Source of the DNA: Candidatus Peregrinibacteria bacterium RIFOXYB2_FULL_33_20
GTDB lineage: Bacteria; Patescibacteriota; Gracilibacteria; UBA1369; GWF2-33-10
Direction of reading: 5' to 3'
Assembly (NCBI GenBank): GCA_001788835.1
Contig: MFXK01000001.1
Location: forward strand, 18,706 to 82,705
Length of the DNA stretch: 64,000 nucleotides
In this document: piece after piece, positions 1 to 64,000 of the stretch
How the letters are laid out: each line of letters opens with the position of its first letter
How positions within the stretch are numbered: position 1 is the stretch's first letter
The notes under the pieces: model-generated
The model's database searches: none
Told to the model about the DNA's origin: nothing
What the model saw: the letters and a program-made list of their open reading frames with translations, nothing else
Program-made: the position numbers and the translations under genes

Positions 1-17
1 AGAGAATTTCAGCGGTT

Positions 18-1316
18 TTGGAGAATTTGGGATTTGTTCCAGCCAAGAGGTGGCAGGAGACGGATTTATTTATCATGAATAGCTGTTCTGTCCGGCAAAA
101 GCCTGAAGATCGCGTGCATGGTCTGATTGGCGATAGTTTGAAAATTAAGAAAAAAAATAAAAAATTTATGGTGGGCTTGACGGGATGCATGGTCAGAAAA
201 TCTAGTACGCAAAATTCAGAGTTAAAAGATAACTTGCTAAAAGTGCATGAGAATCTAGATTTCGTTTTTCGAATTGAAGATTTATGTAAACTGGATCAGG
301 TTTTACGCGAGTGCAAAGCAAAGTTAAAAATCAAGCCGTTAGAAGATGAAGGAACCGTAGAAAATTATTTCAAGATTCAGCCTAAATATAGCAATAATTT
401 TAGCGCTTTTGTGCCTATTCAAACTGGGTGTGATAAGTTTTGCACTTACTGCATTGTGCCTTTTGCCAGAGGAAGGGAATATAGTCGAGATTTTGTAGAA
501 GTTTTGGCGGAGTGTGGAAATTTAGTAGAAAAAGGGGTGAAAGAAATTACTTTGGTGGGGCAGACAGTGAATACTTATGGCATTAGCCGTGCTGATAAAA
601 TGTCAAAGAAATTTGAAAAATATGGTAAATATCCTTTTGTTAAACTTTTGGAGGAAATTGACAAGTTGCAGTTAAAAGGACTGAAATGGCTGCGTTTCAC
701 CTCGCCTTATCCCAAGGATTTTTCTGATGAACTGATGGAAGCGATGGCCAGATTAAAAACCCTATGCCATCATGTACACATGCCAATTCAATCCGGATCA
801 GATGCCGTTTTGCAAATGATGAACAGGCAATATTCCGTAAAAGATTATCTTAAATTGGTAAATAAATTTAGGAAAAAAATTCCGGATATTGCGATTAGTA
901 CGGACATTATTGTTGGTTTTGCGGGTGAGACGGAAGCAATGTTCAAGGAAACTTGTGCGCTTTATGATAAAATTCAGTGGGAGATGTGTTATCATGCCAA
1001 ATATTCTTCGCGTAAAGGCACTTACGCGGGAAAAATTTTAAAAGATAATATTTTTGCCAAAGCCAAATCAAGACGTTGGCATAAATTAAATGAATATATA
1101 AAAAAATATTCTTTTAAAGCTTTAAAAGGATATGCCAATTCCATACAGGAAGTTTTGGTTGATGAAAAGAAACAAGATGGTTTATATTATGGTCGTAATT
1201 TTCATAATAAATTAGTTTGTTTTAAGAGTAGAAGTAATTTGATTGGAAAATTTGTTTGTGTTAGAATTACTCAAGTGAAAGAATGGCTGATGGAGGGCAA
1301 ACTTCTAAACAAATAG
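18..1316 (+). CDS. miaB: tRNA-2-methylthio-N6-dimethylallyladenosine synthase (MiaB-like radical SAM methylthiotransferase), 5' end probably cut by window edge
   Basis: Radical SAM motif CDKFCTYCIVPFARGRE, N-terminal UPF0004 cysteines, C-terminal TRAM-like segment. Confidence 0.9.
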   Translation: MENLGFVPAKRWQETDLFIMNSCSVRQKPEDRVHGLIGDSLKIKKKNKKFMVGLTGCMVRKSSTQNSELKDNLLKVHENLDFVFRIEDLCKLDQVLRECKAKLKIKPLEDEGTVENYFKIQPKYSNNFSAFVPIQTGCDKFCTYCIVPFARGREYSRDFVEVLAECGNLVEKGVKEITLVGQTVNTYGISRADKMSKKFEKYGKYPFVKLLEEIDKLQLKGLKWLRFTSPYPKDFSDELMEAMARLKTLCHHVHMPIQSGSDAVLQMMNRQYSVKDYLKLVNKFRKKIPDIAISTDIIVGFAGETEAMFKETCALYDKIQWEMCYHAKYSSRKGTYAGKILKDNIFAKAKSRRWHKLNEYIKKYSFKALKGYANSIQEVLVDEKKQDGLYYGRNFHNKLVCFKSRSNLIGKFVCVRITQVKEWLMEGKLLNK

Positions 1317-1330
1317 TTAATCTGCATTTT

Positions 1331-2023
1331 ATGTATAGTATTTTAATTATCGAAGATGATGCGCGATTAGCTCGAGCTTTGAGTTCTTTGCTGAAAAAAG
1401 AAAAATTTGTCACGGATATTTGTCGTACGGGGGAGGAAGGTTATGAGAAAGCAATTGCTAATAGTTATAATGCGATAATTTTGGATTGGTCATTGCCGCA
1501 CATGGATGGCGAAGAAGTATTGAAAAACCTGAGATCAGATGGTATTAGCACTCCGGTTTTGGTGTTGACGGCCAGAACCAGTCCAGAAGATGCGGCGGAA
1601 ATGATTAATGCTGGCGCTGATGATTATTTAAGAAAATCGTTGTGGAATGGCAAAGAACTGACAGCCAGGATTAAAAGTCTGCTCAGAAATAAAGAAGGCC
1701 GTAAAACCAATATCATTACGATTGGTGATCTTCATATAGATTTAAATGACTATGAGGTTTATTTGGGCAAAGAAGCGATAGAGCTTGATAATATGGATTT
1801 TCGAATTTTATCTTGTTTGGCTAAAAACAGTCCAAATGTTGTTAGTCCGGAAGATATTATTAGAGAAGTGTGGGGAGATTATGATTTAGCGGTTAATTCT
1901 GGCACGGTGAGAACCCATTTGTGCTATATCAGAAAAAAAATCGAAAAAGGAAAAAGTACCAAATATATTCATACTATTCATGGACGGGGTTTTAAGCTTT
2001 ATGAAGAAGAAGGTGATGATTGA
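1331..2023 (+). CDS. OmpR/PhoB-family response regulator (receiver + winged helix); start preferred at ATG 1331 rather than 1283
   Basis: ILIIEDDARLARAL, phospho-Asp context AIILDWSLPHMDG, C-terminal wHTH GTVRTHLCYIRKKIEKG...IHTIHGRGFKL. Confidence 0.9.
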   Translation: MYSILIIEDDARLARALSSLLKKEKFVTDICRTGEEGYEKAIANSYNAIILDWSLPHMDGEEVLKNLRSDGISTPVLVLTARTSPEDAAEMINAGADDYLRKSLWNGKELTARIKSLLRNKEGRKTNIITIGDLHIDLNDYEVYLGKEAIELDNMDFRILSCLAKNSPNVVSPEDIIREVWGDYDLAVNSGTVRTHLCYIRKKIEKGKSTKYIHTIHGRGFKLYEEEGDD

Positions 2024-2027
2024 GAGA

Positions 2028-2198
2028 TCAAAGCTCTATCATTAAAGGAATTTTTTGTTCCAATTCTTCAATGGCGCTACTCATATCTTCAGCCATTTGT
2101 TGTGAGTTTTTTTCCATGCCAAGCAAATCAACATTTGCTTTCAGAACTGCTAAGCAATTTAAAATGTCATGGCGTAATTTTCGTTTTTCTTCTGACAT
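2028..2198 (-). CDS. 56-aa HisKA/DHp-like mini-protein (not in supplied ORF track)
   Basis: Minus-strand translation MSEEKRKLRHDILNCLAVLKANVDLLGMEKNSQQMAEDMSSAIEELEQKIPLMIEL*; H-box-like LRHDILNCLAVLKANVDLL; convergent with the response regulator. Confidence 0.6.
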   Translation of the reverse strand: MSEEKRKLRHDILNCLAVLKANVDLLGMEKNSQQMAEDMSSAIEELEQKIPLMIEL

Positions 2199-2316
2199 TG
2201 GTGGAAAATATAAATTCTGAATTGAAATTGTTGTATTTAAATTAAACTATTATACCACAATCAGTCAAGTTTTAACAAAGGCATTTTTTTTAATTTACTT
2301 AAATATACTCTGTAAT

Positions 2317-4158
2317 TTAGTCTCCGACAACTGCTTTTATACGCCTTATACCAGCCGCACTTGATTCTTCTTTGACTATTTTGAAGTTTTTTAGCTCAGA
2401 GGTGTTTTTTACATGAGGTCCGCCACAGATTTCCAGGGAAAAATCACCAATTTTATATACTTTGATTTTATTCCCTAATTTAGAATATTTGTCTTCAAAT
2501 AATCCAATTGCTCCTCTTTGTTTCGCCTCTTCCACCGTTAATTCTTCAAAACTCACATCAAGTCCTTTTTGTATTTGTTCGTTTACAATTTCCTCAACTT
2601 TTTTAATTTGTTCTGATGTCATTTTTTCCGCATGATTGAAATCAAATCTAAGCCTTTCCACTGTTATATTACTTCCTTTTTGTTGTACATGATCTCCAAG
2701 TACAATTCGTAGAGCTTTATGCAGAAGATGAGTTGCGGTATGAAGTTTAGTTGTTTCCTCGCTATGATCTGCAAGCCCTCCTGAAAATTTCTGTTCTGCA
2801 CCTAAGCGAGAAAGTTCTTGATGAGTTTTGAGTTCTTGATTGAAAGCATTTTCATCAACTTCGATTTGATTTTCTTTACAAAGTTCTTTGGTCATTTCGA
2901 ATGGGAATCCATAGCTTTGATAAAGCAAAAAAGCATCCTTGCCTGAAAGCTGGTTTTGATTATTAACTTTTAAATGATCCAAAAACTTCTCAAATTCTTT
3001 TAAACCAGTTTCCAGGGTTTTAGAAAATTTTTCTTCTTCTTTTTGCATCTCATTTAATATTTTTTGTTGATTTTTACTGAGTTCCGGATAAACATCGCTA
3101 TAAATTTCAATAAATTCTTTGGCAAGATTTGAACAGAAATAATTTTGGATCCCTATTTTTTTGCCATGTCTGATTGCTCTCCTTATGAGCTTTCTTACTA
3201 TATATCCCTGATCAGTATTTGATGAAACAACTCCCCTTTGATCACCAATAACAAAAGTTGCTGACCTTAAATGATCCAAAATAATTCTTTTAGATTTTAT
3301 AGATTCATTTGAAGAATTTGCTGAATTAGAGATTTCATCTAAAACTATATATAAAGATTTTCCTGTTGATTTCTGTTGGAATAATTCTGTTTCGTAATGT
3401 GAGTTTTTGCCTTGAAGAATGGCAGTTACCCTCTCAAGCCCCATTCCGGTATCAACATTTTGTTGTTTAAGAATTTCGAAAGTCCCATCTTCCTTTTTGT
3501 TATATTGCATGAAAACATTATTCCAGATTTCCACCCATTCTTTATTTATATCAGGGCCACCTTTTTCATAAGGATTATTTTTATTTGATCCGGTATAATA
3601 AAACATTTCCGTATCTGGTCCGCATGGTCCTGTTTTGCCTGCTGGCCCCCACCAATTATCTTTTTTTCCTAAAAAATAGATTCTGCGTTTTTGATTTTCT
3701 GGGATATTTTCAGCTTTTACAAAACCTAACGATTCCCAGATTTTTGCCGCTTCCTCATCCTTTGGGGCATCTTTGTCGCCAGCAAAACAAGTGACACATA
3801 ATAAATCAGGATTTAAATTTAATTCTGTAGTTAGGAATTCGTAACTCCATTGAATTGCTTCTTTTTTGAAGTAATCTCCAAGCGACCAATTGCCCAGCAT
3901 TTCAAAAAATGTGCAATGTGTAGCATCGCCAACCTCATCAATATCATCAGTTCGCATACATTTTTGCACATCAACAAGTTTTGTACCTTGAGGATGTTTT
4001 TCGCCCATCAAATATGGCACAAGCGGATGCATTCCAGCGGTAGTGAACAAGACTGTTGGATCATTTTCAGGAATCAGCGAAGCTGATGGAATTTCTTTAT
4101 GATTATGTTTTGTCACAAAAAAATCTATGAATTTTTGGCGAAGGATAGAGGAAAGCAT
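2317..4158 (-). CDS. alaS: Alanyl-tRNA synthetase, compact form (613 aa) apparently without the C-terminal C-Ala/DHHA1 region
   Basis: AlaRS motifs FTTAGMHPLVPYLMGEKHPQG, DDIDEVGDATHCTFFEMLGNWSLGDYFK, editing-site LHTATHLLHKAL and CGGPHVKNTSEL. Confidence 0.93.
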   Translation of the reverse strand: MLSSILRQKFIDFFVTKHNHKEIPSASLIPENDPTVLFTTAGMHPLVPYLMGEKHPQGTKLVDVQKCMRTDDIDEVGDATHCTFFEMLGNWSLGDYFKKEAIQWSYEFLTTELNLNPDLLCVTCFAGDKDAPKDEEAAKIWESLGFVKAENIPENQKRRIYFLGKKDNWWGPAGKTGPCGPDTEMFYYTGSNKNNPYEKGGPDINKEWVEIWNNVFMQYNKKEDGTFEILKQQNVDTGMGLERVTAILQGKNSHYETELFQQKSTGKSLYIVLDEISNSANSSNESIKSKRIILDHLRSATFVIGDQRGVVSSNTDQGYIVRKLIRRAIRHGKKIGIQNYFCSNLAKEFIEIYSDVYPELSKNQQKILNEMQKEEEKFSKTLETGLKEFEKFLDHLKVNNQNQLSGKDAFLLYQSYGFPFEMTKELCKENQIEVDENAFNQELKTHQELSRLGAEQKFSGGLADHSEETTKLHTATHLLHKALRIVLGDHVQQKGSNITVERLRFDFNHAEKMTSEQIKKVEEIVNEQIQKGLDVSFEELTVEEAKQRGAIGLFEDKYSKLGNKIKVYKIGDFSLEICGGPHVKNTSELKNFKIVKEESSAAGIRRIKAVVGD

Positions 4159-4213
4159 AAAGTTTTATTTACAAGGTTTTTTGAAGAGCTTATAATATAA
4201 ATGTCATCATCAT

Positions 4214-4266
4214 GAGAGGTTAGATCTAAGGGGCTAGTCCTTACTTTCGACACCTCTCTTTTTTGT
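4214..4266 (+). terminator. Hairpin plus T-tract in the alaS upstream region, oriented on the + strand
   Basis: GAGAGGT (4214-4220) / ACCTCTC (4252-4258) 7-bp stem, inner TAAGG/CCTTA, followed by T-run. Confidence 0.5.
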
Positions 4267-4493
4267 TTTTTTTTATTTATATATTTAAATCTTTTTTGCA
4301 GATCACAAATAAAGAAGAACCATTTAATGGTTTTTATAAGAATAAAGGATAAATGATAAAGAAAAAAGGAAAATAAAGTTTGAAAATTTGATTTAGTTTG
4401 AGAAATATGGTATTATGACATAATATTTTTTAATTTTAATATATAGCAATACATGGAGAGGATACTAAAGAACTTGTTCCAGTTGCTGATGGA

Positions 4494-4763
4494 ATGGATA
4501 AAGGATCACAGCCAGTTAGAATTGTTGAAAAGGATGGTGTAATTACGTCTGTTAGAGGTGTTCCTACTGTTAGAATTCCTTCTCAAGAACAATTTATATT
4601 TGAAATACGAGTAGGAAGGGAACAAATAGATCTTAGAGCTCAATTGTTTGCAGCATTAAGAGGATTGGTAAGTCCTGATGGGAGAGAAGATGGTAATTAT
4701 AGAGAAGTATCACGACAGGCACTTAAAGATCAATTAAAGAGATTAGGATTATTGGATGAATAG
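4494..4763 (+). CDS. Small hypothetical protein (89 aa)
   Basis: ORF with protein-like composition; no recognised domain. Confidence 0.5.
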   Translation: MDKGSQPVRIVEKDGVITSVRGVPTVRIPSQEQFIFEIRVGREQIDLRAQLFAALRGLVSPDGREDGNYREVSRQALKDQLKRLGLLDE

Positions 4764-5115
4764 ATTTTGGGCAGGCCAGAATGACATTTTTTTAAACATT
4801 TTTTACATAATAGAATTTAATAAAGTTTATACTTACCTTAAGGCGGGTTCCAAAACTGAAGATTTTAAAAATCTTGGCACTTATATCAATATTAAAAATA
4901 TAGAACATTCTATTAAAATTGGTTGTAAAATGTTGGATGCAAATGTTGGGAATTATTAGAAGGAAATGTTGCATTTAACGAAAATTCCATTATATAAGTT
5001 TGAGAAATAATCTCTCAATTTCAATATTTTCAATAATTTCGCAAGTGGGAAAACTTGAACTCTGACTAAAATAGTCTTAGTATAAAATCACGTGTTTATT
5101 TCTAAAATTAATTTT

Positions 5116-5709
5116 ATGCAAAAAAAAGGTTTGTTATTTTGTTTGGTTTTGGTTGTGTCAGCTTTTTTGGCAATTAATATTGCGGGCGCTCAAAATTTGA
5201 GCAGTGATTCAGAAGTGAAAAATTTAACAGTGGTTATGAACGAAATAATGTCATCACAAAGTGTGGATAATAAAGAAGGAATTGACTGTGATAAGGTTTC
5301 CGATGATCAGTTTGAAGAATTGGGCGATTCAGTGATGGAGCAAATGGCTGGCAGTAACCAAGCGCATGAAGTTATGGAGCAAATGATGGGAGGGGAGGGA
5401 TCGACTAGTCTTCAGTCAGTACATATAGCTATGGGTACGCAATATCTGGGGTGTAGACAAAATTCATATTTGACTGCTTTTGGACCAGTGGGAATGATGG
5501 GGATGATGGGTTATGGCCGTGGCATGATGGGAGGTCTGTATAATGGCTCTTCTATTTTTGGGGCCGGCTTGGGTTTAGGCGTATTTGGATATGTGCTAAC
5601 GTTGGTCGTTCATGGGATTTTGTTAGGGCTGTTTATTATGTTTGTGGTTTATGTGGCTGGTCGAGCTTGGCGAGCAAGCATGAATGAGGACGAGAAAAAG
5701 AAGAAATGA
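5116..5709 (+). CDS. Secreted/membrane Met- and Gly-rich protein with C-terminal TM segment (ORF track start at 5092)
   Basis: N-terminal signal sequence; VMEQMMGGEG and GPVGMMGMMGYGRGMMGG; hydrophobic LVVHGILLGLFIMFVVYVAG. Confidence 0.65.
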   Translation: MQKKGLLFCLVLVVSAFLAINIAGAQNLSSDSEVKNLTVVMNEIMSSQSVDNKEGIDCDKVSDDQFEELGDSVMEQMAGSNQAHEVMEQMMGGEGSTSLQSVHIAMGTQYLGCRQNSYLTAFGPVGMMGMMGYGRGMMGGLYNGSSIFGAGLGLGVFGYVLTLVVHGILLGLFIMFVVYVAGRAWRASMNEDEKKKK

Positions 5710-5804
5710 AGGCGGCAGGCGATGGGCGATGGTTGGTTTGTTTAGTCTATGTACAAAAAAATACCTTGTTATATAATGCCATAGGCTTTTAACGACTTTT
5801 CCAA

Positions 5805-7061
5805 ATGCATATTTCCAATTTTATAATGCATCTTCCTGTGGATGCTTTGCAGCATTTTGGATCTTTATTAATTTTTTTGGCGGCTTTTTTGGAGGCTGTC
5901 CCTTTTGTCGGTGTTTTTATTCCAGGGCAAACAATTGTGATGTTAAGCGGATTTTTGATTAAAGAGGAGCTTCTGCGAATTTTTCCGATCATGACTGCGG
6001 CAGTGATAGGAGCAATGATTAGTGATTTTTTGGGATATGTTTTGGGGCGAAAATATGGCAATCAATTTATTTATAAATATGGCAGGTATTTCTTATTTAC
6101 AAGAGCCTATTTTGATAAAATCAAGAAAATTATGGACAAGCATCCTGGTAAAACAATCATTTTTGGACGATTTAATTCTATTACTAGAGCTTTTGCGCCT
6201 TTTTTGGCCGGCAGTTCTGGTATTGACTGGGGCAGGTTTATATTTTTTAATGTTTTTGGCGCGATAATATGGGCAGGCAGTTGCATAGGGATTGGCTATA
6301 TTTTTGGTGCGAGCTATGAAATCGCCTCACAATATATTGGCCGGTTTATATTTTTTGCCGTGGCGATTACGGTTATTTTATTTTGCGCTTACCGGTTTTT
6401 TAATAGAAAATGGCACTCTTTTCAAAGTTATCATTGGTATATTTTGGGGTTAAATATTTTGTCCTTGGCGGTATTTTCCAAAATTGCTGAAGATATTTAT
6501 AGGCACGAGTGGATTATTAAATGGGATATCATGATTCGTCAAATGATTAGCGTTTATTGGGGATCGATTTGGGATGAAATTATGATTGTAATTACGATTA
6601 TTGCCAGTCCGGCCGTAATTATTGTTTTAACGATGCTTTTGTTGATTATGTTAGTTTGTCAAAAAAAATATTATTTTTCGGTGTTATTTTCGTTAAGTCT
6701 CATTAGCGGCGGTATCTTAGAAGTGGTTTTAAAATTTTTTATTCATCGATTGCGGCCGACTGCAGCTTTGCTGCACATGGCAGGCTATAGTTTTCCTAGT
6801 GGATATGTAACCATGGCAACGATATTTTGTGTGTTGTTGATATATGTTTTTAGAAATAGTGTCCAGAGTAAAGTTTTAAGATTATTATTCGTAATCGTAA
6901 ATTTATGTTTGTTATTGTTAATTGGTTTTAGCCGGGTTTATCTAGGAGTAATCTGGTTTTCAGATATGATTGCCGGTTATGCTTTGGGAATTTTTTGGAT
7001 GACTTTTTTGTTGCTAGTTTTGAAAATGCTTATATCCAGATTACAGAACAGCAAAGAATAG
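5805..7061 (+). CDS. DedA-family protein fused to a PAP2-like domain (catalytic His residues missing)
   Basis: DedA: FLAAFLEAVPFVGVFIPGQTIVMLSGFL...GRFNSITRAFAPFLAGSS; PAP2: KFFIHRLRP, PSGY, SRVYLGVIWFSD. Confidence 0.82.
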   Translation: MHISNFIMHLPVDALQHFGSLLIFLAAFLEAVPFVGVFIPGQTIVMLSGFLIKEELLRIFPIMTAAVIGAMISDFLGYVLGRKYGNQFIYKYGRYFLFTRAYFDKIKKIMDKHPGKTIIFGRFNSITRAFAPFLAGSSGIDWGRFIFFNVFGAIIWAGSCIGIGYIFGASYEIASQYIGRFIFFAVAITVILFCAYRFFNRKWHSFQSYHWYILGLNILSLAVFSKIAEDIYRHEWIIKWDIMIRQMISVYWGSIWDEIMIVITIIASPAVIIVLTMLLLIMLVCQKKYYFSVLFSLSLISGGILEVVLKFFIHRLRPTAALLHMAGYSFPSGYVTMATIFCVLLIYVFRNSVQSKVLRLLFVIVNLCLLLLIGFSRVYLGVIWFSDMIAGYALGIFWMTFLLLVLKMLISRLQNSKE

Positions 7062-7086
7062 TTAGGGGGTTATTTTAATTTTAACA

Positions 7087-7115
7087 TTGACAAGATTTTT
7101 AAGTTTAGATAATAT
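7087..7115 (+). promoter_or_regulatory. Sigma-70-type promoter of the csoR operon
   Basis: TTGACA (7087-7092), 17-nt spacer, TAATAT (7110-7115). Confidence 0.75.
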
Positions 7116-7121
7116 TATATT

Positions 7122-7142
7122 ACCTACACCTCAGGTATAGGT
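7122..7142. promoter_or_regulatory. Candidate CsoR operator palindrome
   Basis: ACCTACACC-TCA-GGTATAGGT; arms complementary at 8 of 9 positions; just downstream of the -10. Confidence 0.65.
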
Positions 7143-7169
7143 TCTATTTTCTAAGATTTATTTAAGGAT

Positions 7170-7442
7170 ATGAAACAATCAAGAGCGCAAATTATTATTA
7201 ATTTTAAAAAAGTTAGGAGCCATGCTGATAAAATTTTGGAGATGCTTGAGAATGGAGCGTATTGCATTGATGTCATGCAGCAAAATTTAGCGGTTATAGG
7301 GCTTCTTAAATCTGCTCATCAGATGTTGATGGAAGATCATTTGAATTCTTGCTTCAAAACGGCAATGTCGAGCGGGAGCGATAAAAAAAAGGATGAAATG
7401 ATTGAGGAGATTTTGAGGGTAAGCAAGTTGGCGGGGAAGTAG
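7170..7442 (+). CDS. csoR: CsoR/FrmR-family metal-sensing repressor
   Basis: YCIDVMQQNLAVIGLLKSAHQMLMEDHLNSCF (DUF156-type C/H/C arrangement); beside copA. Confidence 0.82.
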   Translation: MKQSRAQIIINFKKVRSHADKILEMLENGAYCIDVMQQNLAVIGLLKSAHQMLMEDHLNSCFKTAMSSGSDKKKDEMIEEILRVSKLAGK

Positions 7443-7485
7443 GAGAGCTGTGAGCTTTGAGTTTTAAATTATTTAAATAACTTTT

Positions 7486-8838
7486 ATGCAAAAAACAACT
7501 ATACCAATTAAAGGCATGCATTGTAAGTCATGCGAAATTCTAATTGAAGATTCCTTGAAAGAAATTAGTGGAGTGTCAAAAGTTTTTGTTAGTTTAAAGA
7601 GAAAAGAAGCGGAAATCCATTCGAATAGGGTTTTAAAATCGGAAGAGATTTCACATAAAGTAGAAGAAGCTGGATATGAAGTCGGATTTGATGATAAAAA
7701 ACATTGGTTTAGCAGGGATTTAAATGAATATAAAGATCTGTTAAAAGCTTTTTTAGTATTTTTGGTCTTGTATTTTTTTGTTAAAACTTTGGGCTTAACA
7801 AGTATAAGTGTTGGTGGAGGTACGCCTAGCAGTTTACCAGTAGTTTTTTTAGTTGGATTAACGGCTGGGGTATCTACATGTATGGCTTTGGTTGGTGGTT
7901 TGGTTTTAGGAATTTCCGCCCGCCATGCAGAGAAACATCCTGAAGCAACTGCCTTACAGAATTTTAGGCCTCATGTGTTTTTTAATATTGGACGAATAAT
8001 TTCTTATTTTTTGCTTGGAGGTTTAATTGGTATGATAGGTAAAGCATTTCAATTGTCTGGGATAGTTTTAGGGACTTTAATTATAGCGGTTGGATTAGTA
8101 ATGTTTTTACTTGGTTTGCAATTAACTGAAATTTCCCCACGTTTATCAAGCTTTAAATTTACCTTGCCTTCAAGTATAAGCAAGGCTTTGGGTATACGCA
8201 AACATCATGAAAAAGAATATAGTCATCTTAATTCTATGTTTGTTGGAGCTTTGACTTTTTTTCTTCCATGTGGATTTACACAGGCCATGCAATTATATGC
8301 CATGACGACCGGTAGTTTTACACAAGGGGCGTTAATTATGTCTATATTTGCATTGGGAACGACTCCAGGTCTTCTTGGAGTGGGAGGACTTGCGTCAGTT
8401 TTGAAAGGCCAATCTGCTAAGAAATTTTTTAAATTTGCCGGTTTGGTGGTTTTATTTTTGGCTGTTTTTAACATAACCAATGGCTATAATTTAACAGGAT
8501 GGGGGGCTTTTAATTTTAGTCAAAACAATCAAATTCAAAATGTGAATGATGAGAATGTTAGTATCGAAAATGGAGTGCAAATTGTGAAAATGGAGCAAGG
8601 TACTTTTGGTTATAGCCCAGATGAATTTATAATAAAAAAAGGAATTCCTGTTAAATGGATTGTGAATTCTGAAAATCAATATACCTGTGCTTCTAGTATT
8701 TATTCTCAAAAACTGGGGATATCGAAAACTTTAATTGCAGGTGAAAATGTTATTGAGTTTACTCCTGATCAAACAGGTCAGATACCTTTTAGCTGTTCAA
8801 TGGGGATGTATACAGGGAAATTTAATGTGGTTGAATAA
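7486..8838 (+). CDS. HMA domain + sulfite-exporter/DsbD-like membrane domain + C-terminal cupredoxin-like domain
   Basis: GMHCKSCEILIED; GLTAGVSTCMALVGGLVLGISA and LTFFLPCGFTQAMQLYAM; C-term IPFSCSMGMYTGKFNVVE. Confidence 0.82.
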   Translation: MQKTTIPIKGMHCKSCEILIEDSLKEISGVSKVFVSLKRKEAEIHSNRVLKSEEISHKVEEAGYEVGFDDKKHWFSRDLNEYKDLLKAFLVFLVLYFFVKTLGLTSISVGGGTPSSLPVVFLVGLTAGVSTCMALVGGLVLGISARHAEKHPEATALQNFRPHVFFNIGRIISYFLLGGLIGMIGKAFQLSGIVLGTLIIAVGLVMFLLGLQLTEISPRLSSFKFTLPSSISKALGIRKHHEKEYSHLNSMFVGALTFFLPCGFTQAMQLYAMTTGSFTQGALIMSIFALGTTPGLLGVGGLASVLKGQSAKKFFKFAGLVVLFLAVFNITNGYNLTGWGAFNFSQNNQIQNVNDENVSIENGVQIVKMEQGTFGYSPDEFIIKKGIPVKWIVNSENQYTCASSIYSQKLGISKTLIAGENVIEFTPDQTGQIPFSCSMGMYTGKFNVVE

Positions 8839-8858
8839 ATATATTTAATTTTTAAATT

Positions 8859-11204
8859 ATGAAACAAATATTGTTAATTTCAGGAATGCATTGTGCCTCA
8901 TGTGCAGGAATAATTGAAAAAGCCTTGAAAAAAGTAAATGGAGTAGCAAGTGCAAATGTTAATTTTGCGGCAGAAAAAGCTTCGATAATTTTTGATGAAT
9001 CTTTGGCAACACAAGAAAATTTGATTAAAGCGATTGAAAAAGCAGGTTATAAAGCAGAAAAAATTGATGAAAAAGATACTGAATTTGAAGCGAGGAAAAG
9101 AGAAAATTTAATTTCTGGATATAAAAAAAAGTTTTTTGTAAGTTTAATTTTGAGTTTGCCGATGCTTTATTTCATGCTACTTGATTTTTTTAAATTTTTA
9201 CCTGGAGCAAATTTATTACCACCATATTTTGGGATAGTTTCTTTGATTTTGACAACACCAGTACAATTTATAATCGGAGCAGGATTTTATAAAGGGATGT
9301 GGTCAAGCTTGAAAATGAAGACTTTTAATATGGATAGTTTAATTGCAATTGGCACATCAACTGCTTATTTTTATAGTTTAGTGAATTTTATAATTTTTGT
9401 AATATCAAACAATACAATTCTTGGTTTAGCTGGAGAGAAAATACCTGAACTTTATTTCGAAACAGCGGCCTTTTTAATTACATTTGTAATATTAGGAAAA
9501 TGGCTTGAAGTCAAAGCAAAAGGAAAGACTTCTGATGCAATAAAAAAATTAATGGGTTTGCAGGCAAAAACAGCAAGAGTTATGAGGAATGGCGTTTTCA
9601 CAGATATTTTGATTGATGATGTAGCTGTTAATGATGTGATTTTGGTTCGTCCTGGAGAAAAAGTTCCTGTTGATGGGGTGATTTCAAAAGGCAATTCTTC
9701 TGTTGATGAGTCAATGGTTACAGGTGAATCAATGCCAGTTGAGAAAAATATTGGAGATAAAGTAATTGGTTCAACAATGAATAAAATTGGCAGTTTTGAA
9801 TTTAAGGCAACAAAAATTGGTTCTGAAAGTACTTTGGCGCAGATAATTAGATTAATAGAAGAGGCACAAGGATCCAAAGCCCCAATTCAGGCTTTTGCCG
9901 ATAAAATTTCCGCATATTTTGTGCCAATTGTTATTGGAATTGCAATTTTAACATTTTTAATTTGGTATTTTGCGTTAGGAGCTAGTCTTTCCTTTGCTTT
10001 GATGGCTTTTACAGCTGTAATAGTTATTGCCTGTCCTTGTGCTTTGGGCCTGGCAACTCCAACTGCAATTATGGTTGGAACAGGCAAAGGGGCTGAACAT
10101 GGGATATTGATAAAGGGTGGAGAACCTCTTGAAGCGGCTAAAAAAGTTAATGTCATAGTTTTTGATAAAACAGGTACTTTGACAAAGGGAAAACCAGAAG
10201 TAACTGATTTGTTAACTTTTAGCAGTATTGATGAAGATGATCTTCTGATGATATCTGCCAGTTTAGAAAAACAATCAGAACATCCTTTGGCAGAAGCTAT
10301 TTATAATTATGCAAATGAAGAAGGGATTAAATTTGAAGAAATTTTAGATTTTCAAGCAGTTCCTGGACATGGAGTCTCTGGGAAGGTAAACAATCACAAA
10401 TATTATTTTGGAAACAGAAAATTAATTTCTGAAATAGCAAAATTAGATATAGAAAAAATTAATAGAAAAATTTCTAGATTAGAAGATCAAGGAAAAACAG
10501 TTATGATTTTGGCATCTGAAAAGGAGATTTTGGGAGTAATTGCTGTTGCTGACACTGTTAAAGAAAATTCCAAAGAAGCAATTTTAGCTTTAAAAAAATT
10601 AGGCATGGATATTTATATGATAACAGGTGATAATAGAAGAACGGCTTCAGCAATTGCAAAGGAATTAGGAATAATAAATGTTTTGTCGGAAGTTTTGCCT
10701 GAAGATAAAGCTTTGGAAGTTAAGAAGTTACAGCAAAATCAAAAAATTGTAGCCATGGTTGGGGATGGAATAAATGATTCGCCAGCTTTGGCTCAGGCTG
10801 ATCTTGGTATCGCCATGGGTTCGGGTACTGACGTTGCCATGGAGACAGGGGGGATAGTGATGGTAAAAAATGATTTGAGAGATGTTGTTACAGCAATTTC
10901 TTTATCAAGGGAAACTGTAAACAAAATTAAGCAAAATATGTTTTTTGCATTGTTTTATAATGTTATTGGCATTCCGGTAGCGGCAAGAATTTTTGCAGGA
11001 CTTGGTTTGGTTTTGAAACCTGAGCTTGCAGGACTGGCAATGGCTTTTAGTTCGATTTCCGTTGTCTCAAACTCACTGCTTTTAAGATTTTTTAGGCCAA
11101 ACAAAAGAAACTATATTTCAATACTGGCTCCGTTTATAATGGTTATTTTATTCACCTTTATTTTTATTGAATTTGCGAGGTTGAGTGGGGGGATGAAAAA
11201 TTAG
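8859..11204 (+). CDS. copA: Copper-translocating P-type ATPase
   Basis: [56 protein letters not shown]. Confidence 0.95.
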
Positions 11205-11245
11205 TTGATAAAGTTTGAAAGTTATAGATTTTATGAGCTTTTTGT

Positions 11246-11278
11246 GATAAAATATTATGATTTAAATGATATTTTATC
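11246..11278. repeat. Perfect 10-bp inverted repeat abutting the start of the 1935-aa ORF
   Basis: GATAAAATAT (11246-11255) / ATATTTTATC (11269-11278). Confidence 0.6.
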
Positions 11279-14200
11279 ATGTTTTTGCAATATATCAAAA
11301 TTATAGAAATAAAAAATGTGTATTTTGCTTCTGAAAGTGAGGTTATTGCAGAAGATAGTGAAAATAATTGGTATGAAAAATTACAAAAAATTCGGAATCT
11401 TTTATCCAAATCTGAAACTGGTAAGGAAGCAGATCAGGGTAGAGTGGAAAAATTAAAAAGACTTTATCTGGCAGCAACTAGTATCGAAATGCTGCGTTAT
11501 AGACATAATTATTTTAATGAAATATCTTATGGATATTTTCGTGATTTAGGATTACAGTTTCCTAGTTATGACAATTTATTAAGAAATTCAATCAGCAATA
11601 TAAATGAGTGGGAACTTTTTATTGTTTATGCTTATACAATATTATCTCAGCTTGGTGATTTGTCTGATACAAAAAATTTAGGACTGGATGACGCTGAAAT
11701 AGATATTTTTAACAGACAAAAAGATCAAGTTTTAACAAATTTTGATGGGAATCACTGTCGTAACTTGCGGGCCATAATTGCTGAACTAGAAGTTGCTAAT
11801 CAAACAGCAATATCACGGGGAAAGATCAGAAATTTATCTCTATTGCGACATATTGGTGATTTTTTTGATTTGCCCGACACGAAAGAAGGCGTTTTATCTG
11901 AATTAATACCTCGAAAAGCGATACTCTGTTTAATGAGGTGGGCACCTGATGTAAGTTTTAGTGATGAAGAGATGGAATATGCTAAAAAAATATATGGCAT
12001 CGAAAAGACTGAATCCCAAGAAGAATTTGCTATAGATGTTTTATATAAACATCCTGGAAAGTTTAATTTGTTAAATTTATCTTATCTTTATCTTTCTCAA
12101 ATATTACGTAAAACCCCTAGTGTGCAAAATAAAATTGAAGAGCTGGTAAGAAAAAAAAAGATAAGAATAAAACGATTTACAAAACGAGCTTTTAGTGCGG
12201 CCGCGATAGGATCCGTCGCTTTAGGGGCTATTAATTTGTTCCCAAAGGAAATTGTTGATGCTTCAAGAGGTTATTTAGGAGCTGATGGCCAAAATCAAGT
12301 TACAGTTAATAGTGGAAATTCCGTAAGAAAATTAAGGTATAGAGCGTTGATAATCGACTATTTAACAACCCCAGTTTTTACAGCAGAGGCTGATATGAAT
12401 AAGCTTTTATCAGAAATGATAGACAAACTTAAGCCAAGTGATGATTTATTAACTTTAAGGCCAGATAATGTGCCAAAAGTAATAGATTTTTATGAGGCAT
12501 TAGATGGGTGGCCAGATTTTCAGAAAAAATATTTAGAAGATTTAAAATTAGATGATTCTATCGGTGGCGAACTTAATCAATCTAATTATAAACAAAAATT
12601 GTCATTAATATCGTCTGTTTTAGAGAAAGATAAAGGAGAAATTTTTGAGATATTGCAGGAAAAAATTTGTAAAAGTTTATCATTGAAAATTGATATAACT
12701 ACAGAGGAAGGAGAAGCGGCTTTTTTTGAAATTATAGGGACTTTAACTAAATTTCATATCCCAGGAAGAGAGGAAAATTATAAAGGTTTTGATAGAAATA
12801 GATTGTTGGAAAATATATCAAGAATGATTTTTGAATCAAGGAATATTGAGGCAATATTATATGATGGAGTAGTTCATGGGAAAATTGAAAATTTGCTTAA
12901 ATTATCTGAAATTAAAAAGAAACTTATTGATATTTATGGAAATGATATTGGGTTTTATTTGGAATTAAGACCAGGTCTTTCTGAAAGTGATATTAATTTT
13001 AAAAAAACAGTTGTTGATGTAAATAATTTTGAAGAATTAGAATCGCAAACAGATCAAATGTTATTTTTTTTGGGGAGGTGGGGGCTAGATAGAAGTTCTG
13101 TCCTATCAAGCAATTATAATAAACGACCAATTACAGGGATGGAAATTAAAGAGGCATATTTTAAATCTTTAGATTTTTCAAGACTCCCCCTAAAAATTTC
13201 TTCAGATAAAGATGCTCAAGCTGTTCAGAAAATTGCTGAACAATGCAGTTCAGCTGATTTTTTGGAAATCTATCTTTCAAGAGTAAAAGTTGATTTACGT
13301 TGGTTTAAACATAAAACTGGTGTGGATTTTTATATCTCTCGAGGATATGGTTATTATCATATTTCAAAATATTTAGAATATATATTTAAAGGAATTAAGC
13401 TTACTGATAAAAATACTGCAATGTGGAGTTCAGTTGCTTTAAGTTCATTGTCAACTGATACTTTCCAGATTGAATATGACAATTTAAAGATCAATAATAT
13501 AACAGATTTTGAGAATTTTATGAATAAATTGAGCCAATATAAAGGTATTTCTCCGCAATTTGCCGAGCTATATCTTGAGGGGAGTCAAATTGATTTTGCC
13601 GATTCATTTTTTACGTTGGATATTAGAGCTTTGGCGAATATATTTGGTTGTCTTAATTTACAAAGAAAATCAAATGTTGAGAAAGTTGATTATAAAATAT
13701 TAAATGGTTATCAAACAGAAGTTTTGAATATGTTAGTGGATAATTTATTGCAAAAATCAATTAATAGACTTGTTTCGGATCATACCTTGGATATTGAACA
13801 GAAGTTACAAAGACTGGCATATCTTTATCAAATAGCTTCTATTGAAGGTAGTATACCATTATCCATGAGCTATCTTGAAGCATATAGAGAGATATTTAGT
13901 GACTTTGAGATCGTACAGTTTAGAGACCCTAATAAAGAAAAAATGCTCCAATATGACGAAGCAAAATTTATGCAAAGAGTTGCAGAAGGGATAATAATGT
14001 CTAGAAATGGCTATGAAAGAGAAGTATTATATAATAATAGGTTTTACTATAAATTTCAGGCGGATAAAGCTTCAATAATAATAAGTGCAATCGATATGTC
14101 AGAATCTGTTAATCAACGAGTAGCTAAATATCTTGGTTATTGGACAGGAGAAACGCATATTACACCGGAATTAGTGGATAAATTATTGGCAAACGATAAA

Positions 14201-17086
14201 TATATTCTTACAAGTACTTCTGTTGATAATTTGTTATTAATAGTAACATTTTCTTTAAATGGGAAATTACAATTTGGTTCAGATTATTTATCATCTTTGC
14301 AATCCAAGCAGGATTTGCAAAAATTAGGACGTTTATGGGATTATTTTACTGAAGATCAGAAAAAACAAGTATGGGATTTTCTTAATTTAAAAGGAGAATT
14401 AAATCAAGAAAAAGCTCAGCGTATAATGAGTATTGGAATGCCATCATTTGATCGATACGCTGTTGAAAACGGTAATATTAGTTTACCGATTTTAACTAAA
14501 GACAACGCGAAGTGGATTGTTGATTTGGTTGAATCTGGAAGTGATTTTGCAAAAAAACTTAAAATTACAGATTATCCAGGATCTTTTAATACCTTAGATG
14601 AAATTAATATTGTGCTTAATTTGTTATCATTACATGCATATTTGGAGAAATCTCCATTAGCTAATCTATTCCAAGATGGCAGTTTCTTGGACAAACTTAT
14701 TGCTAATACAAATGTTAAGATTATCGCTGATTTAAGTCTGCTAATGGAAATAGACCGAGAGATACCAAATAATATTTTAAAAAGACTAGTTGAAAAGACA
14801 CGACTTGTTCAGGCAGATATACTGCTAATATTGGAATTACGTGTAAACAAAAGGCAATCTAATAATAATTTTGAATTCGTTGAGGCACTTTTAACTAAAT
14901 ATTTTGCTTTATATAGAACGTTTGATCCGCAAATAAATATGGCAGTGTTAAAATTTTTTAAAAATTTTCAGACTTCTGATTTTTCACATGCCATGTACGT
15001 GGAATTATTTGAAAGACTTGATTTAAGGGATATTGACTTAACAACAGAAGAGGGAAGAGCAATTTTTGCCTCATTATATTATTTATATCCTGAGGTTTTA
15101 GAATCCAGCGATCATAATAGTAGTAGTGATGATGAATATTATAATTATAATCCAGATGAGGAAGCAAAAAAAATCTTTGCAGCCTTTCAGCGTTACACCA
15201 AAGGGAGAATTAATTTTCGTGATCTGAGAATTAAGGATAGATTTGATTTAATAGAGGTTATGGGAAATGATAGGGATAATGTATTGGATATAGCATTTAC
15301 TGATTTTGTGGCGCCAAGAAGTTTAGATGAATTAGAAACATTTGATTTGGCATTTGATAAAGACAGGCAAACAAGATGGGCAAGATATGATAAAAAAGAT
15401 TATGATAATAACTCAGAAGATGAACAGATTTTATTATCTAGGAAATCTCGTATTGGCGAAAGGATACAAAATGGATTACAAGTCAGTCCAATGACCTGTT
15501 CAATGGATAATTTAAATGAGATTGAAGAAAGGGTTCGATTGGCAGCTGAATATGATTTAAAATACACCTTAAAGAGTAAAATTAATATTCAACTGCAGCA
15601 AGCAGATGGGAAACCATTGATTGCTGGAACTTTAAGTTTAGCAGATATTGATTATAATTTTAAATTGCTAGAATTTATAGGTTCAATTTCTGATTTAGAA
15701 GTTAATGGATTAGAAAATTTTCATTTAAACATTGTTTTTGGGAGCATAAATAAAGAGGGTTTAGGCAAAATTGGATTATTGATGCGGATTTTTGGTGTGG
15801 AGAAAGTATTAGAAGGTACAGATTTTAATGTAACTCCAGAAATGCTTGATGATTTAAACTTACTACAGGAAATGAGAGGCATGCTTAGGGAAAAATTTTT
15901 ATATGCAATTGCTAGGACGATAGAATCTATTAATATTAGCACAGGTAATTTAGAAGAAAATATTAATAGAGTCATAAATATATGGAATTATAGGCCGAGT
16001 GGTTATGATTATGAAAATGTTACCAGTGATGTTTCTCAGATTTTTAGATTAACTGCTAATTTTATAATGTATAGAATTTTTGATTCAAAAAAAATTGATC
16101 AGACTTCAAAAGATGAAGCTTATCGTCGATTTGTTGAATCTGGGGTTATAGTGGAAGATCCAGATAGTTTTCAGAAAGTTAGACAACGTGGAGCAAATGG
16201 CGTTTCTTATGCAAGAAAAAGGGTTGTACAAGGATTAACACAGGCATTTAATGAAAGTTTAAGCGGAAAAGATGTTGATAAGTTGATGTCTAGGGAAAGA
16301 TTAAAACAGGGATTTAAAATGTTTGAAATTAAGTCAAATGGCCAAAAAATTGGACAATTGATTCTTGGCGATCCCAATGAAGGAGCCAGAGCCGCTCTTG
16401 CCTATAGTTCAGGCAAGTCTTTATCGCAAGAAGGAATTGATTCTATTAGTAGTCGACAGCATGGTGTTACTGCCTTTCAAGCGGTAGCGCCATATACAAC
16501 AGGATCAGTGGCAAAAGGCATACTGGTACGAAATGGGGAAGTAAAAAGTGATTTGATTCAAATGGAAAGTGGGTTAGATGGGTTTGTCATTATGTATGGT
16601 GAATCTTCTCCTTTTTATGCCACCAATCCGGTTAGAATTGTTCATAAAGATAACTTAAAAGTAAGTGATATAACTGGAAATATGAGCGATAATGGTCATC
16701 TTAATTTAAGGAAACCGACTGATTATTTGAAATTTTTGGATTTAGCAGGAAAACATGGGATTTCGCTTTTTCAACAACACTTGCTTGTAAGTGATAAAAA
16801 ATCACAAATAACAAAAGAAACTTCTGAGCAAGCGGAAAGAAGAGCAATTGTTACTTTCGCTGACGGTACTTTTGGACTTTTGAATTTTGATAGTTCCACG
16901 GAGTTTACTTTTACTGATATGGTTTATGTTGCAAGAAAGCTTGGAGTGGAATTTATGGTTAATTGTGATACTGGCTATTATAATGTGAGTCAGGCATTTA
17001 AAGCAGATGGTAAAATTATAACACTTGGAGATGAGTCAGGAGCTGAGAATACATATAATGCCTTTATAGGAGTTTCTGTGCCATAA
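11279..17086 (+). CDS. Giant (1935 aa) single-TM protein of unknown function, C-terminal region resembling a phosphodiester glycosidase (NAGPA/DUF2233) fold
   Basis: Single open frame; KKKIRIKRFTKRAFSAAAIGSVALGAINLF anchor; C-term ...GSVAKGILVRNGEV...IVTFADGTFGLLNFD...DMVYVARKLGVEFMVNCDTGYY. Confidence 0.75.
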   Translation: MFLQYIKIIEIKNVYFASESEVIAEDSENNWYEKLQKIRNLLSKSETGKEADQGRVEKLKRLYLAATSIEMLRYRHNYFNEISYGYFRDLGLQFPSYDNLLRNSISNINEWELFIVYAYTILSQLGDLSDTKNLGLDDAEIDIFNRQKDQVLTNFDGNHCRNLRAIIAELEVANQTAISRGKIRNLSLLRHIGDFFDLPDTKEGVLSELIPRKAILCLMRWAPDVSFSDEEMEYAKKIYGIEKTESQEEFAIDVLYKHPGKFNLLNLSYLYLSQILRKTPSVQNKIEELVRKKKIRIKRFTKRAFSAAAIGSVALGAINLFPKEIVDASRGYLGADGQNQVTVNSGNSVRKLRYRALIIDYLTTPVFTAEADMNKLLSEMIDKLKPSDDLLTLRPDNVPKVIDFYEALDGWPDFQKKYLEDLKLDDSIGGELNQSNYKQKLSLISSVLEKDKGEIFEILQEKICKSLSLKIDITTEEGEAAFFEIIGTLTKFHIPGREENYKGFDRNRLLENISRMIFESRNIEAILYDGVVHGKIENLLKLSEIKKKLIDIYGNDIGFYLELRPGLSESDINFKKTVVDVNNFEELESQTDQMLFFLGRWGLDRSSVLSSNYNKRPITGMEIKEAYFKSLDFSRLPLKISSDKDAQAVQKIAEQCSSADFLEIYLSRVKVDLRWFKHKTGVDFYISRGYGYYHISKYLEYIFKGIKLTDKNTAMWSSVALSSLSTDTFQIEYDNLKINNITDFENFMNKLSQYKGISPQFAELYLEGSQIDFADSFFTLDIRALANIFGCLNLQRKSNVEKVDYKILNGYQTEVLNMLVDNLLQKSINRLVSDHTLDIEQKLQRLAYLYQIASIEGSIPLSMSYLEAYREIFSDFEIVQFRDPNKEKMLQYDEAKFMQRVAEGIIMSRNGYEREVLYNNRFYYKFQADKASIIISAIDMSESVNQRVAKYLGYWTGETHITPELVDKLLANDKYILTSTSVDNLLLIVTFSLNGKLQFGSDYLSSLQSKQDLQKLGRLWDYFTEDQKKQVWDFLNLKGELNQEKAQRIMSIGMPSFDRYAVENGNISLPILTKDNAKWIVDLVESGSDFAKKLKITDYPGSFNTLDEINIVLNLLSLHAYLEKSPLANLFQDGSFLDKLIANTNVKIIADLSLLMEIDREIPNNILKRLVEKTRLVQADILLILELRVNKRQSNNNFEFVEALLTKYFALYRTFDPQINMAVLKFFKNFQTSDFSHAMYVELFERLDLRDIDLTTEEGRAIFASLYYLYPEVLESSDHNSSSDDEYYNYNPDEEAKKIFAAFQRYTKGRINFRDLRIKDRFDLIEVMGNDRDNVLDIAFTDFVAPRSLDELETFDLAFDKDRQTRWARYDKKDYDNNSEDEQILLSRKSRIGERIQNGLQVSPMTCSMDNLNEIEERVRLAAEYDLKYTLKSKINIQLQQADGKPLIAGTLSLADIDYNFKLLEFIGSISDLEVNGLENFHLNIVFGSINKEGLGKIGLLMRIFGVEKVLEGTDFNVTPEMLDDLNLLQEMRGMLREKFLYAIARTIESINISTGNLEENINRVINIWNYRPSGYDYENVTSDVSQIFRLTANFIMYRIFDSKKIDQTSKDEAYRRFVESGVIVEDPDSFQKVRQRGANGVSYARKRVVQGLTQAFNESLSGKDVDKLMSRERLKQGFKMFEIKSNGQKIGQLILGDPNEGARAALAYSSGKSLSQEGIDSISSRQHGVTAFQAVAPYTTGSVAKGILVRNGEVKSDLIQMESGLDGFVIMYGESSPFYATNPVRIVHKDNLKVSDITGNMSDNGHLNLRKPTDYLKFLDLAGKHGISLFQQHLLVSDKKSQITKETSEQAERRAIVTFADGTFGLLNFDSSTEFTFTDMVYVARKLGVEFMVNCDTGYYNVSQAFKADGKIITLGDESGAENTYNAFIGVSVP

Positions 17087-17156
17087 TTATGATATCAAAT
17101 TATTTTTGCAGTGGATTTGTATTTGTGATAAAGAATATAAGCATATAAATCATTTT

Positions 17157-18410
17157 ATGCCCAAAATTGAACTGCTTGCCCCGGTTGGATCTTTTGCCTC
17201 GTTACAGGCCGCTATTAAAGCAGGTTGCGATAGCGTGTATTTTGGTGTTCATCAACTTCATATGAGAGCTAGATCTGCACATAATTTTAGCTTAGAGGAA
17301 TTAACTGAAGTTGTTAAAATTTGTAAAAAAGCAAAAGTTAAAACTCATATTACACTAAATTGTCTACTTTATGATCATGATTTGATTTTGATGAGAAAGA
17401 TTATTGATAATGCTAAATCTAAAGGGGTTGATGCGTTAATTGTTCAGGACGCTGCGGCAATTTCTTATGCTCAGGAAATTGAGATGCAGATTCATGGATC
17501 AACTCAGTTATCAATTTCGAATTTTGAGTCACTTAAATTTTACGCTAAATATTTTGATACAATTGTTTTGGCGCGTGAGTTGGATTTGAAAACGATCAAA
17601 TATATTTGCAATAAAATTAAAGAAGAACAAATAAAAGGTCCTTCAGGAAAATTAGTTAAAATAGAAATTTTTGGTCATGGAGCGTTATGTATTGCTCAGA
17701 GTGGCCGGTGTCAGATGAGTATTTTGCAAGCAAACGCTTCGGCTCAAAGGGGGGCATGTCTTCATGAATGCAGGAAAAAGTATAGAATTATTGAAGATGA
17801 AACTGGAAAAGAATTGATGATGGATAATGAATTTATTATGAGCCCGAAAGATTTATGCACGTTGCCATTTTTGGATCAAGTGGTGGATACTGGCATTAGT
17901 GTGTTGAAAATCGAAGGGCGTGGTCGATCAGCTGATTATGTTGATACTGTTATTCGCGTCTATCGACAAGCTTTGGACAGTATTGAACAAGAAAAATTTT
18001 CACAACACAAAGTAGACAAGTGGATGAAAGAACTTGAAAAAGTTTATAATAGGGGGCTTTGCGATGGATATTATTTGGGTAAGCCTTTACCTGATTTTAG
18101 TTGTGATTCAGGCAATAAATCGTCTGAAGAAAAAACTTATATTGGACAGATTCAACATTATTATGACAAAGCTAAAATTGCAGAAATTAATGTTTCCGCA
18201 CATTCTTTAGCCAAAGGAGATAGGATTGTCATAATTGGCAATACAACAGGAGTTATATATTCACAAGTTGAGTCAATGATGGAGCGGGATAAGTTTGTTG
18301 AAAAAAGTGGCAAGTCTAGTTTGATTACAATACCTTTAGATAAGAAAGTTAGGCATAATGATAAGGTATATGTGGTGAGGGAACGAAAAATTTTGAATTC
18401 TAAATTTTGA
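17157..18410 (+). CDS. Peptidase U32-family protein (collagenase-like / tRNA hydroxylation-type)
   Basis: KIELLAPVGSFASLQAAIKAGCDSVYFG; IFGHGALCIAQSGRCQMSILQANASAQRGACLHECRKKY. Confidence 0.88.
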   Translation: MPKIELLAPVGSFASLQAAIKAGCDSVYFGVHQLHMRARSAHNFSLEELTEVVKICKKAKVKTHITLNCLLYDHDLILMRKIIDNAKSKGVDALIVQDAAAISYAQEIEMQIHGSTQLSISNFESLKFYAKYFDTIVLARELDLKTIKYICNKIKEEQIKGPSGKLVKIEIFGHGALCIAQSGRCQMSILQANASAQRGACLHECRKKYRIIEDETGKELMMDNEFIMSPKDLCTLPFLDQVVDTGISVLKIEGRGRSADYVDTVIRVYRQALDSIEQEKFSQHKVDKWMKELEKVYNRGLCDGYYLGKPLPDFSCDSGNKSSEEKTYIGQIQHYYDKAKIAEINVSAHSLAKGDRIVIIGNTTGVIYSQVESMMERDKFVEKSGKSSLITIPLDKKVRHNDKVYVVRERKILNSKF

Positions 18411-18459
18411 ATTTTGAATTGGGGAAATAGAAAAATAATATTAAATATTTAATTTATTT

Positions 18460-18705
18460 ATGAAAAAATCAAAAATTGTACATGATCGGGATAATTGTAT
18501 TGGATGCAATGCTTGTGTGATGATTGCACCGCAAAGTTGGGTGATGGATGAAAAAGAAGGCAAAGCTTTTTTAATTGGATCAAAAAAGAAGAAAAATTTG
18601 TATGTAGCTGAAATTTTTGATTGTGATGTAGATGTTAATAAAAAAGCAGAATCAGCTTGCCCAATGAGAGTTATTAAGGTGGAAGGAGAGAAAAGATTTA
18701 GCTAA
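18460..18705 (+). CDS. Ferredoxin, [4Fe-4S]-type
   Basis: DNCIGCNACVMIAPQSW ... SACPMRVIKVE. Confidence 0.88.
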   Translation: MKKSKIVHDRDNCIGCNACVMIAPQSWVMDEKEGKAFLIGSKKKKNLYVAEIFDCDVDVNKKAESACPMRVIKVEGEKRFS

Positions 18706-19262
18706 ATAATTATATTTAAAATGCTTAAAATTATTATTATAATAATAGTTCGTTTAACCATACCATAATAATTTCGTTTATATTTTAATTCCTTGTTTTT
18801 GATTCTTTTTATTTGAAATTCGATAATATCATAAATATATGAGCTAGTTGTGATAAATAAAAGAAATAATACTGGCCATATACTTCCATATAAAAATGCA
18901 AAAATTGGATTTGATAAATTTGGAATTAATTCTAGTGCATACCAATAAAGGATTGTAAATGCTGTGAAATGTACAACCTGGTCAAAAACAAAAGCTGGAA
19001 ATTCACGATTTGGATATCTTTTTACAAACTCGACTTTCCATACATCTTCTAAAAAGTGCGTTAAATAAACCAACAATAAGCCAATAACAAAGCCTTGATA
19101 GCCTAAATATGGGAATAAGAAGACTAGATTTACTATCAGCAAAATTAAAACGTGTACCAAAATTCCCATAATGTTTTTTTTCTTCCAGGTAATTAATCTG
19201 TTTGGTTGCAGCATGAAATCGCCAATTAAATGTGAAGCAATGATGTATAGATATAAAACCAT
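18702..19262 (-). CDS. DUF3307-like membrane protein
   Basis: HLIGDFMLQPNRLITWKKKNIMGILVHVLILLIV. Confidence 0.7.
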   Translation of the reverse strand: MVLYLYIIASHLIGDFMLQPNRLITWKKKNIMGILVHVLILLIVNLVFLFPYLGYQGFVIGLLLVYLTHFLEDVWKVEFVKRYPNREFPAFVFDQVVHFTAFTILYWYALELIPNLSNPIFAFLYGSIWPVLFLLFITTSSYIYDIIEFQIKRIKNKELKYKRNYYGMVKRTIIIIIILSILNIII

Positions 19263-19265
19263 TAA

Positions 19266-19712
19266 TTAAATTTTATTTTCGTTCTCCTTCATCCTTCTCA
19301 GACATTCGTCACTTAAGTGGAAAGCCATGTCAGGACTATTGGCTACTAATTCAAAGAAAATATTTTTTTTAAGAATAAAAATTTCAGAATCCTCGACGGT
19401 TTCTACACTGGCACTTCTTGGCATGTCAGACATTAAAGCCATCTCTCCAAAAAAATCGCCTTCTCCTAAGGCAGCAAAAATATTTTTGGCACTACCTTCA
19501 CCTTTGTAAATTTGAACTAAACCTTTTTTGATGATGTATAGAGCATCAGCCGTATCTCCTTCATTAAAAATTGTGTAGTCTTTTGGGTAAAAATTAAGTT
19601 CAATTTTTTTGATTATATCCTGATGTTCAGCTTCATTTAATTTTTCAAAGATGGGGATTTTTTGCAAAATGGGAAGGATAGAATAGCCCTGATTATTGTT
19701 TGTTTGTGCCAT
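19266..19712 (-). CDS. Stand-alone cyclic-nucleotide-binding-domain protein (no DNA-binding domain)
   Basis: FNEGDTADALYIIKKGLVQIYKG...LGEGDFFGEMALMSDMPRSASVETVEDSEIFIL. Confidence 0.88.
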   Translation of the reverse strand: MAQTNNNQGYSILPILQKIPIFEKLNEAEHQDIIKKIELNFYPKDYTIFNEGDTADALYIIKKGLVQIYKGEGSAKNIFAALGEGDFFGEMALMSDMPRSASVETVEDSEIFILKKNIFFELVANSPDMAFHLSDECLRRMKENENKI

Positions 19713-19875
19713 GTTTTTTGGACTTAAGGTTGTTAAAAAATTGCCAATTTTCGTGTAATTATATCATAAATTATGATTTATGCAAAGGCGTATAACATAA
19801 AAATCAATTTTGTTAGTTTAAGATTATTGTTATATCAGTTATGAAATGATACAATATTAAGAATAACTTTTCTGC

Positions 19876-22800
19876 ATGAATTTCCCAATAAAAATGATAA
19901 AAAACAAACTGAGCTTTGTTTTAGGATTAAGCATCTACTTATTGTGGTCTTTATTTTTTACTTCAGCTCAATCGGGAATTTTGTTTTCTGCTTTTCAAGA
20001 AAATTTGGATTTAGTAATCCCTTCAGAAAAAAGCGCGTCTTTTCTTGAAGTCCCAAATAATGAAATGGGCTTTGAGTATACCTCAGCAGTGGTTAATCCG
20101 GAAAATGAATTTCATGCTTTGGCTTTTGCTTTGGACAAAGAACAACCACTTAAGACTTCCATTGATTTATATGCCAGGGTTTATAGTGGTGACAGTTGGA
20201 CAGATTTTAGCTTAATAGAAGAAGATGATGATGGATATGTTGACCCTTCATTGTCTAGTTATCTTTTTTCTACGCCTGTTAGCAGTGCTTATCAATATAA
20301 AATTGTTCTTAAAACAGAGGAACCCACGGTTAGTCCAAAAATAAATTCAGTATCCGTGAAAGCGATTGATGCTAGACAAGCTGATCAGTCAGTGAATTTA
20401 TGGGATGGTTTTATTGCCTCCCTGAATGTTTATTCGCCAACGGATGAACTACAAATTATACCCAGAAGTAAATGGGGGGCTGATGAATCTTTGACGGTTT
20501 ATCAGGATCAAGATTTGGCTGATACTGATTCCGTAAATTTTAACAGTGATAAAAATGAATTTGAAATAAAATACGCTGACGAATTAATAGCTTCTAAAAT
20601 TATCTATAAAGATGATGATAAAACATATAAATGGCCGATTACTTATCCTCAATCAGTGCAATTGATTGTTGTTCACCATACGGCCAGTGATTACACCTCT
20701 TTGGATAGCACGGAAGCCTCAATTAAGGCTATTTATTACTATCACGCGGTCAGTCGTGGCTGGGGGGATATTGGCTATAATTTTTTGATTGATAAAGATG
20801 GCAAAATTTATGAAGGCCGTAAAAATAGTTCGAGTGCTTTGAAGAATAAAGAACCAATGCCAGTTGGCGCTCATGCCAGCGGTTTTAATCATGGTTCGGT
20901 GGGAATTGCCATGATTTTGAATGCGCAAGAACACGAGCCAAGTTTGCCAGCCTTGCAGAGCTTGATGGCTTTGTCTGATTTAATCCTAAAAACTTATAAT
21001 ATTGATGATTCCACCAAAGCTTCCATGCGAGGCATAAGTTTGGATAGAATTATTGGACATCGCGATGTTGGCAGGACTCAATGTCCTGGTGATAAGTTAT
21101 ATGCGCTACTGCCGGATATTAAGAGTTTGGTTTTTGATAATTTAAATAATGAATTATGGGGTTCAGATACCGATATCAATATCAATATCAATAAAGCGGA
21201 TTATGATTTTGAAGAAGTGACGGATAGATCAACAGTGACTTTATTGCCGCAAGAAGCTCAGACTCTGACAATCAACTTAAAAAATATCGGCACTAAAACT
21301 TGGGACAAAAATACCGCCATTTTATTAACTAAAGACAGAACCGATGAAGCTAAAGTTTATTTTACTAATAACCAAGGAGTAGCTTTGGCAATGTTTTATA
21401 TGACTGAGTCGCAAGTAAAACCAGGTGGAACCGGTACTTTTATTATAAAATCTAAATCTAAATTAGCAGATGGTTTTCTTAATTTTCAGGGTTATTTAGC
21501 GGTTAATGGTAAAAAGAAATCTCCTAAATCCATTTTTTTGCCTTTTTATATCCAGCAAATTAAGCCTAATTATGAAATTGTCAAAACTTCAATTTCTAAT
21601 AAGTCTTTGAATCCAGGGGAGAATTTTAACGCGACCATTATTTTGAAAAACACCGGTAATATCACTTGGAATGCGGATACATTTTCTCAGTTGAAATTAA
21701 TAGATAGTAAATTTAATCTTGGTCAGGTAATTTCTAGCGATCCGGTTGCTCCTGAGAAGAGTGTGGAAATTAAAGTCAAACTGAAAGCGCCATCTGATTT
21801 AGGTGATTATTTAGAAAATTTATCTTTTAGTATTGGCGACTCAAATTTAGCATTAGTTGGTAAAGCTATTAATTTGCAAGTTTCAGTGATAGACAAAAGC
21901 AATCCGATTATCATGGTTAGTCGACCTAGCAAATTTTATTTTAATCCGGAAGAAAGTTATCGAATAGATATGGCTTTTAAAAATACTTCGACCACTGATT
22001 TGTTAACCAGGGGGAACAATGTTTTTGCTTTCAAAGTGATCAAAAACCCGATCATTGGTATTGATAAAGTAAATATTTTGAAAAAAGAGATTAAATCAGG
22101 GACAGAGTTTACGGTTACTTTTATACTCAAAGCGCCCAAGCAAGCAGGTACTTATTCTATTTACTTAATGCCCACGCAGAATGGTAAAAAATTAAACAGC
22201 CAGTATTTATCTTATAAATTTAGTGTCAAAAATAAACAAAATATTGACAATAAAGAGCCAGAAATTAGAGTAGCCTTGGGATCTTTGAATATTGATAATC
22301 CAGCCATTACAGCGGATAAAAACTATACTTTGTACCTTGGATCGCAAAAATATAAAGATATTCCTGCTAATGAAATAGTTGGATTAAGACAAGAGAATAG
22401 TGTGGTTAATATTGTTTTTGCTGATCAATCTGAATTATCTACCAGCGATCCGGTGAAATTTGTGCCAAGTTCAGACGGTATTGTTTCGATTGCTAATTTT
22501 GAGCATCAGCCTGAATGGGATAGCAGTGATAGCTTGAATGATAATATGTATCGTGGGATTTTGGAGGCCCGAATTTATAATAATAAATTAATTTTGATTA
22601 ACGAACTGCCTTTGGAAAGTTATTTGAAGGGTTTAGGGGAAGTATCTAATAGTTCTGCTTATGAAAAAATTAAAGCAATTATCGTAGCTGCTAGAACTTA
22701 TGCCTCTTATTACTTATTCGTAGATAAAAAATTTCCTGATGCGCCATATGATTTGAATGATGATCCTAGTGTTTCGCAAAAGTATTTAGGCTATGGTTTT

Positions 22801-23121
22801 GAAATGCGCACCCCAAATTTGGTTAAAGCCGTAGATGACACCAAGGGAGAAATGGTGACTTATGATGGATTTTTGGTGAAAACGCCTTATTTCAGTTCAA
22901 CCGATGGAATAGCCACCAAGAGTGCTGAAGAAGTTTGGGGATGGACGGATACTCCATATTTAGTCTCTGTGCCTGATAATTTATGTAAAGAAAAGCAGTT
23001 CAAAGGCCATGGGGTTGGATTAAGTGGATGCGGAGCCGAAGAAGCCGCTAAGTTAGGCAAAACTTATAAAGAAATTTTAAAATATTATTACACTGGAGTT
23101 GAGATTGAAAAGAAATATTAA
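19876..23121 (+). CDS. Secreted amidase_2 (PGRP-type) / Ig-like repeats / SpoIID-like fusion
   Basis: LIVVHHTAS...GYNFLIDKDGKIYEGR...GHRDVGRTQCPGD; C-term LPLESYLKGLGEVSN...KAIIVAARTYASYY...GHGVGLSGCGAEEAAK. Confidence 0.88.
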   Translation: MNFPIKMIKNKLSFVLGLSIYLLWSLFFTSAQSGILFSAFQENLDLVIPSEKSASFLEVPNNEMGFEYTSAVVNPENEFHALAFALDKEQPLKTSIDLYARVYSGDSWTDFSLIEEDDDGYVDPSLSSYLFSTPVSSAYQYKIVLKTEEPTVSPKINSVSVKAIDARQADQSVNLWDGFIASLNVYSPTDELQIIPRSKWGADESLTVYQDQDLADTDSVNFNSDKNEFEIKYADELIASKIIYKDDDKTYKWPITYPQSVQLIVVHHTASDYTSLDSTEASIKAIYYYHAVSRGWGDIGYNFLIDKDGKIYEGRKNSSSALKNKEPMPVGAHASGFNHGSVGIAMILNAQEHEPSLPALQSLMALSDLILKTYNIDDSTKASMRGISLDRIIGHRDVGRTQCPGDKLYALLPDIKSLVFDNLNNELWGSDTDINININKADYDFEEVTDRSTVTLLPQEAQTLTINLKNIGTKTWDKNTAILLTKDRTDEAKVYFTNNQGVALAMFYMTESQVKPGGTGTFIIKSKSKLADGFLNFQGYLAVNGKKKSPKSIFLPFYIQQIKPNYEIVKTSISNKSLNPGENFNATIILKNTGNITWNADTFSQLKLIDSKFNLGQVISSDPVAPEKSVEIKVKLKAPSDLGDYLENLSFSIGDSNLALVGKAINLQVSVIDKSNPIIMVSRPSKFYFNPEESYRIDMAFKNTSTTDLLTRGNNVFAFKVIKNPIIGIDKVNILKKEIKSGTEFTVTFILKAPKQAGTYSIYLMPTQNGKKLNSQYLSYKFSVKNKQNIDNKEPEIRVALGSLNIDNPAITADKNYTLYLGSQKYKDIPANEIVGLRQENSVVNIVFADQSELSTSDPVKFVPSSDGIVSIANFEHQPEWDSSDSLNDNMYRGILEARIYNNKLILINELPLESYLKGLGEVSNSSAYEKIKAIIVAARTYASYYLFVDKKFPDAPYDLNDDPSVSQKYLGYGFEMRTPNLVKAVDDTKGEMVTYDGFLVKTPYFSSTDGIATKSAEEVWGWTDTPYLVSVPDNLCKEKQFKGHGVGLSGCGAEEAAKLGKTYKEILKYYYTGVEIEKKY

Positions 23122-23203
23122 AGAAATTCTAAATTTTGAATTTTGGATTCTAAATTAAAAAAATAATTAAGAATTAAGAATTAAGAATTTAAAATTATGC
23201 TCT

Positions 23204-23509
23204 ATGAAACCAATCCCTGTTGAAACTAATGAGTTAGAAATTTCTTTTGAAATTTGTCCGATAGATAATATCAAGGTCACGCAGACTAGGATTAATAAGG
23301 TGCGTGATAAAATTAAAAAACTAGAAAGTGATGGCGAAAAAAGTATTTTGCTGAAATTATGTGAAATTCTGATTGATATTGTGGAAAAATGGGATAAAGG
23401 GCGCAATATAGATTTAATCACTCAAGCTATTCATTGTTTGCAAAAAGCTTCTGTTTGTTTGGCGAAAGAAAAATTCAAGTTTTTAAATTTTAAGAAAAAA
23501 AAGTCTTAA
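23204..23509 (+). CDS. Small helical hypothetical protein (101 aa)
   Basis: ORF upstream of purE; no recognised domain. Confidence 0.45.
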   Translation: MKPIPVETNELEISFEICPIDNIKVTQTRINKVRDKIKKLESDGEKSILLKLCEILIDIVEKWDKGRNIDLITQAIHCLQKASVCLAKEKFKFLNFKKKKS

Positions 23510-23563
23510 TTTTTGGCAGGTATACATGTTAAAATGTTTTTAGTATTTTGTATCTAAAATTTT

Positions 23564-24046
23564 ATGGTTGCAAAAAAAGCGTTAGTGGGGGTAATCATGG
23601 GCAGTAAATCAGATTTGGAATCTATGCAGGCGGCTTGTGATATTTTGACTGAATTTGCGATCCCTTATGAACGAAAAATAGTGTCTGCCCATCGCACGCC
23701 TGATCTTATGTATGAGTACGCCAAAACTGCTGAGAAAAGAGGTTTGGAAGTGATTATTGCTGGGGCAGGTGGTGCCGCTCATTTGCCTGGGATGACCGCG
23801 TCTTTGACTTCTTTGCCAGTGATCGGAGTGCCAGTGAAGTCTAGTAATTTAAATGGGTTAGATTCGCTTTTGTCAATTGTGCAAATGCCAGGAGGTATAC
23901 CGGTTGCGACTGTGGCTATTAATAATTCCAAAAATGCTGGGATTTTGGCGGCGCGAATTTTGGGTATTAAACATAAAGATATTGCCGATAAAGTGAAAAA
24001 ATATATGAAAAGCATGGAAGTTTCTGTTGAAAAAACAAAAATTTAA
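23564..24046 (+). CDS. purE: N5-carboxyaminoimidazole ribonucleotide mutase
   Basis: [14 protein letters not shown]...[14 protein letters not shown]...[27 protein letters not shown]. Confidence 0.96.
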
Positions 24047-24067
24047 TCTTAGTTAAGAACTAAAAAT

Positions 24068-25198
24068 ATGATTACTCCGGGTGCTTGTATAGGTATTTTA
24101 GGCGGAGGACAGCTTGGCAGAATGCTGGCTTTTGAAGCCAAAAGAATGGGCTATTTTGTTATAGTGTTGGACCCAACGCTAGATTGTCCAGCGGCGCAGG
24201 TATGTGATCAGCAAATAGTGGCTGAATATGATGATTTAAATGCCGCTTTAGATTTAGTTTCTAAATGTAACGTGATTACTTATGAATTTGAAAATGTTGA
24301 GGTGACGATTGTGGAGGAATTAGAGAAAAATATTGGCGTTTATCCTGGATCAAAAGTTTTGAGAACCACTCAACATCGTTTTTTGGAAAAAAGTTTTTTT
24401 AAAGATAGTCGCATTTTGGTAACAGATTTTGCTTTGGTGCAAAATTTAAATGATTTGAAGCAAGCGGCCATTAAAATAGGATTCCCAGGGATTTTGAAAA
24501 CTTGCCGCTTTGGTTATGACGGCAAAGGACAAAGGGTTTTAAAAAATTTGAAAGACGCGGAAAATGCTTTTAATGAATTTAAAGATCAAGACTTGATTTG
24601 GGAAAAAATGGTTGATTTTGACAAAGAATGCAGTGTTATTGCTTCTCGAAATTTAAGTGGAGAAATTGTTATTTATCCAATTTCCGAAAACATTCATAAA
24701 GATAATATTTTGGATATTAGCATTGTGCCGGCCAGGATTTCTGAAAAATCCAAGCAACAAGCTATTCAAGCGGTCAAAACTATTGCTGAAGATTTAGAAA
24801 TAGTGGGGACATTTTGTGTGGAATTTTTTGTGCTGAGAAACGGGGAAGTAATGGCCAACGAAATTGCTCCCAGACCTCACAATTCGGGACATTATTCTAT
24901 TGAAGCTTGTTATACCTCGCAATTTGAAAATCAGCTGAGAGCAGTGTGTAATTTGCCTTTGGGATCGCCTGATTTGATTATGCCAGCAGTTATGGTGAAT
25001 ATTTTGGGGGATGGACAAGGGAATACTTTCAGTGGTGCGGAAGATTTATTAAAAGCTAAAGGCGTGTATTTGCATCTTTATGGTAAAGCCGTTGCGAAAG
25101 CCCAACGAAAGATGGGACATATTACGGTTTTGGATCAGTCAGTTGACCAAGCTTTAGAAAAAGCTCTAAACTTACGTCAGCAAATAAACTGGATTTAA
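24068..25198 (+). CDS. purK: N5-carboxyaminoimidazole ribonucleotide synthase
   Basis: IGILGGGQLGRMLAFEAKRMGY; GFPGILKTCRFGYDGKGQ; EIAPRPHNSGHYSIEAC. Confidence 0.96.
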   Translation: MITPGACIGILGGGQLGRMLAFEAKRMGYFVIVLDPTLDCPAAQVCDQQIVAEYDDLNAALDLVSKCNVITYEFENVEVTIVEELEKNIGVYPGSKVLRTTQHRFLEKSFFKDSRILVTDFALVQNLNDLKQAAIKIGFPGILKTCRFGYDGKGQRVLKNLKDAENAFNEFKDQDLIWEKMVDFDKECSVIASRNLSGEIVIYPISENIHKDNILDISIVPARISEKSKQQAIQAVKTIAEDLEIVGTFCVEFFVLRNGEVMANEIAPRPHNSGHYSIEACYTSQFENQLRAVCNLPLGSPDLIMPAVMVNILGDGQGNTFSGAEDLLKAKGVYLHLYGKAVAKAQRKMGHITVLDQSVDQALEKALNLRQQINWI

Positions 25199-25227
25199 TT
25201 TTTCATTTTACTTTTTAATTTTAATTT

Positions 25228-25899
25228 ATGCGTAGTTATAAAAAATTAAGCTCAATAGCTTTCATATTGGCCTTAATGTTTGTGTTATCTGGCTGTTCAG
25301 TAATTTCTAGCGTGAAAGAAAAGTTTTTGTCTGAAGATAGTGGTGGTACTAATGAAGTTACGGATGATTTCATCGTGAATGATGAGGAAGAAACGCCACT
25401 GGGAACAGATTCGGAAGACAGTTCCCAGCAAGATTCTAGTTTTTTATATGAAAATTATAATTATGAATATAGTTTGGAAGTGCCAAATGTTTATGACATG
25501 GAATATTTGCCATCAGCCACCTTGGAAGATGTTGATGAAAATGCTAAACATGCCAATTTTTATAAAGGAGAAGATTTAGCTTCTAATTTGGCTTTTAAAA
25601 TTTTCACCACTGATGCGGTAGAAAAAAATAAAACTTATTTAGGACAAGACCCGGTAGCAACTATCAAAGTGGCCAATACTAATTTCTATCAATATTTAAT
25701 CTCTCAAGATGATTGCGTTAAAATGACTGATTTTGGCGATAATAACTGTAGCGGTCCAGCAGTCGTCTTAAAAAGTTATAAATATGATTATCAGTATTTA
25801 ATGGTGTTCTATAATAAGACTGAAATTGATAGTGAGATCCAGACGGTTTTGGATGCTTTTGTCTTTACAGGTGATGGTGAAGAGCCTGCGGTAAAGTAA
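25228..25899 (+). CDS. Lipoprotein of unknown function
   Basis: Signal + lipobox FVLSGCSV. Confidence 0.7.
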   Translation: MRSYKKLSSIAFILALMFVLSGCSVISSVKEKFLSEDSGGTNEVTDDFIVNDEEETPLGTDSEDSSQQDSSFLYENYNYEYSLEVPNVYDMEYLPSATLEDVDENAKHANFYKGEDLASNLAFKIFTTDAVEKNKTYLGQDPVATIKVANTNFYQYLISQDDCVKMTDFGDNNCSGPAVVLKSYKYDYQYLMVFYNKTEIDSEIQTVLDAFVFTGDGEEPAVK

Positions 25900-25900
25900 T

Positions 25901-27157
25901 TTATTCTTCCCTCATCGGGCAGAGTTTTTCACCGCACATTGAACAGGAAATGCCTTCGTAACCTGATTCGAAACGATATTTGGCGAATTTCTCTTTATCA
26001 AGGGAATTTTGGTACATTTCTCCCCAATTAAAGTTTTTGCGAAAACCAGAATATTCATTTTCTCTTTCCAGAGCGCCAGGCACACCTTTGGCAATGTCTC
26101 CACTCCTGGCGGCAATTTTGAAGGCGATTAAGCCTTCTTTCACATCGTTTAAATTTGGCAATCCCAAATGTTCGGAAGGGGTAACGTAGCATAGCATGTC
26201 CGCGCCATATTGCGCGGCAACAGCACCGCCAATCGCTCCGGTAATGTGATCATAACCGGCGCCGCTATCAATGGTGAGGGGACCGAGCACATAAAATGGC
26301 GCATTATGGCAGTATTTTTTTTCCAGGATCATTTGCTCTTGAATCATGTGGATTGGTACATGCCCAGGGCCTTCAATCATTACTTGAACATTTTTCTCCC
26401 AACATTTTTTCGTTAGTTCGCCCAAAAATTTTAACTCAGAAATTTGTGCCACATCATTGGCATCATGCAGACAGCCAGGGCGTAAACTATCTCCCAGGCT
26501 CATGGTAATGTCATATTTTGCCATAAGGTCCAAAATCTCTTCAAAAATCTGCAAAAAAGGATTTTCTTTTTGGTGATATCCCATCCATTTTTTCAAAATG
26601 CCACCTCCTCGGCTGACGATGCCAGTTAGTCTTTTTTCTTTAGCACTAAGTGGGATAAATTCTTTTTTAAAACCAGCATGAATAGTGAAAAAATCAACTC
26701 CCTGCTCTGCTTGTTTTTCCAAAACTTTCAAAACGTCTTTTTTACTGAAATTTAAAATTCCATATTGATCAGCAATTTGATAGATTGGCACAGTGCCAAC
26801 TGGCATTTTGGCGTAATTGATGATTTCTATGCGAACTTTATCCAGATCACAGCCAATCGAAAGATCCATAATTGTATCTGCGCCATATTTCTCAGCCATT
26901 TTGACTTTGGCAATTTCATTTTTGATATTTTTGCAGTGGGGGGAAGCGCCAAGATTTACGTTAACTTTAGTGGATAGGTTTTTGCCAACGCCAATCACTT
27001 TTAAGTTTTTTTGAAGATGGATTTTGTTGGCTGTAATCACCACCTGTCCTTTGGCAATTAATTTCATCAGTTTATGAGGATCAATGTGCTCTTGATCTCC
27101 AACCATTTGCATTTCTTTGGTGATTTTGTTTTGTCGAGCTGATTTAAGTTGAGTCAT
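25901..27157 (-). CDS. thiC: Phosphomethylpyrimidine synthase (ThiC); start preferred at 27157 (MTQLKSAR...)
   Basis: GASPHCKNI, MVEGPGHVPIHMI-type motif (MIEGPGHVPIHMIQEQM), C-terminal CSMCGEKLCPM cluster. Confidence 0.93.
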   Translation of the reverse strand: MTQLKSARQNKITKEMQMVGDQEHIDPHKLMKLIAKGQVVITANKIHLQKNLKVIGVGKNLSTKVNVNLGASPHCKNIKNEIAKVKMAEKYGADTIMDLSIGCDLDKVRIEIINYAKMPVGTVPIYQIADQYGILNFSKKDVLKVLEKQAEQGVDFFTIHAGFKKEFIPLSAKEKRLTGIVSRGGGILKKWMGYHQKENPFLQIFEEILDLMAKYDITMSLGDSLRPGCLHDANDVAQISELKFLGELTKKCWEKNVQVMIEGPGHVPIHMIQEQMILEKKYCHNAPFYVLGPLTIDSGAGYDHITGAIGGAVAAQYGADMLCYVTPSEHLGLPNLNDVKEGLIAFKIAARSGDIAKGVPGALERENEYSGFRKNFNWGEMYQNSLDKEKFAKYRFESGYEGISCSMCGEKLCPMREE

Positions 27158-27268
27158 AGAATCTGTATAAAAGCATAAAAAGGATAAAGGAAAAAGTCGA
27201 AAGGATAAAGAAAATTTTAAAAAATTACAGTTAGTTAGTATAATTTTGATTGAATTCAATATTTTTAA

Positions 27269-28351
27269 ATGAAAAAAATTGCCATTGTTTGTGATTGGTT
27301 AACGAATTTTGCCGGTGCGGAAAGGGTGATTTTGGCCCTGCATGAACTTTTTCCCTATGCACCGATTTATACCTCAATTTATAATTCCAAAAAATGTCCT
27401 GGATTTGAAAAAGCTGATATTAAGACTTCTTTCCTCCAATATTTGCCTTTTGCAAAAAATCACCATCAAGCCTATTTACTATTGATGCCCTATGCTTTTG
27501 AAAATTTTGATTTCAGTGATTATGAAGTGGTCATTTCCAGCAGTCATGCTTGCGCGAAAGGCATTATCACTAAGCCTGACACTCTGCATCTTTGTTATTG
27601 TCATAGTCCGATGAGATATGCCTGGGATGATTGTCATCAGTATATGAGGGAATATAATTTACCTTGGCCTTTTTCTAAATTAGCGCCTTTGTTAATGACT
27701 AAAATGAGGATTTGGGATAGAGCCAGCGCTGATCGAGTCGATAAATTTATTGCCAATTCTTATTTTGTAGCTAAACGTATTAAAAAATATTATCAAAAGG
27801 ATAGTGAGGTAATTTATCCTTTTGTTGATTTGGATAGGTTTAAAATAAAAAGTAGAGTAGTGAAAAATAGTTATTTTTTAGCCTTGGGACGTTTAATCCC
27901 TTATAAAAAATTTGATTTATTGATAGAAGCTTTTAACTTCAATGGCTTGGCGTTGAAAATTATTGGTACTGGTAAAGATGCCAAGAAATTAAAAAAAATG
28001 GCTAAAAATAATATTGAATTTTTAGGTCGTGTGAGCGATAAGCAGTTAGAACAATATTATCAGCAGGCTCAAGCTTTGATTTTTCCTCAGGTGGAAGATT
28101 TTGGGATAGTGCCTTTGGAGGCTATGGCTTGCGGCACGCCAATAATTGCTTATCAGGAGGGGGGGGCTTTGGAAACAATTAACGCGAGATCAGGTGTCTT
28201 TTTTGATAATCAAAGTTCAGAAAGTCTGAATCAAACAATAAATGAATTCTTAACTAGATCTTTTGACCCAAAGATAGTGCGTAAACAAGCCGAGAAATTT
28301 GCCAAAGTAAATTTTGAGAAACAAATTTTAAAAAAAATAGGGTTAAATTAA
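27269..28351 (+). CDS. Glycosyltransferase family 4
   Basis: GAERVILALHELFP; FPQVEDFGIVPLEAMACGTPIIAYQEGGALETI. Confidence 0.88.
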   Translation: MKKIAIVCDWLTNFAGAERVILALHELFPYAPIYTSIYNSKKCPGFEKADIKTSFLQYLPFAKNHHQAYLLLMPYAFENFDFSDYEVVISSSHACAKGIITKPDTLHLCYCHSPMRYAWDDCHQYMREYNLPWPFSKLAPLLMTKMRIWDRASADRVDKFIANSYFVAKRIKKYYQKDSEVIYPFVDLDRFKIKSRVVKNSYFLALGRLIPYKKFDLLIEAFNFNGLALKIIGTGKDAKKLKKMAKNNIEFLGRVSDKQLEQYYQQAQALIFPQVEDFGIVPLEAMACGTPIIAYQEGGALETINARSGVFFDNQSSESLNQTINEFLTRSFDPKIVRKQAEKFAKVNFEKQILKKIGLN

Positions 28352-28482
28352 GATATTAAAACGTTTTTTTAAGTTTTATCAAATTAATAATTTGCAATCC
28401 CTGCGAAAAGGGTATTTTTGACCTATGTATGATTTGTGTTTTGTGGTATAATTTTATGATTTTTTAACAAATTTATTACACG

Positions 28483-30864
28483 GTGAGCTTCAAATTTAAC
28501 AAAATACAGGTTTTAGCTTTGCTTTGCGCTTTTTTTGGTATGGTTTTGTTTGGTTATATGATTTTTGAAGTTTTTGCTTATGATGAAAATTTGAAGCCGG
28601 TGGTAAAGGAATTTCAGGTTAAATTGAGGCAGGATATTAAGCAAAAAGGCGTATATGATATTGATTTAAAAGTTCGAGATGATAATGCGGATGATGTTAA
28701 ACTTTCTTTAGCGTTAGTTTTGGAAGATGGACGAGTGACTTATCCTATTTTTCTTGATAGTCATGGTGTGATTGTTAATTTGGGAGCCACGCCTGACGTG
28801 AATAATTTTAGTCCTTATCAGATTGGTTCTACGCAACCGATTCAAACTTCTTTGGGAGAAATTTCTTTAAGCATGACTTGGTCAAGTTTGCTGACAGCTT
28901 TTTCTAATAATTTGGATGCGAATCACGCTAAATTAAAAGCGATTTTGTTTGATAATAAAAACAGCAGTGAAGAATTTTTTTCTAATTCATTTGTTATTAA
29001 TAATTTGGGGAAAAAACAGTCAACAGAAGAAAAATTTTATGCCTTAAATAAACCGATAGTTGATTCTGTTACGACTAGAAGCATCCAAAATGGTGATACT
29101 ATTCCAATAGATATAGTTGCTTCTGGCGGTATGAATAATCTGTTGGCAAAAATAGAGTATTTTAATAGTGATATCCATGATTGGGAGAAGTGTACGATTA
29201 GTAAAGTGGAAAGCACTATTAGTAGTGATTCTTTGGAGGCTATTCATCTTGTCTCTAAATCAGCTTCTCAAATTGCGGCAATTCATACTTCGGCTGGACC
29301 TAATCATGTGACTGCTTATTGGGATTTCAAAAAAGATGTTGGCTTGTATTTTGATAGCGACGACGTATATGTAAAAGTTAGCCTTTTCAATGTTTTAGCT
29401 AAGAGTGAAGATAAACAATATGGACCGTTTGTTATTGACTTGAAAGAACCAGGGTCGATTGAAAATTTTGTTGTTACTGACAATATTACTTCAGAATCTG
29501 TTGTCCTACAATGGGACACTCCATATGAATCTCATTTTAAGAGTGGTTATTATACTGTTAAGGTAACTGAAACAGGTTTTTTTAAGGACATCACTGAGTA
29601 TAAGTTTTTTCAAAGCAGCCTTGCTGGAAATGTTTATACCGTGGGAGGGCTTAAACCTAATACAGAATACATTTTTGAAATAGATGCCACGGATGATTAT
29701 GGTAATACAAGGCGGTCAGAACAGCTGAGTGCCAAAACTAATACCTTAGCTGAAATTTACTCTAGATTGATTCTAAAAAAGGATGACAATAATAATAAAA
29801 TTCAAGCTGAAGTAATGCTTAGAGATTTAGATTCAGTGGTGTCAGTGAAGAAGAACAAATTGCGTTTAAAGATTAACTATAAATATGAAGATAAAATCAT
29901 TAAGCCCGAGATTGACCACGAAGTGCTTATCGAAGATCAGTTTAACCCAGTATTTGTGAATAACAATAATGATTATCAAGTGGGTGATGAAGGCGGTTAT
30001 ATTCGAGCTAGCGATCAATTTAAATCGGTTATTTTATACCTTGCCCCTCCTCAAATTCCTGAAAATATTAATTATATTAAAGTCTGTGTGACCGTAAATG
30101 ATTTAATGGAGGATGGCAATACGGTGTGTGAAGATATGTTAGCGAGAAATCCGCTTGAAAATTTGCCGCAAATCTATAATCAGATTCCTAAAAAAAAAGC
30201 CAGTGAACCAGTAATATTGAATAGTGTTAAAAGTGAATCAATTGATAGGAGCGATGAAGATGATCTAGAAACTTCGGTAAATACTGCCTATGATCAATAT
30301 ATTGAAAGTTTTTTAACAGCCATTGGTGCTAAAAATTTCACTATTGCTGATTTTTATTTTGACCAGTCTAAAGATTTTGTTTTTGATAATCCTGAAGCCA
30401 AAATTAACCGTATAGATGCTCTTCGTTTTGTTGTAATGTTGAATGATATAGCGCTTAAAACTGCAGATAGAGATGTATTTGCTGATGTCTCGCGAGAGTA
30501 TCCTTATTCATCGTTTATTCTTACGGCGGTTAGTAAGGGTATTATTGATGGATTTGGCGCCAGCGATATCAGGCTTAAAAAAGTTTTTAAACCTAATGAC
30601 AATATTACTTTGTCAGGAGCTTTGAGTATGATTTGCAAAGCTGCTAAATTAGATATTAAGGTCGATGATTTGGATATTAAAAACTGGCCTTTTGCTAATA
30701 TTGCTTTAAGTGGAGATAATAAGCCATGGTATGCCGATTATTTTGCTTGGGCCTACGTCAATGGCTTAATTTCTGAAAAAGATAATTCTGATGAGGCGGT
30801 AGGAGTGGGTAAATTTGTGCAAATGATGATGACAGCAAAGAACTCAGTTCTGATAAATTTATGA
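28483..30864 (+). CDS. Surface protein with Fn3-like and SLH-like regions (GTG start)
   Basis: Fn3-like PGSIENFVVTDNITSESVVLQWDTP...LKPNTEYIFEIDATDDYGN; SLH-like RIDALRFVVMLN...FADVSREYPYSSFILTAVSKGIIDGFG. Confidence 0.7.
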   Translation: MSFKFNKIQVLALLCAFFGMVLFGYMIFEVFAYDENLKPVVKEFQVKLRQDIKQKGVYDIDLKVRDDNADDVKLSLALVLEDGRVTYPIFLDSHGVIVNLGATPDVNNFSPYQIGSTQPIQTSLGEISLSMTWSSLLTAFSNNLDANHAKLKAILFDNKNSSEEFFSNSFVINNLGKKQSTEEKFYALNKPIVDSVTTRSIQNGDTIPIDIVASGGMNNLLAKIEYFNSDIHDWEKCTISKVESTISSDSLEAIHLVSKSASQIAAIHTSAGPNHVTAYWDFKKDVGLYFDSDDVYVKVSLFNVLAKSEDKQYGPFVIDLKEPGSIENFVVTDNITSESVVLQWDTPYESHFKSGYYTVKVTETGFFKDITEYKFFQSSLAGNVYTVGGLKPNTEYIFEIDATDDYGNTRRSEQLSAKTNTLAEIYSRLILKKDDNNNKIQAEVMLRDLDSVVSVKKNKLRLKINYKYEDKIIKPEIDHEVLIEDQFNPVFVNNNNDYQVGDEGGYIRASDQFKSVILYLAPPQIPENINYIKVCVTVNDLMEDGNTVCEDMLARNPLENLPQIYNQIPKKKASEPVILNSVKSESIDRSDEDDLETSVNTAYDQYIESFLTAIGAKNFTIADFYFDQSKDFVFDNPEAKINRIDALRFVVMLNDIALKTADRDVFADVSREYPYSSFILTAVSKGIIDGFGASDIRLKKVFKPNDNITLSGALSMICKAAKLDIKVDDLDIKNWPFANIALSGDNKPWYADYFAWAYVNGLISEKDNSDEAVGVGKFVQMMMTAKNSVLINL

Positions 30865-31403
30865 AAACAAAAATTAAAATTTCAATTATGATTTTTATCA
30901 TCACTTTGATGTTTTTGTCTTGTTCGCAAGAAACGACACCTGATGATAGCCAGAGTAACCTTTTGCCTTTTACTATTAGCAGTTCGGCTTTTAATCAGGG
31001 TGAATATATTCCAGTAAAATATACCTGCGATGGAGAAAATATTAGTCCAAGTTTAAATATTGTTAATATTCCGGCAAAAACAAAAAATTTAGCTTTGATT
31101 ATGGAAGATCCTGACGCTCCTAGGGGCAATTGGATGCATTGGCTGGTGGTAAATATTAACACTAACACTACTCAGATATCGGAAAATGGCGTTCCCTATA
31201 ATGCTTTTCAGGGTATGAATAGTGGTGGTAGAAATCAATATGATGGCCCATGTCCACCATCAGGGACCCATCGGTATTTTTTTAGGTTATATGCTTTAGA
31301 TTCTGACGTTAGTCTTGATAAATTAGATGAAAGTAGATTTAAGGCGGCGATCGCAGATCACATCATCGCTGAAACTGAATTTTATGGTATTTATGGACGG
31401 TGA
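30861..31403 (+). CDS. YbhB/YbcL (PEBP/Raf-kinase-inhibitor-like) lipoprotein; 4-nt ATGA overlap with upstream gene
   Basis: LSCSQ lipobox; YTCDGENISPSL...LIMEDPDAPRGNWMHWLVVNI...GPCPPSGTHRYFFRLYAL. Confidence 0.9.
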   Translation: MKTKIKISIMIFIITLMFLSCSQETTPDDSQSNLLPFTISSSAFNQGEYIPVKYTCDGENISPSLNIVNIPAKTKNLALIMEDPDAPRGNWMHWLVVNINTNTTQISENGVPYNAFQGMNSGGRNQYDGPCPPSGTHRYFFRLYALDSDVSLDKLDESRFKAAIADHIIAETEFYGIYGR

Positions 31404-31536
31404 AATGAGGATTCTTTTAATGAATTGTTAATGGATTTACCATCATTTTTCCATAATTCTTGAAAAGTTAATTTAATTTTGTATTGTAGATAAGGTGTTT
31501 ATTTCTAATATTTTAACCAAGCTGATACTGATAAAA

Positions 31537-31567
31537 TTTATTTTTTGCATTTGATGCGAAAAATAAA
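31537..31567. repeat. 14-bp hairpin in 230-nt intergenic region
   Basis: TTTATTTTTTGCAT-TTG-ATGCGAAAAATAAA (one G.U). Confidence 0.55.
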
Positions 31568-31634
31568 ACTTACTTTTAATGAAAATTTAACATTTCGTTA
31601 ATTAAGATAATTCCCTATCAAAATTTATAAAACT

Positions 31635-31904
31635 ATGGATTTATCAGAGTTTTTATTAAAATTTAATTTTACCATCCATGAGACGCAAGTTTATACATTT
31701 TTAGCTGACCACCAGGGGCAGGTGACGGTTAAAGAAATCGCTAATAGTTTAGGCATTCATATTACTACTGTTTATCGGATTATTTCTAAATTTATTAAAA
31801 AAGGCCTGTGTAGCAAACAAAGGATTTCCGGGATTACTATTTATCGATTAACAGTTGATAATCAAACCAGTGATGTGTTTAAGTTGCTGGGAGTGGAAAT
31901 ATAG
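31635..31904 (+). CDS. TrmB-like helix-turn-helix protein
   Basis: FTIHETQVYTFLADHQGQVTVKEIANSLGIHITTVYRIISKFIKKGLC. Confidence 0.75.
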   Translation: MDLSEFLLKFNFTIHETQVYTFLADHQGQVTVKEIANSLGIHITTVYRIISKFIKKGLCSKQRISGITIYRLTVDNQTSDVFKLLGVEI

Positions 31905-31913
31905 ATGATTATT

Positions 31914-32837
31914 TTATTTTTTTGGCAGGAAAATTTCGGCCATCATGCATCTGGCACTGCCGCCACCAATGTTTTCGATGGTGCTAATATCGCTATAGAT
32001 AATTTGGGAATCAGCACTCAATTTGGCAATTTGATCTGGGTGTAAAGCTTTATAAGCTTGCTGAGACATTACCCAAACCAGTTGTCCTTCTTTGTTTTGC
32101 AATTGCAGCATATTCCCAGCAAAGTGACCTAATTGCTCAATGGATATATTAATAAGCTTGCGATGATTTGATTGTAGTTTTTTTTGTATAGTTTGCCGCT
32201 GATTGTTATTTTTGATTAAATCTAAACAAATAATACTTGAATTTTGTCCGGTGGCCATTACCACGTTGGTATGATAAACAGGTTTGCCGGTTGGATATTC
32301 AGTTTCAAAAATGAAATAGTCGTGATTGATTTTTTTAGCGAAAGTTTGCAATGGCTTTAGATGAGTTCGCGGCGATAGGGTGGCATAAATTATTTTATTT
32401 TTGTGATCTAATACCATGCTCCCAGTACCTTCCAGAAATTTATATTCTTGTTCGTAAAATGATAGATCAGTAATACTCGTAATTTGAAAATTATGGTTTT
32501 TACTTAAAGTCTCAAAAATATCTAGACGGCGTTCTAATCTTCTGTTCTCGGCAAGCATTGGGAAAAGGATTACCTCCCCGTTTTTGTGAGTAGTAAACCA
32601 GTTATTTGGAAAAATTGAATCCGGTTTTTCTGGAATTTTTGTGTCAATGATTTCTATCACTTCTATTCCAGATTTTTGGAGTTTTTTGGCTAAATTTTGG
32701 AACTCTTGCAGGGCGCGAGTTTGAACATTAGCATCAGTTAGTTTTGATTTTTTTTGAAAATCGTTAGTGGCAATAGTTTGTTGATTTAATTTGAATTTAA
32801 CCGGACGAATCATCAGTACCGTACGGGCAGGTGACAT
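31914..32837 (-). CDS. CtlX/amidinotransferase-fold (guanidino-modifying) hydrolase
   Basis: MIRPVKF; FLEGTGSMVLDHKNKIIYATLSPRT; YHTNVVMATG; C-term GGGSARCMMAEIFLP catalytic Cys. Confidence 0.82.
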   Translation of the reverse strand: MSPARTVLMIRPVKFKLNQQTIATNDFQKKSKLTDANVQTRALQEFQNLAKKLQKSGIEVIEIIDTKIPEKPDSIFPNNWFTTHKNGEVILFPMLAENRRLERRLDIFETLSKNHNFQITSITDLSFYEQEYKFLEGTGSMVLDHKNKIIYATLSPRTHLKPLQTFAKKINHDYFIFETEYPTGKPVYHTNVVMATGQNSSIICLDLIKNNNQRQTIQKKLQSNHRKLINISIEQLGHFAGNMLQLQNKEGQLVWVMSQQAYKALHPDQIAKLSADSQIIYSDISTIENIGGGSARCMMAEIFLPKK

Positions 32838-32903
32838 GAGAGAAAAATGAAAAATGAAAGTTGAAATTAGATTATTAGAAATTATAAAAAAGGCAATAGA
32901 ATT

Positions 32904-34001
32904 TTAAAGTCCGTAAATTCCCCCGCCTAAATTTTTTACAATACCATTAATTTCCATCCTACTTAGGATCTGATTAAGTTTGGAGGGGTCTAGCTTAAGA
33001 AAATTTAAAATTTCATCAAAAAGCAAATTTTGTGGGGATAAAAGCTTATAGATTCGAATTTCATCATCATTGTCAAGCTGGGGGGGATTTTGTTTCGTTA
33101 TTGTTTTTAGTTTCCCTAAGTTTGAGATTCTATTGATTGGCTGATGATATAGCTGTTTTTCTAAAATTTGATTGGCATTAAGTAGTAATTCAGCTTCGCC
33201 TTTTTGAATTAATAAATTTGCGCCTTGGCTTTGGCTGTTAAAAATGCTGCCTGGTACGGAGAATACATCGCGATTTTGATTAATAGCGGATTTAGCAGTG
33301 ATTAAGGAGCCTGATTTTTCTTGTGCTTCAATGACAATGGTGGCGCTGGAAAGACCACTGATGATACGGTTTCGAATCGGGAAATGAAAAGACATAGATT
33401 CGATATTTAACGGATATTCGGAGATAAATAAACCCTGGCTAATCATTTTATTTATAAAATATTGCGGATAATTGGGGTATTTACGGTTTAGACCTGAGGC
33501 TAAGACAGCAATGGTCTTGTAATTGCCGTCAAGACAATGTTTGTGGACGGTAACATCTACTCCATAGGCAAAGCCACTGACCATTACAATGCCAGCTTGT
33601 CCAAAAGTTTTTGTAAAATGTTTCACCACTTCTTTGCCGTAAGCGGAAATATTTCTGGAGCCGACCATAGATAAACACTGGCCATGAAGTAAATCTAAGT
33701 TACCCTGGCAATACAAAATGACAGGCGGATCATAAATTTCTTGTAATAAAATTGGTAAAGCGACCGTGTCCAAGGTTTTTATGCCTAGTTTAGCTAAGGC
33801 TTCCCATTCTTTTTCCACATTTATTAAATTTTTCATTTCCAAAAAAGAGCGAATCAGTTTTTCTTTCCAGCCAATTTTCTGAAGTATTTCTGAATTAGCC
33901 TCTTCCCAAGCTTTTTTCGGATTTTGAAAATGTCTTAATAAATTTTTAAATTGATTTACATGGTAATAAAGAATTATATTTAAAGCGTTAAGATATTTCA
34001 T
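32904..34001 (-). CDS. dprA: DNA processing protein DprA/Smf
   Basis: MVGSRNISAYGKEVVKHF, VSGFAYGVDVTVHKHCL, ASGLNRKYPNYPQ, SEYPLNIESMSFHFPIRNRIISGLSSATIVIEA. Confidence 0.94.
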   Translation of the reverse strand: MKYLNALNIILYYHVNQFKNLLRHFQNPKKAWEEANSEILQKIGWKEKLIRSFLEMKNLINVEKEWEALAKLGIKTLDTVALPILLQEIYDPPVILYCQGNLDLLHGQCLSMVGSRNISAYGKEVVKHFTKTFGQAGIVMVSGFAYGVDVTVHKHCLDGNYKTIAVLASGLNRKYPNYPQYFINKMISQGLFISEYPLNIESMSFHFPIRNRIISGLSSATIVIEAQEKSGSLITAKSAINQNRDVFSVPGSIFNSQSQGANLLIQKGEAELLLNANQILEKQLYHQPINRISNLGKLKTITKQNPPQLDNDDEIRIYKLLSPQNLLFDEILNFLKLDPSKLNQILSRMEINGIVKNLGGGIYGL

Positions 34002-34100
34002 TGATAAATATTATTAATATTAAAAATATTAAAACAAAGATTTCTGGCTTTTTCGTGAATTTTTTAGAAAAATTTTCAATTTAGAATTTAATTTTTTTTC

Positions 34101-34826
34101 ATGTTATTGTTTGAAAATGTGACTAAACAATATGGTGCAAGGCCTGTGCTGGATAATATTAATTTGAAAATTGAGGGTGGTGAGTTTGTAACTTTAATTG
34201 GTCAATCAGGAGCAGGTAAATCAACTTTGCTACATGCTTTGATTGGGGCCACCAAAATTGACAAGGGAGGAATTTATATTGATGGCTATCCAGTACATGA
34301 ATTTGATAATCAGGCTTTGCAGAGTTATCGCCGTAATCTGGGAGTAATTTTTCAGGACTATAAATTATTAAATAAAAAAAATGTTTTTGAAAACATAGCC
34401 TATGCTATGGAAGTTTGCGGATGTGAAGATGAAAGTATTCAAACCCGAGTAATAGAGGTTCTGCGCTTGGTTGGCATGATTGATCATCAATCAAAATTTC
34501 CTGACGAATTATCTGGAGGGGAAAAACAAAAAACCGCGATTGCCAGAGCTTTGGTGCATAACCCAAAATTAATTATTGCTGACGAACCAACTGGCAACTT
34601 AGATCCAGAAGCGTCAAAAAGCATCATTGAACTTTTGCTGATGCTTAATACCGTTGGGATTACGGTAATCTTGGCGACTCATAACAAAGATTTGGTTAAT
34701 ATGATTCAAAGAAGGGTGGTCGTCTTGAAACAGGGGCAAATAGTCAGCGATAGAGCTAAAAGCGGTTATGAAGTTGTATCGAAAATTTATGAAGAAATGG
34801 AAATTTTGGAAATAAAAGAAGAATAA
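34101..34826 (+). CDS. ftsE: Cell-division ABC ATPase FtsE
   Basis: LIGQSGAGKSTLLHAL, GVIFQDYKLLNKKNVFENIAYAMEV, ELSGGEKQKTAIARALV, ADEPTGNLDPEAS. Confidence 0.9.
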   Translation: MLLFENVTKQYGARPVLDNINLKIEGGEFVTLIGQSGAGKSTLLHALIGATKIDKGGIYIDGYPVHEFDNQALQSYRRNLGVIFQDYKLLNKKNVFENIAYAMEVCGCEDESIQTRVIEVLRLVGMIDHQSKFPDELSGGEKQKTAIARALVHNPKLIIADEPTGNLDPEASKSIIELLLMLNTVGITVILATHNKDLVNMIQRRVVVLKQGQIVSDRAKSGYEVVSKIYEEMEILEIKEE

Positions 34827-34841
34827 ATTGAAACTTTTTTT

Positions 34842-34900
34842 CTTGTAAAAGGTGTAGTTAAGTGTTAAGAATAGCTTAAGCTTTACAAGTTTCTTTTTTT
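34842..34900 (+). terminator. Hairpin + T-rich tract downstream of ftsE
   Basis: CTTGTAAA (34842-34849) / TTTACAAG (34882-34889) then TTTCTTTTTTT. Confidence 0.6.
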
Positions 34901-34918
34901 ATTTATTTATCTTTTGTT

Positions 34919-35941
34919 ATGAAAAATAACTTCAAAATTATAAGCGTGATGTTTTTATTGTTTTTATCTTTGACCGTTATTAGTTGTGGCGACTCAGATA
35001 AGGAAGTGGCTAAAAGAAAAATGCCGCCAAAACAATTGCAGCAAACACAAGAATTTAATGCTAATGTGGAAGATACGCAGGAAAGTTCAGGTACTAGTTC
35101 AAATACAGACAGCAGCTCTTCCTCTGAAACGACTAGTAATGAAAACATGACCGCTCCAACAACAGATATAGCTGCTATAAAAATAGAAGGATTAAATTTA
35201 TACATTGATGCTGTTAGCATTAATTATAATGAAAAACTATCAGATGGCAGTTACAAAGATTATATTTATGCACATGTATGCGCCTCAAATATAGGAACTG
35301 GCACAATAGGCAAGGTAACACCTACTATCACTATAGCTATCAATAATATTACTCAAACCATACCAGCATTTACATATGATTTAACAAGTAAAACTTTACA
35401 ATGTATGAATTTTGGACAAGGCTTAGAATTATTTAAATTAACCACTGGCAAAGATTATACTGCTATAGCTAAGGTAAGTTCACCAAGTGAGGATCCAACT
35501 TTAAATGATAATGATAAAACTACAGATTTCTTTTATGAACCTATTGATATGTTAACTCAAAAAGTGACAACAAATTCTGATTTATATATTAATAAAGCTG
35601 AGAAAAGTTATGGCACTCCAACTAATGGAACTAGCCAAACTGATATATTATTAGTAGAAGTTTGTTTAGATGGCGGAAATCTTATTACAAAAAATGGGAA
35701 TAGTAATTATGCTTACACTAGTGTAGATGCAACTTTAAATAATATGCCAAATTATATTTCAGTTGGTTTTGATTTAAATTCAAATCATGAATGCACAGCT
35801 GTAAAATATGCATTATCAGAATTTAATGTGCAAAAAGGAAATACTTACAGCGGAGAACTTAGCTTAAGACCAAATACAGATGTTAACTGGAATGAAACTA
35901 ATTTAGAGAACAATAAATATTCAGTAACGGTAACATATTAA
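34919..35941 (+). CDS. Lipoprotein with CARDB-like region
   Basis: TVISCGDS lipobox; Ser/Thr-rich linker. Confidence 0.65.
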   Translation: MKNNFKIISVMFLLFLSLTVISCGDSDKEVAKRKMPPKQLQQTQEFNANVEDTQESSGTSSNTDSSSSSETTSNENMTAPTTDIAAIKIEGLNLYIDAVSINYNEKLSDGSYKDYIYAHVCASNIGTGTIGKVTPTITIAINNITQTIPAFTYDLTSKTLQCMNFGQGLELFKLTTGKDYTAIAKVSSPSEDPTLNDNDKTTDFFYEPIDMLTQKVTTNSDLYINKAEKSYGTPTNGTSQTDILLVEVCLDGGNLITKNGNSNYAYTSVDATLNNMPNYISVGFDLNSNHECTAVKYALSEFNVQKGNTYSGELSLRPNTDVNWNETNLENNKYSVTVTY

Positions 35942-35956
35942 TTCCATAAAATTTAT

Positions 35957-35992
35957 AAAAAAGCGCCTTTGCAATGATAAGGCGCTTTTTTT
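35957..35992. terminator. Bidirectional terminator between convergent genes
   Basis: AAAAAA-GCGCCTT (35963-35969) tgcaatgat AAGGCGC (35979-35985) TTTTTTT. Confidence 0.85.
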
Positions 35993-36905
35993 ATTTATGA
36001 AATTTTTCATGAACTTCCTTTAATCTTTGATTTGTTAAATGAGTATAAACTTGGGTTGTTGTAATTGAGGCATGACCAAGCATTTCCTGAACAGATCTTA
36101 TATCTGCACCATTGATCAAAAGTTCAGTGGCAAAACTATGCCGTAAAGTATGAGGCGTTACTTTCTTAACAATATTTGCCAAAAGTGCATATTTCCTAAC
36201 AATATTTTCAATGGAAACAGTTGTTAATCTTTTATTATTAGTATTTAATAAAACTTCTTCAACTTTATATTTTTTATAATTAATAAAAAGAGCCTGGAAA
36301 TTGTCAATCCTTGTTTTCAGATATTCCTGAATAAATTTAGCCGCACGCTCTGATATAAAAACAATCCTTGGTTTGCGCCCTTTTCCTCGAACCATAAATT
36401 CACATCTTTCCAAATTTATTTGATCGCGATTTAAACCTGCAAGTTCACTTACACGGAGTCCTGATGAATAAAGAAGTTCCAAAATTGCCCGATCCCGCAG
36501 TCCTGATTTTGAACTTAAATCAACAGCCTGAAAAAGTCTTTCCAATTCCTCACGGCTAAGAAATTCAACTGTTCTTTTTTCAATTTTCGGCAAATCAACT
36601 TTTTCCGCACTCAAAGATTCAATATCATTTTTAGCTAAATATTTAAGAAATGCTCGTAAGGCAATTAAATGATAAGCTTGAGTTTTTTTTGAAAGATTTT
36701 CTTTTTTCTCATTTTCAAAACGATTTAAAAACAATCTGTACTCTTCAATATTCTTTAAATTTATTTTTTCAACATCAATATCTCCTGCAAAACTTAAAAA
36801 TCTATTCAAATAATGCTCATAATTTTCAACAGTTTTCAAGGACTGATTTTTACCAATTTCAACATGAGTCAGAAATTCGGAGATGTGTTGGGAAAGAAGA
36901 GGCAC
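35991..36905 (-). CDS. XerC/XerD-type tyrosine recombinase
   Basis: LLYSSGLRVSELAGL, HTLRHSFATELLINGADIRSVQEMLGHASITTTQVYTHL. Confidence 0.93.
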   Translation of the reverse strand: MPLLSQHISEFLTHVEIGKNQSLKTVENYEHYLNRFLSFAGDIDVEKINLKNIEEYRLFLNRFENEKKENLSKKTQAYHLIALRAFLKYLAKNDIESLSAEKVDLPKIEKRTVEFLSREELERLFQAVDLSSKSGLRDRAILELLYSSGLRVSELAGLNRDQINLERCEFMVRGKGRKPRIVFISERAAKFIQEYLKTRIDNFQALFINYKKYKVEEVLLNTNNKRLTTVSIENIVRKYALLANIVKKVTPHTLRHSFATELLINGADIRSVQEMLGHASITTTQVYTHLTNQRLKEVHEKFHK

Positions 36906-36979
36906 AAAAAAATTTTAAATTCTAAATTTTGAATTAATTTATTTAAATACTATACTATCAATACCTTAAAAATCAAAAA

Positions 36980-38119
36980 ATGCTACTTAATCGTGAACAA
37001 CTTGAAAATAAAGAAGAAAAATTTCTTGCGCCTTATGCTGCATTAAGTAAATTTTCCCAAGGTCGGGAATTTGAGGAGCGGGAAAGCGAATTTCGGACTT
37101 GTTTCCAAAAAGATCGTGATCGGATTATCCATAGTCGTGCTTTTCGAAGACTAAAAGGTAAAACGCAGGTTTTTGTGAATGTTGAAGGGGATCATTTCCG
37201 TACACGTTTGACTCATAGTATGGAAGTTGCTCAAGTTTCTAGAGATGTAGCCAGAGCTTTGAATCTTAATGAAGATTTGGCGGAAAGTATTGCTTTGGCT
37301 CATGATTTGGGACATACGCCATTTGGACATGCCGGACAGGACGCTTTGAATGATTTAATGCGAGAATATGGATTGAAATTTGAGCATAATGAGCAAAGTC
37401 GCCGGGTGGTTACATATTTAGAAAATATTTATCCCAATTTTCGTGGCTTGAATTTAACATGCGAAGTGAGGGAAGGATTGATGAAACACCAAACTGTTTA
37501 TGATAACGCTGATAAACAAATTAAAATTCAGCCCACGCTTGAGGCTCAAATTGTGGATTTTGCTGATGAAATTGCTTATAATTGTCATGACCTTGATGAT
37601 GGATTGAGGGCTAAAATTTTGGATTTTGAAGTTTTAAAAAAAATTCCAATTTGCCAAGAAGCACTTGCCAAAGTAAGAGAAGATTATGGTGATTTTGTTA
37701 ACGAAAAAATTCATCAAGCTAGATTTGTGAGTGCTATCATGAATTTAATGATTGATGATTTATTGCAAAATAGCGCGCAAAATTTAGAAAAAAATAAGAT
37801 AAAATTATTAGATGATGTTTGTAAATCAACAGTTAGACTGATAAGGTTTTCTAGTAATCGGCAAATCGAAATCATTGAACTGGAGAAATATTTATATCAA
37901 AATTTTTATATGAACCAACAGGTTTTAAAACTTTCACGGTTTGGGCAAAAAACCATCCAAAAACTTTTTAATTATTTTTTAAAACATCCTGAGAAACTGC
38001 CAGCCGATTTTCAAATTGAAGCTAATGATGAACAATCAAAAATTATTGATATTAAGGATTATATCGCAGGTATGACTGATGAATTTGCAATAAAATTATC
38101 AAAAGATGAGAATCAGTAA
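36980..38119 (+). CDS. dgt: dGTPase-like HD-domain triphosphohydrolase
   Basis: DRIIHSRAFRRLKGKTQVF, RTRLTHSMEVAQ, ALAHDLGHTPFGHAGQ. Confidence 0.9.
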   Translation: MLLNREQLENKEEKFLAPYAALSKFSQGREFEERESEFRTCFQKDRDRIIHSRAFRRLKGKTQVFVNVEGDHFRTRLTHSMEVAQVSRDVARALNLNEDLAESIALAHDLGHTPFGHAGQDALNDLMREYGLKFEHNEQSRRVVTYLENIYPNFRGLNLTCEVREGLMKHQTVYDNADKQIKIQPTLEAQIVDFADEIAYNCHDLDDGLRAKILDFEVLKKIPICQEALAKVREDYGDFVNEKIHQARFVSAIMNLMIDDLLQNSAQNLEKNKIKLLDDVCKSTVRLIRFSSNRQIEIIELEKYLYQNFYMNQQVLKLSRFGQKTIQKLFNYFLKHPEKLPADFQIEANDEQSKIIDIKDYIAGMTDEFAIKLSKDENQ

Positions 38120-38127
38120 CATTTTTA

Positions 38128-38811
38128 TCACGTTTTAAGTCTGAACTTACTTATTTTTTGCCTATTCTGAGATATGGTGGTGTAAAAAGTACTAATTTCC
38201 GTAAAATAATCCAGATCAAATTCTTGTGATATAACTTTCATAGCATTTTCAGGCTTACCTTCTATCAGTAAAATAACAAAAATCAATTGATATTTCCTCA
38301 ATTTCTCCTGATCCCATTCTGCACGCAGTTCATCAATTATTTGCTGTCTTTTATCTTTCGTAGGATCTAAAAAATAATTTTGCAGAGCTATGCTAATTCC
38401 CAATGAAATATTGAGAAATTTACAAATTTTATGGACAAATCTACGAAACTCCAAATATTTTTTATGTGCATCTATTAAATCATTGGCTAAATTTTCATTT
38501 ATTAAACCAAGATTTTGAGCATATAAAATTTGATATATGATATATAATCTTTCAGCTAATTTTTTGTCTCTATATTGATTTCTTAATGTTTGGGCCGATC
38601 GATATTGAATAGCATTAAATAAATAGACCGCATCTACATAACTTTCCAATCTATCATTTTCTAAAATACCAAGCAGTACATCTTGTACTATATCCTGAGC
38701 TAATAGGGAATTTTTACATATTTTTTTAGCATATCTTATTAATAACTGGTATTGATCTTTGGTGATTTCATGAAGATTTACTTGGCCTTCATGTAGATAA
38801 TTTTTCTCCAT
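38128..38811 (-). CDS. Divergent ECF-like sigma factor
   Basis: Sigma region-2-like LLIRYAKKICKNSLLAQDIVQDVLLGILEN...AVYLFNAIQYRSAQTLRNQYRDKK; C-terminal helical region-4-like segment; 10 nt downstream of PrsW-like gene. Confidence 0.6.
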   Translation of the reverse strand: MEKNYLHEGQVNLHEITKDQYQLLIRYAKKICKNSLLAQDIVQDVLLGILENDRLESYVDAVYLFNAIQYRSAQTLRNQYRDKKLAERLYIIYQILYAQNLGLINENLANDLIDAHKKYLEFRRFVHKICKFLNISLGISIALQNYFLDPTKDKRQQIIDELRAEWDQEKLRKYQLIFVILLIEGKPENAMKVISQEFDLDYFTEISTFYTTISQNRQKISKFRLKT

Positions 38812-38821
38812 TCATTATTTA

Positions 38822-39994
38822 TTAATTGGAAATTACAGGTTTTATTGATTTTTCTATAATTTCTTGTGTTAGTGGTTTTTCAAAAATACTTTTTTGTTCC
38901 TGAATATCATTTTCAGTAAATAAATTGTGGATCGCAATATAGGCTTTATTTAGTTCATGGCTATCTTCCGCTTTGGCTTTGAATAATTTAATAATTGGAT
39001 TATCTGGATCTCTCTGAAGTAACCTGTCGCAAATTTCTTTTACTTCTTTGTGTTTGCCCTCATTCATCCACATGCCAAGGAGTTCAATCACAACCTCTTC
39101 ATCTTTTTTTGCCATAAGTGAAGGTCTCTGATTTTTCACTCCCAGTAAAACATGTACAGCTTTTCTTCTCATTATGTGATGAATATACAAATATCCTCCA
39201 AATATCAAGATGACTGCCTGCCATAACATTTGGAATTGTAAAAAGAAATTAAATGCCGCATGAAGTGACATGGCAATGAAAAGACCTTTCATCATAGTAC
39301 TGATTCTGTATGAATGTATTTTTTTAAATTTAATTAATCTGTATAAGAAATCAGCAATGACAAATTTTTTTCCTCGCCAACCGGCTTCAGAATAAAAAGG
39401 ATCTGCAAACTTTGCCATTCCATAATAATATCCCATGATGCCAGAAAAAACCATGTGAGCACACATAGTGACAATTGATCTGAATGAAAAGACAGCCATC
39501 AAATTAATAAAATTTCCGCTTTTTATAATGCTATTTAAATAAAAAATATTCTCAGTAAAAGAAAACCCCAATGCTGCGAGTATACCAAATAAAATCGCAT
39601 CATTGATTGTTTCAACTTGAATTTTTGAATGATCAACATAATGTACAACACTATGTTTAGCAATTTCCTCAAAAATACCTACAAATATAAAAGTGAGTAA
39701 AAATCCTAAATGTACATTTGTCACGCTTGAATTTATATGGGCATAAATATCGAATTGTGGATAATAAACCCATAAATATTGAAGTCCTATAATAGGCAAA
39801 ACTGTTAAAGTGCCAAGTAAAAATATAAAAATAATAATTTTTTTACTTTTGTTATTTTTATAATGAAAAATTGGAATCCAAAGCATGACTGGAATTACTG
39901 CTAGTAAAGCAATCCCTATTAATTCTAGAGTTCCTAAATCAAATAATTTATTGAAATTGACACTGGCGGTAGCTTGTAATTTACTAAATAACAT
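38822..39994 (-). CDS. PrsW-like intramembrane metalloprotease with C-terminal helical/TPR-like cytosolic tail
   Basis: IFVGIFEEIAKHSVVHYV, ALGFSFTENIFYL, MCAHMVFSGIMGYYYG, SLHAAFNFFLQ. Confidence 0.85.
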   Translation of the reverse strand: MLFSKLQATASVNFNKLFDLGTLELIGIALLAVIPVMLWIPIFHYKNNKSKKIIIFIFLLGTLTVLPIIGLQYLWVYYPQFDIYAHINSSVTNVHLGFLLTFIFVGIFEEIAKHSVVHYVDHSKIQVETINDAILFGILAALGFSFTENIFYLNSIIKSGNFINLMAVFSFRSIVTMCAHMVFSGIMGYYYGMAKFADPFYSEAGWRGKKFVIADFLYRLIKFKKIHSYRISTMMKGLFIAMSLHAAFNFFLQFQMLWQAVILIFGGYLYIHHIMRRKAVHVLLGVKNQRPSLMAKKDEEVVIELLGMWMNEGKHKEVKEICDRLLQRDPDNPIIKLFKAKAEDSHELNKAYIAIHNLFTENDIQEQKSIFEKPLTQEIIEKSIKPVISN

Positions 39995-40149
39995 TTATGG
40001 AAATTATACAATATCTTAATATTTTATCAATTTTTGAGAAATTCTTCAATCAATTTGCGAATTTTTGGAAAATAATGATAATTTATTGATGATTTAAAGG
40101 TGGAATGATTTTTCCAACATAAATTCAAAATTTAAATTTTAAAATTTTT

Positions 40150-40596
40150 ATGTATTGTCCGCAATGTACACATCGAATTACTTATGTGATTGATTCTCGG
40201 GAATTAAAAGAAGGGCAGAGTATTAGGCGAAGACGGGAATGTGAAAAATGCCATTTTCGTTTTACCACTTTTGAACGAATTGAGGCTAAGAATTTGATTG
40301 TGATCAAAAAAGATGGCACCAGAGAAACTTATAATCGGGATAAAGTGAAAGCTGGTATTTGGAAAGCTTGTGAAAAAAGAAAGGTAACGGAAAATCATGT
40401 GGATACTGTCATTAATCAATTGGAAGAAAAGTGGCAAAATCAAGGCGGAGAAATACCATCAGTGGTGATTGGTGAAGACGTGATGGAAGCTTTGAAGGAG
40501 CTTGATGAAGTGGCTTATATCAGGTTTGCTTCAGTTTATCGGCAATTTAAAGACATCGAAACTTTTAAAAAGGAATTGCAAAAATTGCTGGAATGA
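40150..40596 (+). CDS. nrdR: Transcriptional repressor NrdR
   Basis: MYCPQC...VIDSRELKEGQSIRRRRECEKCHFRFTTFER; ATP-cone. Confidence 0.95.
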   Translation: MYCPQCTHRITYVIDSRELKEGQSIRRRRECEKCHFRFTTFERIEAKNLIVIKKDGTRETYNRDKVKAGIWKACEKRKVTENHVDTVINQLEEKWQNQGGEIPSVVIGEDVMEALKELDEVAYIRFASVYRQFKDIETFKKELQKLLE

Positions 40597-40703
40597 GGCA
40601 GGAAAAAGGTGGTAGGTGGATTGTTGATCGTAAAATTATCAAAAAATTTGGTGATTGGTAATTTTTGTGATATAATTTATAGATCGAAATTAATTTTGAA
40701 GGT

Positions 40704-41195
40704 ATGGCAAAAAACAATGTTATTCCAACAACACACGGAGCGGAAAGTCCAAATATTGGTAAAAAATTTAAATTTGGACCTTTGGCTGGTGTTTTTCCAC
40801 CGGATACAATAGAAGCAAATATTACAAATGTTATAAACACTGATAATGGTTCTGCAGAAATGATATGTCAAATTGGAGAAGTGAATATCCGTCAAGATCA
40901 AGACAGAATAAATTTAAAAGCCGGTCAGATTGTAACTGTTACTTTGGAGCGTAAAGGTAATAGAATTGATTATAAATACTATACAGGTGAAGATCATGTA
41001 GAAGGAGACTTGTCAGCTCAAACAGTTGAGGCCATATTAGGAAATGCAACCAGAGAACAACAAACGATACTCAAACAGGCTTTAAATATTATGGATGAAA
41101 TTAGCCCTGAGGCAATACCTACTGAATCAATGTGTGACAGAATAAAAAGCTGGAGACACCAAATACAACCTCTTTTTCAGAATAAAGTATCTTAA
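40704..41195 (+). CDS. Hypothetical protein (163 aa)
   Basis: ORF with protein-like composition; no recognised domain. Confidence 0.5.
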   Translation: MAKNNVIPTTHGAESPNIGKKFKFGPLAGVFPPDTIEANITNVINTDNGSAEMICQIGEVNIRQDQDRINLKAGQIVTVTLERKGNRIDYKYYTGEDHVEGDLSAQTVEAILGNATREQQTILKQALNIMDEISPEAIPTESMCDRIKSWRHQIQPLFQNKVS

Positions 41196-41232
41196 ATAAA
41201 AAAATTACCTTTAACGGCCTGATTTAGAGGTT

Positions 41233-43908
41233 TTACAAATTTTTACCACAGCATTTTTTGAATTTTTTGCCACTGCCGCAGGGGCAGGGATCATTTCGGC
41301 CAATTTTTTGGATTTTGTTAAGTGTGGGCTGAGTCGCCGTTTCTGGCCCAAGTTTAATTACGGTAGGTTTCTTTGCGGCATTGGTTTCGGTTTCTGTATT
41401 TGGATCATTGCCAAGATTGCCTTCGATTTGTGATTGATTAGTGGTGGCTGCGGTTTTAGGCTGATGAGCCATTTTTTTGGCAACATATTTATCGATAATG
41501 TTCACCTTTAATAAAGTTTGCACCGTTCTGGATTGAAAATTTTGCAGTAATTTCTCAAATAAATAATAAGATTCGGTCTTGTATTCAACTAGAGGATCGC
41601 GCTGTCCATAGCCAGAAAAGGCCACACTAGATCTTAATTCAGTCATTTGGGTGATATGGTCCATCCATAACTGGTCAATCGTATGTAAATAGACCATCTT
41701 TTCCACATCTCGCAAAATTTTGGAACCATTAGCTTCAGAATAATCAGGTAAACTTTTTTCTTTGAATTGATAATCATTCCATAAATAATGCTTAATCTTT
41801 TCAATCAAAGCTTCAGTGTCAGTAATGCCCTGTATCTGTTCGATGCTTAAAATATTGTCAGTTGAACCACTTAAGGAGCTGACTGTTTCCGCGATCTCTT
41901 TGTAGTTCCATTCATCATCAGCCTTGCCCATGGTATGGCCCAGCACAATGGCTTCCGCTTCTTTCTCAAATAAAACAATTATTTCATTTTTTATATCTTG
42001 GCAATCTAAAATCAAGCGTCTTTTGGCGTAAATAATTTCACGGTGACGGTTCATCACATCATCATATTCCACTAAATGATTACGAATATCGAAATTGTAG
42101 CCTTCCACTTTTTTTTGCGCACTTTCAATGGAATGAGAAATTACACCATTTTCGATCGGCATGTCGTCAGGGACATTTAACCTTTCCATGATGGCCTTAA
42201 TTTTGTCGCCGCCAAAAATTCTCATAATCGCGTCATCCATGGACACATAAAACTGACTTACGCCAGGATCACCTTGACGACCGCTACGGCCACGCAATTG
42301 GTTGTCAATTCTTCGACTTTCGTGTCTTTCTGTACCGATAATATATAAGCCGCCTGTCTCTCTGACACCTTCACCAAGTTTGATATCTGTACCACGGCCA
42401 GCCATGTTGGTCGCGATAGTAATGGCTCCGATTTGTCCAGCTTGAGATACGATTTCCGCTTCTTTTTCGTGATATTTGGCGTTCAAGACCGTATGAGATA
42501 GCCCTTCTTTTCGCAGTAAATCGCTTAATTTTTCTGACTTTTCAATAGAAATTGTGCCTATCAACACTGGTTGGTTCTTGCCATGAATTTCTTTAACTTT
42601 TTGCGCAATGGCTTTGAATTTGGCTTTTTCGTTTTTATAAATTGAATCATGAAGATCAGCTCTGTTTACTGGTTTATTAGTAGGAATAACGATCACATCT
42701 AGGTTGTAAATCTTATGGAATTCTTCTGCTTCCGTTAAAGCAGTGCCAGTCATGCCGGCCAGTTTTTTGAACAAACGGAAATAATTTTGGAAGGAAATGG
42801 TGGCCAAAGTTTTACTTTCTCTTTTGATAGGGACGCCCTCTTTGGCTTCAATCGCCTGATGCAAGCCGGCTGAAAATCTTCGCCCGGCCATTAAGCGTCC
42901 GGTAAATTCATCTACAATCATTACTTCGTTGTCTTTCACGACATAATCAACGTCTAATTTGTATACAGCCTGAGCTTTTAGGGCTTGTTCAATGTGATTG
43001 ACTTCCACAAAGCCTTTTTCGGTATAAATATTCTCCACTCCCAGCAATTTTTCCATTTTAGCAATACCGGTCTCAGTAAGAACAGCAGTTTTTTGTTTTT
43101 CATCGATATTATAGTCTTCATTTTCTAGTAGGCTTTTCACTAATTTTGCATATTGCATATATTTTTCGGTTGATTCTTCCGCCGGAGAAGAGATGATCAA
43201 CGGAGTTCTGGCTTCATCAATTAAAATGGAATCAACTTCATCAATAATGGCGTAATTAAGATGTTTCTGACAAACATTTTCAAGGTTGGCAGCCATATTA
43301 TCCCTCAAATAGTCGAAGCCAAATTCATTATTCGTACCATACACGATATCACACTGATAAGCTTTTTTCTTTTCTTCCTGATCTTGTTGGTTATAAATTA
43401 CACCAACTGTCATGCCCAAAAAATTATAAATGCCACTCATCCACTCTGAATCTCTGTGAGCCAGATAATCATTAACGGTAACTAGTAATGAACCCTGTTC
43501 AGTGAGAGCGTTGAGGTACAAAGGCATGGTGGCCACTAGTGTTTTACCTTCACCCGTTTTCATTTCTGCAATTTTACCTTGATGCAGAGCAATGCCTCCA
43601 ATTAATTGTACGTCATAAGGCAGCATGTCCCAGGTAATTTCGTGACCGCGAACTGTCCAATTTCTACCAATTGAACGTCGGCAGGCATTTTTGACCAAAG
43701 CAAAAGCTTCCGGCAAAATGTTTTCTAGAATTTCACCGTTTTTGAGACGATTTTTGAATTCTTGAGTTTTTTTTGGGAAATCTTCTTCTGACAGAGTTTG
43801 CTGATAGTCTGACTCTAGTTTATTGATTTTTTCGATTAATGAATTTAACGAGCGAATGTATTTTTCATTCTGATCGCCGAGTAGTGCTTTGATAAGTTTG
43901 TGTAACAC
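41233..43908 (-). CDS. secA: Preprotein translocase ATPase SecA
   Basis: MKTGEGKTLVATMPLYLNAL, VDSILIDEARTPLIIS, TNMAGRGTDIKLG, C-term GRNDPCPCGSGKKFKKCCG. Confidence 0.98.
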   Translation of the reverse strand: MLHKLIKALLGDQNEKYIRSLNSLIEKINKLESDYQQTLSEEDFPKKTQEFKNRLKNGEILENILPEAFALVKNACRRSIGRNWTVRGHEITWDMLPYDVQLIGGIALHQGKIAEMKTGEGKTLVATMPLYLNALTEQGSLLVTVNDYLAHRDSEWMSGIYNFLGMTVGVIYNQQDQEEKKKAYQCDIVYGTNNEFGFDYLRDNMAANLENVCQKHLNYAIIDEVDSILIDEARTPLIISSPAEESTEKYMQYAKLVKSLLENEDYNIDEKQKTAVLTETGIAKMEKLLGVENIYTEKGFVEVNHIEQALKAQAVYKLDVDYVVKDNEVMIVDEFTGRLMAGRRFSAGLHQAIEAKEGVPIKRESKTLATISFQNYFRLFKKLAGMTGTALTEAEEFHKIYNLDVIVIPTNKPVNRADLHDSIYKNEKAKFKAIAQKVKEIHGKNQPVLIGTISIEKSEKLSDLLRKEGLSHTVLNAKYHEKEAEIVSQAGQIGAITIATNMAGRGTDIKLGEGVRETGGLYIIGTERHESRRIDNQLRGRSGRQGDPGVSQFYVSMDDAIMRIFGGDKIKAIMERLNVPDDMPIENGVISHSIESAQKKVEGYNFDIRNHLVEYDDVMNRHREIIYAKRRLILDCQDIKNEIIVLFEKEAEAIVLGHTMGKADDEWNYKEIAETVSSLSGSTDNILSIEQIQGITDTEALIEKIKHYLWNDYQFKEKSLPDYSEANGSKILRDVEKMVYLHTIDQLWMDHITQMTELRSSVAFSGYGQRDPLVEYKTESYYLFEKLLQNFQSRTVQTLLKVNIIDKYVAKKMAHQPKTAATTNQSQIEGNLGNDPNTETETNAAKKPTVIKLGPETATQPTLNKIQKIGRNDPCPCGSGKKFKKCCGKNL

Positions 43909-44062
43909 AATAGAAATTTTAAATGTTGAATTTTGAATTTTGCTTATGCCATAGTTTTATAGCATGAATGATTTAAAAAATCATGCTTCTAAAGAATTTA
44001 TTTATATTCAGTTTTGATTAAAATAGCAAAAAGTGGTAAAATAGTATAATTAAATTTTAAAA

Positions 44063-45505
44063 ATGTCACAGGAAGTATTTTCAGTTGATTTATCCCAGAC
44101 AGAAAAGAATGTAGAAAGAATGTCTGAAAATGATTGGAGAAGACAAGGATTTGAAAGTTTAAAGGGAAAAATTGGTGCAAATACTAAAGAAATCCCAATT
44201 GATACTGTAATTTCAATTCTTAATGAAGCTGAAATTAAAATTTTGTGGGATAAAAAATTTGAAAAAGAAATTAAAGAAAAAGAAATAAGAGGAGACGCTG
44301 GTGTAGTAGGTTTATCAATTGGGTATGTAATTGCTGTACAAAGCGCTTTAAAATTACTTGAATTTGATGTTGGAGTAATTGATGGAGTATTGGGCGATTC
44401 AACATCTAAAACTAAAATTGCAATAACGAAATTTAAGGAATCACATCGAATTAAAGAGGCTGGTGATGAGCTTATAGGTCCTTTAACCATCAAGGCTTTA
44501 ATTCAAGAAATAAATAATAAAAAATTTACTCAAACTGTAAAAGCAGATTCACCTTCAGCTTCTCCTCAGCAGACTTTTAATCCAGAAAAAACACCTGTAA
44601 TTTCAAGCCCTTCCGTATCAGTTGAGGCTCATCAAGAACATTTAAGCGAGGGCCAAAAAAAAATATTAAAAAGGTTTTACCAAAAATTATTTAGAGTTTT
44701 TATTGATAATGAATATCAAGCGGATTTGGCAAATGTGGATAAAACAAAATATCAGCCAACTGAAGAAGAAAAAAGAATATTAGATGAAGTTGAAAATTTA
44801 TTAAGGTCGAGTTTTGCAATTAAGCAGGAAATTCAAGCTTTGGTAAAAGAAGTAATTGACGGGTTTAGTGATGAGGAAAAAAGAAAAATTATTATTTATT
44901 TTGGTAGAGCGGGAGAAGATTATTTTAAACAAGAACTTGGTATTGATTTACAGGAATTTTTAAAATTAAATCCTGAGGAAGCAAAAGAAAAAATTAAAAG
45001 AGTCATGCTTGCTAAAATTAAAGAGGAACTTCAAAAAATGTTTAAGGATCAATTATCTCCAGATCAAATTGATAATTTGGCTGAAAGATTTTCTGAATTT
45101 TTTGAAACATTAGAAAAAAAATCTTTAAATGAATTAAATAGAAAATATCCGAATGTTAAAATAAAAATGAATGATGCTGAAGATTTTAATTTTGGCGTAG
45201 ATGAGGGAGATAAGGCACGTGCAATTTCACAGTTTTTTTCGATTTTTGTGAAATATTTTTTGTTTAAAATGAATTTGCCAGAAGGTAATTATGAGTTAAA
45301 TATTAAATTCCCAATTAGTGAATCAGATAAAAAAATACCAATAAATTTAAAAAATGATTTTGGTAATATATATACATTTGAATATGATAAAAGTGAGTTT
45401 GGTGATGTGATAAAGTTGAAGAGTGGAACTACATCTAAAAAAACTTCTCCTGAAATGGATGCTTTTGCTACTACATTTTTAGCGATGATTCTTTTAGAAA
45501 AATAA
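44063..45505 (+). CDS. Protein with peptidoglycan-binding-like repeat; otherwise unknown
   Basis: AVQSALKLLEFDVGVIDGVLGDSTSKTKIAITKFKESHRI...IGPLTIKALIQEI. Confidence 0.65.
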   Translation: MSQEVFSVDLSQTEKNVERMSENDWRRQGFESLKGKIGANTKEIPIDTVISILNEAEIKILWDKKFEKEIKEKEIRGDAGVVGLSIGYVIAVQSALKLLEFDVGVIDGVLGDSTSKTKIAITKFKESHRIKEAGDELIGPLTIKALIQEINNKKFTQTVKADSPSASPQQTFNPEKTPVISSPSVSVEAHQEHLSEGQKKILKRFYQKLFRVFIDNEYQADLANVDKTKYQPTEEEKRILDEVENLLRSSFAIKQEIQALVKEVIDGFSDEEKRKIIIYFGRAGEDYFKQELGIDLQEFLKLNPEEAKEKIKRVMLAKIKEELQKMFKDQLSPDQIDNLAERFSEFFETLEKKSLNELNRKYPNVKIKMNDAEDFNFGVDEGDKARAISQFFSIFVKYFLFKMNLPEGNYELNIKFPISESDKKIPINLKNDFGNIYTFEYDKSEFGDVIKLKSGTTSKKTSPEMDAFATTFLAMILLEK

Positions 45506-45507
45506 AT

Positions 45508-46818
45508 TTACAACTCATTTACCCTTGGACTTAAGTAAATAGGTAGGTTTAAGATCTTATTTTTTGAATCGAAATGTGTATTGCCGGTATGAAATTTGAT
45601 TAACTTGCAATTAGGTATTTTTCTCCCAAATGAAATTAAAGATTTTGATATTTTATTTTTACCTGATTTAACTTCTATAGCATAAATATTTAATCCTTTA
45701 CTAAAACAAAAATCTACTTCAGCAGATCCTTTGTCTTGATCTATTGTCCAATAAAAAAGATCTAAATCTCCATGCAGATCTTGCGCTATAATATTTTGAC
45801 CCACCACTTGTTCAAAAACATTGCCTCTATAAAAACTTTCAAAATTCTGTAGATCAATATTAAATGGTATTTTGTAAACATAATTATAAAATCCGGTATC
45901 TAAAAAAAGTAATTTTTTAGCTCTTTTTGATTTTACTTGAAGAGGGACGGAAATTGAATTAGTGGAGTTAACGAGTTTAATTAACATAGCATGCTGTAAT
46001 ATATCCATAGCATTTGATACTTCTCTGCTTTTAATCCCAAGATCTCCAAAATTTTCATATTTAATTTTTGATCCACTATAAAATGGGCTTTGTCTAAGTA
46101 TTTTGGTCAAATATTCAATTTCAGATTTGTTTGCATATTTATTTATATCGTCTATGAAATTTTTCATTAAACTAGAATATATGCTTTGAACAGAATCAAA
46201 ATCACTATTCTCAATAAAGTTTTTTACAGCTTCAGGCATTCCGCCGATTAGAATATATTCTTTAAAAACCCCCATTGTTTTATTATGGATAGAATCAATA
46301 ATTTTTGCTCCAAGTTTTATATTTTGCAAATAATCCAATAATTCTTTTTCGCCTTTAGCCTCCAAATACTCAAAAAAATCCAAAGGATACATAAAAACAT
46401 ATTCTGTTCTTCCAACCGGCATTGATATTTTGGCTTGTTTTAATCTAATCTCAAGAAGCGAACCAGCACTTATAACATATAAATCAGGCCTTTTTTCGTA
46501 AAAGAATCTTAATAAAGAGATAAGATGTGGATTTTGTTGAACTTCATCAATAAAAATAAGCGTTCCTGTTTTTAATTGTTTATGTTTAAAAATCTGAACT
46601 TGTTTTTCAAAATCGCTTAAACTTATTTTTCCTTCAAAATTCATTGCGTCATCTGGATCTTCCATATTTATATACACATAATTATCAAAATTTTCTTTTG
46701 CAAACATTTCTACAGCACTTGTCTTGCCAATTTGCCTTGCTCCTCTAATAATCAGAGGTTTTCTATCCTTTTTTTCTTTCCAAAGCGTTAAATAACGAAT
46801 TATTTTTCTGTTGAACAT
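45508..46818 (-). CDS. AAA/DUF4143-family ATP-binding protein
   Basis: RKPLIIRGARQIGKTSAVEMFAKENF; FIDEVQQNPHLISLLRFFYE; C-term DLFYWTIDQDKGSAEVDFCF...AIEVKSGKN. Confidence 0.9.
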   Translation of the reverse strand: MFNRKIIRYLTLWKEKKDRKPLIIRGARQIGKTSAVEMFAKENFDNYVYINMEDPDDAMNFEGKISLSDFEKQVQIFKHKQLKTGTLIFIDEVQQNPHLISLLRFFYEKRPDLYVISAGSLLEIRLKQAKISMPVGRTEYVFMYPLDFFEYLEAKGEKELLDYLQNIKLGAKIIDSIHNKTMGVFKEYILIGGMPEAVKNFIENSDFDSVQSIYSSLMKNFIDDINKYANKSEIEYLTKILRQSPFYSGSKIKYENFGDLGIKSREVSNAMDILQHAMLIKLVNSTNSISVPLQVKSKRAKKLLFLDTGFYNYVYKIPFNIDLQNFESFYRGNVFEQVVGQNIIAQDLHGDLDLFYWTIDQDKGSAEVDFCFSKGLNIYAIEVKSGKNKISKSLISFGRKIPNCKLIKFHTGNTHFDSKNKILNLPIYLSPRVNEL

Positions 46819-46894
46819 TAGTTTTTGATTTAATGAAGTACTTATTTATAACATAGATACGATAAACTAAGCACTTAAATTAAGCAATATGGTT

Positions 46895-46932
46895 AAACTT
46901 GACAAAGAGGGCGTGTGATGCTACGATATAGA
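46895..46932 (+). promoter_or_regulatory. Promoter of 46960 ORF (homologous to the one at 48688)
   Basis: aaacTTGACAaagagggcgtgtgatgcTACGATatagatgtt. Confidence 0.6.
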
Positions 46933-46959
46933 TGTTCTATTTGTTAAAAAATATTTTTT

Positions 46960-47265
46960 ATGGAAGAAATTTCACAAAAAGATTTACAAGGAATACAACA
47001 AGCATTATCAGCTGGTGGTATTCATGTACGTAAAAATGTTTCGATTGAAGGATTAGGAGAAGATGGTTATTTCAAAACTGATAAAGGTTATTGGTCTGTT
47101 GGAAAAGATGAATTAACAAGATTAAATTTAACGAAACCATGCGATATATTTTACGATCAAACTGGACGACTTTTGGCTGTTCAACAAGGAGAACTTTTGA
47201 TAGCAGATCCTTATCGAATTGGTATTGCGCAAGCAACAAGATTAGATATAAGGAAAATGATATAA
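46960..47265 (+). CDS. Hypothetical protein (101 aa)
   Basis: ORF preceded by promoter-like sequence; no recognised domain. Confidence 0.55.
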   Translation: MEEISQKDLQGIQQALSAGGIHVRKNVSIEGLGEDGYFKTDKGYWSVGKDELTRLNLTKPCDIFYDQTGRLLAVQQGELLIADPYRIGIAQATRLDIRKMI

Positions 47266-47319
47266 TTTTTTATTTACATTTTTCAGTCCAACTTAATGTA
47301 AATTAAACTTGTATTTAAG

Positions 47320-47590
47320 TTAGAAAAATTTCATAAAATTAGTAGGATATTTTTTAATATATTTCTCAAACAATTGTTTGTCAATTTTTTTAAACCATTC
47401 TTCGTTGATATTTAAAGTTCGTTTTTTAAGTGCGATTAAATATAGCTCATCAAGAATAGCTTTTTCTTTTGTTGCGATTAAGGTGTTGCCAGCAATTTCG
47501 TATCCGAAAAAAACTTGACCAGTGAATGACAGCTCACCTATAGTAAAGTTGTTAGTTATGAGTTTTAAAATTATATTTTTATATATGCAG
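47320..47590 (-). pseudogene. C-terminal remnant of an AbiEi-like antitoxin/regulator
   Basis: Start-less minus-strand frame ...YKNIILKLITNNFTIGELSFTGQVFFGYEIAGNTLIATKEKAILDELYLIALKKRTLNINEEWFKKIDKQLFEKYIKKYPTNFMKFF*; GY.IA..EKAILDELYL pattern. Confidence 0.6.
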
Positions 47591-47608
47591 AAAAATTTAA
47601 ATAATAAA

Positions 47609-48619
47609 ATGACTAAAATATCTGATTTTATATTTTATAAAACAGCAAATGGTGAGGTTAAACTTGAAGTTTTTTTGCAAGATGAAACTGTTTGGCTTAC
47701 TCAAAAAATGATGGCGCAATTATTTGAAGTTGCATCTCATACTATTACTTATCATACTGGTGAAATTTATAAAAATGAGGAATTAATTGAAATTGCAACT
47801 CATCGAAAAATTCGAGCAGTTCAAAATGAAGGTTATAGACAAGTTGCAAGAGAGTTCGATTATTATAATCTTAATATTATTATTGCTGTAGGCTATAGAG
47901 TTAATTCTAAAAGAGCTACACAATTTCGTATTTGGGCAACCCAAGTTTTGAAAGAATATATTATAAAAGGATTCGTTATGGATGATGAAAGACTTAAAAA
48001 TCCTGATAATATTTTTGGAAAAGATTATTTTGAAGAGCAACTTGCAAGAATAAGGGATATTCGAAGCAGTGAAAGAAGATTTTATCAAAAAATTACTGAT
48101 ATTTATGCGCAATGTAGCGCTGATTATGATTTAAATGCGGAAATTACCAAACAGTTTTTTGCTACTGTTCAAAATAAATTACATTTTGCCATTACTGGTC
48201 AAACTGCGGCAGAAATTATTTATCAAAGAATTGATAGTAAGAAGCCAAATATGGGTTTAAACACTTGGAAAAATGCGCCAAAAGGAGTTATTAGAAAAAC
48301 AGATGTTATTATAGCTAAAAATTATTTAAATGAAAAAGAACTGGACTCTCTTAATAGAATTGTAACTATGTATCTTGATTATGCTGAAATGCAAGCACGA
48401 AAAGGAGCGGTTATGTATATGAAAGATTGGATAAAAAAATTAGATGCCTTTTTGCAATTTAATGAAAAAGAAATTTTGAGCGATAAGGGTAAAATTTCTA
48501 GTGAAGTAGCTTTGGCATTAGCAGAAAAAGAGTATGAAATTTTTCACAAAAAACAAAGCAAAAATTATATTTCTGACTTTGATATTGAAGTTGCGAAACT
48601 TTTAAAATTAAAAAATTAA
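47609..48619 (+). CDS. RhuM-family protein (start preferred near 47585/47609 rather than 47522)
   Basis: VWLTQKMMAQLFEVASHTITYH...REFDYYNLNIIIAVGYRVNSKRATQFRIWATQVLKEYIIKGFVMDDERLK. Confidence 0.88.
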   Translation: MTKISDFIFYKTANGEVKLEVFLQDETVWLTQKMMAQLFEVASHTITYHTGEIYKNEELIEIATHRKIRAVQNEGYRQVAREFDYYNLNIIIAVGYRVNSKRATQFRIWATQVLKEYIIKGFVMDDERLKNPDNIFGKDYFEEQLARIRDIRSSERRFYQKITDIYAQCSADYDLNAEITKQFFATVQNKLHFAITGQTAAEIIYQRIDSKKPNMGLNTWKNAPKGVIRKTDVIIAKNYLNEKELDSLNRIVTMYLDYAEMQARKGAVMYMKDWIKKLDAFLQFNEKEILSDKGKISSEVALALAEKEYEIFHKKQSKNYISDFDIEVAKLLKLKN

Positions 48620-48687
48620 ATCCGCACTTATTATCATAATATTAGGATCAGTATAGCATGCTATGATTAATATTTGTTGTAATAAAA

Positions 48688-48724
48688 CTTGACAGAGAGA
48701 GAGTAATGTTATGATATAGATGTT
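48688..48724 (+). promoter_or_regulatory. Promoter of 48746 ORF (homologous to the one at 46895)
   Basis: aaacTTGACAgagagagagtaatgtTATGATatagatgtt. Confidence 0.6.
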
Positions 48725-48745
48725 TTAATTTTTAAAAATAATTTT

Positions 48746-49240
48746 ATGAAGGGACCAAACTGTCAAGAAGGACGTTTTTTAATATCAGCAGAAGAAAGGC
48801 GGATGATCCCACAAATAAGGGCAAAAATAGCAGAATCTGGTGAAGATATAACATTTAAAGTTGAAAATCAAGATACTGGAGAAGCAATATTAATTTTCCC
48901 TTCAGAAAAATTGAGAAATAGAGCTTTGGATTTATTACATGGTGCTTGTGATGATGAACGTCGAAAACAAAAAATAATAAAAGAAGAGAGAGAAGTACAA
49001 GGAATATGTAACACAATGGGTTATGAGCATTATGATGGTAATGATAGGGCAAATCTTATATCAGTAAGACGTTTTATTGATGACCTTACTAAAGGTAAAA
49101 TTCCAGATATTACTTATAATAGAGCTTTAGACGTTTTTAACTATATATTGGGTTATGATTGGACTGATAAGATGTGTTTCGATGGAGTCGCTGATGACAT
49201 TATAAATAAGATTTCTGTATATTATGATTTAAAATCATGA
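48746..49240 (+). CDS. Hypothetical protein (164 aa)
   Basis: ORF with promoter; no recognised domain. Confidence 0.55.
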   Translation: MKGPNCQEGRFLISAEERRMIPQIRAKIAESGEDITFKVENQDTGEAILIFPSEKLRNRALDLLHGACDDERRKQKIIKEEREVQGICNTMGYEHYDGNDRANLISVRRFIDDLTKGKIPDITYNRALDVFNYILGYDWTDKMCFDGVADDIINKISVYYDLKS

Positions 49241-49262
49241 AAAAATTAATTCTTAATTATTT

Positions 49263-50684
49263 TTAATCCTCCACCTCACCTTTCAGCACAACAAATATTG
49301 TTTTTATTAAGATTTTGATGTCGGAGAATAAAGACCAGTTTTCGATGTAATAGGTATCAAGGCTGTTTTCTTTTTCAAAATTAAGATTAGATCTTCCATT
49401 TATTTGAGCAAGACCTGTAATGCCTGGCTTGATTGTGAGGACAAATTTGTGATGTCTGTCATATCTTGCAACTTCTTCAGGTAAATGAGCTCTTGGTCCA
49501 ACTAGGCTTAAATTACCTGTAAGCACATTGAATAATTGCGGAAGTTCATCAATTGAATATTTTCTAATAAATTTGCCAACTCTTGTAATTCTTGGGTCAT
49601 TTTTAATTTTTACCATTGGCGAGCCATTTCTTGTATTTTGTTCTGCTAATACAGTATAGCGCAAGTTGTGAGTGTTTGCCTGCATTGATCTGAATTTGTA
49701 GAAACAAAATAATTTTCCTTTTTCGCCAACTCGTAAGGCAGGACTTTCGTCATCAAGTTTTGTAAAGAATATTGGACCTTTTGAGTCAATTTTAATTGCT
49801 AAAGCGGTAATTATAAAAATTGGTGATAACAAAATTATTCCCATTAAAGATACTATAAAATCAAAAATTCTTTTATAGACTTTTCCCCACCCATCAAGAG
49901 AAGTTGGATTTAAGCTCATAACTGGAATTTCATTTGCATAGAAAAAATCAACATTAGTTCTTTGAATCTCTAATAAATCAGGGATGAAATGATATTGAAT
50001 ATGATTTTCTCTGCAAAATTCTAAAATATCTTTAGCATTTTTGTTTTTTATCTGACTTTCAGTTTGGAAAATTTCTTCTATTTGGTGTTTTTTTACTAAT
50101 TTTTCCAGATTTTCATAAGAATATTCGTACAAAATTTTCTTAGGTGAATAGACGTTATATTTATAACCTTTTTCAAAATATTTAATTAAAACAGAACTTA
50201 TTTCATTTGCTCCTAAAATTAAGATATTTCTTTTTCCAATACCATGTTTTAAAAATACATTCTGAAAATATCTAATAATAAATCTTCCGATTGAGATTGT
50301 TAATATAGAAAAAATTACGCTATAAATTAATGCAAGACGGGAAAATGGAAATGTTCTTGTTAGGAAATAGTAAGATAGAATACTTGTGAACCATACAAAC
50401 GAGCTTGCAAAAATTTTTTTAAATTCTTTGCTTATGGTAGTTGTAATTCGTAGTGTATATGACTTGTTTGTTGTCAGAAAAAACAAAAAAGTCAGTGAAC
50501 AAATTCCGCTAAATTTTAAATAAGTATAAATGTCAGGGAACTCTGAATATGATGTTGGTAATTGCAAGAAAGGCAAAAAATCTCCTATGGCTCTTATCTG
50601 ATAAGCCAAATAAAAGCCCAAAACTGTCATAAAAAAATCTATTGGAATTCTTATTAAGCCAAATGCTATTTCAGATTTTTTCAT
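49263..50684 (-). CDS. Polyprenyl glycosylphosphotransferase (sugar transferase, WbaP/WcaJ type)
   Basis: GWGKVYKRIFDFIVSLMGIILLSPIFI; FYKFRSM; RVGKFIRKYSIDELPQLFNVLTGNLSLVGPRAHLPEEV; KPGITGLAQINGRSN. Confidence 0.93.
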   Translation of the reverse strand: MKKSEIAFGLIRIPIDFFMTVLGFYLAYQIRAIGDFLPFLQLPTSYSEFPDIYTYLKFSGICSLTFLFFLTTNKSYTLRITTTISKEFKKIFASSFVWFTSILSYYFLTRTFPFSRLALIYSVIFSILTISIGRFIIRYFQNVFLKHGIGKRNILILGANEISSVLIKYFEKGYKYNVYSPKKILYEYSYENLEKLVKKHQIEEIFQTESQIKNKNAKDILEFCRENHIQYHFIPDLLEIQRTNVDFFYANEIPVMSLNPTSLDGWGKVYKRIFDFIVSLMGIILLSPIFIITALAIKIDSKGPIFFTKLDDESPALRVGEKGKLFCFYKFRSMQANTHNLRYTVLAEQNTRNGSPMVKIKNDPRITRVGKFIRKYSIDELPQLFNVLTGNLSLVGPRAHLPEEVARYDRHHKFVLTIKPGITGLAQINGRSNLNFEKENSLDTYYIENWSLFSDIKILIKTIFVVLKGEVED

Positions 50685-50753
50685 TTATAAGATTTAGGAC
50701 TCTTTTAATATATAATTAAATTTACCTTAATTCAAAATTCAAAATTTAGAATT

Positions 50754-50905
50754 CCAGTGCGAAGCACTGGTTAGTATTGTCTCTGTGGCACTGGTCCGAT
50801 TTAGGTATTTCCCGTAAAAGTGATAGCTGTTAACTATTACAGTGTCTTAGAAGCTACTCGGACTTTCCTCCCTGTTTTGCGGGGCCACCATTAATGAAAA
50901 AGAGG
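50754..50905 (-). ncRNA. rnpB: RNase P RNA-like 5' half (truncated/divergent); boundaries approximate
   Basis: Minus strand GGGAGGAAAGTCCGAG (50859-50872 core), ...GGGAAATACC..., GACCAGTGCCACAGAGACAAT (50776-50796); 3' conserved half (GGTAAGAGC, AGAA..CGGCTTA) not found. Confidence 0.6.
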
Positions 50906-50984
50906 GATTTAATTTTAACAGAAAGTATATGTGTTTGGAAGATTTTTTAAAACCTTTCACCAAAATATTTATTACGAAAAAAAT

Positions 50985-51013
50985 TTGACATGGGAAACAT
51001 TTTGGATTAAAAT
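50985..51013 (+). promoter_or_regulatory. Sigma-70-type promoter upstream of 51103 ORF
   Basis: TTGACA (50985-50990), 17-nt spacer, TAAAAT (51008-51013). Confidence 0.7.
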
Positions 51014-51102
51014 AGTATCTTTTTTAAACAATGAAATAGAAATTTTCGGATTTATTCAATTTCAGGGTTTAAACTATAACTTTTTACAATTTTATTTTTT
51101 TT

Positions 51103-53079
51103 ATGACAGATAAAAAAAATTGTCCTACAGACAATACTTTTAGTGCTTTAACTGCTTTACTGAAAGAAGGTCAAATGGGGTCTTACGGAAAGAAAAGGCT
51201 TGAAGCTTCTACTAGTCCCGCAATTATAGAGGCTGCTTCTGCGCCTGTAGTGGAAAGACCAAGAGTAGAAACACGCCAGAAGTTAGAAGCTGATTTGGTT
51301 CCAATAAAATCTACGATATTGCCATCAGAATTTCAATCAATAGATGGTGGTGCAGATTTAATGTCTGTAGATAGATTTCAACAGGTTGAATTACCACCTG
51401 ATATGAAAATTTTAAGATATGGAGATAATCAATCTTTCAGGGATTTGGCAGAAAGACATATGAGTGAAGGAGAAAAAGTTGAAATCAGTGCTACCCATAT
51501 ATTTGAATATGTGAAAAGACAAATCCAAGAATATTTAATGGAAGCGGAATTGGTGGTGGGAGCTCCATTTTTCAGAGATATGATAACAGGGCTGTTAACC
51601 AGATTATCTGCAGCCAATGTGCCATCTGAAGCTTTTGAATATTGTTTGGTCTCATTAGCATTACTTGAAACTGAACCAAATGGAGTGACTGCAGTTATTG
51701 ATCGACTTGGGCAGCAATTTAAGGTTGAAGAATCAGTAATAACAGCGGCAAAACAAAGAGCTGTTGCAGTTTGCAGTGATCCTTCATCTACCCCTCAGGG
51801 TGAATATAGTTTAGATAGAAATAAAGTCAGAGGTTCAGAGAAATATTATCGAGCGGTATGGTTTGCTTCTAGGGTGTTGGGAGATGTAGCCTTAACTGAA
51901 GATTATAGCCAAATGAAATCACATATGGTTATGTCTTTACCTGCCATGAGAGCCATTGCAGCGGCTGTTTTTAGTAATCCTGAATTAGCTAAACAATTGG
52001 GATTATGGTCATCTTTTAAGGTCCTATTGGCTGGTAAGCCAGATCAATTAGATCTAATTCATTTTTTTAATAATCCAGATGTTTTTGCTAGTGATACCAG
52101 TTTGGAAACTGAATTGAAAGAATATGCTGCTAAAAATGGATATCCAAGGATGAATAGCAAAGGTATCGGTTTAGGAGTAGGGATTGCCGGTACAGGTGAA
52201 ACCGCTTATTTTGGAGCAGTCAGTGATATCACGGATGAATATATGGCACGAGTTGCTTATCCATCTGCCGAGGAAATTATGGATATAGTTAACCCTCATC
52301 GAGTTTATGCGAAATATTTATCACGTCTGCAGGCAATGAGGGGAGAAACTGGTCTTTCAATGGCCAATGAAGCCATGCTTGCTACCCTGGAAGCCAATCC
52401 AGCCACACCATTTGCTAAACGATTTGCACTCGCTCACAGTATAGGAACTAGCGCCTCAGAATTAGTTGTTCTACATGGTAGAGAAGCTGTTACAGCTGCG
52501 AGAGGTGGTATTTCAGCACAACCTATGCTTAGAATAGATCCTGCTGTGACCGAGCCCATGTTAAATAGAATTAAAGAAGCTGCTAATAAAGGTCATGCTT
52601 TATTACAGGCTATGACAGAAGGCACTTCTATTTCTCCAAAGAGAATAATGAATATACAACAAATAGGGGAGGCTTTAGATGCTTTAGCTAATATTATTAC
52701 TAATTATGGGGGTAAAACGAGTTATAGTAAGGTGGATCCATTCAGAGGCGAATTAGCGCCATTGCAAGGAGTATTCGGCACGAAAGATACAGCAGCTATT
52801 GCCGCTTTATACCATGCTGCTAATCCACAAGTAATGTATCTTTCCGCGGCCGTAATACCAGCAGAATACAAAACGAATGATGATTATGTTGGTGTAATGC
52901 AGGTACCAGCTTGGCAAGTGTTTAAGAGACCCGTCAGTAAACAAGATTTATGGAATAGTCTGGAGGCAGGAAAACAGCAGCCTCCTATGGATTTGAAACC
53001 TTTAGTTATAAATCCTTCCAAGTCAGAACCTTATATTCCTCAACAATCTCCTGATGAAGATTTTTATAGATATATTTAG
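51103..53079 (+). CDS. Protein of unknown function (658 aa); weak resemblance to DUF3160-type proteins
   Basis: Long ORF with promoter and terminator; KYYRAVWFASRVLGDV...LGLWSSFKVLLAGKPDQLDLIHF is only suggestive. Confidence 0.6.
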   Translation: MTDKKNCPTDNTFSALTALLKEGQMGSYGKKRLEASTSPAIIEAASAPVVERPRVETRQKLEADLVPIKSTILPSEFQSIDGGADLMSVDRFQQVELPPDMKILRYGDNQSFRDLAERHMSEGEKVEISATHIFEYVKRQIQEYLMEAELVVGAPFFRDMITGLLTRLSAANVPSEAFEYCLVSLALLETEPNGVTAVIDRLGQQFKVEESVITAAKQRAVAVCSDPSSTPQGEYSLDRNKVRGSEKYYRAVWFASRVLGDVALTEDYSQMKSHMVMSLPAMRAIAAAVFSNPELAKQLGLWSSFKVLLAGKPDQLDLIHFFNNPDVFASDTSLETELKEYAAKNGYPRMNSKGIGLGVGIAGTGETAYFGAVSDITDEYMARVAYPSAEEIMDIVNPHRVYAKYLSRLQAMRGETGLSMANEAMLATLEANPATPFAKRFALAHSIGTSASELVVLHGREAVTAARGGISAQPMLRIDPAVTEPMLNRIKEAANKGHALLQAMTEGTSISPKRIMNIQQIGEALDALANIITNYGGKTSYSKVDPFRGELAPLQGVFGTKDTAAIAALYHAANPQVMYLSAAVIPAEYKTNDDYVGVMQVPAWQVFKRPVSKQDLWNSLEAGKQQPPMDLKPLVINPSKSEPYIPQQSPDEDFYRYI

Positions 53080-53100
53080 ACGAAGGAGGAATAGATGTAA

Positions 53101-53134
53101 AGAGCTCTCACGTCAACTGAGAGCTCTTTTTTAA
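53101..53134 (+). terminator. Rho-independent terminator of 51103 ORF
   Basis: AGAGCTCTC (53101-53109) / GAGAGCTCT (53119-53127) + T-run. Confidence 0.88.
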
Positions 53135-53287
53135 GGTACCATTGTTTGGGTTGTAACACTAAAGAGACAACATTAATAAGCCTGGTCAAATAATATTTTT
53201 TTATCATTAGTGGTTTTGACTGGTTAAATTGGTCATGAATTGCTATAATTTAAAAGTGTTATTTAAAATTTAATTTTCTATGTATTT

Positions 53288-53737
53288 ATGAAAAAAACAC
53301 ATAAAATAGTAATAGGAGTTTTGATCTTAGTGCTTTTAGTGAGTGTTGCGGCTTTGAGTAGAAGATCTGAGCTATTTCAGGGACGCATGACCGGTTCCCG
53401 AGCGACACAAACGACCATTGATTATTCAAGATTATATTTATATAGAAATAACGTAGTTTCTGTAGTGACTAGTCCAGTGGCATCTGTAGTAGCTTCAGAA
53501 GTAACTTCTCCAGCTGGAACTTCTCAGGTTCCTTCAGTTGTGACTTCTCCAGTAGCTTCGGCGATAGTAATAAATAGAACACTTGCCAATCAAGTTGATA
53601 GCAAGAAATTACAAGTTTTGACAGCGCAAATCTTGAAATCAATCGCCCAAACAGACTACAAGAAAAATCCTGCTAAATTTCAATTATCTGACCAAGCTAA
53701 GAATGAGATAATTAAATTATATGAACAGCAACAATAG
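53288..53737 (+). CDS. Small secreted protein with VTSPVAS-type low-complexity repeats
   Basis: N-terminal TM; VVTSPVASVVASEVTSPAGTSQVPSVVTSPVAS. Confidence 0.6.
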   Translation: MKKTHKIVIGVLILVLLVSVAALSRRSELFQGRMTGSRATQTTIDYSRLYLYRNNVVSVVTSPVASVVASEVTSPAGTSQVPSVVTSPVASAIVINRTLANQVDSKKLQVLTAQILKSIAQTDYKKNPAKFQLSDQAKNEIIKLYEQQQ

Positions 53738-55625
53738 TTTGCTAGCCACAATTTCCAAAATAAAAAAAGAGGTTTATGTGTTGCCTATAATACTAAACCT
53801 CTTTTTAATAGCAGTTTTTTGGCGGCCAGGTTTTATTTATGCTTTCACTCAGGGCAAAGAAATATTGTTTAAATTTATCATATTAACTACTTGGCTAATT
53901 TGGATATTAAATTTTTTACATAAGAAACAGTATAGTTTTAAAATTTTTTTTGACTCAATTCTATTTTTATTATTATTAGCGCAAATATCCTGGTATGGAT
54001 TGAGCAATGTTTTGTCTCAAACGCCGATAGTAACGATGTATGGCACCTATAGTCGAGGTTTTGGTTTTATAATTGAACTTTGTTTATTTGCTTTTACGAT
54101 CTATTGCTCAATTTATTCATCTACGCGGAATGTTTCTAAATTTATAAAAGTTTTGTTTGCCAGCAGTGTGATTGTATCTATTTACGGAATTTTGCAAAAA
54201 TTAGGATTTAATCCGTTTTTTAGAAATTATGATACTAATATTTTTGTTGGCCGGGTTTTTAGTTTTTTAGGAAATCCTTCCTATTTAGGACAATTTGTTT
54301 CTTTAAATATTATTATTGCCAGCTATTTAATCCTAACAGAGAGAAATAAGTTTTATAGGAATTTATATATTGTTGGCTTAATGCTTTTATTGGTGGTTTT
54401 ATTTTTTTCCGGGACCAGAACTGCCTTAGTGGCTTTATTTGCGGCAAGCTTATTGGTATTAGGGAAGTATTATCGAGTGGTTATCACTATTATAAAAAAG
54501 CATTTTATCACCACTTTGATAATTTTTTTGGTGATTGCGAGTCTTATTCCATTTTTACCACATAACAGATACTCTTTTTCTAATTTAGCTTTGCGCTCTA
54601 TTAATTCACGCTTAGAAATTTGGAAGGGAGCGATTCATCTTATCAAAGAAAAACCGCTATTTGGCTATGGAGAAGAGACATTTTATATTTATTCTCCGGA
54701 AATTATTAACAAAACTTTTTTAACTTTGGAAGAGGACGTAAATGTCAGCATAGACAAAGTGCATAATGAAACCCTGGAAATATTTTTTTCACATGGGCTA
54801 ATAGGCGTTTTGATTTACCTAGCGATTTTAGTTTTTATGCTCAGAAAATTTTTTTATTCTCAAAATCCTAATATAATTTTGTTGGCTTTAATGATCATAG
54901 CTAACGCCGTGCAGAATCAATTTGCTTTTCCGGATATTACTATTAGCATTATCATTGCTTTTTGTTTTGGGGCTTTGATAGCTTTGGAACGGCCAGCTCG
55001 TCTGTGCACGATTAAGATTAAGACAATACCTGGATATCTATTGTCCATAAGTTTTTTGTTTCTGATCGCTTATAGCATGATAGCAATTGTATACAGACCT
55101 TATATGTCGCAAATTGCCTATGCTGAATCTAAAAATAATTATTCTAACTACACTGTGGCCGTTAATAAACATAAAGAAGCCTTAAATTACACGCCATATT
55201 TTAGCGAACTTTGGTATAAATTGATGTTTATTGATAAGAGTAGTATGCAAAGGGCTTTATTTTATCTGCAAAAAATTGATGGTGAGTCCGGTAATGTATT
55301 GGCCTGGCAGGGGAATTTTTATAGTGATAAAGATTTAGAAAAAGCCAGTGAATTCTATACTAAAGCTCTGCAAAAAAATCCCCACTATCCTAACTGGATT
55401 CGGGCTTTTGCTGATATGTTATATGCCAATAATGATTATCAGGACGCTTTATATTTATATAATAAATACTTGGAAGCAGTGCCTGATTTTTGGAAATGGA
55501 GGGATGACCTTGATAAACACAGTCCAACAGAACAAAAAAGTTATGAAATATTTTTTAAAAACGTTCCGTATTTTTGGGGAACTTTAGAAAAAATCAATCA
55601 GATATTTATAAATTTGTCAAAATAA
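53721..55625 (+). CDS. O-antigen ligase-like (Wzy_C) membrane protein with C-terminal TPR-like repeats
   Basis: Multi-TM; FSGTRTALVALFAASLLVL; RLEIWKGAIHLIKEKPLFGYGEETF; HNETLEIFFSHGLIGVLIYLAIL. Confidence 0.85.
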   Translation: MNSNNSLLATISKIKKEVYVLPIILNLFLIAVFWRPGFIYAFTQGKEILFKFIILTTWLIWILNFLHKKQYSFKIFFDSILFLLLLAQISWYGLSNVLSQTPIVTMYGTYSRGFGFIIELCLFAFTIYCSIYSSTRNVSKFIKVLFASSVIVSIYGILQKLGFNPFFRNYDTNIFVGRVFSFLGNPSYLGQFVSLNIIIASYLILTERNKFYRNLYIVGLMLLLVVLFFSGTRTALVALFAASLLVLGKYYRVVITIIKKHFITTLIIFLVIASLIPFLPHNRYSFSNLALRSINSRLEIWKGAIHLIKEKPLFGYGEETFYIYSPEIINKTFLTLEEDVNVSIDKVHNETLEIFFSHGLIGVLIYLAILVFMLRKFFYSQNPNIILLALMIIANAVQNQFAFPDITISIIIAFCFGALIALERPARLCTIKIKTIPGYLLSISFLFLIAYSMIAIVYRPYMSQIAYAESKNNYSNYTVAVNKHKEALNYTPYFSELWYKLMFIDKSSMQRALFYLQKIDGESGNVLAWQGNFYSDKDLEKASEFYTKALQKNPHYPNWIRAFADMLYANNDYQDALYLYNKYLEAVPDFWKWRDDLDKHSPTEQKSYEIFFKNVPYFWGTLEKINQIFINLSK

Positions 55626-56473
55626 TATTTTATTTCTTTTGTAAACTTACCTTCTTTGCCATGGCTGATTTTATGATCATCAACACTTTGGACCCAGAGA
55701 ATGCTTTTGGAGGTAACGCTCAAAAACACTTCATCAGCGGTATAAAGTTCTTTCAATGAGATTTGGCATTCCTGTGTTTTTATAATTTTGGGGGCAAAAG
55801 ATAAAATAAATTTTCTAGTAACCCCGCTCAATATACCTTCCAGGCTAGGCGTTTTAAGAATTTTATTTTTAATGATAAAAATATTGCTGAAAGCACATTC
55901 TCCGATATTACCTTGTTTATCAACAAACACGGCATCATCACATTTTTTTTGAAAAGCTTTTTGCCGGGCGATAATATTAATTATTTGGCTTAGGTGTTTG
56001 GCGTTAGGCATGATTCTGCCACCCTGGAAACTAATAATTCTTAATCCTGATTTTTGTTTTTCCTCAATTAGAGGCTGAAGAGTTATTAAAATTAGAGGGT
56101 TTTTGGTGGTTGAAAAGTCAAATTCATTGTTGCCACGGGTTATTGTGAGACGAATGCGGAACTCGTGATGCGATATGCGATGTGCGATGTGCGAAAAACG
56201 CATAACGCAAGTCGCATAATGCAAGTCGCAATTTATTTTTATAAGTTTAAGTATCCATTTCTCAATTTGTTTTTTGGTCCAGGGAATTTTTAAATTGATT
56301 AACTTGGCAGAGGTAAACAGCCTTTCTAAATGGTCTTCCAGGAGCCAAACTTGGTGACCATAAGTGCGCATGGTTTCATAGATGCCGTCTCCATACAAAA
56401 ATCCATGATCATTGATACTGATAAAAGCTTTTGACTCTTTTATGAATTTATTGTTTAGAAACACTATGGACAT
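55598..56473 (-). CDS. Class IV aminotransferase (branched-chain/D-amino-acid/ADC-lyase type)
   Basis: HGFLYGDGIYETMRTY; RLTITRG; GECAFSNIFIIKN; TPSLEGILSGVTR. Confidence 0.9.
   Translation of the reverse strand: MSIVFLNNKFIKESKAFISINDHGFLYGDGIYETMRTYGHQVWLLEDHLERLFTSAKLINLKIPWTKKQIEKWILKLIKINCDLHYATCVMRFSHIAHRISHHEFRIRLTITRGNNEFDFSTTKNPLILITLQPLIEEKQKSGLRIISFQGGRIMPNAKHLSQIINIIARQKAFQKKCDDAVFVDKQGNIGECAFSNIFIIKNKILKTPSLEGILSGVTRKFILSFAPKIIKTQECQISLKELYTADEVFLSVTSKSILWVQSVDDHKISHGKEGKFTKEIKYYFDKFINI
56157..56231. repeat. Palindromic TGCGA-type repeat inserted in frame in the aminotransferase ORF
   Basis: gatgcgatatgcgatgtgcgatgtgcgaaaaacgcataacgcaagtcgcataatgcaagtcgca. Confidence 0.7.
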
Positions 56474-56576
56474 TGGGAAAAGAGATGATTTTTGTTATAA
56501 TATATAGATACAGTAATTGACTTTCAAATTTTTTGCAAAGTTTAGAAACTGGCTAAACAAAAATAAACAAAAAAAT

Positions 56577-57731
56577 ATGATAGATATAGTTTATGCCGCT
56601 TCCACGGTTGCCAGTGGAACTACGGATACTAATCAGGGGACAGCGGCGCTCACTCAATTTGCTAATTTTATTTGGGACAGGGTGGATAATTGGATGGCGG
56701 CGGCTGTGCTGATGTTTTTATCGATTTATTTTGCTAAATTTTTTAAAAACATAGTAGTGAGTAAAATTTCTGATAAACAGCTTGATGAAGCTCATGATGA
56801 TGTGATTGTGTTGGCTGGTAGAGCCACATATTTCGGTATTTTATCAGTGGGCATTACCATTGCTTTGAAAGTGGCTGGTATAGATATTACCGCGATTATT
56901 GCGGCCGCTGGATTTGGCATTGGTTTTGCTTTGCAGGATTTGATAATGAATTTTATTGCCGGGATTTTAATTTTATTAAATCATCCGTTTAAACTAGGAG
57001 ATTATATAAAAGTTAATGATATTACTGGTAAGGTTGTTGAGATACAATCCAGAGCTACAGTTTTACAGGGATTTGATGGTATAAGAATTGTTGTGCCAAA
57101 TTCTGATGTAATTAATAAGCAGGTTATAAGCTATACAAGCAATCCTTTTCGCAGAGTTGAGGTACTTGTCAGTGTTGATTATGGAGCAGATATAAAAAAG
57201 GCCATGGAAATTTGTTTGGCATTGGTTGAAGCAGATCCTAAAATAAATAAACAGCCAAAACCTTCCATTAACATTAGTGAATATGGTGATAGTAGTATTG
57301 ATATGAAGCTTTGGTTTTGGATTGATTCAAGATCTTCATGGATTAAAGCGAAAAGTCAGATTATGGAGCAGGTATTACACGCATTTGATGAAGCTAAAAT
57401 TGAAATACCGTATAATAAAATGGATATTAATTTATTTAAACCTGAAGATGCTAATTTGGAAAATTTGAAAGAAAATGATAATAAAAGTAAATCAGTTGCA
57501 GATATTGTGAAAAAAGTTGTAGCTCAAAAAAATGATTTTCATTCTGATTCCATTATAGAAGACAATGTGTCAAATGTAGATTTTAAGCAAGAAGTTAAAA
57601 GTGAAAACACAAGTCCAGTGCAAATAGAAAAAATTGAAATAGTTCATGCTCCATTAGTACAAGATTTTGTGATCCCACCAGTTGAGCAGAATAAAGATAA
57701 GAAGGGAGGGGATTTTTTGAATGGAATTTAA
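56577..57731 (+). CDS. MscS-family mechanosensitive channel (start preferred at 56577)
   Basis: VAGIDITAIIAAAGFGIGFALQDLIMNFIAGILILLNHPFKLGDYIKVNDITGKVVEIQSRATVLQGFDGIRIVVPNSDVINK. Confidence 0.94.
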   Translation: MIDIVYAASTVASGTTDTNQGTAALTQFANFIWDRVDNWMAAAVLMFLSIYFAKFFKNIVVSKISDKQLDEAHDDVIVLAGRATYFGILSVGITIALKVAGIDITAIIAAAGFGIGFALQDLIMNFIAGILILLNHPFKLGDYIKVNDITGKVVEIQSRATVLQGFDGIRIVVPNSDVINKQVISYTSNPFRRVEVLVSVDYGADIKKAMEICLALVEADPKINKQPKPSINISEYGDSSIDMKLWFWIDSRSSWIKAKSQIMEQVLHAFDEAKIEIPYNKMDINLFKPEDANLENLKENDNKSKSVADIVKKVVAQKNDFHSDSIIEDNVSNVDFKQEVKSENTSPVQIEKIEIVHAPLVQDFVIPPVEQNKDKKGGDFLNGI

Positions 57732-58438
57732 TTAATTCTCAACACCCCTCTAAACAAATCTTCCTCAATTGGTATTTGAACATCTTTTGGATTAATTTTT
57801 TTGTTGGTAAATTTCACAAGAGAGTTTTTGATTAAAGCCATTGGAATTGATTCTTTGCTTTCTCCCATGAGGACCAAAGCGGCGGAGCTTAGGCTGTCGG
57901 CTAGGTTTCTGGTTGTGTGTTTCAGAATTTTTCCAAAAAGATCTTTTTTGCCAATTAGATTTTCAACGCCAATGAATCCAGCATAACCAAGTGCAATTCC
58001 AGTTACACCACGACGAAGGGGAGTGCATTGCGAATCAGTTATTATAATCCCAAGATTTTTGATTTTGTATTTTTTCTTTAAATTTTTACAAAGTTTTTCA
58101 GCAAATTCATAAGGTTTGTTTGGCCAGAGGATAGCCTGATTTTTTGGAATATTTGATTGATCTATACCTCCATTGGCAATGAAAATACCATTTTTGATAG
58201 TGAGCCAGTTTGTTAGTGGATCTATGAAATCAGCTTCTTTTTTTACTAGTTTTTTGAATTCAAGATCTGATTTTATTTTAAATATTCTTCCTTGGTTTAA
58301 GGCAACAATTTTGGAGGCAATCACTAAAAGATCATTACTTTCAAGATTTAATTTTGCTTTTTTCAAGGCAGAATCAATTACATTTTGAAAATCAAAGTTT
58401 TTTTCTAAAACAGGAGTTTTAAGTGCAAAAATTTCCAT
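57728..58438 (-). CDS. F420-0:gamma-glutamyl ligase (CofE)-like protein (start preferred at 58438)
   Basis: DLLVIASKIVALNQGR; ILWPNKP; IIITDSQCTPLRRGVTGIALGYAGF; DLFGKILKHTTRNLADSLSSAALVLMGE. Confidence 0.85.
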   Translation of the reverse strand: MEIFALKTPVLEKNFDFQNVIDSALKKAKLNLESNDLLVIASKIVALNQGRIFKIKSDLEFKKLVKKEADFIDPLTNWLTIKNGIFIANGGIDQSNIPKNQAILWPNKPYEFAEKLCKNLKKKYKIKNLGIIITDSQCTPLRRGVTGIALGYAGFIGVENLIGKKDLFGKILKHTTRNLADSLSSAALVLMGESKESIPMALIKNSLVKFTNKKINPKDVQIPIEEDLFRGVLRIN

Positions 58439-58442
58439 AATT

Positions 58443-58613
58443 TTAATTTCTTGGAGCTGTTGTTGGGTTAGATCCGCCACTTACATCGGTTTTATCTGTT
58501 TCTGTGATTTCTTTATTTTGTTTTTCTTCAGTTGATTTGTTAAAAAGTTTACAAGATGAAAGTGAGGAAATTGTTAATGATAATATTGCTATATAAATAA
58601 TGAGTTTTTTCAT
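58443..58613 (-). CDS. Short lipoprotein (56 aa), not in ORF track; upstream of cofE-like gene
   Basis: MKKLIIYIAILSLTISSLSSCKLFNKSTEEKQNKEITETDKTDVSGGSNPTTAPRN*; lipobox LSSC. Confidence 0.7.
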   Translation of the reverse strand: MKKLIIYIAILSLTISSLSSCKLFNKSTEEKQNKEITETDKTDVSGGSNPTTAPRN

Positions 58614-58728
58614 AGTGAAAAGTTAAGACAGTAAAAGTTTAGCATTTTCTAATGAGTTAACTCAACCCCGGGGAGCTTGACTAAAATTATGCTTAATAAA
58701 AAATTTTCATCTTTTAGTGTAAGGATAG

Positions 58729-58761
58729 GGCTGGGGCTGATAATGGTGGTTAGAAGATGTT
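58729..58761. repeat. Direct repeat copy 1 flanking fic
   Basis: GGCTGGGGCTGATAATGGTGGTTAGAAGATGTT. Confidence 0.6.
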
Positions 58762-59821
58762 AAAAAGATTTCCATCTGCTCGCTCTACCAAGCCCTTGCA
58801 TTTTTGCTAAATTTAAAAATTTAAGTCTTTGAAGAATCTTTTTTACAGTTTCTCTATTAATATTTGTATTTATTGATATTTCTTGGGTAGTTAATGTTTT
58901 TTTTGAATTTTTTAAATAATTTAGTATTTGTAGCTGATTTTCTGATAATTCATTTTCTATATCTTTTTTTTCTAAAATATTTTTTGCTAAATCAGTTTGC
59001 TTAATCAAGCAGTCCAAAAAAAAGTTTATCCATATATTTAAATTTTCAGCTTTTGTTTTCCTATCTTTTTGACTAGCTCTGAGAGATAAATAGTAATCTT
59101 TTTTATTGTCTTCTATTATTTTTTCCAGAGAAACATATTTTATATAATCGAAGCCGTTTTTTAATAAAAATAAATTTGTCAGACTTCGAGACAACCTACC
59201 ATTGCCATCTTGAAAAGGGTGTATCGATAAAAATTCACATGCAAATAAGGATATGATGAGTAGTGGATGAAATTTTTTAAATCTTAATGATTCATTAGTA
59301 AAAGAAAGTAAATCTTCCATCTCCTTTTCTACCAAATATGGGGGCGTTGGGTTAAAAACAAGACTTGCTTTGCCTTCCATATCTTTTGCAATTACTGCAT
59401 TTGATAAGGTTTTATATTTACCTTTATGAAATTCATCTTTATTAGAATATTTGAGGAGTATTGAATGTAAATGCTTAATATTATTTTGCGTTAAATTAAT
59501 ATTTTTAAATTCATCAAAAATTAGTTTAGTGAGTTCGGCATATCCTGCAACCTCTTGAGAACTCCTATCTCTTAATTTTTTTATATTAATATTATTCAAC
59601 AGTTTTTCTACTTCGCTATCTGAAAGTAAAGATCCTTCGATTCTGGTTGAAGCTCCTGATGATGTTATTATTACAGTTTTTTTAAGTCTTCCAAGAATTT
59701 GTGGACTTATATTAAGGCTACCTTTCCAAAAACCATTAAAATTATCTATTATTGAGAGTTTATTTTGAATAATAGATAAATCTTTGCTTTTTAAAGATAA
59801 TAATTTTGATAGCCTTTCCAT
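58760..59821 (-). CDS. Fic-domain protein with N-terminal inhibitory motif and C-terminal wHTH
   Basis: HPFQDGNGRLSRSL; inhibitory helix-type STRIEG; C-term LTTQEISINTNINRETVKKILQRL. Confidence 0.93.
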   Translation of the reverse strand: MERLSKLLSLKSKDLSIIQNKLSIIDNFNGFWKGSLNISPQILGRLKKTVIITSSGASTRIEGSLLSDSEVEKLLNNINIKKLRDRSSQEVAGYAELTKLIFDEFKNINLTQNNIKHLHSILLKYSNKDEFHKGKYKTLSNAVIAKDMEGKASLVFNPTPPYLVEKEMEDLLSFTNESLRFKKFHPLLIISLFACEFLSIHPFQDGNGRLSRSLTNLFLLKNGFDYIKYVSLEKIIEDNKKDYYLSLRASQKDRKTKAENLNIWINFFLDCLIKQTDLAKNILEKKDIENELSENQLQILNYLKNSKKTLTTQEISINTNINRETVKKILQRLKFLNLAKMQGLGRASRWKSF

Positions 59822-59934
59822 TTAAATCAGGTAAAAAATAACTTTACCCAATTATACCCGATTATTGATTTTTTGAAATATGTTTTGCTAAAAATTATCA
59901 TATATTGGCTTTGGCAGCTGATCGTAGATTGGAT

Positions 59935-59966
59935 GGCTGGGACTGGTAGAGGTGGTTAGAAATGTT
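59935..59966. repeat. Direct repeat copy 2 flanking fic
   Basis: GGCTGGGACTGGTAGAGGTGGTTAGAAATGTT. Confidence 0.6.
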
Positions 59967-60106
59967 TGTTTTGCAAAACAATGCTTTAATAAGCTGCCTG
60001 TATGATATAGGTACCCTATTTTTTATGTTTTTTATTGATTTCCCCCTTTTTTTTTACTACAATTATATTGTATCAATATGAAAAAGAATCCAAACGGTGC
60101 TAGTGC

Positions 60107-60613
60107 CTAAGGAGTCTTTTTCTTTGTGTATTGAATCTTCTTTTTCACATCTTTATTGGAAAGATAATCATAATATTCAGCTCCAAGTTTTTTATATAAA
60201 GAAGAAGCAAATTTTTGATTTGGAAAAAGAATTTTCTTGAACTTTTCTTTCTTAATTAGATAATCAACGACTTTTTTATAATCACCATCTCCTGAAACTA
60301 AAATAACTTTGTCGAAATTTTCATCTATTATAGATTTCATCATTTCAAATACAATGTCAGTATCAACGTTTCCTTTTTTCTTTCCTGTAAAAGATTCTTT
60401 ATGTTCTTTAAAAATGACAATAAAACCTGCTTTTTGTAAGTTATTATATAATTCTTGTTGATCTTCTGAAATATATCCAAAAAAATAATAAGCTTCTTCG
60501 ACATCATATTTATCCTGTAAATACACTCTAAAACGTTTATAATCAACACTCCAGTGGGCTTCTGCTGTTCCCAAATGGAGGTTTTGTCCATCTATGTATG
60601 CAAAATTTTTCAT
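60107..60613 (-). CDS. NYN/LabA-type PIN-like putative nuclease
   Basis: FAYIDGQNLHLG; KKGNVDTDIVFEMMK; KVILVSGDGDYKKVVDYLI. Confidence 0.85.
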   Translation of the reverse strand: MKNFAYIDGQNLHLGTAEAHWSVDYKRFRVYLQDKYDVEEAYYFFGYISEDQQELYNNLQKAGFIVIFKEHKESFTGKKKGNVDTDIVFEMMKSIIDENFDKVILVSGDGDYKKVVDYLIKKEKFKKILFPNQKFASSLYKKLGAEYYDYLSNKDVKKKIQYTKKKTP

Positions 60614-60735
60614 AGTTGTTTTAAAAAATATTTTCCGCCAGTAAGTCTATATTTTCAGGATATAACTGATTTAGTAGCACTTCAAGATTAATTGAGTTTA
60701 ATGGAATCTATAATATACAAGATGGCTGGGATGAG

Positions 60736-61431
60736 TTAACTCGTCAGAATTTTTTCATAAACATCTTTATACCTTTTCCCCATTAAAGCTCCATGCTGAA
60801 TGCCTGGGATGTATTCAAAAGCAGTTCTTGGTCTTAAACTTGTAAAACATTTTATATTTAGATTTTCTTTGGAGCCATCAACATTTGGTGAACTTAAAAT
60901 ATCATAAGCTCCAGTTATCATTACAGTTTGAGTCTTAATTTGTTTTACATCTTTTGCCATTAAAATATTTCCAAAAAATCTATTTAATATTTTTGATCCA
61001 TAAAAAATTTGATTGGGAACAGCTACAAGTACAGGAAAAATTTTGACATGAATTTCATTTAATCTTGGGTCCAAAAGTAATCTTTGAATAATGATTGTTC
61101 CTGCACTGTGGGCATATATGAAAATTTGATTATGTTTTTTTGAAAGTTTTTTAATTCTATGGAAAGTTTCATCAAGTATTTTTTGTGAATATTCGGATTT
61201 CGGATTTTTTATAGCAAAATAATAGTAAGCAAGAGATATTAAATTTCTAGATTTGATTTTAAGTGGCATTTCGTATGGCCAATAAAAAGTTTCTTCATGA
61301 TCAATTTGATATTTTTTTTCTTCTAAAACCTCTTTGAAAATATCCATACTAAAATATTTTTTTGAATTTTTTCCAAAAATAAGATTTGGTACGCCTGGGA
61401 GGCCAAGGAGGGCAATAGATTTTAGAAGCAT
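60736..61431 (-). CDS. Alpha/beta-hydrolase-like protein
   Basis: IFIYAHSAGTIIIQRLLL nucleophile elbow. Confidence 0.6.
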   Translation of the reverse strand: MLLKSIALLGLPGVPNLIFGKNSKKYFSMDIFKEVLEEKKYQIDHEETFYWPYEMPLKIKSRNLISLAYYYFAIKNPKSEYSQKILDETFHRIKKLSKKHNQIFIYAHSAGTIIIQRLLLDPRLNEIHVKIFPVLVAVPNQIFYGSKILNRFFGNILMAKDVKQIKTQTVMITGAYDILSSPNVDGSKENLNIKCFTSLRPRTAFEYIPGIQHGALMGKRYKDVYEKILTS

Positions 61432-62513
61432 TAGTTTGAACTTATTTGTGTCCCTTGAGTTGGCATGGTTGATTTATTTTCTTTTTTTCTTTCTATATCC
61501 TGTAGCATATCTCCAAATAAATATTCAAAAAACATACAAGTCTCTGGTATTTTCCATGCTCTTGCATGAACTATACCAGGTATTATATTGAAAACCCAGT
61601 CTGATGGGACTTTATATGTCATTATTCTGCCGTCACAAGTTTCTGAATTTGGTCCTGCTAAAGCGTCATGTTGAAAGGTTAGAGAAATTGTGCCTTTTGA
61701 TGATTCAGCCACTTTGCAAATATCTTCTGATGGTATAATAGGATTTTTATTAATTCCATATAAATAATCTGTGCTGGGATCGGCAATTCTTAAGACTCTT
61801 ATATATTCTTTCATTTTTTCTTTGAGATCAGGTCTTGTTTCTAATACTTGAAGCATTGCGTTTATTATTATTGATCCACCTAAACTATGACCAACCAAGG
61901 TTATATAAATATTATTATCCATATTATTAATTATTCTGTCTGTGAGATGAATGATGATTTTATCCTGATATTTATCAATGTTATGATTAAAGACATAAAG
62001 ACCATTAGCAATGGCGCTTGGATCAGGGATGACAGATGGTTGTTTAATTATGCTCCATAAATAATCAACAAAATCAATATCAGGAGGTGATATCCAATCG
62101 CTAATACCTTCTTCATAACAAGCTTTTAAAGCATCTGGATCTTGGAAATTTTTTGAAAAATGATTTTCTTCTGCTGTTTTTCCTGTCACTGGAATAAATA
62201 AATTTTCCCCTCTGCCTTTTGCTAAAGCATTATTTGGTATGCCATGTACTATAATGACTTCACCTTCTGGGATTGTTTCTTTTTTTGAAGGTGTATTTTT
62301 GATTGTGATTGCTGGAATTTTTGATATGGTAGCGTTTAAATTTTGATTTATAGTTAAGCAAGAAGGGAAAATTGATAATAAAGGCAAACATATACTTAAA
62401 AGTCTTCTTATTCTATTCCTTATTCTGGGAGAATGAATACTAAAAATTCCTTTTCCAGGTAACATGTCTCTGCTTATGTTTCTTCTTTCTCGACAATATG
62501 GTTCTTCTCGCAT
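61431..62513 (-). CDS. Alpha/beta-hydrolase / lipase-like protein
   Basis: ITLVGHSLGGSIIINAML. Confidence 0.7.
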   Translation of the reverse strand: MREEPYCRERRNISRDMLPGKGIFSIHSPRIRNRIRRLLSICLPLLSIFPSCLTINQNLNATISKIPAITIKNTPSKKETIPEGEVIIVHGIPNNALAKGRGENLFIPVTGKTAEENHFSKNFQDPDALKACYEEGISDWISPPDIDFVDYLWSIIKQPSVIPDPSAIANGLYVFNHNIDKYQDKIIIHLTDRIINNMDNNIYITLVGHSLGGSIIINAMLQVLETRPDLKEKMKEYIRVLRIADPSTDYLYGINKNPIIPSEDICKVAESSKGTISLTFQHDALAGPNSETCDGRIMTYKVPSDWVFNIIPGIVHARAWKIPETCMFFEYLFGDMLQDIERKKENKSTMPTQGTQISSN

Positions 62514-62570
62514 AATATTGACGTTGAAGAAATTATATTTTATTTTACTCTGTATTTCTTTAATTAGTCA

Positions 62571-63629
62571 ATGTTTATAAAAAGTTTAAAATTAGAGAAT
62601 TTCCGTAATCATAAAAATTTGTCATTAGAATTTAATGATAAGGGTTTTAATGTTTTTTATGGGAGAAATGGTTTAGGCAAGACTAACGTGCTGGAAGCAA
62701 TTTATGTGTTGGCGCTGACTAAATCTTTTCACAGTGTTCATCCGAAAGAATTAATTTCGTGGGGAGCTGATTTTTTTCGCCTCAAGGGGCAGATCACCAG
62801 CGATCGAGATTATGAAGTGGAGTTTTTTTATCAAAATGAGCCAAATGTGAAAAGAGCAATAAAAAAATCTGGCATTAACATTTCTATTAAAAAATATTTA
62901 GGTTCAATTTTGGTGTCTTTTTTTTCGCCGGAAGAATTGAATTTGATTTATTTGGAGCCGTTGCGCAGAAGAAAATATCTAAATATTGTTTTATCGCAAA
63001 TTTATCCTGAATATTTGGAAGCGTTGATGAGATATGAAAAAGCTTTGATTCAGAGAAACCGACTTTTGAATTTAATTTCAGATAATAAGGCTTCTGTTTC
63101 AGATTTAGAATCTTGGGATAGGGAATTAGTTCTATATGGGAATAGAATTACAGAAAGCAGAAAGAAATTTTTCAAAGAAATTTTTCAAGATATGAATGAA
63201 TTTTATAAAAAAATTTCAGGTGGCAATGATGATTTACAAATTAAATATAAATTTTCGGAAAATCTTGAAAAAGATTTAAAAAATTCTCTTAAAGAAGATT
63301 TGGCGCGAAGAATCACTAGCCATGGCGCACATCGAGAAGATTTTGAATTTTATTTAAATGATCATTTGGCCAGTCATTTTGGATCTAGAGGAGAATGTAG
63401 AACAATTATTCTTGCTTTAAAACTTGCGGAAAGGAATTTTTTTAAAAAACAAATGAAATTTTCACCTATAATTTTACTTGATGATGTTTTATCTGAACTT
63501 GATCATGAGCGCCAGAATCATCTTTTGCATTTGATCTCTGGTTCGCAGGTGTTTTTGACAACAAGCAGGGAAGAACGTGATTTGCCTGACGCCAGGAACA
63601 TGCATAAGATTTTATTGGGGGTAGTATGA
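62571..63629 (+). CDS. recF: DNA replication and repair protein RecF
   Basis: LKLENFRNHKNLSLEF; FYGRNGLGKTNVLEAIYVLALTKSF; LLDDVLSELDHERQNHLL. Confidence 0.95.
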   Translation: MFIKSLKLENFRNHKNLSLEFNDKGFNVFYGRNGLGKTNVLEAIYVLALTKSFHSVHPKELISWGADFFRLKGQITSDRDYEVEFFYQNEPNVKRAIKKSGINISIKKYLGSILVSFFSPEELNLIYLEPLRRRKYLNIVLSQIYPEYLEALMRYEKALIQRNRLLNLISDNKASVSDLESWDRELVLYGNRITESRKKFFKEIFQDMNEFYKKISGGNDDLQIKYKFSENLEKDLKNSLKEDLARRITSHGAHREDFEFYLNDHLASHFGSRGECRTIILALKLAERNFFKKQMKFSPIILLDDVLSELDHERQNHLLHLISGSQVFLTTSREERDLPDARNMHKILLGVV

Positions 63630-63653
63630 TACCTATATATTATGGGATAAAAG

Positions 63654-63827
63654 ATGACTTATAAATTTAAATTAACAATTCGTTTTTTTGCGATTTCTGA
63701 CGAATTGCAGCAAAGTTTTGTGGCCAATCGAGATGCGGATATTATTGACGCAATATTTGACGTGACTGGTGGTAGCTTGTTTCTATTGTATAGTATTGTT
63801 TTAGGGATCACACGGAAAATGGTTTGA
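63654..63827 (+). pseudogene. VanZ-like C-terminal fragment (57 aa)
   Basis: MTYKFKLTIRFFAISDELQQSFVANRDADIIDAIFDVTGGSLFLLYSIVLGITRKMV*; VanZ-like DE.xQSF...R.ADIIDAIFD..GG. Confidence 0.55.
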
Positions 63828-63850
63828 AGAAATTTTGATTTATCGTCAGC

Positions 63851-63878
63851 CGTCATTCCTGCGAAGGCAGGAATCCAG
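63851..63878. repeat. REP-like palindromic element
   Basis: CGTCATTCCTGCGAAGGCAGGAATCCAG; perfect 8-bp stem ATTCCTGC/GCAGGAAT. Confidence 0.65.
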
Positions 63879-64000
63879 TAGAGGAGTAACATCGATAGTG
63901 TTTTTTATATTTTATATGGAGGATTAGTTAAAATAAATAATATAAATGTTTAATTTGTTTCTCTTTTTCAATTCCTGATATTGCAGTATCAAATTCTTCT

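Follow-up and report, generated by a model that had tools for sequence, protein, structure and literature searches.

A probable relict of the RNase P RNA gene (rnpB) ahead of a sugar transferase gene in a Candidatus Peregrinibacteria genome that carries a complete rnpB on another contig

The stretch of DNA analysed in this work (the window) comprises 64,000 nt of contig MFXK01000001.1 from Candidatus Peregrinibacteria bacterium RIFOXYB2_FULL_33_20. On its minus strand, positions 50754-50906 correspond to a class A RNase P RNA of which only the 5' half is present, up to and including a P12-type hairpin. The fragment begins with the 5' strands of P1 and P2 (50885-50906, minus strand, as are all features of the locus), which align with the 5' end of the complete rnpB of the same genome described below and whose partner strands are missing. 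These are followed by a shortened P3-type hairpin, read directly from the sequence as CCCCG-CAAAA-CAGGG with one C-A mismatch (50870-50884; the stem in the complete copy is longer and perfect), and by the conserved region GGGAGGAAAGTCCGAG, which includes the 5' strand of P4 (50857-50872) and was located by the RF00010 alignment and an alignment with 20 other rnpB sequences. The P8 hairpin (50823-50837) was placed by the RF00010 and rnpB alignments, and the P9 hairpin (50800-50819) is broken in the alignment by one extra and one lost base relative to the complete copy. The conserved GACCAGTGCCACAGAGACAATA (50775-50796), carrying the 5' strands of P10 and P11 and the region that follows, is identical to the complete copy, and the last part of the remnant (50754-50770) occupies the P12 position in the RF00010 alignment. 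The fragment has T where 20 of 20 other aligned rnpB sequences have C. Directly after P12 lies a 25-nt dispersed repeat of the AATTTTG type (50729-50753), and 44 nt beyond the repeat is the gene for a 473-aa sugar transferase (PF02397; 49263-50684), which is on the same strand and has the fragment 69 nt upstream. The 5' RNase P motifs quoted in a first-pass annotation of this DNA were all found on the minus strand, and the CCAGTGC-TTC-GCACTGG hairpin and the 25-nt repeat that it described are likewise present, the former being the P12 hairpin.

Across 109 nt the fragment and the rnpB of its own genome are 87% identical (E=8.9e-29), and the likeness to RNase P RNA is not due to chance. A scan of the window with RF00010 at the gathering threshold (score 100) gave no match; in the Infernal comparison that the first-pass annotation had proposed, the segment does match the model, with 14.9 bits (E 0.009-0.013), a score well under the gathering score because half of the model is missing. 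Compared with the class A RNase P RNA of RF00010, the fragment shares the part between P1 and P12 (the 5' half), including the conserved motifs, and is homologous to the genome's own rnpB, whereas the 3' half, the 3' conserved region and complete P4, P5, P7, P10 and P11 helices are lacking. Three properties of a functional class A ribozyme are wanting: the score is 14.9 against 100, only the 5' strand of P4 is retained while the region of its 3' strand is absent, and the conserved 3' half (ACAGAA..CGGCUUA region) is found neither downstream of the fragment nor as a separate copy.

A complete rnpB is located on another contig of the same genome (G000:C6:61129-61529; RF00010 155.8 bits, model positions 1-367), with topA on one side and an MgtC/DUF4010 gene on the other. 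By direct reading, P4 of this copy carries A in its 5' strand and U in its 3' strand at the place of a G and a C in the relative G001, a paired change as would be expected for a working RNA, and the C6 copy is presumably the working one. Contig C6 is unlikely to be a contaminant, because the dispersed repeats of the window's contig are also found on it. When the whole assembly was searched with the 3' half as query, the complete gene was the sole true match and no second 3' half was detected; all remaining hits were short chance or repeat matches, e.g. the CGAAGCTTTAGC palindrome. The absence of the 3' half noted in the first pass holds at the locus, and the rest of the assembly contains no separate copy. 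That annotation had also offered a split or minimal RNase P among its options. An RNase P RNA working in two pieces would be in keeping with the intact conserved 5' motifs, but it is hardly conceivable next to a complete rnpB, with no separate 3' half and with all the long-range core helices lacking a partner strand. A pseudogene, the option tied there to a complete rnpB elsewhere, proved to be the right one.

In 71 of the 81 order genomes with an rnpB, for which all rnpB and sugar transferase positions were compared, rnpB lies directly upstream of a PF02397 sugar transferase gene on the same strand, with gaps of 10-507 nt, and the gene after rnpB is a homologue of the one that follows the fragment. 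The named relatives with this arrangement are mostly Candidatus Peregrinibacteria; the same arrangement occurs at loci labelled Falkowbacteria, Buchananbacteria and Parcubacteria, i.e. other Patescibacteria, and the two genes are possibly in one transcript. Neither topA nor an MgtC/DUF4010 gene was found near rnpB at the other rnpB loci compared (about 1.5 kb on each side). Because rnpB precedes the sugar transferase gene in 71 of 81 genomes and no other rnpB locus compared lies near topA or an MgtC/DUF4010 gene, the fragment would be the truncated original rnpB at its ancestral place and the C6 copy the one that moved. The reverse, in which the C6 gene would be the original and a partial copy of rnpB would have been inserted at this site, would also account for the close relationship of the two copies; it is highly improbable, given that the site is the usual place of rnpB and that the C6 neighbours have no counterpart at the loci compared. 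Homology to rnpB with essential parts gone, a complete copy of functional appearance at another site of the genome and a position at the ancestral locus are the marks of an rnpB relict, and each was found for the fragment; the identification of the original gene at its ancestral locus goes beyond the view taken in the first-pass annotation.

Five further loci at which rnpB does not immediately precede the sugar transferase gene contained no rnpB remnants, and no comparable truncated form of rnpB occurs in any other genome examined. An apparent second rnpB in G053 consists of two overlapping contig-end pieces of one gene, and second matches in G017 and G069 (92-98 nt, 13-14 bits) were judged to be due to chance. 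Five genomes of the order (G014, G032, G034, G074 and G080) gave no RF00010 match despite 83-100% completeness, perhaps because their RNA has diverged beyond the reach of the filters applied. The open papers searched contained no account of this case, nor of rnpB and the sugar transferase gene as neighbours.

Across the shared 5' half, identity is 82.5% between fragment and C6 copy, 71.2% between fragment and G001, 73.8% between C6 copy and G001, and at most 68% between the fragment and the rest; by identity, the fragment and the C6 copy are each other's closest sequences. In the tree, the fragment, the C6 copy, G001 and G007 are grouped with support 98/94, the order within the group not being separated, and the branch lengths of fragment and C6 copy are 0.11 and 0.10. 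Because of this supported grouping and the identity values, the C6 copy would derive from a duplication in the lineage or from import from a close relative, between which the data do not distinguish. Only two of the 19 differences between fragment and C6 copy fall in nearly invariant columns, which make up 38 of the 104 columns (p=0.007); among the changes assigned to the fragment it is one of seven (p=0.20, a weak signal). Since the branch lengths are equal and the differences lie mostly at variable columns, the comparison suggests that the truncation is recent, and the simplest reading would be that the fragment was still an intact gene during most of the period after the two copies diverged, the loss of its 3' half being a recent event. 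The little-decayed state of the retained half fits a recent truncation and would also fit continued selection. The only same-family genome compared, G001, has a completeness of 73%, and the contig with its rnpB stops shortly after that gene, which keeps the truncation from being dated within the family. The end of that contig reads ATGAAA on the coding strand, which is consistent with, though not proof of, the same downstream neighbour as elsewhere.

P12 is immediately followed by the break, past which comes the heptamer repeat found genome-wide: in the 1.5-Mb genome there are 11 exact copies and, with <=3 mismatches allowed, 56 matches in forward and 52 in reverse orientation, where a control pattern gave 0 and 1. 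The dispersed nature of the repeat, proposed in the first pass, is borne out by these roughly 108 near copies. In the window, AATTTTG-type heptamer repeats occur at 18396, 23125, 36911, 40122, 43915 and 50729. In G001, a similar AAATTTTGATTTTGA stretch lies downstream of rnpB, ahead of where the next gene probably starts, and a deletion running from P12 into such a repeat of the spacer is likely; that it came about by recombination or slippage between copies of the repeat is a guess. Downstream of the break, the 7-nt AAAAGAG at 50700-50706 could be a trace of the 3' strand of P1, such a match not being rare in AT-rich DNA. The P12 hairpin was rejected as a dispersed element, its 13-nt core having only one exact copy, and a viral origin found no support in that the exact 33-nt pattern was not found in viral contigs. 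Vioque reportedly described, in 1997 (as cited in PMC2858038), STRR heptamer repeats within the rnpB of heterocyst-forming cyanobacteria. Short tandem repeats are tied to rnpB in both settings; here the repeat marks a truncation instead of lying inside a working gene.

A break at a repeat is also what a misassembly, another of the first-pass options, or strain mixture could produce, the 5' half being joined at the repeat to the sugar transferase flank while the true locus holds an intact rnpB. This is the main rival explanation; in its favour, the break falls on a repeat that has 11 exact copies, and a repeat-caused error that hid the RNase P RNA of a CPR genome is on record (PMC8172020). It is nevertheless unlikely: the fragment differs by 17% from the C6 rnpB and so cannot be a piece of that gene put in the wrong place, neither a matching 3' half nor a broken contig end turned up, the gene downstream is the expected ancestral neighbour, and the repeat is only 25 nt long.

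The remnant retains local hairpins only, i.e. P3 (shortened and mismatched), P8, P9 and P12. Ribozyme activity is not expected from this sequence, because the 3' strands of P4, P5, P7, P10 and P11 are gone and every long-range core helix is without a partner. The first-pass annotation had pointed out that GTCCGA has an internal complement TCGGAC by which the short RNA could fold on its own; this pairing is present and forms part of the predicted structure, but that structure is no better than those of shuffled sequences (z -1.37; 24 of 200 shuffles as good), and self-folding was set aside as evidence for function. In the promoter comparison, promoter-like sites at the fragment were no more than at chance level. 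These results bear on a further possibility, akin to the derived regulatory RNA listed in the first pass, namely that selection maintains the 5' half as a structured 5' leader or small RNA that controls the sugar transferase gene downstream, in which case an RNase P RNA would have been turned into a regulatory element. The same-strand position just upstream of that gene, the persistence of local hairpins and the tendency of the differences to avoid invariant columns would agree with it. Such a role is very unlikely, as neither fold nor promoter-like sites stand out, conservation is not demonstrable where the other genomes examined hold no comparable truncated form, and a recent truncation accounts for the pattern equally well.

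We consider the fragment to be, with a probability of roughly 0.85, the relict (pseudogene) of the original rnpB left at its ancestral locus after the gene had moved. A second rnpB would have become established on C6 between topA and the MgtC/DUF4010 gene, either through duplication within the lineage or through acquisition from a close relative. This would have made the original redundant, and all of its sequence 3' of P12 would then have been lost, probably in a single deletion that had one of its ends at the AATTTTG-type dispersed repeat in the spacer. RNase P RNA pseudogenes have been reported in animal genomes (Bcheck, PMC2996960), which share with this case an extra non-functional copy besides one functional copy; here, in contrast, the relict occupies the ancestral locus, in a bacterium, and it is the functional-looking copy that was relocated. 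The diverged RNase P RNAs of CPR bacteria, with helices missing or extended, are the sole copies in their genomes (PMC8172020). They come from the same broad bacterial group and also score low, but in the present genome the catalytic core is missing from the fragment and a normal copy is present. The case is a tidy yet ordinary gene relic, in which an essential single-copy RNA gene would have been relocated and its old copy caught half lost. A partial RNase P match in a CPR genome thus need not imply a reduced enzyme, and the long-lived rnpB-sugar transferase neighbourhood in Patescibacteria is a practical aid for finding or verifying rnpB where covariance models score poorly.

A palindrome, CCGAAGCTTTAGCGTAGG, is dispersed in 12 copies (<=3 mismatches), one of which lies within the complete rnpB, close to the 3' end of the gene (C6 61164-61181). 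By direct reading it also adjoins tRNA-like sequences on C10 and C36, and in the rnpB of G001 the P12 hairpin consists of a similar sequence. Elsewhere in the window, typical accessory genes encode an AAA_14/DUF4143 protein (45508-46818), a RhuM-family protein (47522-48619) and a Fic-family protein (58760-59821), and positions 57728-58480 encode a protein with an F420-0:gamma-glutamyl ligase domain (PF01996, E=1e-43), here in a CPR-type bacterium with a small genome.
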